Shown here: positions 1-39,888 of the stretch, piece after piece
How positions within the stretch are numbered: position 1 is the stretch's first letter
How the letters are laid out: each line of letters begins with the position of its first letter
Origin: a virus
Direction: 5' to 3' (one strand)
Length of the DNA stretch: 39,888 nucleotides
IMG/VR virus record: IMGVR_UViG_3300028666_000063
Span: 1-39,888 of that record
Made by a program: the position numbers and the translations under genes
Notes under the pieces: model-generated
Databases searched by the model: none
What the model was told of the DNA's origin: nothing
Seen by the model: only the letters and a program-made list of their open reading frames with translations

Positions 1-246
1 TCTTCGATGACGTATCGAATCATATTTATATCTGTGATGGGGATAGGTAACTTATCTTTAATGGCTTGTTCCCAGATAGGGATAACTGATCCAGAAGATG
101 CAAGAAGATTCCCACACCTACCGACTGACCCCCCGTAATATAAAGCTAGTTCCTCACCGATAGCCTTAGTAAAACCATAGAAGTTAATAGGTTTAACTGC
201 TTTGTCTGTTGAGATGAATAAGAATGGTGTTCGTAGTCTATGTAGT
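1..246. repeat. Terminal redundancy, left copy
   Basis: Bases 1-246 match 39643-39888 with a single mismatch (G at 127, T at 39769). The repeat lies inside an open reading frame that continues correctly when the ends are joined, so it reflects a circular or circularly permuted molecule, not a non-coding T7-type terminal repeat. The mismatch changes a Ser codon (TCA) here to a stop (TAA) in the right copy. Confidence 0.95.
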
Positions 247-533
247 TCCTTAAAAAGTTTCATTGTCTTTATGATATTGTTGCTAACGAAAGACTCCTGA
301 TTGTTCTGTCCAAGGTCAACGTGCTTATAGGCAGCACAATGAATCACATAGTCGTAAGGTTCTAACTCCACGTCTGTGAAGTCACCCAAGATAAATTCCA
401 CGTCTGGGAATAGCTTTTGACACTCGGCAACAGCCCACTCATTGCTATCTACAACCGTCACAGAGACGTTGTGTAGGGTTTTTATGAAGGCTCTGCCCAA
501 TGAACCCGCACCACCTGTAATTAATACTTTCAT
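1..533 (-). CDS. UDP-GlcNAc 4,6-dehydratase-like SDR protein (N-terminal part; continues at 39642)
   Basis: This is the N-terminal 177 codons of a CapD/PseB-type short-chain dehydrogenase. Joined across the contig ends it runs 533 to 1 and then 39642 to 39432, giving 247 residues. Visible motifs are the Rossmann glycine motif TGGAGSLG at residues 6-13, STDKAVKP, and the catalytic YxxxK in NFYGFTK. Family members oxidise and dehydrate UDP-GlcNAc to a 4-keto-6-deoxy sugar, the first step to amino-deoxy sugars. The start ATG overlaps the TGA of the upstream dehydratase (ATGA), implying translational coupling. At 247 residues it is shorter than PseB (about 330), so part of the substrate domain is reduced. 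The exact sugar product is inferred. Confidence 0.82.
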   Translation of the reverse strand, partial: MKVLITGGAGSLGRAFIKTLHNVSVTVVDSNEWAVAECQKLFPDVEFILGDFTDVELEPYDYVIHCAAYKHVDLGQNNQESFVSNNIIKTMKLFKELHRLRTPFLFISTDKAVKPINFYGFTKAIGEELALYYGGSVGRCGNLLASSGSVIPIWEQAIKDKLPIPITDINMIRYVIE

Positions 534-1510
534 AGATAATCCTCCTTACGTTCTAATGTCCAGTTGACTGTCTTTTCGAGACTATCTTGAAAGGTCTTTG
601 GATAGTGATAGCCACTCGAAATAAGTTTGCTTGAGTCAAGGGCGTAGCGCAGATCATGTCCTGGTCTTGAAGAGTGGAAGTCCACGATTCGATATCTAAG
701 TGGTTTCCCGATAATCTTAGCAACCCGTTGAGCAAGTTCCAGATTAGATAACTCTTCCAGTCCTGCGATGTTCCACTCATCGTATCCGTGATACCCCAAT
801 GTAATAATATGAAGAAGGGCATCACTAAGATTTCTGGCATGAATATAATATCGTGTACCTGACTTAGTTCCGTCTTTGTTGCCATGGATTGTTAGTTCCT
901 CTCCCCTTAAGACTGCGTTGATTATCTTACCCATAAACTTCTCAGGGTGTTGACGCTCTCCGATTATGTTCATAGTATGAGTTGTTATTACCGGTACTTT
1001 GTAAGTGTTCGAGTAAGCAATACCGATAGCTTCTTGTGCTGACTTACTGGCAGCGTATGGGTTACTAGGATGATGGTATTCAAACTCTTTAAAGTCTTTA
1101 CCCTCTGGTGCTGGGCCGTATACTTCATCAGTTGAGAAATTTACAAACATCTTTAAGTTCTTTTGGTCTCTAGCGTACTCAAGTATGTTAAGAGTACAGA
1201 TAACGTTGTTGATTACGAATGGTACTGGGTCGTCTATGCTTCTATCAACATGACTCTCTGCTGCTAGATGTAGGATATAGTCTACTTCCCCTATCTCTGC
1301 CTTAATCCCGAAAGGTACAGGTAGGTTAAGGTCAATGTCGTAGAACTTAAGTCTATGCTTATACTGTTCATAGGTATCTATGTCTCGTATATCTAGTGAG
1401 GCATAGCCCATCTTATCAAAGCCGATGATATCCCAATCGGTATTCTTGAGTAGGTGCTCAATTAGATGAGTAGCTACAAACCCCTTGGCCCCTGTGATAA
1501 TACATTTCAT
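530..1510 (-). CDS. dTDP-glucose 4,6-dehydratase-like protein (RmlB family)
   Basis: A 326-residue extended SDR enzyme. The N-terminal nucleotide-binding motif is TGAKGFVATHL (variant of GGAGFIGSHL). It is followed by AAESHVDRSID, the catalytic STDEVYG segment, YAASK (YxxxK) and the C-terminal SSRPGHDLRYALD signature typical of RmlB. The family converts a nucleotide-glucose to its 4-keto-6-deoxy form. The gene overlaps terminase by 4 nt (ATGA) at its start and the next dehydratase by 4 nt at its end, so it is part of the leftward operon. Substrate nucleotide (dTDP, CDP or GDP) cannot be fixed from sequence alone. Full length for the family, with all key residues present. Confidence 0.88.
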   Translation of the reverse strand: MKCIITGAKGFVATHLIEHLLKNTDWDIIGFDKMGYASLDIRDIDTYEQYKHRLKFYDIDLNLPVPFGIKAEIGEVDYILHLAAESHVDRSIDDPVPFVINNVICTLNILEYARDQKNLKMFVNFSTDEVYGPAPEGKDFKEFEYHHPSNPYAASKSAQEAIGIAYSNTYKVPVITTHTMNIIGERQHPEKFMGKIINAVLRGEELTIHGNKDGTKSGTRYYIHARNLSDALLHIITLGYHGYDEWNIAGLEELSNLELAQRVAKIIGKPLRYRIVDFHSSRPGHDLRYALDSSKLISSGYHYPKTFQDSLEKTVNWTLERKEDYL

Positions 1511-2985
1511 AGTGTAAACCCCCCTGTACTTCCTGCTCCTCCGAACAACTCTACACTTGGAATGTAGTATGTTTCATTCAGCTTCTCAGGCTTGTTAATT
1601 GCAAAATACTCTGTCATTGTTCTTGGATGTGATGTCCAGTCATGGATAGGGTTGACATTGGCAGATGTTGCCTGTGAACCCTCTTGTCTCTTTGGATAAC
1701 GAGCACTACGCATAGCCTCTAAGTACATTCTATTACGAGGAGTGTCATTTACTTCTATCCCCTCTTGTAGCATTAACTTAGTTGCTGTCTTACGAGACTC
1801 CAGATCATTGGACTTCGTGTTTGTTTGAACGTATATACCATACTTCTGTAATGCTTCTCTAGTAGACATCATGTCTGCTCTCTGATACGAACGCTTACTA
1901 ACGTCTGGATCTCCATAGTGAACAGCCTTTTTAAAGTCCTTAGTGGCATTAATAGCGTTAAGGTCTTCCTCTAAGTATTCAAAGGACGACTCTATTGGCT
2001 TACCAAATAACGGCATGAAAAACTGTATAGGTTTATCTGTCTTAATGAATGAATCAGCTAATCTTATCTTCCCATTCTCTGGATTAACTTGCCACATACC
2101 AATGGCCGTACCATCAAGCCCAAAGTCCCATGAGTCATACAATGGCCAGTCTGGGTTATATGGGTAGTCCCCTAACTTAGCGTGTTCTATCTCTGGATAT
2201 ACGAGACCAGTAAGTGAACCTTCCCAGTTGATGTCTAACTCTCTTGCAACTTCATCATTGGTACGTCTTGCCTTCTGTTCTTGATACCACTTGTCATCCT
2301 TTAGCGGATGCTTATCCCAATGAAGAGTAATAACTTTTACTAGCCCCGAGTTGCGTAAAGCCTTAGCATAAGATGGTTGGTCTGATGGTGTAGTAACTGC
2401 TATACGACAAGGTGTGGCGTCACCAGCAGCCTCCCATGAGCTCTGTTGGAAAGGCCAGAAGGCCATCTCGTCAAAGAATATAACATTATATCTACCAGCA
2501 CGTGAGAAGTTAGCGTTAGCCGACTCTCCCTGTATAACTGAACCAGTCTTTGAGTCTAATAACTTCATGTACAGCCTGTCCTTCTTAGCATCCCAGTCTG
2601 GTATAGGGAATGGATCAAACCTAATAAAGTATTCTATCTTAGGGAATAGTGACTTGAGAGTTCTGTCATCTACATAGTCCTCCTTACGAGAACCGAGTAA
2701 TGCTTGGAAACCCTCGTGATATTTAAAGAACCAATAGATAACACCTAGCGTTACCCATGACACACCCATATCACGAGACTTCTCAACGAATAAATCATAA
2801 CCACCACTAATAGCTGCCGCCAACTCTCTGGCGTATTCTTCTTGAAATGGATATAACTCAAAGTTTAAGTCCTTCCCCTTAGTACGGGGGTCAAAGGTCT
2901 TTAGTGATTTAATAAAGGCAACTACATCCTCCTTGTAGACTGTCTCAAGGCGCTCTCTACGTCTTTGTGCTAGAGCTTGGCCCAT
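1507..2985 (-). CDS. terL: Terminase large subunit
   Basis: A 492-residue packaging motor. The N-terminal ATPase shows a Walker A-like KSRDMGVSW (about residues 88-96) and Walker B IFFDEMAFW (about 169-177). The C-terminal RNase H-like nuclease shows acidic motifs in SWDFGLDGTAIG and HYGDPDVSKR. It cuts concatemeric DNA and pumps it through the portal. It overlaps the small subunit by 16 nt and has its own site AGGAGGATATAAAGAAATG. The C terminus overlaps the next gene by ATGA. Complete, no damage seen. Confidence 0.95.
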   Translation of the reverse strand: MGQALAQRRRERLETVYKEDVVAFIKSLKTFDPRTKGKDLNFELYPFQEEYARELAAAISGGYDLFVEKSRDMGVSWVTLGVIYWFFKYHEGFQALLGSRKEDYVDDRTLKSLFPKIEYFIRFDPFPIPDWDAKKDRLYMKLLDSKTGSVIQGESANANFSRAGRYNVIFFDEMAFWPFQQSSWEAAGDATPCRIAVTTPSDQPSYAKALRNSGLVKVITLHWDKHPLKDDKWYQEQKARRTNDEVARELDINWEGSLTGLVYPEIEHAKLGDYPYNPDWPLYDSWDFGLDGTAIGMWQVNPENGKIRLADSFIKTDKPIQFFMPLFGKPIESSFEYLEEDLNAINATKDFKKAVHYGDPDVSKRSYQRADMMSTREALQKYGIYVQTNTKSNDLESRKTATKLMLQEGIEVNDTPRNRMYLEAMRSARYPKRQEGSQATSANVNPIHDWTSHPRTMTEYFAINKPEKLNETYYIPSVELFGGAGSTGGFTL

Positions 2986-3410
2986 TTCTTTATATCCTCC
3001 ACACTCTTGCCACTAGACACACTTAAAACGTCTAATGCCTCCTCTAGTTCTTGCTCAGGCGTTATCTCATAGTAATTGTTCTGTGTGTTCTGTACTACTA
3101 ATGGACTGTCTTGGTATAGGTTAAGCATCTTTAAGAGTGTTTGCTGATGTATCGCAGAACCATCTTTTGCTTGTTCCACCATCTTAGATACTATCTTAGG
3201 AATAGCTGAATAAATCAGAGCCTGTGAACCATTGAATAAAGCCCCTACAAAGTCTTTACTCTTTAGGGCATCGTAATAGACGCTACGATCTACCTTAGCA
3301 GCCTCACATAAAGCTGTTACAGTTTCATATTGTCCACTCTCCATACATTCTAATAGACTTTGACGTTGTGGTGTAATGTTGGCAATTGTTGGTGTTATAT
3401 CAGTAGTTAT
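2970..3410 (-). CDS. terS: Terminase small subunit, probable AUA start
   Basis: A DNA-recognition subunit placed directly before terL. The first ATG (3344) would remove the first helix of the helix-turn-helix and has no ribosome site. A strong site AGGAGGG at 3424-3418 lies 8 nt before an in-frame ATA at 3410. Translation from there gives 146 residues beginning M-TTDITPTIANITPQRQSLL and restores a full HTH (SLLECMESGQYETVTALCEAAKV). The frame is closed by TAG at 3425-3423 and has no ATG, GTG or TTG in between. The C terminus is a helical oligomerisation region. Identity rests on position and HTH pattern. A sequence error at the start codon is the alternative. Confidence 0.75.
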   Translation of the reverse strand: MTTDITPTIANITPQRQSLLECMESGQYETVTALCEAAKVDRSVYYDALKSKDFVGALFNGSQALIYSAIPKIVSKMVEQAKDGSAIHQQTLLKMLNLYQDSPLVVQNTQNNYYEITPEQELEEALDVLSVSSGKSVEDIKKWAKL

Positions 3411-3456
3411 ATCTATTCCCTCCTACTATCATACCTATTCCTATTTTAGAACAATG

Positions 3457-3744
3457 TCAACTCTTTTTGTACACCTCATTTAGTACACCATAAAACAAGT
3501 AGCTCTCTGCCAGTCCTCTTATATCACTCTCTGGCAATTCAGGGTACTTAACATGACACAATTCATGGACAATATCTAACTCAGTCAATCGTCTATCGTG
3601 ATATATTATATTGTTTGATATTCCTACTAATCTATATGGTCTATTATACGCACAGACTACTTGATCCTTTGATATGTATTCAAAGGTTATCTTGTCTTTG
3701 ATGTTTAGTTTCTTACACCATTTTTTTAGATAATAATGTTTCAT
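3457..3744 (-). CDS. Small HExxH metallopeptidase-like protein
   Basis: A 95-residue protein with a zinc-protease signature, IVHELCHVKYPELPE (HELCH, residues about 66-70), preceded by beta strands as in SprT or ImmA/IrrE-like minimal metallopeptidases. The start chosen is MKHYYLKKW at 3744, whose ATG overlaps the TGA of the preceding 62-residue gene (ATGA). A longer reading from 3786 has no better ribosome site. No signal peptide, so it acts in the cytoplasm. It lies between helicase and terminase. Substrate unknown; could be a degenerate, non-catalytic member. Confidence 0.6.
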   Translation of the reverse strand: MKHYYLKKWCKKLNIKDKITFEYISKDQVVCAYNRPYRLVGISNNIIYHDRRLTELDIVHELCHVKYPELPESDIRGLAESYLFYGVLNEVYKKS

Positions 3745-3929
3745 ATCAACTTCTTGATTAGTTCTAATCTCTTCTTGGCGCACCATGCAATAGCGTTGGT
3801 GTAAATCTCACGCATTTCCTCATCACTGGATTCTTTGGCGTACTTTCGGAATAGGGTGTCAAACTCCTCAAGTATCTCCAACCTGTCAGATAAATGGCAT
3901 TTAGAACTCCGAGATATCAGTGTGTCCAT
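3741..3929 (-). CDS. Unknown 62-residue helical protein
   Basis: It starts inside the helicase 3' end (29-nt overlap) after an excellent ribosome site, AAAGGAGGAACCAT-ATG. The protein is charged and mostly helical (LEILEEFDTLFRKYAKES, then AIAWCAKKRLELIKKLI). No family recognised. Coupled by ATGA to the following metallopeptidase-like gene. Confidence 0.65.
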   Translation of the reverse strand: MDTLISRSSKCHLSDRLEILEEFDTLFRKYAKESSDEEMREIYTNAIAWCAKKRLELIKKLI

Positions 3930-4794
3930 ATGGTTCCTCCTTTAGGTAATTATTTTCATCTAACCTATACTGACAGCCTGTTAGAATACCTCTACGCCTG
4001 TTCTTTCTAATACGGACTTTCATTACCTTCTGTTCTTCCTCGTTGGGGGTGTCCATGTTCCTCCAAATCATCAGTACCATGTCGGCGTCTTGTGAGATTC
4101 CAGAAGAGTCTTTTAGATCCTCAAGGGTTGGTATCTTACTCGGTGCTCCTGTCTTTCTGATATGTGAGATTAAAACTATCGGCATATCGTATTTTCTGGC
4201 CATTAGTTTTATCTCTCTAACTATGTGTCCTATCTCGTTTGCTTGATTATCGCTTCCCTTAGCAAAGAAGTGTAAGTGGTCCACAAAGACAGCAGCATAA
4301 TGCTGCTCCTTGGCTTTTTTTATTGAGTAGTCGAGTGTCGGTAGGGTTACGTTCGTTCCGTGATAGTAGTAGATCGGTAGTTCACTAACAACAAGTTCTC
4401 CACCAAACGCTTGTGACATTCTAAGAAACCTACTTGTAGTGTCAACCTCAGGCATTTCAAGGGTAAAGAATAAGCATTTCTTGTTATCAAGCGCCATGTT
4501 CAGCATAATCGAGGCAGCGAACAGAGATTTGCCTTGACCAGTACCACCAGCTAGGATAATGAGTTCCCCGTTAGCAAACCCACCAGTGGCTTTATCAAGG
4601 TCAGGATAGCCGGTAGAGATACCTTCGTTCCAGTCTGGGTGCTCCTCTCGCTTAACCGCTTCGGCTACTGTTTCCCCTATGTGAACAAAATCAAACTCGG
4701 GCTGCTCGTTTTTAAGTGAGGTTAAGTCTAAGTCACTCACTAACTGTTTAAGTAACTCGACCTTGGCTTCTTCTGTTAGGTTGTTAAGGTTCAT
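3901..4794 (-). CDS. DnaB-like replicative helicase / RecA-fold ATPase
   Basis: 297 residues, matching the C-terminal ATPase half of DnaB. After a short helical N terminus, the linker PDWNEGISTGYPDLDKATGG leads to Walker A GGTGQGKS (about residues 83-90), Walker B AVFVDHLHF (about 168-176), and the DnaB signature SRGEI-like segment LEDLKDSSGISQDADMVLMI. The large DnaB N-terminal primase-interaction domain is absent, so loading probably depends on the upstream initiator. The start ATG overlaps the initiator stop (ATGA). With no phage polymerase in the genome it presumably works with the host replisome. Confidence 0.88.
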   Translation of the reverse strand: MNLNNLTEEAKVELLKQLVSDLDLTSLKNEQPEFDFVHIGETVAEAVKREEHPDWNEGISTGYPDLDKATGGFANGELIILAGGTGQGKSLFAASIMLNMALDNKKCLFFTLEMPEVDTTSRFLRMSQAFGGELVVSELPIYYYHGTNVTLPTLDYSIKKAKEQHYAAVFVDHLHFFAKGSDNQANEIGHIVREIKLMARKYDMPIVLISHIRKTGAPSKIPTLEDLKDSSGISQDADMVLMIWRNMDTPNEEEQKVMKVRIRKNRRRGILTGCQYRLDENNYLKEEPYGHTDISEF

Positions 4795-5435
4795 TCCTCC
4801 CCCATTCTTTTAACCTTGCCTTCGTTTACGTTCTTTCTAATCCAGCGCATCCATTTAAGTATAGTTACTGGCTGACCTTTAGCCGTGTACCATTCAACAC
4901 ACTCTAGCGTATCAGCTTTTAATGAGTAGTCTCGATATATTTCATCGGCATAGGTTGCTAGTCCATCGGTTGGTTCTACTCCCAACGTTTTCGCAATCAA
5001 TTTCGTTCTTTCTGAAAAATCACTACTAGTATTGTTTACATGTATATCATTCTTAGTTATAGTGTCGTTTCTGTGTCGTTTTTGTTTCGTTTTCTGTGTC
5101 GTTTCTTGGTCTGCCTTATAGGTATCCCAGTCCTGATATTTGGCGTAGTTAAGCACTTTTACAACAAAGCCACGTGTCGTTTTTCGTGTCGTCAACATTT
5201 GCTCTTTTTTTGACCACCTTATAAAACCATCGACTTGACTACGAGTCGTGTTGGTTGATTCTTCTATCTCTCTATATGTCATAAGGTTCTCTCCACGAGA
5301 AAATAGTTTGTTGTCTGTATGGTTTGCACGATTAACAACATAAAACCATATCTTAAACCACTCGGCTGGTTTTAGGCAGAATACCTCACTCTCGGTTGTC
5401 TGGCGAGCCCAGACTGTTGCCCCCCGATGAGTCAT
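4791..5435 (-). CDS. Replication initiator / helicase-loader-like protein
   Basis: 214 residues. The N-terminal half has a winged-helix pattern found in phage replisome organisers (LMTYREIEESTNTTRSQVDGFIRW, then the wing TTRKTTRGFVVKVLNYAKYQDWDTY). A charged Thr/Lys linker (about residues 110-135) and a C-terminal helical domain follow. This layout (wHTH, linker, helicase-binding domain, then a DnaB-like gene in a 4-nt overlap) is that of phage O/DnaD-type initiators. Binding site unknown; the AT-rich divergent region just upstream is the natural candidate. Confidence 0.72.
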   Translation of the reverse strand: MTHRGATVWARQTTESEVFCLKPAEWFKIWFYVVNRANHTDNKLFSRGENLMTYREIEESTNTTRSQVDGFIRWSKKEQMLTTRKTTRGFVVKVLNYAKYQDWDTYKADQETTQKTKQKRHRNDTITKNDIHVNNTSSDFSERTKLIAKTLGVEPTDGLATYADEIYRDYSLKADTLECVEWYTAKGQPVTILKWMRWIRKNVNEGKVKRMGEE

Positions 5436-5614
5436 TATTTACCTTCTTGATCGTAGGTGATGTCTGGATGACTTAGACTGTAATATAGGATCTCACCATC
5501 CCATTTGGTGAAAGCTATCTTGTGCGGTACAAGTGCTATACACAATTCTTTATGTATTTTGGCAATGTCCTCTTCTGCTATCGAAGAGGAAACACATTTA
5601 TGTTCCCAGACCAT
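5435..5614 (-). CDS. Unknown 59-residue protein, first gene of the leftward operon
   Basis: An ORF of 59 residues starting MVWEHKCVSSSIAEEDIAKI, preceded by AAGAAGGGAGTAAAA-ATG. Its stop TAA overlaps the ATG of the initiator gene (TAATG). It has Cys at 7 and 27 and several aromatic residues, but no known domain. Position and coupling argue that it is real and co-expressed with the replication genes. Confidence 0.65.
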   Translation of the reverse strand: MVWEHKCVSSSIAEEDIAKIHKELCIALVPHKIAFTKWDGEILYYSLSHPDITYDQEGK

Positions 5615-5705
5615 TTTTACTCCCTTCTTTTATTAACTTATTACAGCCGGCGAGTTGAAGGGAGTACCAACATCCTCGCCAACTATAATAAATCAATAAC
5701 TGTTA

Positions 5706-5718
5706 CTTTATATATACG
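5706..5718 (-). promoter_or_regulatory. Late-type promoter element CGTATATATAAAG (site A)
   Basis: Leftward element about 92 bp before the first gene of the left arm. It shares the CGTATATATAA core with sites at 29860, 35344 and 38089. No TTGACA-like box is found 17 bp upstream. It would drive replication, terminase, sugar and sigma genes. Confidence 0.6.
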
Positions 5719-5842
5719 CAAAAGCCTCAGCTTTTCAGCTGCGGTCAGTCCCCTCTCGATGTGATTGTTCCCTCTCCATACCAATATTTTACTCCACTTA
5801 AAAACAAAATCAACAAGAAAGTTATCCACCGATATAAAATAC

Positions 5843-5872
5843 TTGACATATATATTATATCCATGATACAAT
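5843..5872 (+). promoter_or_regulatory. Rightward sigma-70-like early promoter
   Basis: TTGACA at 5843-5848, 18-bp spacer, TACAAT at 5867-5872, with an extended -10 TG at 5864-5865. Predicted start is near 5879. It would be read by host RNA polymerase and drive the early arm. The leader to 5963 can fold (GAGGAA 5882-5887 with TTCCTC 5937-5942; GTCCGG 5895-5900 with CCAGAC 5913-5918) before the AAAAGGAG ribosome site. Confidence 0.8.
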
Positions 5873-5963
5873 CTTGGTAACGAGGAAAAACACAGTCCGG
5901 TTTTAAGGGAAGCCAGACACTAAAAGCTAAAAACCCTTCCTCTACCTAATAAAAGGAGAAAAA

Positions 5964-6122
5964 ATGTTAAGCAAACACACCAAAGAAGTAATCCGCAAAA
6001 GGCAAGTTTCCCGTTCGTGGAAGCAAGTTAAGGCAGCTATGATAACGGCGCTGGTGATGGTTATCGTCTTTATCGGATACTTTGTAATATTAGATCAGTT
6101 ACTTAAAGCGAAAGGATTATAA
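5964..6122 (+). CDS. Small membrane protein, first early gene
   Basis: 52 residues after AAAAGGAGAAAAA-ATG. The N terminus is strongly basic (SKHTKEVIRKRQVSRSWK) and is followed by one transmembrane helix (about residues 25-45) and a short KAKGL tail. No family recognised. As the first early product at the membrane it could serve in takeover or exclusion, which is speculation. Ends TAATG into the next gene. Confidence 0.72.
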   Translation: MLSKHTKEVIRKRQVSRSWKQVKAAMITALVMVIVFIGYFVILDQLLKAKGL

Positions 6123-6358
6123 TGGACGCCGGAGATATGTACGACCAAATCGAGTATTACTATGACGACATTCTTGAGGACTATCTATTCCCCAAAAATG
6201 CTAAAGACAACCCAGAAATCGAGGATACCGATTATATGACCGATTATATGGAAGACCCAGAGTTTCAAAAGTATGCCGAGGAGTGGGTAAGTAATCATTC
6301 AGCAGACCTAGGAGACATAGCCTATGACGCATGGAAGGAAGACGGAGATGGAAAATAA
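6122..6358 (+). CDS. Acidic 78-residue early protein
   Basis: Very acidic and Tyr-rich (MYDQIEYYYDDILEDYLF; DTDYMTDYMEDPEFQKYAEEW). Such small acidic early proteins often act as DNA mimics or bind host enzymes, but no specific family is visible. Start overlaps the preceding stop (TAATG). Confidence 0.7.
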   Translation: MDAGDMYDQIEYYYDDILEDYLFPKNAKDNPEIEDTDYMTDYMEDPEFQKYAEEWVSNHSADLGDIAYDAWKEDGDGK

Positions 6359-6506
6359 ACTGAACGGAATGTCCTTTGGGGTCAGAAATATTGACCCAGA
6401 CGAATGGAACGTCTTTAAATTTTACGCCGGTAGAGAGGGTAAGTTCGCCAACGAGAAAATGCTGGAACTAATTGAAGAATATAATAACCAAGAGAGGGCA
6501 AAGTAA
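6348..6506 (+). CDS. Unknown 52-residue early protein
   Basis: The start at 6348 follows AAGGAAGACGGAG and lies inside the end of the previous gene. An alternative ATG at 6324 adds 8 residues with a poorer site. Sequence GVRNIDPDEWNVFKFYAGREGKFANEKMLELIEEY resembles ribbon-helix-helix or Arc-like small regulators in pattern (strand, then two helices), not enough for a firm call. Confidence 0.6.
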   Translation: MENKLNGMSFGVRNIDPDEWNVFKFYAGREGKFANEKMLELIEEYNNQERAK

Positions 6507-6877
6507 TGCTAATAACAGTTAAAAGAACCAAACAAGTGGCACAGTTTGAACCACTAACAATCGAGCAGACAGTCGAGCTAGACGAATATGACCAGTCCAG
6601 GGTCAACACAGAGTCCATGCTTGCCGAGATAGACTACCAAATGGACGAGTACCTCCGAAGGCACTCAGAAGACGCAGGAGTAGGCCTTAGAAGGCTTGCA
6701 GAGCTATCGGTCTTGGTGGCTACGCAGAAGCCAATGTTAGTAGAGGACTTAGAGAACTTATCAGCTAAGGAGAGTATGTTCATCAATGAGGTTAAAAAGG
6801 CGTTGTATCGTACAGATGATTATAAGAATAGAAAAGTAACAGGCTCGGTTGAAAACCAGCAGAACAGGACAAAATAA
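6506..6877 (+). CDS. Unknown 123-residue early protein
   Basis: Coupled on both sides by TAATG. Mostly helical, with a charged middle (AEIDYQMDEYLRRHSEDAG) and a basic C terminus. Its position directly before the SSB-like gene suggests a DNA-metabolism role, but no motif supports one. Confidence 0.7.
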   Translation: MLITVKRTKQVAQFEPLTIEQTVELDEYDQSRVNTESMLAEIDYQMDEYLRRHSEDAGVGLRRLAELSVLVATQKPMLVEDLENLSAKESMFINEVKKALYRTDDYKNRKVTGSVENQQNRTK

Positions 6878-7263
6878 TGGAATTTGTAAAACTATCACAA
6901 TTAGTAGGATCAACATTCACAGTAACCAAGGTTTGGGGTTTAAAGTATAAGTGTTGGGATGACCTCAATAAGAAAATGCTCGTATCAGAGACCTTTGAAA
7001 AAGGATTTAAGAAGGAATACGAAGTTGACACCGACAAAGGTAAACTAGGGCTTTCAAAAGGTCAAATGGGTCAACTACTAGAAGTGGTTTCAGTTGATGG
7101 GTTAGCTTCGCTAGTAGGAAACTCTATCAAGGTAGGTTCAAACGGTAAGACTGGAATAGACAGCAGATATTATTTTGATCTAGTAGAACCCGTAAATTAT
7201 AAGGATGATGAGATGGGTAAAGATGCTCAAGACGACATCGACATCTCAGATATACCTTTTTAA
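6877..7263 (+). CDS. Single-stranded DNA-binding protein-like
   Basis: 128 residues. The body is compatible with an OB fold (alternating strands, for example STFTVTKVWGLKYKCW and NSIKVGSNGKTGIDSRYYFDLVEP). The last residues, DDIDISDIPF, match the acidic D-x-D-x-x-x-D-I-P-F tip by which SSBs bind host replication and repair proteins. It would coat DNA unwound by the phage helicase. Not closely like E. coli SSB in the core, so the call rests on the tail and overall pattern. Confidence 0.6.
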   Translation: MEFVKLSQLVGSTFTVTKVWGLKYKCWDDLNKKMLVSETFEKGFKKEYEVDTDKGKLGLSKGQMGQLLEVVSVDGLASLVGNSIKVGSNGKTGIDSRYYFDLVEPVNYKDDEMGKDAQDDIDISDIPF

Positions 7264-7272
7264 GGAGGAGTT

Positions 7273-7311
7273 ATGAAAGAACCATCCGTAGAGACAAAGG
7301 AGATGAAATGA
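7273..7311 (+). CDS. 12-residue leader peptide MKEPSVETKEMK
   Basis: A tiny ORF behind a near-perfect ribosome site (AAGGAGGAGTT-ATG). It contains the first copy of the repeated EPSVETK coding unit and ends ATGA, overlapping the start of the following gene. It could be a real micropeptide or a device that delivers ribosomes to the next gene. Confidence 0.5.
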   Translation: MKEPSVETKEMK

Positions 7312-7874
7312 GATTAGATTTATACGCAAATGTTGATACCGAGCAGATACTCAATGCTATCGGTTTGAAAGAGGAGTTTATTCCACGACTTAGGGGTGTC
7401 GGTATTGAGGACGGTAAAATACTGATTCATACCAGAACTGGTGGCGGGAACCGAGACAGTTATGACAGCCCTGCTGATGCGATAGAGGGCGAGTATGGGA
7501 TAGACCAATCCATTAAGGATTATGAAAAACCGACAAGCGATTATATCGTAAAGATGTCACAAAAAGAGCGTGATGAAGCTATTGCGGAGATGAAAGAAAG
7601 TAAAGAAAAAATGCTACAAGAGGCATTGTGGACTAACGAGTATATGACAAGAAACCCGTTCTACCTTTCTGACGAAGATGACGACTGGGACAGCACCTAC
7701 GCTAACTTCTGGTTCAAAATACCAGAAAAACTGACCAAGAAACTTTTAAAGCTGGAGAATAAAGAAGCTAAAGCGGTCTATGGCAATGCCAAAGATGCCA
7801 TCGGGTTAATATTTGGTGACAAAGAAGCCGTTAAAAATGTTAAGAAAAGACTTTCAAAACTGGAGCAAAAATGA
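7308..7874 (+). CDS. Unknown 188-residue phage protein
   Basis: Contains RGVGIEDGKILIHTRTGGGNRDSYDSP (about residues 29-55), a segment I associate with conserved phage proteins of unknown function, then an acidic/charged helical part (SQKERDEAIAEMKESKEKM) and a Lys-rich C terminus. Coupled to the 12-residue leader by ATGA and to the next gene by ATGA. No catalytic motif recognised. Confidence 0.72.
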   Translation: MRLDLYANVDTEQILNAIGLKEEFIPRLRGVGIEDGKILIHTRTGGGNRDSYDSPADAIEGEYGIDQSIKDYEKPTSDYIVKMSQKERDEAIAEMKESKEKMLQEALWTNEYMTRNPFYLSDEDDDWDSTYANFWFKIPEKLTKKLLKLENKEAKAVYGNAKDAIGLIFGDKEAVKNVKKRLSKLEQK

Positions 7875-8035
7875 GCACAGAACCATCCGTAGAGACAAAA
7901 GGGTTTTTGAAAGTAAAGCCTATGTCAGAGTCAGAAGCAAAGGTATTTGAACAGAAAATGAATAGTGAACCATCCGTAGAGACAAAGGAAGAGGGAGGAA
8001 AGAATGAAGTGTATTTTATCAAAACTAGGATATGA
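7871..8035 (+). CDS. 54-residue protein with two EPSVETK copies
   Basis: Begins MSTEPSVETKGFLKVKPMS and repeats MNSEPSVETKEE from residue 30. This looks like two fused repeat cassettes. The start overlaps the preceding stop (ATGA). The 3' end overlaps the next gene by 32 nt. No known domain; it may be a by-product of repeat duplication. Confidence 0.5.
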   Translation: MSTEPSVETKGFLKVKPMSESEAKVFEQKMNSEPSVETKEEGGKNEVYFIKTRI

Positions 8036-8216
8036 AGATAACTTCTATGTCGGCTTATGGGGAACTGGTGGCAAAGAGATATTATGGCAGAAGGAATTAA
8101 CAGTCAAAGACGAAGATTTGTTTCTGAAACTGGGCCTTAATAGGAGTAGTTTTATTGTTTCATTTAGGCTTGCCAAAGAGATCTTTTATGTAAAGGACTT
8201 GAAAAGTGATAAATAA
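8004..8216 (+). CDS. Unknown 70-residue protein
   Basis: Starts after GAGGGAGGAAAGA-ATG, which lies just 3' of the third repeat copy. Alternating hydrophobic/aromatic pattern (DNFYVGLWGTGGKEILW) suggests a small beta domain. No family recognised. Overlaps the methylase gene by 11 nt. Confidence 0.6.
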   Translation: MKCILSKLGYEDNFYVGLWGTGGKEILWQKELTVKDEDLFLKLGLNRSSFIVSFRLAKEIFYVKDLKSDK

Positions 8217-8634
8217 AGGGATGATGACTAGCAGTACCCCAGAATGGGAAACACCACAGGATTTGTTCGATAAACTGAATGATGAGTTTCACTTTACACT
8301 TGATGTTTGTGCTCAGCCACACAACGCTAAATGTGCAAGGTATATCACACCAGAAGCGGATGGACTACAAGTTGGTTGGGATAACGAGATGGTTTGGATG
8401 AACCCTCCCTATGGTCGGGGGATCGTCAAATGGGTAGAGAAGATAAGCAAACACAATGGTGTCGCTCTACTTCCAGCGAGAACAGATACACGATGGTTTC
8501 ACGACTACATATACGGTAAAGCCGAGATCAGGTTTGTTAAAGGTAGAATACAGTTCTTAAATGGTAAGAAGTTAGATAACGCACCGTTCCCAAGTATGAT
8601 TGTAATTTTTAGCAAGGAGGAAAAATGCCAGTAG
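8206..8634 (+). CDS. DNA N6-adenine methyltransferase (phage Dam family)
   Basis: 142 residues. Motifs of the phage Dam family are clear: STPEWETPQDLFDKLNDEFHFTLDVCA at the N terminus, the catalytic NPPYG (motif IV) about residue 65, and a C-terminal RIQFLNGKKLDNAPFPSMIVIF. It transfers methyl groups from SAM to adenine N6, probably protecting phage DNA from host restriction. GTG at 8206 has AAAGGA 8 nt upstream; ATGs at 8221 and 8224 follow AAAGGG too closely. Target sequence unknown. Confidence 0.88.
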   Translation: MINKGMMTSSTPEWETPQDLFDKLNDEFHFTLDVCAQPHNAKCARYITPEADGLQVGWDNEMVWMNPPYGRGIVKWVEKISKHNGVALLPARTDTRWFHDYIYGKAEIRFVKGRIQFLNGKKLDNAPFPSMIVIFSKEEKCQ

Positions 8635-8789
8635 AGAGAATTGACTATTATTCAGAAGAAGATTACAGAAACGCCCAAGAGGAAGAAGAACGAGCAAGAG
8701 AACAGTATGAATACGAGCAGGAAATAGCCGCAAGAGAACAGGTAGAGTTTGAGGCGGCTTATGAAGCCGATATGGAGCAACAAAAATGA
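8625..8789 (+). CDS. 54-residue charged coiled-coil protein
   Basis: AAGGAGGAAAA-ATG precedes a protein made almost entirely of Glu, Arg, Gln and Ala (NAQEEEERAREQYEYEQEIAAREQ). This is a single predicted helix or coiled coil. Ends ATGA into the next gene. Function unknown. Confidence 0.65.
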   Translation: MPVERIDYYSEEDYRNAQEEEERAREQYEYEQEIAAREQVEFEAAYEADMEQQK

Positions 8790-9070
8790 GCATAGAACCA
8801 TCCGTAGAGACAAAGATGCGTTTAGCAATAAATGAGTGGACTCACAGAATTGTCAGAGAGTATGGTTATAAACCAAAACCAGGAGACCCTCCAGTAGCGT
8901 TTATTTGTTACCAAGCAGAGGATATTTTATCTCAAGCCCTCTCCACCCAACAAGCCCAGATGAGGGATAAGTTGAAGGGACTAAAACACGATATTGAAAA
9001 TGATGAAATCCAAGACTTAAAAACAATTGGCTACAACCAAGCAATCACAGATGTATTGGAGTTGCTGTGA
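8786..9070 (+). CDS. 94-residue protein with N-terminal EPSVETK unit
   Basis: Starts MSIEPSVETK, then MRLAINEWTHRIVREYGYKPKPGDPP and a helical C terminus. An internal ATG directly after the repeat (8816) could be the ancestral start, with the repeat added in front. No known domain. Confidence 0.62.
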   Translation: MSIEPSVETKMRLAINEWTHRIVREYGYKPKPGDPPVAFICYQAEDILSQALSTQQAQMRDKLKGLKHDIENDEIQDLKTIGYNQAITDVLELL

Positions 9071-9186
9071 AATGGCTTGTACGATATAACGTAAAAGGGA
9101 AATGGCTCTCTCGGTACGAATGGGGTAGTTGGGAAGAAGTTACTATTAAATACATGGGTAAATCAGCGAGGTTATATGCAGCGTAG
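9067..9186 (+). CDS. 39-residue basic, Trp-rich protein (GTG start)
   Basis: GTG at 9067 overlaps the preceding TGA and follows GGAGTTGCT. The product has Trp at 3, 13, 19 and 22 (KWLVRYNVKGKWLSRYEW) and reads like a single small beta domain. No family recognised. Confidence 0.5.
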   Translation: MKWLVRYNVKGKWLSRYEWGSWEEVTIKYMGKSARLYAA

Positions 9187-9472
9187 TTTAAAACAAAATG
9201 CAAGTCTTCACGTGCTGTTCTCTGAATTAGCAGATGCCCTTAACAATGCTGGACTTGACCAACGGGTAGTCCTAAAGCCTTCGGTTGAGATACCCTGGAA
9301 CCTTGAGTCTGTTAAAAGCAACCTCTGGAAACCGATTCAAAAAGCAGTTACTCACAAGGACTCAACCACCGAACTTGACTCGGTAGAAATCGACAAGGTC
9401 TACGATATTCTTATGCGTCATTTAGGAACGAAATTTGGAATATTTGTTGACTTTCCGGCAGATAAGGAATAG
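9176..9472 (+). CDS. Conserved phage protein, possible NinB-like recombination factor
   Basis: 98 residues with RSLKQNASLHVLFSELADALNNAGLDQRVVLKPSVEIPW and a C-terminal VYDILMRHLGTKFGIFVDFP. I recognise this layout from small conserved phage proteins next to NinB/NinG-type genes. A direct function is not shown. It is the last gene before the rightward late-type promoter. Confidence 0.6.
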   Translation: MQRSLKQNASLHVLFSELADALNNAGLDQRVVLKPSVEIPWNLESVKSNLWKPIQKAVTHKDSTTELDSVEIDKVYDILMRHLGTKFGIFVDFPADKE

Positions 9473-9478
9473 TTTTAT

Positions 9479-9491
9479 CGTATATACCAAG
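9479..9491 (+). promoter_or_regulatory. Late-type promoter element CGTATATACCAAG (site E)
   Basis: The only rightward intergenic copy of the CGTATATA motif, 7 bp after a stop codon and about 87 bp before the lysozyme start. It would switch on lysis and downstream genes late, using the same factor as the leftward head/tail units. Confidence 0.55.
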
Positions 9492-9565
9492 TAGTACATA
9501 AACAATTTTGGAGACAGCAGGTGGCATAGTAGATCACCGACTATCAACATAAAGGAAGGTAAGAG

Positions 9566-10180
9566 ACGAGTAGAGGGAAAAAGATTGCTCTGCTAATCAT
9601 AGTTCTAGCAATACTACTGATTGCAAGCAAAGTATTCGCTAAACAAGTAACTAACCAAACAAAAACAGACCCAACACAAATACAAAAAATAGTAGAACCT
9701 TACCAAAACAAACCCGTAGGGGAAATGCCACAAGGAAACAAACTACCACAGTTTGTATCTATTCCCGAAAAGATGTATACAAACTATACAGTTCCTCAGA
9801 TAACTGTACAAAATCAGCCCGAATCTATACAGTCCGACAACGAAAACGCAGTATGGAACTACCTAATACAGAGATTCACAAGAAACCAGACCGCAGGGAT
9901 TATGGGAAATCTCCAACAAGAACATGGCTTCCAAACCTCTGGAGATGGTTTAGCACAGTGGACAGGCGGAAGAAAATCACGCTTACTAGGAATGGATAAT
10001 CCGTATAGCCTAGAAACACAGTTGAACTTCTTGATAGTTGAGCTCAACGAAAGTGGTCTAGTCTTACCAGATGACCTAGTGGGAGCTACAAGAACCTTTC
10101 AAAATCAATTCGAGAGATGCGGACAATGTAACGAAGTAGGCCGTATAAACTACGCCTACGAAATACTGGCAAGGCATTAA
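9566..10180 (+). CDS. Exported lysozyme (phage tail lysozyme-like), probable ACG start
   Basis: From the only nearby ATG (9725) the protein lacks a signal peptide, yet the in-frame upstream sequence encodes a textbook one: SRGKKIALLIIVLAILLIA then SKVFA-KQ. The frame closes at TAA 9560-9562, and AAGGAAGG at 9552-9559 sits 6 nt before ACG at 9566, which occupies the start position. From there the protein is 204 residues. The catalytic domain (about residues 90-204) shows WNYLIQRFTRNQTAGIMGNLQQEHGF and GDGLAQWTGGRKSRLL, typical of tail-lysozyme muramidases, with the likely catalytic Glu in QQEHGF. It would degrade peptidoglycan from outside the membrane. Confidence 0.75.
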   Translation, partial: TSRGKKIALLIIVLAILLIASKVFAKQVTNQTKTDPTQIQKIVEPYQNKPVGEMPQGNKLPQFVSIPEKMYTNYTVPQITVQNQPESIQSDNENAVWNYLIQRFTRNQTAGIMGNLQQEHGFQTSGDGLAQWTGGRKSRLLGMDNPYSLETQLNFLIVELNESGLVLPDDLVGATRTFQNQFERCGQCNEVGRINYAYEILARH

Positions 10181-10294
10181 ATGGTAGGAGTAGCAGCTTA
10201 CATAATAGGATTCGCAATAGTATGGGTAACGATAGGAGGAGAACATGGCCTGGGCACATCCAGAGATAATAGGACAAATGCCACACGAAAGTAA
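10181..10294 (+). CDS. 37-residue membrane peptide, holin-like
   Basis: ATG directly after the lysozyme TAA. One hydrophobic segment (VGVAAYIIGFAIVWVTI) then a short polar tail. Size and position after a lysozyme fit a pinholin or lysis regulator. It overlaps the next gene by 50 nt in another frame, so its reality is uncertain. Confidence 0.45.
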   Translation: MVGVAAYIIGFAIVWVTIGGEHGLGTSRDNRTNATRK

Positions 10295-10427
10295 CAAAGA
10301 CTACTGGGAACGGTGGAGAGCGAACGAAAACAGGTTCTCTGAAGAGTTTAATAAAAGTTGGTTAAACCGCTTAGCAGGTAACCAGATACCAACTGTTCCT
10401 AGTTACGACGATCTAATAGCACATTAA
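10245..10427 (+). CDS. Unknown 60-residue protein
   Basis: Strong ribosome site AGGAGGAGAAC-ATG. Sequence rich in Trp, Glu and Asn (NKDYWERWRANENRFSEEFNKSW). Soluble and helical. No family recognised. Confidence 0.6.
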   Translation: MAWAHPEIIGQMPHESNKDYWERWRANENRFSEEFNKSWLNRLAGNQIPTVPSYDDLIAH

Positions 10428-10442
10428 CATAAGTATTGGTAT

Positions 10443-10517
10443 AGCGTAGTAGCTCAGTCATAATTAGAGCGTAGCAGGAAACTGCCTAGGTCGTTGGTGT
10501 GAGACCAACCTACTTTC
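10443..10517 (+). ncRNA. Degenerate tRNA-like RNA 1
   Basis: Order resembles a tRNA. 5' acceptor AGCGTAG, linker TA, D-stem GCTC/GAGC, then GCAG-GAAA-CTGC in place of an anticodon arm, variable GGTC, T-stem GTTGG/CCAAC with a 7-nt loop, and 3' acceptor CTACTTT (one mismatch). The D-loop lacks GG, the T-loop lacks TTC, and the GAAA tetraloop offers no anticodon. It cannot decode; either a decayed tRNA or an RNA keeping only the shape. Confidence 0.5.
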
Positions 10518-10526
10518 TACTAAGTA

Positions 10527-10563
10527 GCACTATAACTTTAATCCGTTATAGGTAAGTCTGTGC
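10527..10563 (+). ncRNA. Two-tier hairpin in the non-coding cluster
   Basis: GCAC (10527-10530) pairs with GTGC (10560-10563). Inside, CTATAAC (10530-10536) pairs with GTTATAG (10545-10551) around an 8-nt loop. It resembles an isolated anticodon-type arm but has no D or T arms. Confidence 0.45.
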
Positions 10564-10641
10564 CAATACTAAGTATAAGTTATGTCTCGATTATATGCCC
10601 CGTGGGTAGTGACGGCTCTCTGCCCCCAATACTAAGTATAA
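10563..10641 (+). repeat. Direct repeats CCAATACTAAGTATAA with inverted copy upstream
   Basis: Exact 16-bp copies at 10563-10578 and 10626-10641. An inverted partial copy, AGTATTGG, lies at 10432-10439. The inverted copy can pair with either direct copy, enclosing tRNA-like RNA 1 in a long stem. The repeats delimit a short GC-rich segment (10597-10625). Confidence 0.85.
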
Positions 10642-10658
10642 AGATATATCTAGGTACG

Positions 10659-10713
10659 AGTGGTGTCGTATAACGGTAGTACAAAGGTGTGGGTTCGAGT
10701 CCCACCACCGCTC
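10659..10713 (+). ncRNA. Anticodon-arm-less tRNA(Gly)-like RNA
   Basis: A 55-nt element with a perfect 7-bp acceptor (AGTGGTG/CACCGCT, one G-U), linker TC, a D-arm GTATAACGGTAGTAC with the conserved GG, and a fully canonical T-arm GTGGG-TTCGAGT-CCCAC. Between D and T arms there are only 6 nt (AAAGGT, 10683-10688), where a tRNA has a 17-nt anticodon arm plus variable loop. The arms match bacterial tRNA-Gly closely. No encoded CCA; flanks GATATA (10643-10648) and TATATC (10723-10728) can extend the stem. Confidence 0.75.
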
Positions 10714-10748
10714 TTATCTGGGTATATCTAAATATCGTATCTTGCGTC

Positions 10749-10812
10749 CCTCAGTAAACATGAAATATAGGCTGCCTGCAGCGAGTCTGGGCCACAGAGC
10801 CTTTTACTGAGG
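10749..10812 (+). ncRNA. Long structured hairpin before the HNH gene
   Basis: CCTCAGTAAA (10749-10758) pairs perfectly with TTTACTGAGG (10803-10812). An inner GGCT/AGCC stem (10770-10773 with 10798-10801) encloses a further short GCC/GGC stem. No T-run follows, so it is not an ordinary terminator. It ends 19 nt before the AAGGAGGG site of the HNH gene. Confidence 0.6.
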
Positions 10813-10841
10813 AGCATAGAATATGAACTAAAGGAGGGATA

Positions 10842-11237
10842 GTGGCAAAGAAGAAGACTGATAAGGGCAAGGCCGTGGACGAAGCAAAACTAATTGCTAA
10901 GTTGAGGGCTGGGTACAAGTGCGAGAAGTGTCCTAAGACCAAAGAAGACGGATGGCAGATGCACGGAGCACACATCATACCAGTAGGATATAACGGTACT
11001 GCTGCCGACCCCGATAATATCTTATGCTTATGTGCTACTTGTCACTCTATGGGTAAAGACTCTTCACATCAGAACCCTATCCCATTCTCGAACTGGTTTA
11101 ATGAGAAGTTCCCTGGTAGATACGATGAACTATGGCAGATAGCTTGGGGGTACACCCAAAACCCTAGACCCAAGAAGGATTGGATACAGATAAGAAAAGA
11201 CCTAAAAGAACTCACAAAACTGTTGACACAAGGGTAG
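10842..11237 (+). CDS. HNH endonuclease-like protein
   Basis: 131 residues, GTG start after AAGGAGGGATA. Two zinc knuckles (CEKCPKT and CLCATCHS) flank GAHIIPVGYNGTAADPDNILCLCATCH, the H-N-H arrangement of phage HNH proteins and NinG-like factors. The basic N terminus (MAKKKTDKGK) suits DNA binding. It may nick DNA for packaging or recombination. No intron is visible nearby. Confidence 0.75.
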   Translation: MAKKKTDKGKAVDEAKLIAKLRAGYKCEKCPKTKEDGWQMHGAHIIPVGYNGTAADPDNILCLCATCHSMGKDSSHQNPIPFSNWFNEKFPGRYDELWQIAWGYTQNPRPKKDWIQIRKDLKELTKLLTQG

Positions 11238-11279
11238 AATAAGCCTATACTAAGGATAAATTAAGTTATTGGAGGGGCA

Positions 11280-11387
11280 ATGACCGAGAACGAAGAGAGT
11301 AGATTGGAAGCCAGCGATATAGTTGGCTGTTTTTGTTTTGTCGCTTTACTGGCGATGATTATTTTTGTTTACCTATTTTTTAGATAA
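11280..11387 (+). CDS. 35-residue membrane peptide
   Basis: Ribosome site TTGGAGGGGCA-ATG. Acidic N terminus (MTENEESRLEASD) then one hydrophobic helix with two Cys (IVGCFCFVALLAMIIFVYLFF). Possible lysis or membrane-modifying peptide. Followed by the GC-rich island. Confidence 0.58.
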   Translation: MTENEESRLEASDIVGCFCFVALLAMIIFVYLFFR

Positions 11388-11416
11388 GCACCTAGACAAC
11401 TTGGAGGTGAGCAGCT

Positions 11417-11761
11417 ATGCTCGTAAAACAGACGGACTATGACCACGATGCTCATGTCCTGATGCAACTGGCGAAGTACCTTGTCGCCCTGATGCACTAT
11501 TGCCAACGCAACGCCGTTTCATACCCGTTGGCGATGCTCGTATTTACCCGTCTTCTGAACGGTTCTGAGATACAAGACATCTCGGTTCCCTGCAAGAAGG
11601 CTAAGGGTGGAGTCTGCCACATCGGAGTCGAAGACCACATCGGGGGTATCGACTCTACCCTGGCGGACATCGACATCGCCCTAGAAGCACTTGGGTTTGA
11701 ACTGGACTACAAAGAGGACATTGAGGAACCGAACCCTGGCCCTGCTACCTACGAGATATGA
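11417..11761 (+). CDS. Unknown 114-residue protein in GC-rich island
   Basis: First gene of the island. Preceded by TTGGAGGTGAGCAGCT-ATG. Helical N terminus (DAHVLMQLAKYLVALMHYCQRNA), Cys/His in the middle (VPCKKAKGGVCHIGVEDH) and an acidic C terminus. Codons end in C or G far more often than in flanking genes, suggesting recent acquisition. No family recognised. Confidence 0.65.
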   Translation: MLVKQTDYDHDAHVLMQLAKYLVALMHYCQRNAVSYPLAMLVFTRLLNGSEIQDISVPCKKAKGGVCHIGVEDHIGGIDSTLADIDIALEALGFELDYKEDIEEPNPGPATYEI

Positions 11762-11767
11762 GACATC

Positions 11768-11926
11768 ATGGAACTCTGGATTCAGATTCGCGTTAAGCCA
11801 GGCGATGACACATCTCGTCTGGTGGAAGGACTTATCAACCTACTCACGATAAGGGGATTTCTCGGAGAAGGCAAGACGCTCTCTTACGAGAGAATCGGGG
11901 ACACACTACTCATCTTTCGGAGGTAG
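11768..11926 (+). CDS. Unknown 52-residue protein in GC-rich island
   Basis: ATG at 11768, weak site GAGAC. Strand-helix-strand pattern (LWIQIRVKPGDDTSRLVEGLINLLTIRG) ending LLIFRR. Its stop lies 2 nt before the next start. Confidence 0.52.
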   Translation: MELWIQIRVKPGDDTSRLVEGLINLLTIRGFLGEGKTLSYERIGDTLLIFRR

Positions 11927-11928
11927 CC

Positions 11929-12237
11929 ATGAGTCGGGGGAAGCGTAAGGCAAACCGTTCGATGAAGCCTCGCCGCTCCCCTCGTGGGAGTAAGAAGCAT
12001 CAGCACATCAAACTGACGCAGGACACCCACCATCACTTCTGGCCCAAGAACCTCTATGGGGGGTGGGAGAATGTCGTACACGAACTCAGCTACGACTTCC
12101 ACCACTCGTACCACTGTTTCTTCATGCGGTACTGCAAGTCGGGGCACGGTAGGGACTGTCATCACGGTTTCTGCCAGTTCCAAGCGGTTTGCTGCTATGT
12201 CGGTCTCACTGTCGAATGGGGGAGGCGAGTCAAGTAA
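11929..12237 (+). CDS. His/Cys/Arg-rich protein, possible HNH-like nuclease
   Basis: 102 residues after CGGAGGTAGCC-ATG. Arg/Lys-rich N terminus (MSRGKRKANRSMKPRRSPRG), then HHHFWPKNLYGGWENVVHELSYDFHHSYHCFF. The HH...P...N-V-V...H....H..F spacing resembles a minimal HNH fold in which a His pair, Asn and later His bind metal and phosphate. The Cys-rich C terminus may bind zinc. Tentative. Ends TAATG into the next gene. Confidence 0.5.
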   Translation: MSRGKRKANRSMKPRRSPRGSKKHQHIKLTQDTHHHFWPKNLYGGWENVVHELSYDFHHSYHCFFMRYCKSGHGRDCHHGFCQFQAVCCYVGLTVEWGRRVK

Positions 12238-12434
12238 TGCCTGATGACATCGTACCGGACGAGAACCCCAACGAGTCTCCGTGCATCAAGTGTGGCTCTA
12301 TGCAGTTCGGCTGTGAGTGTTCCTCGTACCGCTTCTGGCGGGCTGAGGTTGCAGGGCGCAACTTCCGCAGGGACACTGCCGCTGCCGCAAGGCATATCCG
12401 CGAACGCGACCACCTCCACCATCACGACGGCTAG
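12237..12434 (+). CDS. Small zinc-ribbon-like protein in GC-rich island
   Basis: 65 residues starting MPDDIVPDENPNES. CIKCG...FGCECSS supplies four Cys in a zinc-knuckle pattern (about residues 17-29). The rest is Arg/Ala-rich and ends in a His cluster (HLHHHDG). Coupled to the preceding gene by TAATG. Confidence 0.5.
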   Translation: MPDDIVPDENPNESPCIKCGSMQFGCECSSYRFWRAEVAGRNFRRDTAAAARHIRERDHLHHHDG

Positions 12435-12456
12435 AACAGCCGCCACACCTTCCCAG

Positions 12457-12516
12457 TCCGATAAACACAAGCCCCAAAAGGGCAAGTGCGGGCTGGGGAG
12501 ACCAGCCTTTATCGGA
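12457..12516 (+). ncRNA. Three-way-junction RNA before the phosphoesterase gene
   Basis: P1 TCCGATAAA (12457-12465) pairs perfectly with TTTATCGGA (12508-12516). P2 is GCCC (12471-12474) with GGGC (12480-12483). P3 is GGCTGG (12491-12496) with CCAGCC (12502-12507), stacked directly on P1. A further interrupted hairpin follows at about 12524-12557 (GGGGA/TCCCC with TCTCG/CGAGA). Both lie before the AAGGAGGG site of the next gene. Confidence 0.6.
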
Positions 12517-12583
12517 GGGTACATGGGGAGTTTCTCGGTTGGTTATCGAGATATCCCCTCCAATTAATAACTAAGGAGGGTAA

Positions 12584-13402
12584 GTGAAGACAGGAACAGT
12601 AACAATAAACGAAGACCATGCCTACTTACTAGTAGTAGGCGACCTTCATGTTGGCGACAAGGCCTTTGGGAAAGAGTCGCGGAAGAAGCTAGATGGGTTG
12701 GTGGACTGGGTAGAGCAGCACTCTAACGCTAGGGTCATCCTTAACGGAGACCTCTTAAATACTGCCACTAGAGTCTCAAAAACAAGCCCCTTTGAACAGG
12801 ACATGACCCTAGAGGAGCAGATTAACACCGTCGCTAGAATCCTCTTACCAATTAAAGACCGTATTATCGGAGCAGTCATGGGGAACCATGAACGGAGAGT
12901 ACTGGACTTTGCAGGTTTCGACCCCACTATCTCCGTTTTAACCATGTTGGGATTGTCGGTGGCAGACTTATACTTTAAACATTGTGGAGTTCTAAAAATA
13001 AAGGTCGGTAAGCGCAACAGAGGTATGGGAAAACAAGGTACTGGCGTTTCATATACAGTAGTCTTCCATCATACTACAGGAGGCGGAAAGTTAATTGGTT
13101 CTAAGTTAAACCGAATCGACCACATGAGGCACTCGACTGTCGGTAACGCCGATGTATATTTCGGCTCGCACAATCACGCCTTAGCTAACGCAGTTGTAGT
13201 TTGTAATGAATATAACCCCTTCTCTGAGACTATTGAACAACGTAAGCAGGTTCTGGTAGACTGTGGAGGATACTTAGAGTGGGACGGGAGTTACGCCGAG
13301 GCGATGCAGCTTGAACCTATGGAACTAGGAAGTCCTCGTGTAAGGTTGGATGGGAAGAAAAAAGACATCAGGGTAAGTTTATGGGGAGGCGATTGGGTAT
13401 GA
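12584..13402 (+). CDS. Calcineurin-like metallophosphoesterase
   Basis: 272 residues, GTG start after AAGGAGGGTAA. The full metal-binding set is visible in order: GDLHVGD (residues 19-25), NGDLL (about 55), GNHERR (about 100), VFHHTT (about 150) and GSHNHA (about 195). Members hydrolyse phosphodiesters or phosphomonoesters with two metal ions. In phages they may act on DNA ends, 2',3'-cyclic phosphates or signalling nucleotides; the target here is unknown. Ends ATGA into the next gene. Confidence 0.85.
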   Translation: MKTGTVTINEDHAYLLVVGDLHVGDKAFGKESRKKLDGLVDWVEQHSNARVILNGDLLNTATRVSKTSPFEQDMTLEEQINTVARILLPIKDRIIGAVMGNHERRVLDFAGFDPTISVLTMLGLSVADLYFKHCGVLKIKVGKRNRGMGKQGTGVSYTVVFHHTTGGGKLIGSKLNRIDHMRHSTVGNADVYFGSHNHALANAVVVCNEYNPFSETIEQRKQVLVDCGGYLEWDGSYAEAMQLEPMELGSPRVRLDGKKKDIRVSLWGGDWV

Positions 13403-13737
13403 ACAGTAAAGACCGTTATTTCCCTGGAGGTGCTTATAGGGATGTATCAGAGGACAAACTAGACTTCGAGGGGTTCCTGAGCCCCGTTGTACTAGAAGAA
13501 TTTGCCAAATATATGCACTTTCACCGTAAGCAGTCAGATGGGGTTATGAGGGACTCGGATAATTGGCAGGCTGGAATACCTAAAGATGTTTATATGAAAT
13601 CGTTATTAAGACACACGCACGATGTCTGGATGGAGCATAGGGGCTATGACAGCCGAGAGGGAATGATAGACGCGTTATGCGGTGTAATGTTCAACTCAAT
13701 GGGCATGCTACTGGAGGTGCTAAAAGATGAAAGTTAA
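13399..13737 (+). CDS. dATP/dGTP diphosphohydrolase-like protein (DUF5664 type)
   Basis: 112 residues from ATG 13399 (site GGGAGGCGATTGGGT; overlaps the preceding TGA). Pattern LSPVVLEEFAKYMHFHRKQ, DNWQAGIPKDVYMKSLLRHTHDVWMEHRGY and EGMIDALCGVMFNSMGMLLEVL matches the all-helical MazG-like family with this DNWQ-GIP signature. Related proteins hydrolyse dGTP or dATP, in some phages to shape the nucleotide pool for modified DNA. No base-modification synthetase is seen here, so the role is open. Confidence 0.65.
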   Translation: MNSKDRYFPGGAYRDVSEDKLDFEGFLSPVVLEEFAKYMHFHRKQSDGVMRDSDNWQAGIPKDVYMKSLLRHTHDVWMEHRGYDSREGMIDALCGVMFNSMGMLLEVLKDES

Positions 13738-13882
13738 GAGCGTTAAAGGATTCAATAAAACCGCAGAACCGATGTGGTGTGTGACAGACATATCCGTAGA
13801 CAAACAAAACAAGCAACATCAAACACAAACTTGGTATAGCTCTGAGAGTGAAGCATACCAACATGAGAAGGAGGAGAAATGA
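13727..13882 (+). CDS. Unknown 51-residue protein
   Basis: Starts 11 nt inside the end of the previous gene and ends ATGA into the next. Gln/Lys-rich (DKQNKQHQTQTWYSSESEAYQHEKEEK). Small beta hairpin likely; no family recognised. Confidence 0.58.
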   Translation: MKVKSVKGFNKTAEPMWCVTDISVDKQNKQHQTQTWYSSESEAYQHEKEEK

Positions 13883-14289
13883 AGACATTATATCAATATT
13901 TAGAAGGTTGTAAAGGACAAACCAAATACCTTCTCACAGAAGACGAATACCAAGAATACCGAAGTCTTAAAATAGACGCAGATAATGGAATTTTTGTTTC
14001 AGATGACGAATACGTTGAGTACCTTTCCCTAAAACAGTTCAAGAAAGACTATGACAAAGATATAGAGGAGTGGGATAAGGGGATAGACATTAGGCAAACA
14101 CTCAGAGATGCTGGATATAAAGAGTCTACCAAGGACTGTTTCTACAAAGGCACTGTCGGAATAACAACTAACATCAAGCTAGACCCCGAAACTACCGAAG
14201 ACATCCTACAAGACGAACTAGGAGGGATAAGAACCTTTATAAAGGATCAGAAACTATTTAATAAAGTAATCGTGAAACTGATAAAGTAG
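13879..14289 (+). CDS. Unknown 136-residue protein
   Basis: Site AAGGAGGAGAA-ATG. Acidic N-terminal half with two similar EDEYQEYRSLK / DDEYVEYLSLK segments (about residues 22-32 and 43-53), an apparent internal duplication. C-terminal half mixed alpha/beta. No family recognised. Confidence 0.68.
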   Translation: MKTLYQYLEGCKGQTKYLLTEDEYQEYRSLKIDADNGIFVSDDEYVEYLSLKQFKKDYDKDIEEWDKGIDIRQTLRDAGYKESTKDCFYKGTVGITTNIKLDPETTEDILQDELGGIRTFIKDQKLFNKVIVKLIK

Positions 14290-14294
14290 GATAT

Positions 14295-14459
14295 ATGGAG
14301 GGCAAACTTAAAACAGAATTTAGCTGTATATCCTTCTTCAGGTCTGGTAAATGCCCTAGATCCCACACTTCAAATTGTCCCTTCGTGATTAAAGGGCATG
14401 ATTTCAGCCGAGAATGCTGCTACGAAAAAAGATTTGACAAGGCCATTACAAGGGTATAA
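14295..14459 (+). CDS. Cys-rich 54-residue protein, last gene of the rightward arm
   Basis: ATG after AAGTAGGATAT. Sequence SCISFFRSGKCPRSHTSNCPF and ECCYEKRF carries five Cys and two His, consistent with a small zinc-bound domain. No family recognised. Followed by two terminators. Confidence 0.55.
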   Translation: MEGKLKTEFSCISFFRSGKCPRSHTSNCPFVIKGHDFSRECCYEKRFDKAITRV

Positions 14460-14479
14460 AGTTTAATTATTCAGATAGC

Positions 14480-14516
14480 AAAGGCCGGCGTGAGGGAGGG
14501 TTCTCAGCCGGCTTTG
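14480..14516 (+). terminator. GC-rich terminator hairpin 1
   Basis: GCCGGC (14484-14489) with GCCGGC (14507-14512), extended by AAG/TTT outside and TGAG/CTCA inside. A short T stretch (TTTGT) follows. Lies 24 nt after the last rightward gene. Confidence 0.65.
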
Positions 14517-14570
14517 TCCTATCACTAGGACTTCTCATTGTACACCCCGTTACAACATATGTCAAGTAAA

Positions 14571-14602
14571 CAAAGGCGACCCCATAAAGAGGTCGCTCTT
14601 TT
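14571..14602 (+). terminator. Rho-independent terminator 2, partly bidirectional
   Basis: GCGACC (14576-14581), 9-nt loop, GGTCGC (14591-14596), then TCTTTT. On the opposite strand the stem is followed by CTTTGTTT, so it may also stop leftward transcription after the lysis cassette. It sits between the converging arms. Confidence 0.78.
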
Positions 14603-14658
14603 GCTTCGGTGGGAGGAACACCTAAGCTATGTAATGCCTTTCGGCAGATTACACGAAA

Positions 14659-14700
14659 TTACTTACATCCACCCTTTTTGCCGCCCTTTTTCTTGGCCAT
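14659..14700 (-). CDS. 13-residue basic micropeptide MAKKKGGKKGGCK
   Basis: ATG at 14700 after TAAGGAGACAGTC, a full-strength ribosome site, and TAA at 14661-14659. It is the last leftward gene, 10 nt after the holin-like gene. Six Lys, five Gly-rich positions and one Cys: it would bind nucleic acid or membrane lipid, but function is unknown. Confidence 0.5.
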   Translation of the reverse strand: MAKKKGGKKGGCK

Positions 14701-14710
14701 GACTGTCTCC

Positions 14711-14878
14711 TTATTTAATTGCTAAACGATAAGATACACCTGTCCACGTAGCAATGACTGTCCATACCATGTTATCTGATGGAACTACTTTCGTAGTAAT
14801 CAGAATCGAGTATAATGCTCCGGCAAGTATTCCGATGATAGTTTTTTTACCTTCTAGGTAATTCCAAATCTTTATCAT
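14711..14878 (-). CDS. Holin-like membrane protein, 55 residues
   Basis: AAGGAGAAATC-ATG. N terminus MIKIWNYLEGKKTIIGILAGALYSILI, then a second moderately hydrophobic segment (NMVWTVIATWTGVSYRLAIK). The LEGKKT-I-G motif and two-helix plan are common in small phage holins. Lies in a cassette with a CHAP lysin. Confidence 0.62.
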   Translation of the reverse strand: MIKIWNYLEGKKTIIGILAGALYSILITTKVVPSDNMVWTVIATWTGVSYRLAIK

Positions 14879-14887
14879 GATTTCTCC

Positions 14888-15037
14888 TTATTTCTCAAGT
14901 AGTAGTAATATTGCGCCAACTACCATCAATAGACCACCTAGTAATACTACTAGGGCTGAAGGTAGGTTAAGTGCTGATAGAATCGGGGGTAGTCCAACTA
15001 CCAATGTAAGTCCTGACCATAAAAGTTTTCCACTCAT
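14888..15037 (-). CDS. Holin-like membrane protein, 49 residues
   Basis: AAGGAGAAATAAA-ATG; start overlaps the CHAP lysin stop (ATGA). Two hydrophobic helices (LLWSGLTLVVGLPPILSA and ALVVLLGGLLMVVGAILLLL) with a short LNLPS turn. Likely holin or antiholin paired with the 55-residue protein. Confidence 0.62.
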   Translation of the reverse strand: MSGKLLWSGLTLVVGLPPILSALNLPSALVVLLGGLLMVVGAILLLLEK

Positions 15038-15693
15038 TTTATTTCTCCTTTCCAAAGAATCTTAATAATCCAATACCAGAGGTTAGACCAAAAGCTAACT
15101 TTAATAGGTTGTATAACCTGCGTAGAGGTCACTGGTGGGGCTTTTACCTCTTCGGGGGTACTAGGCGTCGTTTCTAGAGGAACTTCCACAGGAACGACCT
15201 CTATGGGGGTTTCTACAACTGGAGTAGGTTCAACCACTGGCACTTCCACGGGTGGAGTGACAACTGGAGCGGGAGTAGGGGGATTCAACCAAGGTCTGTT
15301 TTTAGCACGTAGCCACCCTCTAACATTACCAAAGTCGTGTGCTTGACGATGTACTGTTGAGCCTAGAGGCCAGTTCTGGTCATAAGAGGTAAAGTTCATT
15401 CCATTAGTAGTCCAAGAACAAACTGCTGTATGTCCCCACTGGTTACCTGGCCAAGAGTGCCAGATAAGAATATCGCCTTCTTCAGGGTGCTGGTTAGCGT
15501 CTGTTGGGTCGTTCTCTATTTTGTCAAAGAACCCATCAGGTGCGTGGTCGAACATCTCTGCAGCAGCAGCCACATTACCGATGTCTACGGGTACGTTTAG
15601 AAAGTTCCTTGAATAGAAGCTAGACCAAGCGACACACTGCCCTCCGTCTACACTCTGTCCGATGTATTGGTTCATCCATTGTTCTGGACTCAT
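15034..15693 (-). CDS. CHAP-domain endolysin with Pro/Val-rich linker
   Basis: 219 residues. The N-terminal CHAP domain (about 1-125) has the catalytic Cys in VDGGQCVAWSSFY and His in NQWGHTAVCSW, followed by YDQNWP. CHAP enzymes are cysteine amidases or endopeptidases of peptidoglycan. A PVV/PVEVP repeat linker (about 140-195) leads to a hydrophobic, Trp-rich end (SFWSNLWYWIIKILWKG) that may anchor to membrane. No signal peptide, so export would use a holin. Confidence 0.85.
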   Translation of the reverse strand: MSPEQWMNQYIGQSVDGGQCVAWSSFYSRNFLNVPVDIGNVAAAAEMFDHAPDGFFDKIENDPTDANQHPEEGDILIWHSWPGNQWGHTAVCSWTTNGMNFTSYDQNWPLGSTVHRQAHDFGNVRGWLRAKNRPWLNPPTPAPVVTPPVEVPVVEPTPVVETPIEVVPVEVPLETTPSTPEEVKAPPVTSTQVIQPIKVSFWSNLWYWIIKILWKGEIK

Positions 15694-15770
15694 AAATCCT
15701 CCTTTTTTGTTACAAATTCTACTATTGCTATTATAACGATGACTATTAGAAGTCCGTTGAGAAAACTCAT
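15690..15770 (-). CDS. 26-residue transmembrane peptide
   Basis: ATG at 15770 follows AAAGGGTTAAA. Sequence is one hydrophobic helix (FLNGLLIVIVIIAIVEFV) with a KKEDL tail. The TGA overlaps the CHAP lysin ATG (ATGA), and its 3' end supplies the lysin's AAGGAGG site. Likely lysis regulator or coupling peptide. Confidence 0.55.
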   Translation of the reverse strand: MSFLNGLLIVIVIIAIVEFVTKKEDL

Positions 15771-15771
15771 T

Positions 15772-16176
15772 TTAACCCTTTCCTGTTATTAGTCTTACTA
15801 AAGTGAATATAATCCCAATCACTAAGGCTACAAATCCTAGAATAGCCATTGACCATTTAGACATCTTCTGCATGGTTTTCTTATCGTCTACTAAATCCTG
15901 TATAGAAGGTGCTAGATCTACCAAAATCTTTAACTTACTTAACTCTTCATTGTTTTTGAGTACCATCTCTTTGTGGTCTGTAAGGGCAGTCAGAACCTTT
16001 TTATCGAGGACTCGTTTAACTTCAGCAATATCATCTTTAACACCACATAAATCCTTATTAAGGGAGTCTACTTTAATCTCAAGTGCAGACATACCAGCCT
16101 TTCTATCCTTTATGGACATATCAAGTTTGTTGTCCACAGATGTTATTTGTTGTTGGAGTTCTTCGTTAGTACACAT
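15772..16176 (-). CDS. Coiled-coil protein with C-terminal membrane anchor (XhlA-like)
   Basis: 134 residues. Residues 1-100 form a coiled coil with heptads (QQQITSVDNKLDMSIKDRK; IEVKRVLDKKV type segments), and residues about 110-130 a transmembrane helix (WSMAILGFVALVIGIIFTLV). This plan is that of XhlA-type lysis proteins, though longer. Start overlaps the fibre gene stop (TAATG). Confidence 0.6.
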   Translation of the reverse strand: MCTNEELQQQITSVDNKLDMSIKDRKAGMSALEIKVDSLNKDLCGVKDDIAEVKRVLDKKVLTALTDHKEMVLKNNEELSKLKILVDLAPSIQDLVDDKKTMQKMSKWSMAILGFVALVIGIIFTLVRLITGKG

Positions 16177-17408
16177 TATTGCACTCCCATCATTAGTAAC
16201 CCAGCACCACCAGCAGAGACATTACCATTGGCAAGGAAGGTCGAGACTGTGGTTACGTTGGCATCTGAAAGTTGTGAGTTGTAAATAACGACTCTGGAAA
16301 TTTCTGCATTATGAGCACGGCTACCCGAACTTCTGTTGCCTACATAAGCAGCAGCAGACATATTAGCTAAGTTGGCGGCCATATTGGAAGCTGACGAGTT
16401 ACCTTTAGTTCCGTTTACATACTGAATGACCTTAGCCCCGTTCGCATAACTAATCGTAAGTACATCATACGCTCCTGCTGTTGTACTATTGGTGGACGGG
16501 GAGTACGAGACTGCATTTGCCATTACAGTATTGGCACCCCAAGCGTTAGAAACGGGGTTTGTTAGGACTACCGAGTTAGAGGCATCTCCAGCCCAGTCAA
16601 TTACACGTTCAGCCGCCCCCCCAGTAGAGTCAGAACAGACCATAAATATTGTTAAAGCAGATAGACTCCACCCCGAAGAAGGAACGGACAGTGAGTCCAT
16701 GTTTCTAACTACCGTACCAGTGGTTGTAGGAATATATGATTGTAAAACACCAGAAAGGTTCGTAGTAACCTGCAAAGCATCTACCGTAACAGATTTACCT
16801 GCCTTGACACATACTCCGCCAGTCCAAGTAGCGGCTGTTCCCGTAAAAGTAGCAGTAGCCCGATACCAGTTTCCACCTACTGCGGTGAAAGTAGTTGTAA
16901 GCAGTGAAGCGACTGGGGTAAGCGACCCGACTAGGGAGCATAGTTGCATATCTGCCGAAGTAACTGCCGAACCAGTATAAACATAACAAGAGATACTATT
17001 TAGGGCGGCAGTTGCAGTGAATGTTCTCCAAAACGCTACATTAGCAACACCGGCTGAAAGGGCAGCACCCTGCGAGTTCTGATATATGTGATACGAACCA
17101 AGAACAGCAGTACCTGTTGCGTCCATTGTCCAGGTCTGTACATCTGACAACTGAGTGAAGTACGAGCGAATAAATGCGTTGGTAGTGCCATCCTCAAGGA
17201 AAGCACCAAAACCTGGTTTACCATCAAGACGCGGCTTAACAGCCAGTTTGTTGGCTAAGACATCGGTAATAGTACCATTGAGGTTATCAATAGTTTTTAT
17301 ACCAGTCCTAGCAAAGGTTGGAGTCGCTCCAGCCACAAGGTCAGTAATAGTGCCATCTGAGTTTACTACCCAATCGGCATAAGGTGATAGCGGAGCCATG
17401 ATGTACAT
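16176..17408 (-). CDS. Tail fibre / receptor-binding protein with LamG-like domain
   Basis: 410 residues, Thr/Ser/Ala/Gly-rich. The first half has a carbohydrate-binding-like beta domain (QTWTMDATGTAVLGSYHIYQ; FTAVGGNWYRATATFTGTA). The second half (about 245-400) has a concanavalin/LamG pattern (SALTIFMVCSDS...AAYVGNRSSGSRAHNAEISRVVIYNSQLSDANV). It probably contacts host surface glycans. ATG 17408 follows the preceding stop directly (TAAATG); ATG 17399 is an alternative. Confidence 0.72.
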   Translation of the reverse strand: MYIMAPLSPYADWVVNSDGTITDLVAGATPTFARTGIKTIDNLNGTITDVLANKLAVKPRLDGKPGFGAFLEDGTTNAFIRSYFTQLSDVQTWTMDATGTAVLGSYHIYQNSQGAALSAGVANVAFWRTFTATAALNSISCYVYTGSAVTSADMQLCSLVGSLTPVASLLTTTFTAVGGNWYRATATFTGTAATWTGGVCVKAGKSVTVDALQVTTNLSGVLQSYIPTTTGTVVRNMDSLSVPSSGWSLSALTIFMVCSDSTGGAAERVIDWAGDASNSVVLTNPVSNAWGANTVMANAVSYSPSTNSTTAGAYDVLTISYANGAKVIQYVNGTKGNSSASNMAANLANMSAAAYVGNRSSGSRAHNAEISRVVIYNSQLSDANVTTVSTFLANGNVSAGGAGLLMMGVQ

Positions 17409-18212
17409 TTAGACCTGCCAGTAAGTGATTGAAACTACCGTAGCCTGAGCTGAACCGAAGTTAAGAGTTAGTTTGTGTCCAGCCGCTACTGAGAACAGAT
17501 ATGAAGGATAAGGAACAGCTAGGTTCACACCTGAAATAGAGCCTGTCAAAGCTTGTAGCGGAACAGTCCAGACCGCAGTAGAGGCGTTGTCCTGAAAGGT
17601 TAAAGTGTTAGCAGTAGCAGAAGAAGTGACTAAAGATATGGCACAAACATAGATTAAGGTAGAGCCAGAAGCAGCTACAAGGTCAGTCGTAGCACTTAGA
17701 GAACCTGTGTAGGTTTTAAGTACGGGAGTAGTAGGAGTAACGGGAACATTCTGGTCAGAAGCAATAACTACTGGAGTAGAGTTAGCGGAGGTAGCTGAAC
17801 CCCTAGATGGTATCTTGTCTACATCGGTTTTAATTGCAGCTAGGTTACCACCTGTCTCGTTTGCGAAGTTTGTAATAGCAGCAGGGGGTGTCAGTGTTGA
17901 GACAGTAGCGGATGGTAGGCTAACTGGTAGTACGTCATAAGTTGGGTCGTTAGTCTGGCAGTCGTAAATAACCATCAACGAGTCAGATGTTGCTGCCGTA
18001 CCTACCGTACTTAGGGTTATGGTTTTGTTTCCCGCCCCACCGATAGTGGCCGTTGCCAGTGTACTGTCGGCAAAGTTATACAAAATCTTGTTAAGAGTTG
18101 TATCGACAATCAGTGATAGCCGCTCAAGTACAAGACCGTTTGACGTAAAGTCAGTTAAGACTATCGTCTTGGCGGTGGCATTGAATGTGTAAGTTTTAAT
18201 AAGTTGCTTCAT
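17409..18212 (-). CDS. Tail fibre-associated structural protein
   Basis: 267 residues, beta-rich. The stretch YDVLPVSLPSATVSTLTPPAAITNFANETGGNLAAIKTDVDKIPSRG recalls linker repeats of phage fibre and baseplate proteins. The C-terminal half looks like a beta-sandwich. Site AGGAGAAAA-ATG. Function inferred from composition and neighbours. Confidence 0.62.
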   Translation of the reverse strand: MKQLIKTYTFNATAKTIVLTDFTSNGLVLERLSLIVDTTLNKILYNFADSTLATATIGGAGNKTITLSTVGTAATSDSLMVIYDCQTNDPTYDVLPVSLPSATVSTLTPPAAITNFANETGGNLAAIKTDVDKIPSRGSATSANSTPVVIASDQNVPVTPTTPVLKTYTGSLSATTDLVAASGSTLIYVCAISLVTSSATANTLTFQDNASTAVWTVPLQALTGSISGVNLAVPYPSYLFSVAAGHKLTLNFGSAQATVVSITYWQV

Positions 18213-18219
18213 TTTTCTC

Positions 18220-18603
18220 CTATCCCAAAGCTATTGCCATGGCTATCGCAAAAGCTGCGGTAGGGCCAGTGTTAGTTATTATTGGTGCCGATGGTGTTGA
18301 ACTATCTATTGATATACCAGTCCCAGCAACTACTGAGTTTACTGCCCCAGCAGGACCCGTCGCACCCGTGGCTCCAGTTGCTCCCATATCACCCTTTTCA
18401 GCGAGAACTTGCCAGTAGGTAGTATTAGTAGGGATGTTTCCCGTGGAGGCAAGAATACAAACATACGAGTTTCCATCAGTATAAGAAACCGAATCTCCTA
18501 GTACGTAAGCGTGAGCATTGTCATAAGCACCACGAGGAACTAGTCCACCCGTAACTATAGTGGGGTTTAATTTATCTAAAAGTTTTACTATTTGAACGCC
18601 CAT
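18220..18603 (-). CDS. Fibre protein with collagen-like repeat
   Basis: 127 residues. A chitin/carbohydrate-binding-like domain (GAYDNAHAYVLGDSVSYTDGNSYVCILAS...TYWQVL, about residues 22-67) is followed by a Gly-X-Y tract GDMGATGATGATGPAG that would trimerise, then GISIDSSTPSAPIITNTG. Typical small trimeric fibre. Confidence 0.72.
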   Translation of the reverse strand: MGVQIVKLLDKLNPTIVTGGLVPRGAYDNAHAYVLGDSVSYTDGNSYVCILASTGNIPTNTTYWQVLAEKGDMGATGATGATGPAGAVNSVVAGTGISIDSSTPSAPIITNTGPTAAFAIAMAIALG

Positions 18604-18610
18604 TGTTCTC

Positions 18611-18934
18611 CTAACTGTAACTAAGTGAAGTTAAATTATCAGCGATATTGTCAAAATTAGAGTTTCCATCAGCCCAAGTGATATTCCCATTGGTGTCTAC
18701 TTTCATGGCTTGCCAAGAAGCTGAGGAAGTTGCTGTCCCGATAGGGGCAAAACCAACAAAAGTATCAGTTCCAGAGGTTTTGATTTGTAAAGCTGATTGA
18801 TCAGATTGTTTAACTTTGACATTTATACCATCTGTCTCGTAAGGAATATGACCGTAAAGTTGGAAGGTATCATTAAAAGACGCATTGTCTAACGCCTGTG
18901 AACTTCTCTTAAAATCATCTCTATTGGTTGCCAC
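18611..18934 (-). CDS. Small virion-associated protein (GTG start)
   Basis: 107 residues; GTG at 18934 behind AAGGTAATCC. Contains SALQIKTSGTDTFVGFAPIG and AMKVDTNGNITWADGNS, motifs reminiscent of fibre-head beta domains. Overlaps the next upstream gene by 14 nt. Confidence 0.58.
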   Translation of the reverse strand: MATNRDDFKRSSQALDNASFNDTFQLYGHIPYETDGINVKVKQSDQSALQIKTSGTDTFVGFAPIGTATSSASWQAMKVDTNGNITWADGNSNFDNIADNLTSLSYS

Positions 18935-19388
18935 GGATTACCTTCTTTAATTCTGCGACTGTCATTTCTTCTACCGGCTTCTTTAAAAACTCTTCTTTAT
19001 CTTTGGCAACTTGGATTAACTTAGATTGAATCCTTGCCCATTCGATTAACCTATCTACTTGCATATATACGCTATCACCCTTAATATTCTTCATCAGATC
19101 GTCTAAAACTGTCTTATAGGAATCCTTAGTATCTCCCAGTCCTCTACGTGAAACCTCTGAGTTGATAAACCTGTCTAACTCTGAAACTGAGTACTTATAA
19201 TCAAATTGTTTAAAGATTTGTGGTGCTTCTAAAACATCTAAAACGTAAGGAACCTTTTTAGCCTCTTGGTAAAGTGAAGGTGGCATCTCACTAGGATTAG
19301 TAACAGTAAAAGTCTTATCTACAGGGGTTTCGACTCTTGGTTCGACAGTTACAGGTGATTCAGTTACAGGAGTTCTAGTTAGTTCCAT
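18921..19388 (-). CDS. Unknown 155-residue structural-region protein
   Basis: Pro/Thr/Val-rich N terminus, then helices (YSVSELDRFINSEVSRRGLG; VDRLIEWARIQSKLIQVAKD) and VAELKKVIRGNQ. A CGTATATA octamer in sense orientation lies inside it (19071-19064). No family recognised. Confidence 0.62.
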   Translation of the reverse strand: MELTRTPVTESPVTVEPRVETPVDKTFTVTNPSEMPPSLYQEAKKVPYVLDVLEAPQIFKQFDYKYSVSELDRFINSEVSRRGLGDTKDSYKTVLDDLMKNIKGDSVYMQVDRLIEWARIQSKLIQVAKDKEEFLKKPVEEMTVAELKKVIRGNQ

Positions 19389-19578
19389 CTAAGTCTTTCG
19401 TTAGTGAATACCTACCTATCGGGCATTTGGTACATTTCCACTCATACTTTCCTTCAGGGTCTTGTCCAATAAGAACGAAATCATGAATACAATTTGGATC
19501 GTTTATTTGTGTTGGCTGTAAGTCTTGGAAGTTTGGCTTTTGCGAGTTTAAGGGTTGTTGGTATTCCTGTGTTTCCAC
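19375..19578 (-). CDS. Small zinc-ribbon-like protein, GTG start, overlapping the giant virion gene
   Basis: 67 residues. GTG at 19578 follows AAGGAGGAATCAAAA, a strong site embedded within the preceding gene, so 98 nt are read in two frames. It has CIHD and WKCTKCPIG, a possible C-H-C-C zinc site. The C terminus overlaps the next gene by 14 nt. Confidence 0.6.
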   Translation of the reverse strand: METQEYQQPLNSQKPNFQDLQPTQINDPNCIHDFVLIGQDPEGKYEWKCTKCPIGRYSLTKDLDGTN

Positions 19579-22500
19579 TTTTGATTCCTCCTTGTACGGT
19601 TAGTTTAATTGTTTTTACTTTAGGCAACTTGGTTGATACTTTACCTGATTTAATCTTTAGCCTGGACGCTGCTCCAAAGTTCTTTTTTCCACCTCCATAA
19701 CCGTATCCGCTTGAACTATTGGTTAGTCCTTGCATCCAACCAGCTGGAACTACTAAGTATGTACCGTCAGTGTTCTGATAAATGTCCTGAGATAAACTAG
19801 ACATCTGCTTTAGTTCTTTAGAAGTAGTATCGGGGTTCCCTTGTAATTGTGATTGTGCCGCTTGATTTCCGATTCCATATAAGTCCGTTGAGTCAAAGTA
19901 AGAAATCATGTTCTGATACATCTGTGGATTGGTGTTTCTCAAACTTGCCCTAGTCGCTTTGTCTGCTGCTAAGTAGTTATCCGTGAACGACTGAACCTGT
20001 GGGGTTGCTACTGGATAGGTCTTTTGCGCCGCTTGACCCTTAGCTACCAAAACATCATTAGCGTACTTAACCTGTTTATCCATCTGGTCTTGGAGTTGAG
20101 GATTAACTTTCATGAACTGAGCCTTTTGTGTTGGGTCAGTCATAGAGTAATACTTATCCATCACACTTTGTACTTGTGGAGTAGGCTGTGGATATTCAAT
20201 AGGTTGTGCTAGTTTGTTTGGATCAGAAGGTGGCAAAGAACTAAAGAACTTGTTTCGATTATCTGCAACTGGTTGATACCACTGTTTATTATCTGCATAC
20301 CAGTTAGTTTTTTGAGGACCTGTATCCATAGCTTGATATTGTAAGGTCTTCACAAGTTGGTCTTTAGATAGTAACCACATCGGATCAACTTTCTCACCCT
20401 GAGAGTTGAGACCTTTATTCATGGTAATAAGTTTGTCTATTACCCCTGGATTCTGAAGTAAAGACCTAGCCTTGGTTGTAGAATCCCAAACACTAGGTTG
20501 GACCACATATTTACCAGAAACAGGGTCTTTTTTACTACCAGAATAAGCATCTAAAACATCCGCTTCTTGATTGTTGAGACCTTGTTTAGCGGTATCTAGG
20601 GCATCATAATATCTAGTTGTACTAAGTCCTTTGCCAACTGTTTTGTCTGTTGTCGGAGTAACACCGATAGAGCTTAACCCTGATTTAAGCATAGGGTTAA
20701 CTCCGCCTTGAGTATTTGTGAGGATGTCTTGAGACGCTTGTGGAAGATGGTCTTTTATAATAGGAAGGTAAGGTGCTCCCTGTAGAGGAATCGGTAAGTC
20801 GCCTTTAAGTAATGTTGTAGCAACCTGAATCGCTTTGTCTTGGTTGCTGACACTATCAAGCGTACTGTAAAGGGACTTTCCTGAGTAGTCAGTATTGGTT
20901 GAGATCTTGACAGCATCAGAGGGGACAATAGCTAGTCTCGACCTGAAGTAGTCCATCGTGGGACCATCAGAAGCAATTAAATTACCAGGTTGCCACTCAA
21001 CTCCTAAATGTCCGTCTTGACCACGAACTAGTTTAACTCCAATTAGTTTGGCAATATCGGAGGTGTTTGTTCCTGGCATTCTTAGTTGGATAGTATTTCC
21101 TTCATCGTCCTTGAATGGTGTTGGAATTGCTGGGTCAATTAAGGCTCTTAGTAAAATATCTCTAATATCATCAGATTTTTGCTTTAGTAAATACCCCACA
21201 CCAGTAGCGATAGCGGCTGTTGCTAGAATATTGGCGGCAAGTGCCCTTCTTCCGAGACTACCAGCATATCCACCCTGTGCAGCGTCTTTGAATAACATCG
21301 CTTTTGCTGGTGTGAACTGACCTGACAGGAAAACATCAGAAATCCCCCTCATTACTTTAGGATCGATATTCTGAACCTCTCTATTTACATATCCCATTAA
21401 GTGGTTGCCAGCAGTCCCTGTGGCTTGGGCATCAGTACTTCCGAGACCGATACCCTTCTTTTCTAGGTCTCCAAGAATGGAACGGGTAAACCCATCTTGA
21501 AGAGAGGGCATTTCTCTGCCGAATACCATATTTTCCCCAAGTGCCCTGTGAAGGGTAGTTACCCCTTCACTCCTGAAGTCAGAACTTCCATACGGCATTC
21601 CTATACGGGCAGACTTTTCAACAATACCATCATCTAGCGCCCTTTTTAGAACCCTATCGGCGTAAGATTTATCCAAGGCAGCCCTGAACATACCACCAAC
21701 GGCTTTTATTGCTTGTATAGGATGTCCTTCAGAAATCATAGTAGGAGCAACTCTTAAGACGCCAATGTTGACTGGATGAAATTGGGAAAGTCCTAAAGTA
21801 ACCGCTTTAGCATTTCTGTTAACTGCCCTGTACCCCTTTATCAAAGGATTTGAAGACGGACTTTCATGAGTAAAGCCTTTTAGTTCATCTAGCCCCTTTT
21901 GGGATACCTGAATTACTTTTCCGTTATGTAGGTCGAAAGATCTATTTTTAACTGCTTCTCCAGCATCGGCTTGAACAATACTCTTTATAAGTGTTTGTTT
22001 TTTTAGAGCACTAGCTGAACCTTCTCCATAATCTATAATGTCTTTTACGGGGTCTTTAGTATAGACAACACCTGCAGATTCACCTGCTTTTCGTGTATCA
22101 AATAAACGCTTTTGTCTATCAAGACCCTTGAAGTCTCCAGGTAACACTGATCCACCATTACTATTGATGGCATCAGCTATTTTGGTTGCCTTAGCCTCTG
22201 TTGAGACATCTAATACATGACGAGCGTAGTTCAGAGTGTATGGAGTTATCCCACCCAGTTCTTGATTGCCAGTGCCATGAACAGTGTCTGCAAGGTTTCT
22301 CCACCTTGCGATAGCCTCTTCCATCTGTGGGCTTCGTGAGATAGTTGGGTCTTCAACTGAGTACCAAAAATTAGCTTTCTCTTCTTTAGAAAGATTACGC
22401 ATTGCATTTACAGTTGACTGTGTTCTGGCACGAATTACCGACTCTACTGTTACGGCGTTGTTTATCGCGGTCTGGTAGTCTCCTGGTTGTACATCTGGTA

Positions 22501-24478
22501 CGGCTATCTTAGTTGGTGATCCATTGATACTCTTAAACGATAATGGAGATTCTGTTTTCACTGGTTTATCTTTGCCAACTAGTTTAATGGTATCATTCCC
22601 AGTTGCTTGTACTGCCTTGTCTGCTATTGCTTGCTGTTCGGCGGATACTGGTTTACCAAAAGCGTTTATGTCTCCACCATTCTTGACGAACGCTTCTTTC
22701 TTTGCAGCTAGATTAAGGTCACTCTTACTCAACCCCAAACTAGAGGCAACTGCGTCTGATTTCTGAGTAACACCGTTGGATTTAGTAAGAGGCGTGTATA
22801 GGGGCTTATCTACCCCACCCTTAACTCCACTAGGTTTGTATCCGATGTAGTCGTATAGTTGTTGTCCGCCATTTGGTTTTTCTTTTAAGTAACTTGTGAT
22901 GACATTCTTATCTTTACTTATATATGGCGTTCCACCATCCCACACTACAGCTAGACCATTCTTTTTTGCTAAGTCTGCCATCTCTACATTTAATCCACCA
23001 TTTTCAGGCCAGTATAGTTTTTTATTACCATCAACAACATCTTGGAGCATTTTTGCATCAGCACTGTCCTTAAAGTATGGAGATGTTACGTCAGATAATC
23101 CATTAAACTCTGCTTGAGAACGAGCATTATATAAACTGCTCCCAGGAGGGTCTTGATACCTTGAATTATAGTCAAGCCACGCACTACCATCCTTGCCGTA
23201 TATGTTCTGCCCACCCTTAACTGGTATATTATCTACTGAGGGAGAAACCATAGACGCACCAACAGATTCGGGAACAACCGGAGTAGTTGGTGTTGGTGGG
23301 GGCGTAGTTGTGAGTGAAGTACCCACTGGTGCTTGTCCTGAGTTTTCAGTTATCTGTAGTGGGACTGTATTAGTTTGTACTGGTGAACTTCCACCCATTG
23401 CTTCGAGGTTAGAAATGGCTTTACTTAAAGCGGTTGGGTTGCCATCAAACTTACCTGTTACAATATCGTTAGCTAGGTTTATTCTTGACATAGCCTCTGG
23501 AGAACCGCCAGTAACGTCTGGATGGAACTGTTTAGCTAAGTCTGTGTATGCTTGTTTTATTTCTTGTGGGGTCGAGTTTTCCGTGACTCCGAGTATCTGT
23601 CTAGCACCTTCGGTCATCTTAGTAGCATCTTCTAGTGCTGCCTGAGAAGCTAAAGAGTCCTTAAAGGCACCATAACCCTCGAATATAGCTCCTAATCCAC
23701 CAGTAATTAAACCACTACCCAGTCTGCTAGAGGCGAAATCAAGTCCCTTATTTATAGCATTGTTAGTATTCTGGTCTTTGAATAGTTTTGTGTTAGATTT
23801 ACCAGAAGGGTCTTTATACATAGCTTGTTGTGCACCAACTAGACCAGCTACTCGGCCAGCTCTTGTAAGGTAGTTCAGCGCATCTCCAGTTACTCCAAGT
23901 GCTTTTGCACCTGCACTGACTGCTTCTCCACCAGCACCAGCTCCAGCACCCAAAGTCATAACCCCTGGTGCTGCGATACCACCCGAACGAATAGCTTTAT
24001 CTTGAGTCGTGTTGCTAACTAAGTTATTGCCTTGGTTTATAATAGGACTGAGTTGCGCTGGTTTAGTATTTTTTAGTTGCATCCCAAATGGTTTTAGTCC
24101 AGCATTTGTAACTGCGTTTAACCCTATTTGTCCGTACTTCGCAATAGGGTCAGTGATTGCCGCTGAGCCTTGTGCTAGACCCAACCCCGTTTGTGCCGCA
24201 AAATTAGGTATTTGACCCACAGCGTTTTGTAAGTGCTGCATATTAACTTGTGGAGTATTGTTGAAACCCAATGCCTGTCTCCGTGCATTCTGAAAGTTTT
24301 GTTGGTTCTGTTGAAATGGTTGAACGACTTTGTTCTGCACAAATCTTTGGACATTCTGCTGATTAGATGGCATCCGAGCTGATTGTGCGCCTGCCCTACC
24401 ATTAGCAACCATCCCGTTAAGTACATTACCTACGGGTCGTTCTATATTATTCTGGAGAAAATCAAGAAGTCCAGCCAT
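19481..24478 (-). CDS. Giant internal virion protein with J-domain
   Basis: 1665 residues, the largest gene. Gln/Asn-rich N terminus (1-150), then a Gly/Ala region with amphipathic hydrophobic stretches, and a complete J-domain at about 293-345 (ARQILGVTENSTPQEIKQAY; AKQFHPDV, with HPD at 319-321). Pro/Thr linkers and a large helical body follow, with a hydrophobic segment near 1100 (LAANILATAAIATGVGYLL). The C terminus is Gln-rich, then basic. Size, composition and position between nozzle and fibre genes fit a protein packed in the capsid and ejected with DNA. The J-domain could recruit host DnaK; this is inference. Confidence 0.78.
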   Translation of the reverse strand: MAGLLDFLQNNIERPVGNVLNGMVANGRAGAQSARMPSNQQNVQRFVQNKVVQPFQQNQQNFQNARRQALGFNNTPQVNMQHLQNAVGQIPNFAAQTGLGLAQGSAAITDPIAKYGQIGLNAVTNAGLKPFGMQLKNTKPAQLSPIINQGNNLVSNTTQDKAIRSGGIAAPGVMTLGAGAGAGGEAVSAGAKALGVTGDALNYLTRAGRVAGLVGAQQAMYKDPSGKSNTKLFKDQNTNNAINKGLDFASSRLGSGLITGGLGAIFEGYGAFKDSLASQAALEDATKMTEGARQILGVTENSTPQEIKQAYTDLAKQFHPDVTGGSPEAMSRINLANDIVTGKFDGNPTALSKAISNLEAMGGSSPVQTNTVPLQITENSGQAPVGTSLTTTPPPTPTTPVVPESVGASMVSPSVDNIPVKGGQNIYGKDGSAWLDYNSRYQDPPGSSLYNARSQAEFNGLSDVTSPYFKDSADAKMLQDVVDGNKKLYWPENGGLNVEMADLAKKNGLAVVWDGGTPYISKDKNVITSYLKEKPNGGQQLYDYIGYKPSGVKGGVDKPLYTPLTKSNGVTQKSDAVASSLGLSKSDLNLAAKKEAFVKNGGDINAFGKPVSAEQQAIADKAVQATGNDTIKLVGKDKPVKTESPLSFKSINGSPTKIAVPDVQPGDYQTAINNAVTVESVIRARTQSTVNAMRNLSKEEKANFWYSVEDPTISRSPQMEEAIARWRNLADTVHGTGNQELGGITPYTLNYARHVLDVSTEAKATKIADAINSNGGSVLPGDFKGLDRQKRLFDTRKAGESAGVVYTKDPVKDIIDYGEGSASALKKQTLIKSIVQADAGEAVKNRSFDLHNGKVIQVSQKGLDELKGFTHESPSSNPLIKGYRAVNRNAKAVTLGLSQFHPVNIGVLRVAPTMISEGHPIQAIKAVGGMFRAALDKSYADRVLKRALDDGIVEKSARIGMPYGSSDFRSEGVTTLHRALGENMVFGREMPSLQDGFTRSILGDLEKKGIGLGSTDAQATGTAGNHLMGYVNREVQNIDPKVMRGISDVFLSGQFTPAKAMLFKDAAQGGYAGSLGRRALAANILATAAIATGVGYLLKQKSDDIRDILLRALIDPAIPTPFKDDEGNTIQLRMPGTNTSDIAKLIGVKLVRGQDGHLGVEWQPGNLIASDGPTMDYFRSRLAIVPSDAVKISTNTDYSGKSLYSTLDSVSNQDKAIQVATTLLKGDLPIPLQGAPYLPIIKDHLPQASQDILTNTQGGVNPMLKSGLSSIGVTPTTDKTVGKGLSTTRYYDALDTAKQGLNNQEADVLDAYSGSKKDPVSGKYVVQPSVWDSTTKARSLLQNPGVIDKLITMNKGLNSQGEKVDPMWLLSKDQLVKTLQYQAMDTGPQKTNWYADNKQWYQPVADNRNKFFSSLPPSDPNKLAQPIEYPQPTPQVQSVMDKYYSMTDPTQKAQFMKVNPQLQDQMDKQVKYANDVLVAKGQAAQKTYPVATPQVQSFTDNYLAADKATRASLRNTNPQMYQNMISYFDSTDLYGIGNQAAQSQLQGNPDTTSKELKQMSSLSQDIYQNTDGTYLVVPAGWMQGLTNSSSGYGYGGGKKNFGAASRLKIKSGKVSTKLPKVKTIKLTVQGGIKSGNTGIPTTLKLAKAKLPRLTANTNKRSKLYS

Positions 24479-24486
24479 TAAAGTTC

Positions 24487-25356
24487 CTAACTATTTGGGT
24501 TAAGGTATTGATCTAGTGGGTTAGCAGCAGCTTTAGAAGTCGTACTAGCCTGTTGTCCAGTTGTTCCGTTTGGAGAGTAAGGAGAAAGTGAAGCACCCAC
24601 GTTAGCCATTGTAATAGGAGTTAAGGTTGGAGCGACAGTAGAGGCACCACCACTATACATTGGAGTCAGTGAATCATTAACCTGTGAGGTATAAGGTGAA
24701 TACTGTGCGTTGTAGTTAGCGTTTTCATTAGCCATAGCATTCTGTTCAGTGTTGTTGAATCCTGCCTTTGCTTGATCTAACGTTGTCTGCTGGTCGGTCA
24801 GATTATTATTTGACGTATTGTAGGCATCAAGGATCTTCTGGTTATAGTTACCTATTTGAGATTGATAAGCGTCAGGTGAAACATTTGAGAAGTAGGCTTG
24901 GTTAGCATTTTGTTGAGTATTCATTGAACCCATAATGTCTTGTCTGTTTTGGTTGAGGGCTTTCTGTTGCTGTTCGTAACTTAAAAGACCTGCGCCATAG
25001 GCAGCGTTGATGTTTTTGACATTTGCATTGTGAGTCTGTAAGACTGCTGCAAGTTGGTCTGCGGTCGGAGCAGAAGAACCGGAGGTAGAAGCAGAACTTG
25101 TGTCTGTTCCCGCGTTGTCCCAAGGCATCATTTGACCACCTTCTTTGGAGTAGTCAGATTGAGCTATTGCTTGAACGTCTGTATTACCACCATTGTTAGC
25201 GGCTTTGTAGAAGTTGTAACCACCATCTGCCGAGGGCATGTAGAAGTAGTAGTACCCGTTACTAAATGTTCCACCCGAAGGAAGGTTAGAGTTTGCGCTT
25301 GCTGTGTCTACGCCTTGACCGAAATCATAGGCCTTGTTGTATGCTGGTGCTGCCAT
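24487..25356 (-). CDS. Asn/Gln-rich internal virion protein
   Basis: 289 residues with strong Asn, Gln, Ser, Ala bias (NNNLTDQQTTLDQAKAGF; NAMANENANYNAQYSPY). N-terminal YYYFYMPSADGGYNFYKAAN, central helical QQQ-rich part. Resembles small ejection or internal proteins that precede a giant one. Site AAAGGCAATAAA-ATG. Its start is next to the divergent CAP gene. Confidence 0.6.
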   Translation of the reverse strand: MAAPAYNKAYDFGQGVDTASANSNLPSGGTFSNGYYYFYMPSADGGYNFYKAANNGGNTDVQAIAQSDYSKEGGQMMPWDNAGTDTSSASTSGSSAPTADQLAAVLQTHNANVKNINAAYGAGLLSYEQQQKALNQNRQDIMGSMNTQQNANQAYFSNVSPDAYQSQIGNYNQKILDAYNTSNNNLTDQQTTLDQAKAGFNNTEQNAMANENANYNAQYSPYTSQVNDSLTPMYSGGASTVAPTLTPITMANVGASLSPYSPNGTTGQQASTTSKAAANPLDQYLNPNS

Positions 25357-25360
25357 TTTA

Positions 25361-25389
25361 TTGCCTTTCTTGACAAGTTATGTTATAAT
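25361..25389 (+). promoter_or_regulatory. Own promoter of the CAP gene, likely leaderless
   Basis: TATAAT at 25384-25389 with TTGCCT (4 of 6) at 25361-25366, 17-bp spacer. The expected start, 6-7 nt after TATAAT, falls on the ATG at 25396. No ribosome site is present, so the mRNA is probably leaderless. A TTGACA at 25370 is only 8 bp from TATAAT and cannot serve as its -35. Confidence 0.7.
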
Positions 25390-25395
25390 GTTTAT

Positions 25396-25890
25396 ATGAA
25401 AAAGTTATTGATTATTATTGCTGTTTTAAGCGTTGTTTTAGCGGGGGGTATCTACTGGTACCAGACTCGACCTAAAAGCGTCACACAGACGCTCTCTGTA
25501 GTCCACAAGACCACTTCTGTGGTGGTTACACCGACTCCAGACTGTTCGGTTACCGATGTTGGAGTTATTACCGCCATAAACAAGTATCGTTCTGAAAATG
25601 GTGTTCCTCCGCTCACATTGGACACATCTCTTGATAGTTATGCTGTTCAGCGTGTGATTAGTATGAATGGTGTTATGGACGATCACGTTGGTTTGAAAGG
25701 TGCGGCTGATTTACTTGGTTATAAGACAATCGGGGAGGATCAGAACTTTGCTCCTATTTGTACGAACTCTGAAGCGAGAGTTAAGGGGTTTATACCCTCT
25801 CCTGAACACTGGGATAGCCTTATGAATCCTAACTTTACTCGTGTAGGCATCGGTTATTTTAAAAATGTTCTTGATATTGTTTTAGGGTAG
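25396..25890 (+). CDS. Membrane-anchored CAP-domain protein (moron)
   Basis: 164 residues. N-terminal signal/anchor MKKLLIIIAVLSVVLAGGIYWY, a Thr/Val-rich linker, then a CAP (SCP/PR1) domain at about 50-160: VGVITAINKYRSENGVPPLTLDTSLDSYAVQRV, DDHVGLK, and EHWDSLMNPNFTRVGIGY. The usual His pair is partly kept. It stands against the leftward structural operon with its own host-type promoter, so it may be expressed independently of lytic genes, for example to alter the cell surface or exclude other phages. A longer in-frame reading from 25054 is antisense to the neighbour and rejected. Confidence 0.82.
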   Translation: MKKLLIIIAVLSVVLAGGIYWYQTRPKSVTQTLSVVHKTTSVVVTPTPDCSVTDVGVITAINKYRSENGVPPLTLDTSLDSYAVQRVISMNGVMDDHVGLKGAADLLGYKTIGEDQNFAPICTNSEARVKGFIPSPEHWDSLMNPNFTRVGIGYFKNVLDIVLG

Positions 25891-25901
25891 CAAGAGCCCT
25901 A
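25883..25901 (+). terminator. Weak hairpin after the CAP gene
   Basis: TAGGG (25883-25887) with CCCTA (25897-25901), 9-nt loop, then TCTTATAG. It overlaps the stop codon and lies between convergent genes. Too short to be certain. Confidence 0.35.
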
Positions 25902-25911
25902 TCTTATAGAC

Positions 25912-27603
25912 CTATAGAAGGGTACTTGTAGCTCTAATAATGGTAGGTGACTGTGAACCCTTGAATGCTATGAAGTCGTGGGTACCTCCTACACAAGTAG
26001 CATTTAGGTAATAAGAAGATTTAGCGGCCATTGATTTGTTAATCTTCGCCGTTACTGTCGATGCGATTGTGCCTACTCCAGTACCAACCCAGTTAGACTG
26101 AAGATAGGTAGTCAACCTAAACTCGCTCTGGCTGTTATTGGCCGTTGATAGTGTTGCTACAACCTGAGCCGTGGTGCTGTTTCTGTTACCGAAAAGAGGA
26201 GCAAAGTACTCTAGCGACCATAAACCAATAGGAACGGATATTGAGCCACCTATGTTGTACCAAGTTCCCGCTAACGCAGTGGCTTGGTTAGTATCAAGTG
26301 ACGATGATACTTCCACCTTCCACTTATCAGGATTCAATGGAAACCCATAAGGTGCTTTCTGTGTTGAGTAGTAGGCATTACTTACTGTAGCGTTCATCAT
26401 TGTATAGTCAGTACCTGAGTAGATAGTGACTGTAGTATTTGGGTTAGAGTAAGATGAAGCAGTTACTAGGGCGTATTTAGTTAGTGTTAGGTCGCCTGTA
26501 CCTTGTGCGGTAGCAGCAGCGTATTTAGCAGCGATAGTTTGTTCGTCTAGGGCATAGGCAGCGATGAATAGGTCGTCTATTTGACCGTTGAACCAAGATG
26601 AGTTGGCTCCAGAACTAGACTTACATCCGATTCTTAGCAAGTTCGATGCACCGTAAGCTGGTGCTGGGGTGTATCCAGACACCTCTAGTTTCCCGTCCAG
26701 GTAAACTTGTGTGTAGTTGTTTCTAAAAGACCAAACAGCGTAGTGCCAGTTGCCATCAGTTACGGTGGTTGTTCCCGTAACTCCAACATAACTAGAGGCC
26801 GATGTATTTTGACCCGTTTGTGCGAACAATACATTACCTGCCGTAATACCTATTTTTATACCAGCTTCATTGGTGGGGTTTACTGAATATGATTGGAATA
26901 GGTACTTTTCAGCACCAGTATTACTCGTCTTAAACCATACTCCTATTGTGAAGTTGTCAGTCGGCTTTAGAGTAGCTGCATCTGTTATTGAGAGTGCTTG
27001 CGTAGAACCGTCTAAAGTAAGAGCGTTAGAGAACTTACCTGCTGTATAGGTAGGAGTTCCGATATTTGCCATAGTAGCAGAACCCTTAGAGTCGGCAGAG
27101 TTAGTATCAAATGACCAGTAGTTCTGGATAGCTTGTACTTGGTCGAACTTCATTCTGACACCAGGATAGAGAGAAGCTGTTGAGTCACCAGTAATGGTAG
27201 CAGTTTGAGTTGGACCGTCTACGGTAGCGTAAGTTAGAGTACCAGCAGCATTCCAAGTATCATATCTAGGAGACTGGGCAAGGTAAACAGCAGACATACC
27301 ACTCATTACATGAGCTGTGTTAATATGGGCCACGCCTACTCCTAGGGTTCCATTTGAAGTATTAGCTAGACCTCTAGTAAGACCTGTGAGAGCGCCTGTT
27401 CCTGTTACATAAGTGGCGTATCCGATAGTTTCTGGTCCGTTGTCTGATCCAACTGCGGTAGATGAATCGTAATCTATTTGTAGAATACCATTAGTTGCAG
27501 GTAAATTAAGTCCTGCCGCTACCGTTGCCGATGTTGCGACACCCGTAATTGCTCCCGATAAGGTTGTTGTTAAGTAGTCTGAAGTTGGTACTGAGTAAGC
27601 CAT
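25912..27603 (-). CDS. Tail fibre / spike with LamG domain
   Basis: 563 residues. N-terminal virion-attachment-like part (YSVPTSDYLTTTLSGAITG), then a LamG/concanavalin-like domain at about 160-360 (NYWSFDTNSADSKGSA; FTIGVWFKTSNTG; NWHYAVWSFRNNYTQVYLDGK; GQIDDLFIAAYALDEQTI). The C-terminal beta domain ends in FIAFKGSQSPTIIRAT. Likely receptor-binding. Site AGGAGATACT-ATG. Confidence 0.78.
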   Translation of the reverse strand: MAYSVPTSDYLTTTLSGAITGVATSATVAAGLNLPATNGILQIDYDSSTAVGSDNGPETIGYATYVTGTGALTGLTRGLANTSNGTLGVGVAHINTAHVMSGMSAVYLAQSPRYDTWNAAGTLTYATVDGPTQTATITGDSTASLYPGVRMKFDQVQAIQNYWSFDTNSADSKGSATMANIGTPTYTAGKFSNALTLDGSTQALSITDAATLKPTDNFTIGVWFKTSNTGAEKYLFQSYSVNPTNEAGIKIGITAGNVLFAQTGQNTSASSYVGVTGTTTVTDGNWHYAVWSFRNNYTQVYLDGKLEVSGYTPAPAYGASNLLRIGCKSSSGANSSWFNGQIDDLFIAAYALDEQTIAAKYAAATAQGTGDLTLTKYALVTASSYSNPNTTVTIYSGTDYTMMNATVSNAYYSTQKAPYGFPLNPDKWKVEVSSSLDTNQATALAGTWYNIGGSISVPIGLWSLEYFAPLFGNRNSTTAQVVATLSTANNSQSEFRLTTYLQSNWVGTGVGTIASTVTAKINKSMAAKSSYYLNATCVGGTHDFIAFKGSQSPTIIRATSTLL

Positions 27604-27611
27604 AGTATCTC

Positions 27612-29189
27612 CTAGTTTATTTTGTAAGTTGAATTAAACTTATAATGTGTAAATGGTATGAATGTTTGGGTAATTGTATCTAGTCTCCATATACCCGATG
27701 AAGTGATCTTATATTGGATAGCAAACTTCTGCCCCTTTGCCCTCATTCTTAAAGGTTGTCCGACATAGTTTGTAATCGTTAAAGTATTAGTCGCATCTCC
27801 TAGTGGCAAAAGACCGAACTTATCTCTACCAAATCCTCCTTGAGGACGACCCTGTGAGATAGACTTAGGTGCAGTTACCTGTGAATCATTGAATATTGCA
27901 TAAACATTGACCGTCCCACTTAAAGTTCCGAACACAAAGGTTGAGTCCATAAAAAGTTTGACAATATCGGGAAGTGTTTGGTCGAAAGATTTAGAGTACC
28001 AATAAGAGGAAATTGTCGCGCCGTCATCCGTTGATCCAGAGTACATTGTATAAACTGATGAGGAAGTTGGATGTCCAAAAACTATTGATTGAGTATTATC
28101 TGAAGAAATATAAACCATCGCTTCGCTTGCAGACATATTTGTCCAGTTTAACCAACCTTTATATCTAGTATCATAAGTGAAACACGAATCATTAACCGTA
28201 CCACCGACTGAGTAGAATAAATGGTACTTGAATCTGTAAAACTCACCAACAAGTTTAGCTTTATTCGCTGCGGTCATCCCTACAAAGAGTTGTTGAATCT
28301 TACCTGAAATAGCAGTTGACCTTACGACCCCGACAAAGTTAGCCACATCTCCTAGTGAGTAAACCCCATCATCAGCAGCAAAGTATAAATCTTCCCCTAC
28401 TTGAGCGATTGATCTTGCTGAAACACAACCGATAGCATTAGTTACGAGTGAAATCGTGAACGTATTTGCCGAAGTAGCTGGTACGACTGAGTAGATTGAA
28501 TCTCTGAGAAATACATATAAAGCATTTTTAAATACTCTTAGTCCAGTTATTTCAGCACCCGAACCAAACTTAAACGAAACCCAGCCTGAGGAAGCATCTG
28601 AAAAATCTCCCAGTTTAGAAGTCGGAGAAGTCCCTGAACCACCTGCGGTAGATTCCATATATTGACCGCTAAAGTTTAAACGATCAGGGTAAACATCATC
28701 TATCAACCATATTCTATTATTATAATAAACAGGTAAATATCCTATTGTTCCATTTGTAGTTACATTCCAGGCAGCACCATCCCAGTGTTGCATTGTATCA
28801 GCGCCATTGCCGATGTAAAAGTTATTAGCGGCCTCAACACCATTGATACTTTTGTTTTGAAATGTGGTTCCGGTAACATTAGTCCAACTTCCTCCATCAG
28901 TTGAGTACGAAAGTACTACGGATGCGCCGTTAGATTTAAAGGCTAACAACTGATGCAAAGAAGCAGTATGTAGTTCGCCCATTCCTGCCACACCCGATGT
29001 ATAAGTTGCAGGTGTCCCTATCTGAGTATAACCTTGACGATTTCCTATACCACCTTTACCTAAAAAGTCACAGTTAGAAGCATCTGGAGACTCATTATCC
29101 TGGATTTGACGAACACCGATAAAACTATTCTGACCTCCTGAAAAGTCAGCATAGTAAGTCTTTTGCAGTTGTCCTTCAGTAGTTTTCAT
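27612..29189 (-). CDS. Tail nozzle / tubular protein B-like
   Basis: 525 residues from ATG 29189 (ATGA overlap with the preceding adaptor gene; TTG at 29198 is unlikely). Beta-propeller-like body: YADFSGGQNSFIGVRQIQDNESPDASNCDFLGKGGIGNRQGY, then repeated short strands. FSGG-N...ESPDA-N is common at the N terminus of podovirus nozzle proteins. Probably the distal tail tube through which DNA exits. Confidence 0.68.
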   Translation of the reverse strand: MKTTEGQLQKTYYADFSGGQNSFIGVRQIQDNESPDASNCDFLGKGGIGNRQGYTQIGTPATYTSGVAGMGELHTASLHQLLAFKSNGASVVLSYSTDGGSWTNVTGTTFQNKSINGVEAANNFYIGNGADTMQHWDGAAWNVTTNGTIGYLPVYYNNRIWLIDDVYPDRLNFSGQYMESTAGGSGTSPTSKLGDFSDASSGWVSFKFGSGAEITGLRVFKNALYVFLRDSIYSVVPATSANTFTISLVTNAIGCVSARSIAQVGEDLYFAADDGVYSLGDVANFVGVVRSTAISGKIQQLFVGMTAANKAKLVGEFYRFKYHLFYSVGGTVNDSCFTYDTRYKGWLNWTNMSASEAMVYISSDNTQSIVFGHPTSSSVYTMYSGSTDDGATISSYWYSKSFDQTLPDIVKLFMDSTFVFGTLSGTVNVYAIFNDSQVTAPKSISQGRPQGGFGRDKFGLLPLGDATNTLTITNYVGQPLRMRAKGQKFAIQYKITSSGIWRLDTITQTFIPFTHYKFNSTYKIN

Positions 29190-29830
29190 TGTACCCAATT
29201 AACCTGACTAGAACCGAGTCCATCAAGGGTGTAGTCGGGACCGTTCATTAAATCAGCAATAAATAGTGCCTTAATTCCCTGTTCGTACTTCTGTTCGTAA
29301 AGTTGCTGTAATTGAGTGTTACGTTCATCAGAAATCCAGTTCTTAGCAGCCGCACCGTAGGCTACCAGTTCAGGGTCAATTACTACACAGATATCAGTAG
29401 GATTAACCATATCTGCTACGTTGTAATGGTAAAAAATAGTGACTGTTCCAGTTTGAATGTTAGAGTTAAATATGTAGGAGTCCGTGATTGGTCCACTATA
29501 GGTAATCCAATAAACGGGGGTAGAAGTATCGTAAGAGTCTCTATCTGCAACATTTATGCATTGAAAAACTTGGTCAGGGTTGCCTGTACCGATAATCCTA
29601 GCGTCATCAATTCCCCAACCAGGGTAATAGTCAGTTGGAAGGGCTGCCGTACCACCAGATAGAGTGATAGAACCCGATTCAAGGTTCCATGAGAACTTAT
29701 AGTCACCTAAAATGTCCTGAATAACTGAATTGATGTGTCTCTGTAAAACAGCAGATGCGGTTGAGGTTGAGGTTTCTCCGATAAGGTCGTTTGCCCTTTG
29801 CTGGACCTGTGCGAACGTACTATTTGCCAT
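29186..29830 (-). CDS. Head-tail adaptor / tubular protein A-like
   Basis: 214 residues. N-terminal helices (FAQVQQRANDLIGETSTSTASAVLQRHINSVIQDIL), then strands, and a C-terminal helix (RNTQLQQLYEQKYEQGIKALF). This matches podovirus adaptor proteins that bind beneath the portal ring. It is the first gene after promoter B, with AAGGAAT as ribosome site, and couples by ATGA to the nozzle gene. Confidence 0.7.
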   Translation of the reverse strand: MANSTFAQVQQRANDLIGETSTSTASAVLQRHINSVIQDILGDYKFSWNLESGSITLSGGTAALPTDYYPGWGIDDARIIGTGNPDQVFQCINVADRDSYDTSTPVYWITYSGPITDSYIFNSNIQTGTVTIFYHYNVADMVNPTDICVVIDPELVAYGAAAKNWISDERNTQLQQLYEQKYEQGIKALFIADLMNGPDYTLDGLGSSQVNWVQ

Positions 29831-29847
29831 GATATTCCTTGCTTATA

Positions 29848-29860
29848 CCTTATATATACG
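29848..29860 (-). promoter_or_regulatory. Late-type promoter element CGTATATATAAGG (site B)
   Basis: Lies 18 bp before the adaptor start, preceded by TTTGT and followed by TATAAGCAAGGAAT. The surrounding 35 bp are nearly the same as at site D (38089). It would give a very short leader and drive the tail, internal protein, fibre and lysis genes. Confidence 0.68.
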
Positions 29861-29865
29861 ACAAA

Positions 29866-30894
29866 CTAAATATCTTTTCGTAGCAAATTGTCCATCCATT
29901 TTATTAGAGGTTTGGTGAGTTTCTTCATATCATATTTTTTACTCACGAAGTGGTAGGCTTTTTCTCTTTGAGAACGCCTTAGTTTTTCATCTAAAATTAA
30001 CTTCTCTATCTGTTCATACCAGTCATAATTAGTTGAAGCATACAAGACCGGCATGTCCTTTTGGTTTTCTACGGGTGAGGCCACGACAGGAATCTTTAAC
30101 ATCGAGAACTCCTGTACTGCAATATTACTCTTACAACGATTATAGGGTTTGTCAATTAAAGGTACTAAGCCAATATCTAGTTTCAGAGAGGCTAAAGTCT
30201 TGGGAAAGTCCATCGTACTAACCCATCCGTGATGTTCGGTTTTAAACGGTGGTTCTACTCCCAAAGTCACAAACTCGATATCGTACTTCTTCTTGAGTTC
30301 TTCAAGGGCAGGTCTTACTAGGGCGACATCAGCGTTATGACCTGAAGCGCCACGCCAACCAATACGAATCTTTTTGTTCTTATACTTAGTCCTTAGTTTA
30401 TCCCAGTCCTCAACACTCTGACCATTATAATTAACATAGATATTCGGATTAAGGTGTTTATAAGTATCTACTAACAATGGAACTGATACGGTAATTCCGT
30501 CTGCTAACTTTAAACAAGTTTCCATGTTGTGCTTTAGTGCGTCTACGTTCTTACGGGCAGGATTATCTGAGGATACATTATATAAGTCATCATCGATATC
30601 TACGACCCACTTTGCCCCAGACCATCTTCTTAGGTCTAATATCTTTAGTATCTCATCGAAGTCATAGATCATGGTCGTCCAAATAACATCAGCCCCTTTG
30701 GCAATTTTCATTAAAGTTCCATCTTCGAGAAATGGTCCACTATCCTTTTGGGAAAAGGTAGCGACTTCGTTCTGTCCAGAGAATCTATTAGTAGCGTACT
30801 TAACCCCAGTCTTACCAATGAAAATAATCGGGTTGATAATACGATACCAACCAACAGCAGTATCTTGTCTGGTAAGTCCTGCTATTTTTTCCAT
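29866..30894 (-). CDS. Glycosyltransferase, GT4-like (GT-B fold)
   Basis: 342 residues. N-terminal donor-independent domain with GWYRIINPIIFIGKTG and VVDIDDDLY; C-terminal nucleotide-sugar domain with IRIGWRGASGHNADV, MDFPKTLASLKLDIGLVPL, and CKSNIAVQEFSMLKIPVVAS (the E-rich GT4 motif). It would transfer a sugar from an NDP-donor. ATG after AAGGAATACGAGTC, 13-nt overlap with the preceding GT2. Confidence 0.82.
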   Translation of the reverse strand: MEKIAGLTRQDTAVGWYRIINPIIFIGKTGVKYATNRFSGQNEVATFSQKDSGPFLEDGTLMKIAKGADVIWTTMIYDFDEILKILDLRRWSGAKWVVDIDDDLYNVSSDNPARKNVDALKHNMETCLKLADGITVSVPLLVDTYKHLNPNIYVNYNGQSVEDWDKLRTKYKNKKIRIGWRGASGHNADVALVRPALEELKKKYDIEFVTLGVEPPFKTEHHGWVSTMDFPKTLASLKLDIGLVPLIDKPYNRCKSNIAVQEFSMLKIPVVASPVENQKDMPVLYASTNYDWYEQIEKLILDEKLRRSQREKAYHFVSKKYDMKKLTKPLIKWMDNLLRKDI

Positions 30895-31556
30895 GACTCG
30901 TATTCCTTATCCATAATCTTCTGGGTTTTAGCGATTTCTACTTGTCTAGTCCTTGAAGTGTTACCTGCATGACCACGTTGGATCGCTAGGGGCGCTTCAA
31001 TAAACTTTGCTTTATATCCACGTTTAAACCATTGCCATACAAGCCAAGCATCATCATTTACCTTAAAGTCATCTCTATAACCATCTTTGAAACATTCTTT
31101 ACGAGCCATCAAAGTAAGATGAGGCCAACTACCATTACGTTTCACGTCTTCAAAAGTAACAGGATCTGGTGGTTTGACCCAATTATCAACCATTAACTTA
31201 TCGTTTCCTAGTCCGTAGATTCCGTAAACAAAATCATGACCTTTAATTCCTTTGAGGGATAGTTTCATTCTGTCTGGAGAGGAAAGGTCGTCAGAGTCAG
31301 CCACCATAATGTATTCACCTTTGGCTTCTTTAATCCCTGCGTTCCTTGCTGCTGATATGCCTGAGTTTTTAGATAACTTAATATATTTAACTCGTTTATC
31401 CCCCAGAAAGTAGTCCATCAAGATATCAGTGTCGTCAGTGCCACCATCGTTAACAATGATTAACTCGAAGTCTTTATAAGTTTGACCCAAGATACCATTG
31501 ATCGCTTCTGCTAAATATTCTTGGCGGTTATATGTTGGCATGACTACAGAGATCAT
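30882..31556 (-). CDS. Glycosyltransferase family 2 (GT-A fold)
   Basis: 224 residues. Classic GT2 start MISVVMPTYNRQEYLAEAI, LIIVNDGGTDDT, NSGISAARNAGIKEAKGEYIMVADSDD (DxD metal site about residue 91). Compact, with no membrane segment. ATGA overlap with the previous gene. Confidence 0.9.
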   Translation of the reverse strand: MISVVMPTYNRQEYLAEAINGILGQTYKDFELIIVNDGGTDDTDILMDYFLGDKRVKYIKLSKNSGISAARNAGIKEAKGEYIMVADSDDLSSPDRMKLSLKGIKGHDFVYGIYGLGNDKLMVDNWVKPPDPVTFEDVKRNGSWPHLTLMARKECFKDGYRDDFKVNDDAWLVWQWFKRGYKAKFIEAPLAIQRGHAGNTSRTRQVEIAKTQKIMDKEYESWKK

Positions 31557-33154
31557 TTTAACTCCTCAATTGACTTCTTATACTTATCAACACTCATTTC
31601 TTTAGTCCAGTAGTCAGAGGTACTCTTGTTTAAAGGTGTCTTCTGAGCTTTTCTGATACCCTCTACGATGTTTTTACGTGTTGGGTGGACGTGGATAGCA
31701 CCCTTGACTGGTACGTTCGTTACAACGTTTCTACCAGCCTGCATAAATTGAACACTTGATAGTGGAAGTCCATCATGAACTGTAAGTCTCAGTTCACAAG
31801 AAAAGTTAGGCATCCATTCATCAAAGTTAATATATCCTAGGTGTTCCCAGTTGTTTCCCTTTTCACCTTTACGATTTTCATTACCAAAGAAGTAGAACTG
31901 AATGTCAGGCATCGCCCTAGTTATTTCCATAACAAAATCTTCACTATAAGTCCCTTGCTGATTTGGTGGTAGATAGACCCCGATCGTAAACTTATCAGGT
32001 AAAGGCATCGGCTTGAACTGTTTAGAGGGTGGAATCGGCACTATTTGAGCGTCGATACCAACTTCTTTTAGTTCCTTCTGAGTGAAGTCAGCCTCACATA
32101 AATGGACTACCTTATTATCCTTGAACCATTCACGTAGTTCTTTGAGTTTAGCGAACGAATCAGAGTGAAATAGGTCGTAAATATCCGTTCCTATCCAGTG
32201 AATGATGTTTTTACCTTTGTTTCCTTTGAATACATCCATATGAGAACGGGTCACAAAACCTGGATTTGAGGGGTCTTCACGAGTGTAAAACCCTAGTAAA
32301 TAGACCATTTTATAGTGGTGTTTCTTAAATGAAGGCATTGTAAGGAGTTCTGCACCGAGCATTTTAGCTACTGGTAGGGCGTGATTGATCGCTCCAAGCG
32401 AGGTTACGCATATATCTGACTCAGGGATGCCATTCTTTTCCATAATGTAGTGCTTGCGTTCTTCCCAATTAGAGTGAGAGTCGTTCGACAGTCCACCGGC
32501 ACGTGGTGCTTCTGCTGCAAAGAAGTGATGAGGAATATATAACCAATCTTCGCCTTTAAAATTATCCCTCTTAAGCATTCTGACTGAAAGTTCCCAGTCA
32601 TTTAAGGACTTACAATCAGGATCCCATGGAATATAAGATTCCTTACGAATAGGCATAGCTGCATCACAGTAAGGAGAATACTTAAATGCTTCATAAGCGA
32701 CCTTACCACCAACCATTGGGACTTGCCCAACTGAACTTAAAACTGTTCCGTCTTCATTTACAATATCGTAGAGTCCCCAGACACGATTTACCTTAGGGTC
32801 TTCAAAAGCATTAGCCCACATTCTAAGTGTTTCGGGATAGTACATATAGTCCGAACCTGAGAAGGAATAGTAATCACCTGTAAATAGATCTACACAAGCG
32901 TTACGAGCTACTGTGCAACCACCGTGTTCGATAGTCTGGTACTTTACTTCAACATCGGGATATTTCTTGATTTCTTTTTGAAGTGCCTTGACGCCTTTAG
33001 GGTTTTCACCATCAAAGGTAACGACTACTTCAAAATTTTTATAATCTGATTCGTTGATTGCCTTGAAGAACTTAGCAAAGTCCTCTGTATGGTCGCCGTA
33101 AAAAGGTACACCGATTGAGAATCTTTTTTCTATTTGTGAGAATGGATTATCCAT
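31553..33154 (-). CDS. Two-domain glycosyltransferase (GT2-like plus GT-B-like)
   Basis: 533 residues. N-terminal GT-A domain (about 1-220): RFSIGVPFYGDHTEDFAKFF, VVVTFDGENP, EHGGCTVARNACVDLFTGDYYSFSGSDYMY (GSDYM in the DxD place). C-terminal GT-B-like half (about 275-530): IHWIGTDIYDLFH, FTIGVYLPPNQQGTYSEDF, CELRLTVHDGLPLSSVQFMQAGRNVV. Such fusions can build a disaccharide. First gene after the capsid attenuator, site AAGGAGGAAC. Confidence 0.82.
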   Translation of the reverse strand: MDNPFSQIEKRFSIGVPFYGDHTEDFAKFFKAINESDYKNFEVVVTFDGENPKGVKALQKEIKKYPDVEVKYQTIEHGGCTVARNACVDLFTGDYYSFSGSDYMYYPETLRMWANAFEDPKVNRVWGLYDIVNEDGTVLSSVGQVPMVGGKVAYEAFKYSPYCDAAMPIRKESYIPWDPDCKSLNDWELSVRMLKRDNFKGEDWLYIPHHFFAAEAPRAGGLSNDSHSNWEERKHYIMEKNGIPESDICVTSLGAINHALPVAKMLGAELLTMPSFKKHHYKMVYLLGFYTREDPSNPGFVTRSHMDVFKGNKGKNIIHWIGTDIYDLFHSDSFAKLKELREWFKDNKVVHLCEADFTQKELKEVGIDAQIVPIPPSKQFKPMPLPDKFTIGVYLPPNQQGTYSEDFVMEITRAMPDIQFYFFGNENRKGEKGNNWEHLGYINFDEWMPNFSCELRLTVHDGLPLSSVQFMQAGRNVVTNVPVKGAIHVHPTRKNIVEGIRKAQKTPLNKSTSDYWTKEMSVDKYKKSIEELK

Positions 33155-33172
33155 GTTCCTCCTTATAAATAA

Positions 33173-33225
33173 AACCCCTCTAGGAAAGCGTGCGCAAAAC
33201 TAAAGGGGTTATATTTGCACGCTTT
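33173..33225 (-). terminator. Terminator with competing helix after the capsid gene
   Basis: Leftward RNA: AAAGCGTGC (33225-33217) pairs with GCACGCTTT (33193-33185), and AACCCCTTTAG (33210-33200) pairs with CTAGAGGGGTT (33183-33173). The helices interleave (A-B-A'-B'). The second is followed by TTTATTTATAA, an intrinsic terminator. The 11-bp stem is complete only on the leftward strand (one G-U pair). Confidence 0.78.
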
Positions 33226-33235
33226 ATTGTGACAG

Positions 33236-34210
33236 TTAAACTGTGTCAGCAGTAACGACGATCAAACCACCAGATACGTTAAGTATCTTAGGCACGAAAT
33301 TCGCCTTCCACCCGAGAGTACCGAACTGACCCAGTGGATCAGCCTTGTCAGCAGTCGGAGGAGTAGTCATAACTTTAATACCACCATCTAGTTCAGTTGC
33401 TCCAAGAGCGCCTGATCCAAGAAGGATGCTGTAGTAAAGAGTACAACCGTTTGATCCATTGGCTGAAGTGGTAATGTTGTTATCAACAATAACCTTTACA
33501 CCTTCGTAAGCACTAGCGACACCCATTCGGACGTCATCAGCGTTAGTATAGATGTAAGCGTTCTGCCATTCCGTATCGCCACGTAGACGAGCTGAAGTAT
33601 CTGAGTGTGTTACTAAAGCGAACATGCCGTCTTCCATAGGAGGAACGTTACGTGCTCGTAGTTTAGCAGCGGCAGCTCTGATAGTTGCAGCTTTCATGCG
33701 GTATTCAACGATTCCTGCGTATGTACCGAAAGCAGATGTAGAGATTCCAAGGTCAGTAGCGCCAACCGTGTTGTATGCGAAGCAAGAAAAACCTGCTCCA
33801 GTTGGTGTAGCCGAGGTGTCGTATGCAGCCTGCATAATACGTGCGTCAAGAATGTTAGCAGCCTGGTTAGCTAGTGTGCGTGAGACTTCTGCAGCCGTAT
33901 CGCTAATAGCGGTAAGGAAGGTTAGGTCAGTTACGCCAACAGCGTTACCAAATTGTTCAATAACAGCAGAGACTTGTGCGTCTGCAAACTTAGCAGGAGT
34001 AACGATAGTACCCTGTGCTAGTTTGTAAGCCGAAACCGTTGTAGAGAAGTTAGTTACTCTTGGGAAGTAAATCGTAGTACCGGAACCACCTTCAAGAGGG
34101 GTCTGAATACAAAGAGGCATCATCTTAGGGCCTGGATTGTATCTCTCCAAGAATACTTTACTGTAATACGCTGGTAAGGTTGTGACATCTGTAGTTGCTG
34201 TATATGCCAT
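33236..34210 (-). CDS. Major capsid protein (N4-gp56-like)
   Basis: 324 residues. Starts AYTATTDVTTLPAYYSKVFLERYNPGPKM, then FPRVTNF, QFGNAVGVTDLTFLTAISDTAAEVSRTLANQAANILDARI and a C-terminal PLGQFGTLGWKANFVPKILN. These are features of N4-gp56-type HK97-fold capsids. Follows the scaffold gene and ends at a terminator. Site GGAGAATTAAC-ATG lies in a hairpin. Confidence 0.88.
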   Translation of the reverse strand: MAYTATTDVTTLPAYYSKVFLERYNPGPKMMPLCIQTPLEGGSGTTIYFPRVTNFSTTVSAYKLAQGTIVTPAKFADAQVSAVIEQFGNAVGVTDLTFLTAISDTAAEVSRTLANQAANILDARIMQAAYDTSATPTGAGFSCFAYNTVGATDLGISTSAFGTYAGIVEYRMKAATIRAAAAKLRARNVPPMEDGMFALVTHSDTSARLRGDTEWQNAYIYTNADDVRMGVASAYEGVKVIVDNNITTSANGSNGCTLYYSILLGSGALGATELDGGIKVMTTPPTADKADPLGQFGTLGWKANFVPKILNVSGGLIVVTADTV

Positions 34211-34214
34211 GTTA

Positions 34215-34251
34215 ATTCTCCATCCCTTCTACTCTTCGACCTTGGGAGAAT
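34215..34251 (-). promoter_or_regulatory. Hairpin sequestering the capsid ribosome site
   Basis: In the leftward RNA ATTCTCC (34251-34245) is complementary to GGAGAAT (34221-34215), which contains the Shine-Dalgarno of the capsid gene. A 23-nt loop separates them. Ribosomes or a protein could open it. Confidence 0.5.
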
Positions 34252-34265
34252 CCAGAGTTATAGTG

Positions 34266-34913
34266 CTATCTGCGTAAGCGGTCAGCACCTGGGATATTAT
34301 ATTTCTTTGCGTACTCCACAGGAGATAAGTCATCATCAGAGGTTTCTGGAATCTTTCCAGGAACTCCGACAGCGCCTAACTGCTGTTTTGTCTTCGCAAT
34401 ATCTTGACCTTCTTTGACACCCTCTTGTTTAGCCTGTTCAACTTTAGGGTTTACCCTAGTGTCGATTAGGTTCTTGGCTGCTTCGAATACCGAGTCTCGA
34501 TCAATGTAACGACCGTTTGCCTGCTTGATAGCTTCCTGAGAGGCTACTAGATACTGTGCCCTTAAAAGAGGATCAGCATCGAATGCTTTGGCGTGCTTGG
34601 CTTCGAACTCAACCTCTTTCTGTTGCTCATAAATCTGTTTAACAGCTAGAGCAGCATCGGGGTCTAGTTCGGTTGGTTGATATTGCGGTGTCTGTACCTG
34701 TGGTTGGCTGGAGATAATCTGAGATACTTGCTCACGAAGAGTTTTGACCTCATCATTCACCTCTTTAAACCTCTCATAAGGTACTGACGGACTAACTTGT
34801 GTCTCAGTACCGTTCGACTCAACGGCTGGAGTTTCCTGGGTCTCGTTAGTGGTTTGTTCTTCGACTGACGGGGTCGCAGTAGTTTCCTCTACTGGAGTTT
34901 GTACGTCATCCAT
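34266..34913 (-). CDS. Capsid scaffolding protein
   Basis: 215 residues from ATG 34913 (site AAAGGAATCCAG; a GTG at 34928 is less likely). Acidic, Thr/Glu/Pro-rich N terminus, a helical middle (YERFKEVNDEVKTLREQVSQI; VKQIYEQQKEVEFEAKHAKAF), and a C-terminal DLSPVEYAKKYNIPGADRLRR basic helix expected to hold the capsid protein. Composition and place directly before the capsid gene support the call. Confidence 0.78.
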   Translation of the reverse strand: MDDVQTPVEETTATPSVEEQTTNETQETPAVESNGTETQVSPSVPYERFKEVNDEVKTLREQVSQIISSQPQVQTPQYQPTELDPDAALAVKQIYEQQKEVEFEAKHAKAFDADPLLRAQYLVASQEAIKQANGRYIDRDSVFEAAKNLIDTRVNPKVEQAKQEGVKEGQDIAKTKQQLGAVGVPGKIPETSDDDLSPVEYAKKYNIPGADRLRR

Positions 34914-34966
34914 CTGGATTCCTTTCACATTTTTACGTCTTCTGTGACGATTGAAGGGTACTTTTT

Positions 34967-35006
34967 GTGATGGACTTTCACCAGTTTCCTAGTGGGAGTC
35001 CACCAC
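34967..35006 (-). ncRNA. GAAA-capped hairpin in the scaffold leader
   Basis: Leftward RNA: GTGGTGGACT (35006-34997) with AGTCCATCAC (34976-34967), CC/AA internal loop, CACTAG/CTGGTG inner stem and a GAAA tetraloop (34988-34985). The G-U pairs fit only the leftward strand. No T-run follows. A smaller CGTC/GACG hairpin lies at 34949-34936. Confidence 0.65.
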
Positions 35007-35026
35007 GCCTCCAAGTTTTTAATGTT

Positions 35027-35317
35027 CTATTCTTGTGGTAGTAATTTCTTTAAGCCTTCTAACTCAGCTTTGTCACCTTCTGTGACTGCGTTCTCTTCGT
35101 AGAATTTAATCTTGTTCTTGATCTCTGTGATAACGTCTGCCTGTAGAACGGGTACTGGACCTTCTGCGACATCTTGAGCAATCTCGTTAAGAGTCCTTAC
35201 TTCTTCTACTTCGGGTTCATCCTCTACGACTGCCTCTGCTATCTCTGGGGTAACTTCAGGAACTGGGGTAATTTCAGGTGTTGCAATATCTGCAACGGTT
35301 GGTTCTACTTCTGCCAT
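35027..35317 (-). CDS. Acidic Pro/Glu/Val-rich head protein
   Basis: 96 residues from ATG 35317 (site AAGGAGAACATT). The first 45 residues are a repetitive PEITPVPEVTPEIAEAVVEDEPEVEEV tract type; the rest helical (ADVITEIKNKIKFYEENAV). Between promoter C and scaffold. Perhaps an accessory scaffold or head decoration; unproven. Confidence 0.65.
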   Translation of the reverse strand: MAEVEPTVADIATPEITPVPEVTPEIAEAVVEDEPEVEEVRTLNEIAQDVAEGPVPVLQADVITEIKNKIKFYEENAVTEGDKAELEGLKKLLPQE

Positions 35318-35331
35318 AATGTTCTCCTTCA

Positions 35332-35344
35332 TTTTATATATACG
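35332..35344 (-). promoter_or_regulatory. Late-type promoter element CGTATATATAAAA (site C)
   Basis: Abuts the stop of the upstream gene and lies 15 bp before the start at 35317. It would give extra expression of the scaffold and capsid genes, ending at the 33173 terminator. Confidence 0.65.
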
Positions 35345-35596
35345 CTATTTTTCTGACTTCTTGATTTCTTCTGCTTGACGAAACTCGTCAAAGAACTGTT
35401 TGATCTTTGCCTCATAGAAAAGGAGTCCTCGAAGTGTTCCTTCGTCTGCGGATAATGCACTCATCTTTGCTGCATTAATCTCAGCATTAAACCAAGCTTC
35501 TTTTTCAAGCCTCCAAGCACGAAACTCAGGAATACTATCGAGATGGATAATCTCTTTGTAACCTTGTTCTAATTGGTCTAACTGCTCTTTGTCCAT
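35345..35596 (-). CDS. Unknown 83-residue head-region protein
   Basis: All-helical and charged (EFRAWRLEKEAWFNAEINAAK; FFDEFRQAEEIKKSEK). ATG overlaps the preceding stop (TAATG). Likely a minor head or assembly protein by position. Confidence 0.65.
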   Translation of the reverse strand: MDKEQLDQLEQGYKEIIHLDSIPEFRAWRLEKEAWFNAEINAAKMSALSADEGTLRGLLFYEAKIKQFFDEFRQAEEIKKSEK

Positions 35597-35751
35597 TAGA
35601 TGTTCTTTCCTACGTAAGCTCTTAGGTCGTTCTTCTGTGCTAGAGGAAGATCAGTCTTGCTGATGTAGTCAATCTTCTTATCGTTTGATAACGAATCAAG
35701 AACTGCTTTATGCGCAACGACTGCTGCGGCTGTGTTACTTGAATCTGCCAT
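35596..35751 (-). CDS. Unknown 51-residue head-region protein
   Basis: AAAGGAAAGTA-ATG; TAATG at both ends. Starts ADSSNTAAAVVAHKAVLDSL, then a helix-turn-helix-like KKIDYISKTDLPLAQKNDLRAYV. No family recognised. Confidence 0.62.
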   Translation of the reverse strand: MADSSNTAAAVVAHKAVLDSLSNDKKIDYISKTDLPLAQKNDLRAYVGKNI

Positions 35752-35969
35752 TACTTTCCTTTCTTTACTCTTTTACGACCGGCAACGGCCATTGCTTGAA
35801 ACTTTGCTGCGCCATACTTCTTACGACCTTCGATAGCAGCGATTGCTTTGGCTTCTTTAATCCCACCCTTAGGTTTTGACTTCATAATGGCGTTAGTTGT
35901 TTGTTTAAACTGTCCACCACCACCCGGTTTGTTTGACTTTCCGCCTGTTTTTCCTGTAGTTCTAAGCAT
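35751..35969 (-). CDS. Very basic Gly/Lys-rich 72-residue protein
   Basis: MLRTTGKTGGKSNKPGGGGQ followed by KSKPKGGIKEAKAIAAIEGRKK and GRKRVKKGK. Strongly basic, suited to binding DNA. TAATG overlap with the portal stop. Could be a capsid-internal DNA-binding protein. Confidence 0.65.
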   Translation of the reverse strand: MLRTTGKTGGKSNKPGGGGQFKQTTNAIMKSKPKGGIKEAKAIAAIEGRKKYGAAKFQAMAVAGRKRVKKGK

Positions 35970-38059
35970 TATTTCTTCCTTTTCTTTACTGATCCTATTG
36001 GTACGATTGGTACTGGATTGTTTGGCATACCCTGCATAGTAGGGTCTCCCTGAGGCATCTGAGGGGTCTGTGGCGGCATTTGCGGTGCGTTCTGCATAGA
36101 TTGTGTACCACCTGTCATTCCTGCACTTGCGAATCTAGGGTCTTGCTGCAATCTCTGTATTTCTTGTGGACTTAGATTAACGCCGTCCTGTTGTAAAGGA
36201 TTCTGTTGTGGTTGTCCTTGTCCCTGTTGCTGTACATCTTGAGGATTTAACTGAATACCAGCGTTAGCAGCCATTTGCATCTTGCCATCTGGTGGAAGAT
36301 CAGCAAAGTTCATATTCTCTGTCATCTTCCTAGCAGCTGGTGGCATACCCGATTGAGAAGCGTCTTGACCTTGTAAGATATACTGGTCAGGTTCTTTAAT
36401 CCCTGAGTCTAAAGCGATATCAAGCCACATCTTCTCACGATCAATCGGAACGTAGAGTTGAGATGCTAGGTTAACTAACATTGTTTTGTTTTCAATTGAT
36501 TCTTTTAAGTCAACTGAAGCATTAGAACCTGTTTCAACGTGGATAATCCAGTCAACATCAAACAAGATATCTTTCTTAGGGTCTTTACCTTCTTGTAACA
36601 TTACATTAACGATTGCTTGGATCTCTTCGTCTTTAGCCACGTTTGCTTGCATTAAGTCAATAAGTTTAATTTTGCCTGTTAGAAATCCTTTAGTAACCTT
36701 GACCCACTTAGAGTCTTCACCACCGACTAGAATCCATTTAAAGTCAGAATCAGACATAGTGGCACCTACCATCTTTAAGGCTTTGTTCATAAATGGTTCG
36801 ATTAAAGATTCTTCGATATTGTTCTGTCTATCTTGGATAGGTGCTTGTCCTGCTGACATCAAAGTTTGAATACCTGCAGCTGTGCCTTGTGTTTTATCGG
36901 AAGGTTGATTTGAAACTCCTGCAGTATATGCGCCCACACCGGAGATTGATTCAGCACGTTGCTCGATGTAGTTCATCATATCGAGTCCAGCGGCTTGAGG
37001 TGCGTTTGAGATAGGTTCTTGGTGTATCTGTGAAGGATTAGCAAGAACAATTCCACCCAGTTTGTACATATTGGCAACGGTCTTTAGATTAATTGGACCT
37101 ACGGTTGGGTCAACTATCGTAGGTGGGTTAAGAACCTTAGCACCATAGTCTACCGTTTGTGATAGGATTAAGTCTTTGGCTTTGAATAGACCTGCCTGTG
37201 GGTCAATGATCGACATAGCATAAGGTTCTTTAACTACCTCAATGTCCATCGCAAAGTCTAGTGGGTCGTCATCAAGGATTGAATCAAATTCTTGGACGAA
37301 TATAGGATTGCTAGAATCCAAATCAACAACGAATCTACAACAATGCTTTCCTTCCCAGCGTGATATTAGAAGGTGCTGATCTACCTGACGACCAATAGTT
37401 GTTCCCGTACGGTTCATTAGTACTGGTGAAGGGTCAGGCTTCTCAGCGTTCTTTAATGAATCTCTTTTTAACTGTTTGATTCCTGCTGAGTTAAATATCC
37501 CTGTGATAACTTCACCATCTTTTTTAATCTCGACGTTGTCTTCTAGGTAATCAAGTGAGACAAACTGTTCGATATAATAAACTGGACTTGTCTTTAAGGA
37601 TTTAGAAGGATCAAAGATAACATCTTCAACTGCGATAGGCCTCATGTCAGGTGCATCTGCCTTAGGATTCCAGTAAGTTTCACAACCTACATTACCAGTA
37701 ACACTGAACTCTCTACCCAAGACTTTTAGTTTAGACTTCATTGGTCCAGTTGCGGAGATGACGTCAGGATTAGTCCAGATAAACTCTGCTACTGAAGTGA
37801 TAATACGTTTAACCTCACGAGGTAGGTTAAATCCAGTTGATTCAGCATTAAACTTAGGTTCGTTCTCGAATAAACGAAGTACCATTCTCTCTACAAGTTC
37901 AAAGGCAACGGGGTCAGCGATCTTTACATTAGTTCCTGACTGGTCAAAGTAACCCGAATAACGTTTATAGTTCTCTTTAAACCTCAATTGGTAGTTGGAA
38001 AGTAAAGGTTTCCACCTTGCGTATTCTTCTTTGTAGGACTGAACGTCTGGTTTATTCAT
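35969..38059 (-). CDS. Portal protein
   Basis: 696 residues. N-terminal helical clamp region (EEYARWKPLLSNYQLRFKENYKRYSGYFD), wing segments (DPVAFELVERMVLRLFENEPKFN; GNVGCETYWNPKADAPDMRPIAVEDVIFDP), crown helices (EQRAESISGVGAYTAGVSNQPSDKTQGTAAGIQTLM) and a Pro/Gln/Met-rich disordered C terminus (about 590-690). This is the layout of podovirus portals of N4/T7-like phages. Led by promoter D, site AAGGAATTACT. Confidence 0.88.
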   Translation of the reverse strand: MNKPDVQSYKEEYARWKPLLSNYQLRFKENYKRYSGYFDQSGTNVKIADPVAFELVERMVLRLFENEPKFNAESTGFNLPREVKRIITSVAEFIWTNPDVISATGPMKSKLKVLGREFSVTGNVGCETYWNPKADAPDMRPIAVEDVIFDPSKSLKTSPVYYIEQFVSLDYLEDNVEIKKDGEVITGIFNSAGIKQLKRDSLKNAEKPDPSPVLMNRTGTTIGRQVDQHLLISRWEGKHCCRFVVDLDSSNPIFVQEFDSILDDDPLDFAMDIEVVKEPYAMSIIDPQAGLFKAKDLILSQTVDYGAKVLNPPTIVDPTVGPINLKTVANMYKLGGIVLANPSQIHQEPISNAPQAAGLDMMNYIEQRAESISGVGAYTAGVSNQPSDKTQGTAAGIQTLMSAGQAPIQDRQNNIEESLIEPFMNKALKMVGATMSDSDFKWILVGGEDSKWVKVTKGFLTGKIKLIDLMQANVAKDEEIQAIVNVMLQEGKDPKKDILFDVDWIIHVETGSNASVDLKESIENKTMLVNLASQLYVPIDREKMWLDIALDSGIKEPDQYILQGQDASQSGMPPAARKMTENMNFADLPPDGKMQMAANAGIQLNPQDVQQQGQGQPQQNPLQQDGVNLSPQEIQRLQQDPRFASAGMTGGTQSMQNAPQMPPQTPQMPQGDPTMQGMPNNPVPIVPIGSVKKRKK

Positions 38060-38076
38060 AGTAATTCCTTGTTATA

Positions 38077-38089
38077 CTCTGTATATACG
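38077..38089 (-). promoter_or_regulatory. Late-type promoter element CGTATATACAGAG (site D)
   Basis: 18 bp before the portal start, between sigma and portal genes. Flanks TTTGT...TATAACAAGGAAT match site B almost base for base. Confidence 0.68.
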
Positions 38090-38095
38090 ACAAAG

Positions 38096-38443
38096 TTACA
38101 AGATATCTTCAAGTCTGATGTTATTTTCTTCACAAAAGTCAATTAAGTAGTCTAAATCATCAGCGATTGACTCTAAATAGTCTGGTAAACTCACAACGGG
38201 TAGCCCATTACTGCGTTTCTTGCGGTTCTCTTGCTTTAGTAGATCACGTAAGTGGTTTATAATCACTGGTTTAGCCCAAGTAATCACAGTTCCCTGCTCT
38301 GGGTCAAACTTATCTAGTTTCTTCCATAGGTGTAACCTTGATTCTTGTCGTAAATCTTCGAAGTCATATCCCGGAATCCAATATCTACGACACCAGTAGT
38401 GGATTGAGGGTTCACATAATGCTAGTTCGTGTTCTTTATTCAT
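38096..38443 (-). CDS. Region-2-only sigma factor-like protein
   Basis: 115 residues. The central part YDFEDLRQESRLHLWKKLDKFDPEQGTVITWAKPVIINHLRDLLKQ matches sigma-70 region 2 (core-binding helix 2.2, then 2.3/2.4 that melts and reads the -10). No region 4 follows; the C terminus is a short acidic helix (DYLIDFCEENNIRLEDIL). The plan is that of T4 gp55. It would direct host core polymerase to -10-only phage promoters; CGTATATA is the natural candidate. Start overlaps a 44-residue ORF by 8 nt. Confidence 0.78.
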   Translation of the reverse strand: MNKEHELALCEPSIHYWCRRYWIPGYDFEDLRQESRLHLWKKLDKFDPEQGTVITWAKPVIINHLRDLLKQENRKKRSNGLPVVSLPDYLESIADDLDYLIDFCEENNIRLEDIL

Positions 38444-38570
38444 GAAATATCACCTTATAACTTTGTTTACCACATCTACCAAATTGCATCACATCTAACA
38501 TTGGACCCTTATAGTCTTTTATTTCTTCTATCACTCGTTCAAGTTGCTTAACCATTAAATCTTTATTCAT
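38436..38570 (-). CDS. 44-residue protein upstream of sigma
   Basis: ATG at 38570 overlaps the aminotransferase TGA (ATGA); its end overlaps the sigma start. MNKDLMVKQLERVIEEIKDYKGP is an amphipathic helix, followed by a strand with Cys (MQFGRCGKQSYKVIF). Could be a sigma partner or co-activator by position; no motif shows this. Confidence 0.55.
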   Translation of the reverse strand: MNKDLMVKQLERVIEEIKDYKGPMLDVMQFGRCGKQSYKVIFHE

Positions 38571-39187
38571 TTGAACACCTTGAAGGTTGAGAGGTCAGCG
38601 TAACCCTTCTCTACTGGCAACGGTTTATTATGCCTAGGTAGGAAATACAGCCTAGTCAGGGCATCAGCTGCATCTCTAGGGGACATTGGACAATGCCTAC
38701 CGATAAAGGTTATCTCGTCATCCTTAGGCAATACACCAGCAGTACGACCATCCCATCTAGCCTTCTTGAAGTACTCTTGTGCCTCTGGGTCGTCATGTAT
38801 AATAACGCCACCCTGACCTAGGTTGAATGTCTTGCCCCAATGAAGCGATAAGCATTCAAAGAAACCCTTGTGATGCATATTAGATGTACACAGCCTAGCA
38901 GAGTCAATGACAGGGTAGGGTACAAGCATATATCTGCCGAACTTTTGCCAGTTGTCATCGTCCATGAACGATACCGTACCACCAGCATGGATGATTGATT
39001 GGGGTACAGAGACGTATGTGTGTCTTGGTATAGAGACCTTACCTAGATCGCCCTTCTTGTATCTCTGGTAGTCTAGACACAACGTAAGGGCGTTAGTGCA
39101 ACTATCCACCGCTACTGCGTACTTACTCCCACAATACTCAGCGATTGCTTCTTCAAAATCTTCTACTACTTTGAATGGGTTTATCAT
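38567..39187 (-). CDS. Compact DegT/DnrJ/EryC1-type sugar aminotransferase
   Basis: 206 residues against about 370 for the family. PLP-site landmarks are kept: DSCTNALTLCLDY, VSIPRHTYVSVPQSIIHAGGTVSFMD, VIDSARL (the Asp that contacts the PLP ring), and HWGKTFNLGQGG with the Schiff-base Lys. The C-terminal domain is almost entirely missing. The family adds an amino group to 4-keto sugars, which is what the nearby 4,6-dehydratases make. Activity of such a short form is uncertain. Confidence 0.75.
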   Translation of the reverse strand: MINPFKVVEDFEEAIAEYCGSKYAVAVDSCTNALTLCLDYQRYKKGDLGKVSIPRHTYVSVPQSIIHAGGTVSFMDDDNWQKFGRYMLVPYPVIDSARLCTSNMHHKGFFECLSLHWGKTFNLGQGGVIIHDDPEAQEYFKKARWDGRTAGVLPKDDEITFIGRHCPMSPRDAADALTRLYFLPRHNKPLPVEKGYADLSTFKVFK

Positions 39188-39211
39188 AATCCTCCTTTGG
39201 TAATGGCAGTA

Positions 39212-39394
39212 TTAGGTGACTGCCGGCACCTTGTTGTGTTTGAGGTGTTCGATGAATGTTGTGCCGCAATGGCACTTGATAACTTGCCCAGAAAACATTA
39301 CTCCCCTGAGCAGATGAAGAACCTTGCATTTCGGACATTGGATGTAATCATGACCCATCCGTCGTGCGTAGGCAAAGCCTTCTTCCATGATCAT
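39212..39394 (-). CDS. Small zinc-ribbon protein in the sugar cassette
   Basis: 60 residues from ATG 39394 (site GAGGAGGTGTTCGGA; GTG at 39403 is part of that site). YIQCPKCKVLHLLRG and VIKCHCGTTFIEH give a four-Cys zinc ribbon. Lies between the dehydratase and the aminotransferase. Confidence 0.62.
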   Translation of the reverse strand: MIMEEGFAYARRMGHDYIQCPKCKVLHLLRGVMFSGQVIKCHCGTTFIEHLKHNKVPAVT

Positions 39395-39431
39395 TCCGAA
39401 CACCTCCTCGACTATGTAATTAACTTACATC

Positions 39432-39888
39432 CTAATCTGTCCACTCCATTTCCTCTCGTAACTTCTCTCCTGGTCTGATACCGATGATCTCCACCCCTGG
39501 GGTATATTCTTCTGCGGAGTTATACCCATGTCTCTTAAGTACATCTGATAACATATCTAGTAAACGGACTTCTTTACACAAAGGAATGATGACTTTGTTA
39601 CCTTCAAGAAACTCATTCCACAAGACTGTAGCCGCTTGGATATCTTCGATGACGTATCGAATCATATTTATATCTGTGATGGGGATAGGTAACTTATCTT
39701 TAATGGCTTGTTCCCAGATAGGGATAACTGATCCAGAAGATGCAAGAAGATTCCCACACCTACCGACTTACCCCCCGTAATATAAAGCTAGTTCCTCACC
39801 GATAGCCTTAGTAAAACCATAGAAGTTAATAGGTTTAACTGCTTTGTCTGTTGAGATGAATAAGAATGGTGTTCGTAGTCTATGTAGT
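39432..39888 (-). CDS. UDP-GlcNAc 4,6-dehydratase-like SDR, C-terminal part and second copy of repeat
   Basis: Continuation of the gene at 1-533. The part below 39643 encodes the CapD/PseB C terminus: VIPLCKEVRLLDMLSDVL, then IIGIRPGEKLREEM, the diagnostic IGIRPGEKLHE-type motif. In this copy codon 39770-39768 is TAA where the left copy has TCA, so read only from here the frame is broken, and an internal ATG at 39665 could restart. The intact reading uses the left copy. Confidence 0.8.
39643..39888. repeat. Terminal redundancy, right copy
   Basis: 246 bp identical to 1-246 except T at 39769. Confidence 0.95.

Follow-up and report, generated by a model that had tools for sequence, protein, structure and literature searches.

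The window, which is the whole stretch of DNA analyzed here and a 39.9-kb phage contig of IMG/VR with terminase, portal, DnaB-like helicase and lysozyme-like genes, encodes a tRNA-like RNA without an anticodon arm at 10658..10713 on the plus strand, as identified by direct reading, by folding and by a match to a covariance model. Similar RNAs occur in many unrelated phages; therefore, the window RNA is probably a non-decoding mimic and not a dead tRNA. In our estimate there is about an even chance that the locus is a gene for such a mimic, consisting of an acceptor and a D/T elbow without the anticodon arm, and that it belongs to a recurrent class of unrelated phages. The evidence consists of the anatomy of the RNA, the recurrence of its design, its conservation as an island and some compensated stem changes in the copies of other phages.

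The acceptor stem is formed by the 5’ half GAGTGGTG (10658-10665) and the 3’ half CACCGCTC (10706-10713). Two bases, TC, separate the 5’ half from the D-arm, in which GTAT (10668-10671) and GTAC (10679-10682) enclose the loop AACGGTA, and the T-arm consists of GTGGG (10689-10693), the loop TTCGAGT and CCCAC (10701-10705). All of these elements lie on the plus strand. The 8-bp acceptor (including G-1:C73), the 4-bp D-arm and the 5-bp T-arm form 17 of 17 pairs, the D-loop contains GG and the T-loop has the canonical form. Only 6 nt, AAAGGT (10683..10688, plus strand), connect the D-arm to the T-arm, compared with 23 nt in a normal tRNA. This linker corresponds to position 26 and a 5-nt variable loop, and the anticodon arm (positions 27-43) is cleanly absent. 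The RNA thus has the features by which the class is defined: an acceptor of at least 7 bp, a D-arm with GG, a T-arm with TTCRANT and a linker of about 6-11 nt. CCA is not encoded in the window copy. The first-pass annotation had described the same armless anatomy, with the anticodon arm and variable loop replaced by 6 nt and with stems that decay would be expected to have hit, and all of this agrees with the direct reading. Its position of 10659-10713 identified the right site with a wrong start, which is 10658, or 10642-10729 if the extended stem described below, absent from that description, is included.

The training set of covariance model R1 comprised 62 armless RNAs, taken from other phages and from bacterial contigs, and the window was left out. 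It matched 10659-10712 with 38.4 bits (E 2.9e-12), and because the model did not include the window copy, chance is excluded; a chance fold is also ruled out by this match together with the z-scores of shuffled sequences. ARAGORN reported no tRNA in the window, and an Rfam search over the whole window gave nothing at the site at E<=1. In a local Rfam search the best match of the RNA was mascRNA-menRNA (RF01684; MALAT1, MEN beta), whose members have a similar size of about 54-60 nt, an acceptor, a D-region and a T-arm, and a reduced or absent anticodon arm. These are, however, vertebrate nuclear transcripts and not phage genes, and the score of 19.6 bits is far below the cut-off of 42.5. Several other identities were rejected. 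A tmRNA fragment (RF00023) would account for the T-arm only (10.2 vs 47 bits), and a functional decoding tRNA is contradicted by the absent anticodon stem and loop and by the ARAGORN result. The label tRNA-Gly, given in the first-pass annotation, has to be dropped: there is no anticodon, and the acceptor (A1-U72, G2-C71, U3-G70, G-1:C73) is not of the glycine type according to the established identity elements. The D-arm resembles those of Gly and Gln tRNAs.

The RNA is located between a lysozyme-like ORF (9725-10180) with a following small ORF (10245-10427) on the left and an HNH-nuclease ORF (10842-11237) on the right. The roughly 400 bases between the small ORF and the HNH ORF contain no plus-strand ORF of 50 aa or more; a minus-strand ORF of 75 aa (10751-10978) overlaps the right part of this gap. 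No close homologues of the locus were found in the collections searched, either by DNA or by three proteins of the window, where the only sizeable relative is the record L002. The sequence CCAATACTAAGTATAA is found three times, at 10563-10578, 10626-10641 and 11244-11259; two copies are exact and one has two mismatches. The third copy overlaps the -10 element of a good sigma-70-like promoter (TTGACA-17-TATACT).

Folding of the core RNA was better than in 196 of 200 shuffles (z -2.2). With its flanks (10636-10736) the z-score reached -5.8 and none of 200 shuffles was as stable, because pairing does not stop at the acceptor: past a single unpaired base on either side, 15 more pairs form between AGATATATCTAGGTA (10642..10656) and TATCTGGGTATATCT (10715..10729), two plus-strand arms detected by folding and as an inverted repeat. 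The inverted repeat 10637-10665/10706-10734 covers both acceptor and extension. The window copy is a structurally unusual member of the class, and its extended stem argues against simple release by RNase P. A 15-bp extension of this kind would be expected to hinder standard cleavage by RNase P and RNase Z, so that a free CCA-tailed RNA of 55-58 nt would be less readily set free from this copy. The same stem suggests that the RNA may be a cis structural element, a long elbow-capped hairpin that protects or separates transcripts and is never released as a small RNA. The continuity of the 15-bp extension with the acceptor, the repeats of CCAATACTAAGTATAA around the RNA and its intergenic position between the lysozyme-like and HNH genes are consistent with this explanation. 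However, most other class members do not have a long extension stem, and the class would be left unexplained; moreover, a simple hairpin would not need a canonical T-loop or the GG of the D-loop. We regard a purely structural role in cis as rather unlikely.

Other phage RNAs of the same design were first obtained by a loose scan, from the GGTAG of the D-loop to the T-loop with a short gap. A tighter pattern scan found at least 119 viral stretches; applied to about 85,000 genomes of bacteria and archaea, it gave only 71 matches, 16 of them strict and without N. Independent RNAs of the window design were thereby found in dozens of unrelated phages. Among the matches listed, 58 of 95 distinct viral matches with complete flanks have an acceptor with 7/7 pairs, whereas shuffling of the acceptor halves among the same 95 gave a mean of 1.1 and a maximum of 6 with 7/7 pairs. 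The 64 strict viral members among the matches listed contain 59 different acceptor 5’ halves, and their linkers peak at 8 nt (31 members) and 9 nt (19 members). Because the search pattern demands an intact D-arm and T-loop, intact acceptors prove descent from tRNA and not selection after the loss of the arm; by themselves they are compatible with a recent loss. In most class loci ARAGORN reported no other tRNA nearby. No recurrent neighbor gene was found, and only two protein groups are common to three loci each. One fixed gene position for the class was likewise rejected, since several members occupy the border of the late activator and terminase genes, some lie inside the head genes and others follow the lysin.

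When the linker was left free up to 21 nt, many tRNA-like genes with unusual anticodon arms were also recovered, such as arms with loops of 3-6 nt or a UUCG loop. The viral loci L326, L333, L356, L398 and others have intact acceptor, D- and T-arms with short, small-loop anticodon arms, including UUCG tetraloops. Complete armlessness is thus one end of a range of aberrant anticodon arms. A scan with the D-arm type of the window returned mostly ordinary tRNAs; by eye, L413 and less surely L437 are of the same type. A separate design was observed in Bacteroidota (Spirosoma, Larkinella, Cytophagales and Chitinophagaceae), in which a hairpin, a D-arm-like element, a 10-11-nt linker, a T-arm-like element and a second hairpin follow one another and the acceptor is unpaired (loci L236, L241, L243, L248-L251, L253, L254, L256, L258, L261, L264, L265, L281, L291 and others). 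The phage contigs L004, L016, L140, L164 and L168 look similar to this unpaired design.

The range of anticodon arms bears on the explanation that the window RNA is the non-functional relic of a former tRNA, hit by a one-off deletion with decay yet to come. The precise loss of a hairpin can result from replication slippage, the neighboring second tRNA-like sequence is clearly degenerate, and the window copy has no relatives in the collections searched that would prove its conservation. All of these points are compatible with a relic, as is the continuum of aberrant arms among viral tRNA-like genes. Against it stand the 17 intact pairs, the intact T-loop and the 15-bp extension, the fact that unrelated phages share the design, with linkers that peak at 8-9 nt among the matches listed, and the island conservation in Lactococcus phages described below. 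In L002, the nearest relative, ARAGORN found no tRNA in the 20.8-kb part scanned, and R1 has no match across the whole record. The search with an armless covariance model that the first-pass annotation had proposed recovers the window copy and gives no match in L002. Taken together, a dead remnant seems improbable for the window copy.

Conservation in related phages was seen for the Lactococcus and L. brevis copies of the class. When the core was used as a query, 40 phage records were seen to contain the element, namely 28 of Lactococcus, six of Polaribacter phage Danklef and six named ‘Bacteriophage sp.’; the 28 Lactococcus records include GenBank/RefSeq duplicates and represent about 25 distinct phages, among them P335, ul36 and its derivatives, bIL286, bIL309, TP712, 63301, the D-series and others. 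In the Lactococcus records the matching bases carry no tRNA annotation. Across eight Lactococcus phages, identity averages 97.6% over the 60-nt element, compared with 56% upstream and 46% downstream, and in pairs of phages with unrelated flanks on both sides the element is still 97-100% identical. It is located 3’ of the lysin wherever the stretch examined includes the lysin, and no integrase is annotated in the neighboring stretch of P335, 63301 and D2544, which keep the element. In the L. brevis phages LBR48, Lb and 3-SAC12 and in two IMG/VR records, a 57-nt RNA is about 95% identical and the flanks differ. Phage 3-SAC12 carries two paralogues with paired C-G/U-A exchanges in the acceptor and T-stem, and pair 1:72 is swapped between C1-G72 and G1-C72 when loci L020/L199 and L198 are compared; the covariation in the L. 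brevis set (six sequences) was no higher than in shuffles. The copies in Danklef scored 72 bits and are annotated as tRNA-OTHER, Undet.

Such conserved islands are strong but not final evidence of selection, because a recombination hot spot or a recently spread cassette could give the same pattern. Decay is an unlikely explanation of the class. The earlier proposal of a mimic kept by selection is supported for the class, by recurrence, by the Lactococcus island and by a few compensated pairs, and stays a presumption for the window copy, which has no close relative in the collections searched.

In several loci the armless RNA directly follows another structured RNA. In L170, which is the same locus as L456, an Rfam scan placed the end of GOLLD 3 nt before the armless RNA on the same strand. 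In L182 (7298-8001) a tRNA-Gln, a ROOL RNA and the armless RNA are arranged end to end on one strand, and ROOL runs into the armless RNA. In L161 an abiF RNA (1866-1903; 39.9 bits, cut-off 37) ends 4 nt before the armless RNA on the same strand, between the genes for head assembly and for the major head protein of the phage contig, and in L154 GOLLD and a full tRNA are found shortly upstream. The abiF RNA family takes its name from an abortive-infection gene. GOLLD (RF02032) and ROOL (RF03087) are themselves different and much larger phage RNAs. At 29% of loci, significant structure (p<=0.05) was detected in the 50 nt immediately 5’ of the armless RNA, compared with 11-15% in control stretches. 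Five other ROOL copies (Lactobacillales) have no tRNA-like RNA within 1.5 kb; thus, ROOL processing does not generally depend on an armless RNA, and the idea that ROOL always needs one is contradicted. GOLLD and ROOL are often located near tRNA islands in phages and prophages (PMC12286853). The adjacency of GOLLD, ROOL and abiF RNA leans towards a role in processing; all of the roles offered in the first-pass annotation, a substrate for RNase P or the CCA enzyme, a nuclease decoy or a processing signal, stay candidates.

A comparable arrangement may be seen in the release of mascRNA from a long RNA. In vertebrates, RNase P and RNase Z separate mascRNA from the 3’ end of the long non-coding RNA MALAT1. 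For recognition, these two nucleases and the CCA-adding enzyme rely on the acceptor and elbow, and the anticodon arm is dispensable to them. The parts kept in the armless RNAs are the parts read by tRNA-processing enzymes, which favors a processing module and/or a decoy. The likeliest role would be that of a non-decoding acceptor/elbow mimic, either as a module for RNase P/RNase Z processing or as a decoy for tRNA-targeting enzymes. The armless RNA would be part of a longer non-coding transcript, in which RNase P, RNase Z and the CCA-adding enzyme would recognize its acceptor and elbow. Cleavage at the armless RNA would set the ends of the neighboring structured RNA and/or leave a stable mimic of 55-60 nt that competes with tRNAs. 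The window copy, because its acceptor is prolonged by 15 pairs, would probably act as an elbow-capped hairpin, or a double-strand nuclease would open the extended stem first. We offer tentatively, and with a little less confidence than the reading of the window RNA itself, the wider proposal that many phage lineages encode an undescribed class of armless mimics, serving as a portable RNase P-type module and/or an immunity decoy and often joined to GOLLD, ROOL or abiF.

A decoy acting in trans would be a processed armless RNA that binds host enzymes attacking the acceptor tail and elbow of tRNAs, sparing the functional tRNAs; tail-cutting Cas12a3 and toxins that modify 3’ ends may serve as examples of its targets. 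It is exactly the acceptor and elbow that are kept, an abiF RNA is 4 nt away from one copy, and the Lactococcus copies are placed where accessory genes are typically found, between the lysin and the integrase/repressor region. Acceptor-directed immunity exists, since Cas12a3 cuts tRNA tails; it engages the tail, acceptor and T-arm and tolerates the loss of tRNA loops (PMC12851939). Phage tRNAs are also known to counter tRNA-targeting defenses (PMC10264068, PMC11555353). However, CCA is encoded neither in the window copy nor in most of the class (3 of 60 members, compared with 11 of 24 for the full tRNAs of these loci; Fisher p 3e-5), a search for a link to a particular defense gave none, and the extended stem of the window copy would need to be removed first. 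A decoy in trans is therefore doubtful, if still plausible.

Like tRNA (RF00005), the class has an acceptor, a D-arm and a T-arm; unlike tRNA, it has no anticodon arm and hence no decoding. The defense-evading phage tRNAs are also phage-borne and altered in the anticodon region, but they keep the decoding arm that the armless class has lost (PMC10264068, PMC11555353). The terms ‘truncated’, ‘pseudo’, ‘missing’ and ‘anticodon stem’ are absent from the text of PMC10264068, and a literature search limited to open-licence papers found no description of armless RNAs as a class. Many class members exceed the Rfam tRNA cut-off (about 38-56 bits), and GenBank entries for a few of them read ‘tRNA-OTHER’ or Undet; thus, annotation pipelines do see class members. 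Phage tRNA genes are usually judged by codon use, and a recurrent non-decoding class would imply that some phage ‘tRNAs’ have another job. The class is present and unannotated in model lactococcal phages, which makes it testable in laboratory phages, and it offers a handle on GOLLD and ROOL.

Two further structures were observed near the window RNA. A second and more degenerate tRNA-like sequence at 10443..10516 on the plus strand is the next-best R1 site in the window after the armless RNA, with a weak score (12.2 bits, E 0.034). Its D-stem is GCTC/GAGC without GG, a GAAA-capped hairpin stands where an anticodon arm would be, and its T-stem has a non-canonical loop. A long stem with a multibranch fold is predicted to enclose it (10431..10571, plus strand; z-scores modest), and as a weak observation the sequence looks like a possible degenerate tRNA within its own long stem. 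A stable hairpin at 10748-10815 (CCTCAGTAAA...TTTACTGAGG; z -2.4 for 10738-10825) is located just 5’ of the HNH gene, and by eye a long-stem region of L002 (8960-9180) is comparable to it.

Follow-up and report, generated by a model that had tools for sequence, protein, structure and literature searches.

A domain-2-only sigma factor encoded beside the portal gene in a phage family and its predicted single-element promoters

INTRODUCTION

The phage genome studied here (hereafter the window, meaning the whole stretch of 39,888 bases that was analysed, an IMG/VR virus record) carries, just before its portal gene, a small gene for a protein with sigma factor region 2, and the short word CGTATATA recurs in front of several of its transcription units. 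Do the two belong together, and could so small a protein direct transcription from so short an element? An earlier note, made from the sequence of the window, had paired them, likening the protein to gp55 of phage T4 and the word to a family of late promoters. The principle of a sigma without region 4 acting on a one-box promoter is already known from T4 and phiEco32. Gp55 alone supports accurate basal initiation on sigma-free core RNA polymerase, and T4 late promoters have an 8-bp TATA box at –10 and no –35 element (PMC2988020). Gp36 of phiEco32, also devoid of region 4, is associated with a single element, tAATGTAtA, and transcription starts 6–8 bp downstream of it (PMC8948821).

RESULTS

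The genome and its relatives

The terminal 246 bases of the window are identical at both ends, and it therefore looks like a complete phage genome of ∼39.6 kb. Relatives, all of them uncultured phages, were recruited with portal, capsid and sigma alignments; no matches came from viral contigs searched with the window sigma as a single sequence, nor from genome contigs scanned with sigma and portal profiles. The sigma gene lies directly 5′ of the portal gene in L003/L027, L006/L021, L022/L023, L024, L025 and L026 (L003, L026, L006 and L022 correspond to genomes G001, G002, G003 and G004). The L010 contig starts within the sigma gene, which is seen there as a fragment only, and the end of its frame, EDLDCVLSILIENDMTLDDLS, parallels DDLDYLIDFCEENNIRLEDIL of the window. 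The sigma–portal arrangement is kept in 8 lineages, that is the window and 7 others. No sigma was detected in 18.8 kb of L001 (portal 44% identical), where an unrelated 90-aa ORF takes its place before the portal gene; this contig is partial, so the gene could lie elsewhere. Nor was a sigma detected in 11.8 kb of L014 (capsid 34% identical), also a partial contig.

Several other features of these genomes deserve mention. A sugar-epimerase-like frame runs across the terminal repeat of the window and is interrupted at a six-G run (∼39768–39773, minus strand); it is unbroken at the corresponding place in L003 and L006, and the break is either a true frameshift or a sequencing error. The early genes contain a 20-nt repeat, GAACCATCCGTAGAGACAAA, on the plus strand (7265–7298, 7866–7899, 7953–7986 and 8781–8814), which encodes EPSVETK near the N-terminus of several of their products (MSTEPSVETK, MSIEPSVETK). 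A short hairpin followed by an A-rich stretch precedes the scaffold gene (34936–34949, minus strand) and is also present in L003, L006, L010, L022 and L024. Its 4-bp stem covaries, as judged by eye: CGTC/GACG in the window and L010, CGAG/CTCG in L003 and L006, CGTG/CACG in L022 and L024. RNAalifold on longer stretches gave no pairs and Rfam no match for this hairpin, and the Rfam scan of the window returned no RNA family. Finally, a conserved stretch with GGTCGA lies ahead of the major capsid gene in the window (34211–34265, minus strand) and in most relatives, including L014, in which no sigma was detected.

A sigma protein reduced to domain 2

The 115-aa protein belongs to the sigma-70 family via its domain 2. 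Pfam Sigma70_r2 matches residues 11–74 (E 6.4e–14, 51.9 bits against a cutoff of 24) and is the sole match in the Pfam scan, which found no region 4. The best sequence family for the domain is the general ECF/sigma-70 model of NCBIfam, TIGR02937 (52.3 bits against a cutoff of 42.9). An AlphaFold model built from an alignment of seven family members has a mean pLDDT of 84.8, exceeding 90 in the first 70 residues, and superposes on domain 2 of RpoS, SigE and other sigmas of the PDB over ∼70 residues at 1.9–2.6 Å. The top Foldseek matches are sigma chains; their E-values are just 0.008–0.1 because the domain is small.

Full-length sigmas of the family measure 97–136 aa and share 27–38% identity with the window protein in a multiple alignment. 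Region 2 scores above the Pfam cutoff in 7/7 full-length members, and region 4 is absent by Pfam from the window protein and six homologues. Assignment to the two-domain ECF class was rejected on these grounds, the lack of region 4 and the family length of just 97–136 aa. Next to the gene lie a short ORF, a gene of aminotransferase type and the portal gene, whose ATG at 38059 follows the sigma stop codon by 36 nt (Table 1); none of them encodes an adjacent domain-4 subunit of the SigO/RsoA type. The region-2-only protein described by the earlier note is thus confirmed in both its content and its place.

Other phage sigmas recovered by profile search (L028–L066, mostly 156–206 aa) form a separate set, of which L028, the sole member checked, gave weak matches to region 4. 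In L034 (IMGVR_UViG_3300033062_001570), a 180-aa phage ORF at 3048–3587 has its sigma domains in reversed order: a region-4-like HTH at residues 2–52 (Pfam E 3.5e–15) is followed by a region 2 at 95–141 (E 1.7e–10) that resembles the window sigma family. The viral contigs gave no second example of this order.

Table 1. Coordinates of the sigma and portal genes and of the promoter-like elements in the window
Feature	Coordinates	Strand	Remarks
Sigma gene	38096..38443	-	115 aa, domain 2 only
Portal gene	35969..38059	-	phrog_1216 portal protein, E 1.9e–8; follows the sigma gene and the 38089 element directly
CGTATATA element before portal gene	38082..38089	-	Predicted start nucleotide 38075 (A)
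CGTATATA element before small gene at 35317	35337..35344	-	Predicted start 35330 (G)
CGTATATA element before tail-region gene at 29830	29853..29860	-	Predicted start 29846 (A)
CGTATATA element before leftward replication/packaging genes (5614 onward)	5711..5718	-	Predicted start 5704 (A)
CGTATATA element upstream of lysozyme-type gene at 9725	9479..9486	+	Predicted start 9493 (A)
CGTATATA in gene 18921–19388, co-oriented	19064..19071	-	137 nt before next start; status undecided
CGTATATA antisense in large terminase gene	1830..1837	+	Probably a chance copy
TTGACA-18-TACAAT	5843..5872	+	Likely host-type promoter of early rightward genes; 11/12 consensus matches, TG before second hexamer

The motif in the window

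The window holds seven copies of CGTATATA, whereas 100 dinucleotide-shuffled sequences hold 1.00 on average and 4 at most. Five of them are non-coding, on the transcribed strand and before transcription units (binomial P = 2.5e–6); this placement test is conservative, since part of 1–529 and 39666–39888 is a broken reading frame and the non-coding fraction is somewhat overstated. When the oriented intergenic sequence was shuffled alone, 0.105 copies were expected against the 5 observed, and 0/2000 shuffles reached 5. The count and the placement agree with the earlier note, which had counted the same seven copies at the same positions and set two of them inside genes. One of these, at 1830(+), is most likely there by chance, being antisense in the terminase gene; the other, at 19071(–), is co-oriented with its gene.

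The extended similarity of the 38089 and 29860 sites, noticed before, is real and spans a long stretch (TTTGTCGTATATA...GTATAA..CAAGGAAT) with one indel. In both (38060–38089 and 29831–29860, minus strand) a second GTATAA word follows the first by ∼11 nt, and the predicted start falls inside this second TATA-like word. Partial echoes of it occur in L006 and L002 sites.

The TTGACA-18-TACAAT match (Table 1) is a consensus match only, and the number of such matches in the region is not above that in shuffles. On the strand of the sigma gene, no good host-type promoter is visible ahead of it.

The motif in relatives

A genome-specific GTATA/CATATA motif occurs at gene junctions in 6/7 other sigma-bearing lineages, before the same late genes, and three short contigs also carry a lineage-specific version there. 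In L003 it reads GTGTATATA (6 copies, all on the late strand, 5/6 no more than 40 nt from a late gene start) and in L026 TTCGTATATTC (5 copies, 4/5 within 33 nt of late starts, 1 antisense). Every copy of ATGTATATCTA in L022 (3/3), of GCGTGTATATGG in L025 (2/2) and of AGCATATATA in L010 and L013 (3/3) lies on the late strand within 40 nt before a late start. L006 has CGTATA(A/T) at three junctions, with looser matches elsewhere, and L002 and L011 have one GTGTATATAC site each. At the portal junction the motif is present in 7/8 sigma-bearing lineages. In the window, L003, L025, L026 and L013 it also precedes the gene at 29830 or its orthologue; the orthologous junction of L001 lacks it, and a weak GCGTATAG lies 40 nt before the portal start of this partial contig with no detected sigma. 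The earlier note had named as evidence against the pairing that relatives with the sigma gene should have lost the motif, and this was not the pattern found. L024 keeps the sigma and shows no clear motif, but it offers essentially one usable junction, as the contig ends before most late genes.

As the word for each genome had been picked with its sites already in view, we also scanned all gene junctions with one loose pattern common to all genomes. In sigma-bearing contigs it matched 28/238 junctions, compared with 14.1 in shuffles (sd 3.5, maximum 27 in 300) and 7 on the opposite strand; in relatives without sigma it matched 15/118, compared with 13.9 in shuffles and 14 on the opposite strand. 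Only sigma-bearing phages thus show an excess of the motif, and they show it on one strand. Unbiased k-mer enrichment ranked the motif top in L027 and L026 (8-mers), while in the window, L006 and L022 Shine-Dalgarno or A-rich words outranked it, and for this reason we relied on placement and on orthologous junctions.

Promoter anatomy and predicted leaderless mRNAs

To describe the element we aligned 27 sites of related genomes and numbered them from the first T of TATA (position 0); TATA itself is fixed by construction. The shared signal is YG-TATAT-N7-R: C or T at –2 in 27/27 sites, G at –1 in 24/27, T at +4 in 25/27 and a purine at +12 in 26/27. The purine at +12, 7 nt past TATAT, is the predicted transcription start. 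A purine stands at the predicted start in 24/25 sites (binomial P = 2.4e–5, uncorrected for the columns examined), a figure that is overstated because some of these purines lie in a second TATA-like word and sites within one genome are related.

A TTGACA-like hexamer at the right distance is absent from the 27 sites (mean best match 3.41 versus 3.50 at random offsets), which extends to the whole set the lack of a visible –35 first noticed in the window. Column –23 is a purine in 25/27 sites, above chance (P about 0.002 over 53 columns); it may reflect a weak upstream contact or the codon phase of the gene running into the promoter.

Start codons lie at +10 to +35 in the 24 sites with an assigned start codon. 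With +12 as the start, leaders of 4 nt or less are left in 7/24, and in L022 the A of ATG falls exactly at +12 in two genes. A Shine-Dalgarno match of at least 4 bases is found in 0/7 short-leader sites versus 16/17 longer ones (Fisher P = 2e–5), a contrast that is partly geometric, as the motif occupies that space, and that describes the type of mRNA if the sites are promoters but does not prove them to be such. If they are, late mRNAs would be leaderless in several relatives.

DISCUSSION

The best explanation of our data, to which we give a probability of roughly 85%, is that the phage makes a domain-2-only sigma that reads a single –10-type element, CGTATATA, before middle and late genes. 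It builds on direct observations: the ORF and its domain content, the excess and placement of the motif, the conservation of gene and motif, and the absence of a TTGACA-like element. The 115-aa protein would dock on the core of the host RNA polymerase, by analogy at the β′ coiled coil, read and open DNA at the element, and initiate at a purine ∼7 nt beyond TATAT. Early genes would rely on a promoter of the ordinary –35/–10 kind. We infer that this sigma, rather than another factor, is the reader of the motif, and the temporal class of the genes and the start sites are likewise predicted. In L006 the operon of packaging genes that leads to the sigma gene has a motif site at its head (18310 of G003), an arrangement that may allow self-amplification. 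Taken at the level of sequence, the pairing of sigma and one-box promoter proposed in the earlier note is probably real, supported by retention of the motif in relatives with the sigma, lack of enrichment where none is detectable, and the purine at the start position.

Among known systems, gp36 of phiEco32 offers the nearest parallel: a phage sigma without region 4 whose one-element promoters are spread before middle and late genes. Its element tAATGTAtA is comparable to ATGTATATCTA of L022 and GTGTATATA of L003, and its start 6–8 bp past the element may be compared with our predicted start, the purine 7 nt past TATAT (26/27 sites). However, gp36 has 214 aa against 97–136 aa in the window family, and phiEco32 uses the inhibitor/activator gp79 (PMC8948821), not found in the window system. 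Unlike in phiEco32, the sigma gene lies beside the portal gene and leaderless mRNAs are predicted. Homology to gp36 beyond generic region 2 was not supported (hhalign probability 19.6%, 23 columns).

T4 gp55 also has region 2 and lacks region 4, so the earlier comparison holds as a fair analogy in these respects and in the single element; homology to gp55 is not demonstrable. The window element YGTATAT differs from the T4 box, and the window sigma is much shorter than gp55. The C-terminus of the window sigma (..RLEDIL) had suggested a T4-like clamp-binding tail, an idea rejected as the tail is not conserved: an acidic-hydrophobic end is found in the window, L010 and L006 only, and the proteins of L025 and L026 extend little beyond region 2. 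In mechanism, gp36 appears closer than gp55, neither being a demonstrated homologue beyond the shared domain. By analogy, basal initiation by gp55 and the use of single-element promoters by the region-4-less gp36 would support the domain-2-only reading.

Gp47 of phage 7-11 resembles our case in being a late sigma whose gene lies within the cluster of late genes, with late promoters at comparable genome positions, but it possesses region 4, and its promoters are bipartite, GTAAtg-(16)-aCTA (PMC8948821). RsoA of Bacillus subtilis is a stand-alone sigma domain-2 polypeptide that needs a separately encoded domain-4 protein, SigO (PMC8103513); no such partner lies beside the window sigma gene. ECF sigmas have domains 2 and 4, while the window sigma has domain 2 only, though TIGR02937 is its best family match.

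The RsoA case leads to a possible, if unlikely, variant, in which the domain-2 protein depends on a separate partner, encoded by phage or host, that occupies the β flap, the promoters still being one-element. Both comparators have helpers, gp33/gp45 in T4 (PMC2988020) and gp79 in phiEco32 (PMC8948821), RsoA requires SigO (PMC8103513), and in the distant phage sigma L034 a related domain 2 follows a region-4-like HTH within one protein. On the other hand, gp55 alone suffices for basal initiation in vitro (PMC2988020), and a search with two region-4-like HTH sequences gave one weak match, in G001 only. Pfam found neither a region-4 domain nor a gp33-like candidate in 30 window proteins, a result of little weight for gp33, which has no recognisable sigma similarity. 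The two-subunit arrangement is a refinement of the domain-2-only reading, and both could hold together.

Far less probable is that the motif is an extended –10 promoter of the host primary sigma and that the phage sigma does another job. TATATA is similar to the –10 hexamer, and extended –10 promoters can dispense with a –35. However, the fixed YG directly 5′ of TATAT differs from the TGn of the extended –10, the element varies by lineage (TCGTATATA, GTGTATATA, TTCGTATATTC, GCGTGTATATGG), relatives without the sigma have no junction excess (15/118 versus 13.9), and the window's likely early promoter is of a different, –35/–10 type. An RNA-level signal for translation or processing, or an operator, is less probable still: the motif is close to start codons and often abuts the preceding stop codon, but its distance to the start codon varies (+10 to +35), the next annotated start is ∼100 and 245 nt away in two window sites, the +12 purine keeps its spacing to the motif and not to the start codon, and the Shine-Dalgarno sequence is normal in 16/17 longer cases (0/7 short ones, a difference that is partly geometric).

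What appears to be new here, within the collections and the open-access literature searched, is an independent family of such sigmas, their small size, the location of their genes next to the portal gene and an element that differs from one lineage to the next. The broader proposition, namely a self-sufficient sigma of ∼100 residues with one-element late promoters, existing as at least seven diversified sigma/promoter pairs in one phage family, in several of which late mRNAs would begin at the start codon or a few nucleotides from it, we regard as evenly balanced.

The family bears on a basic question, how little of sigma suffices for specific initiation. Gp55 and gp36 exceed the present proteins in size, and full activity in T4 requires helpers; the family offers a natural series of candidate sigmas of 97–136 residues together with predicted promoters. 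The series points to joint re-tuning of sigma and promoter within a phage family and predicts leaderless late mRNAs. It also provides a one-gene marker and a motif recipe by which late transcription may be mapped in uncultured phages.
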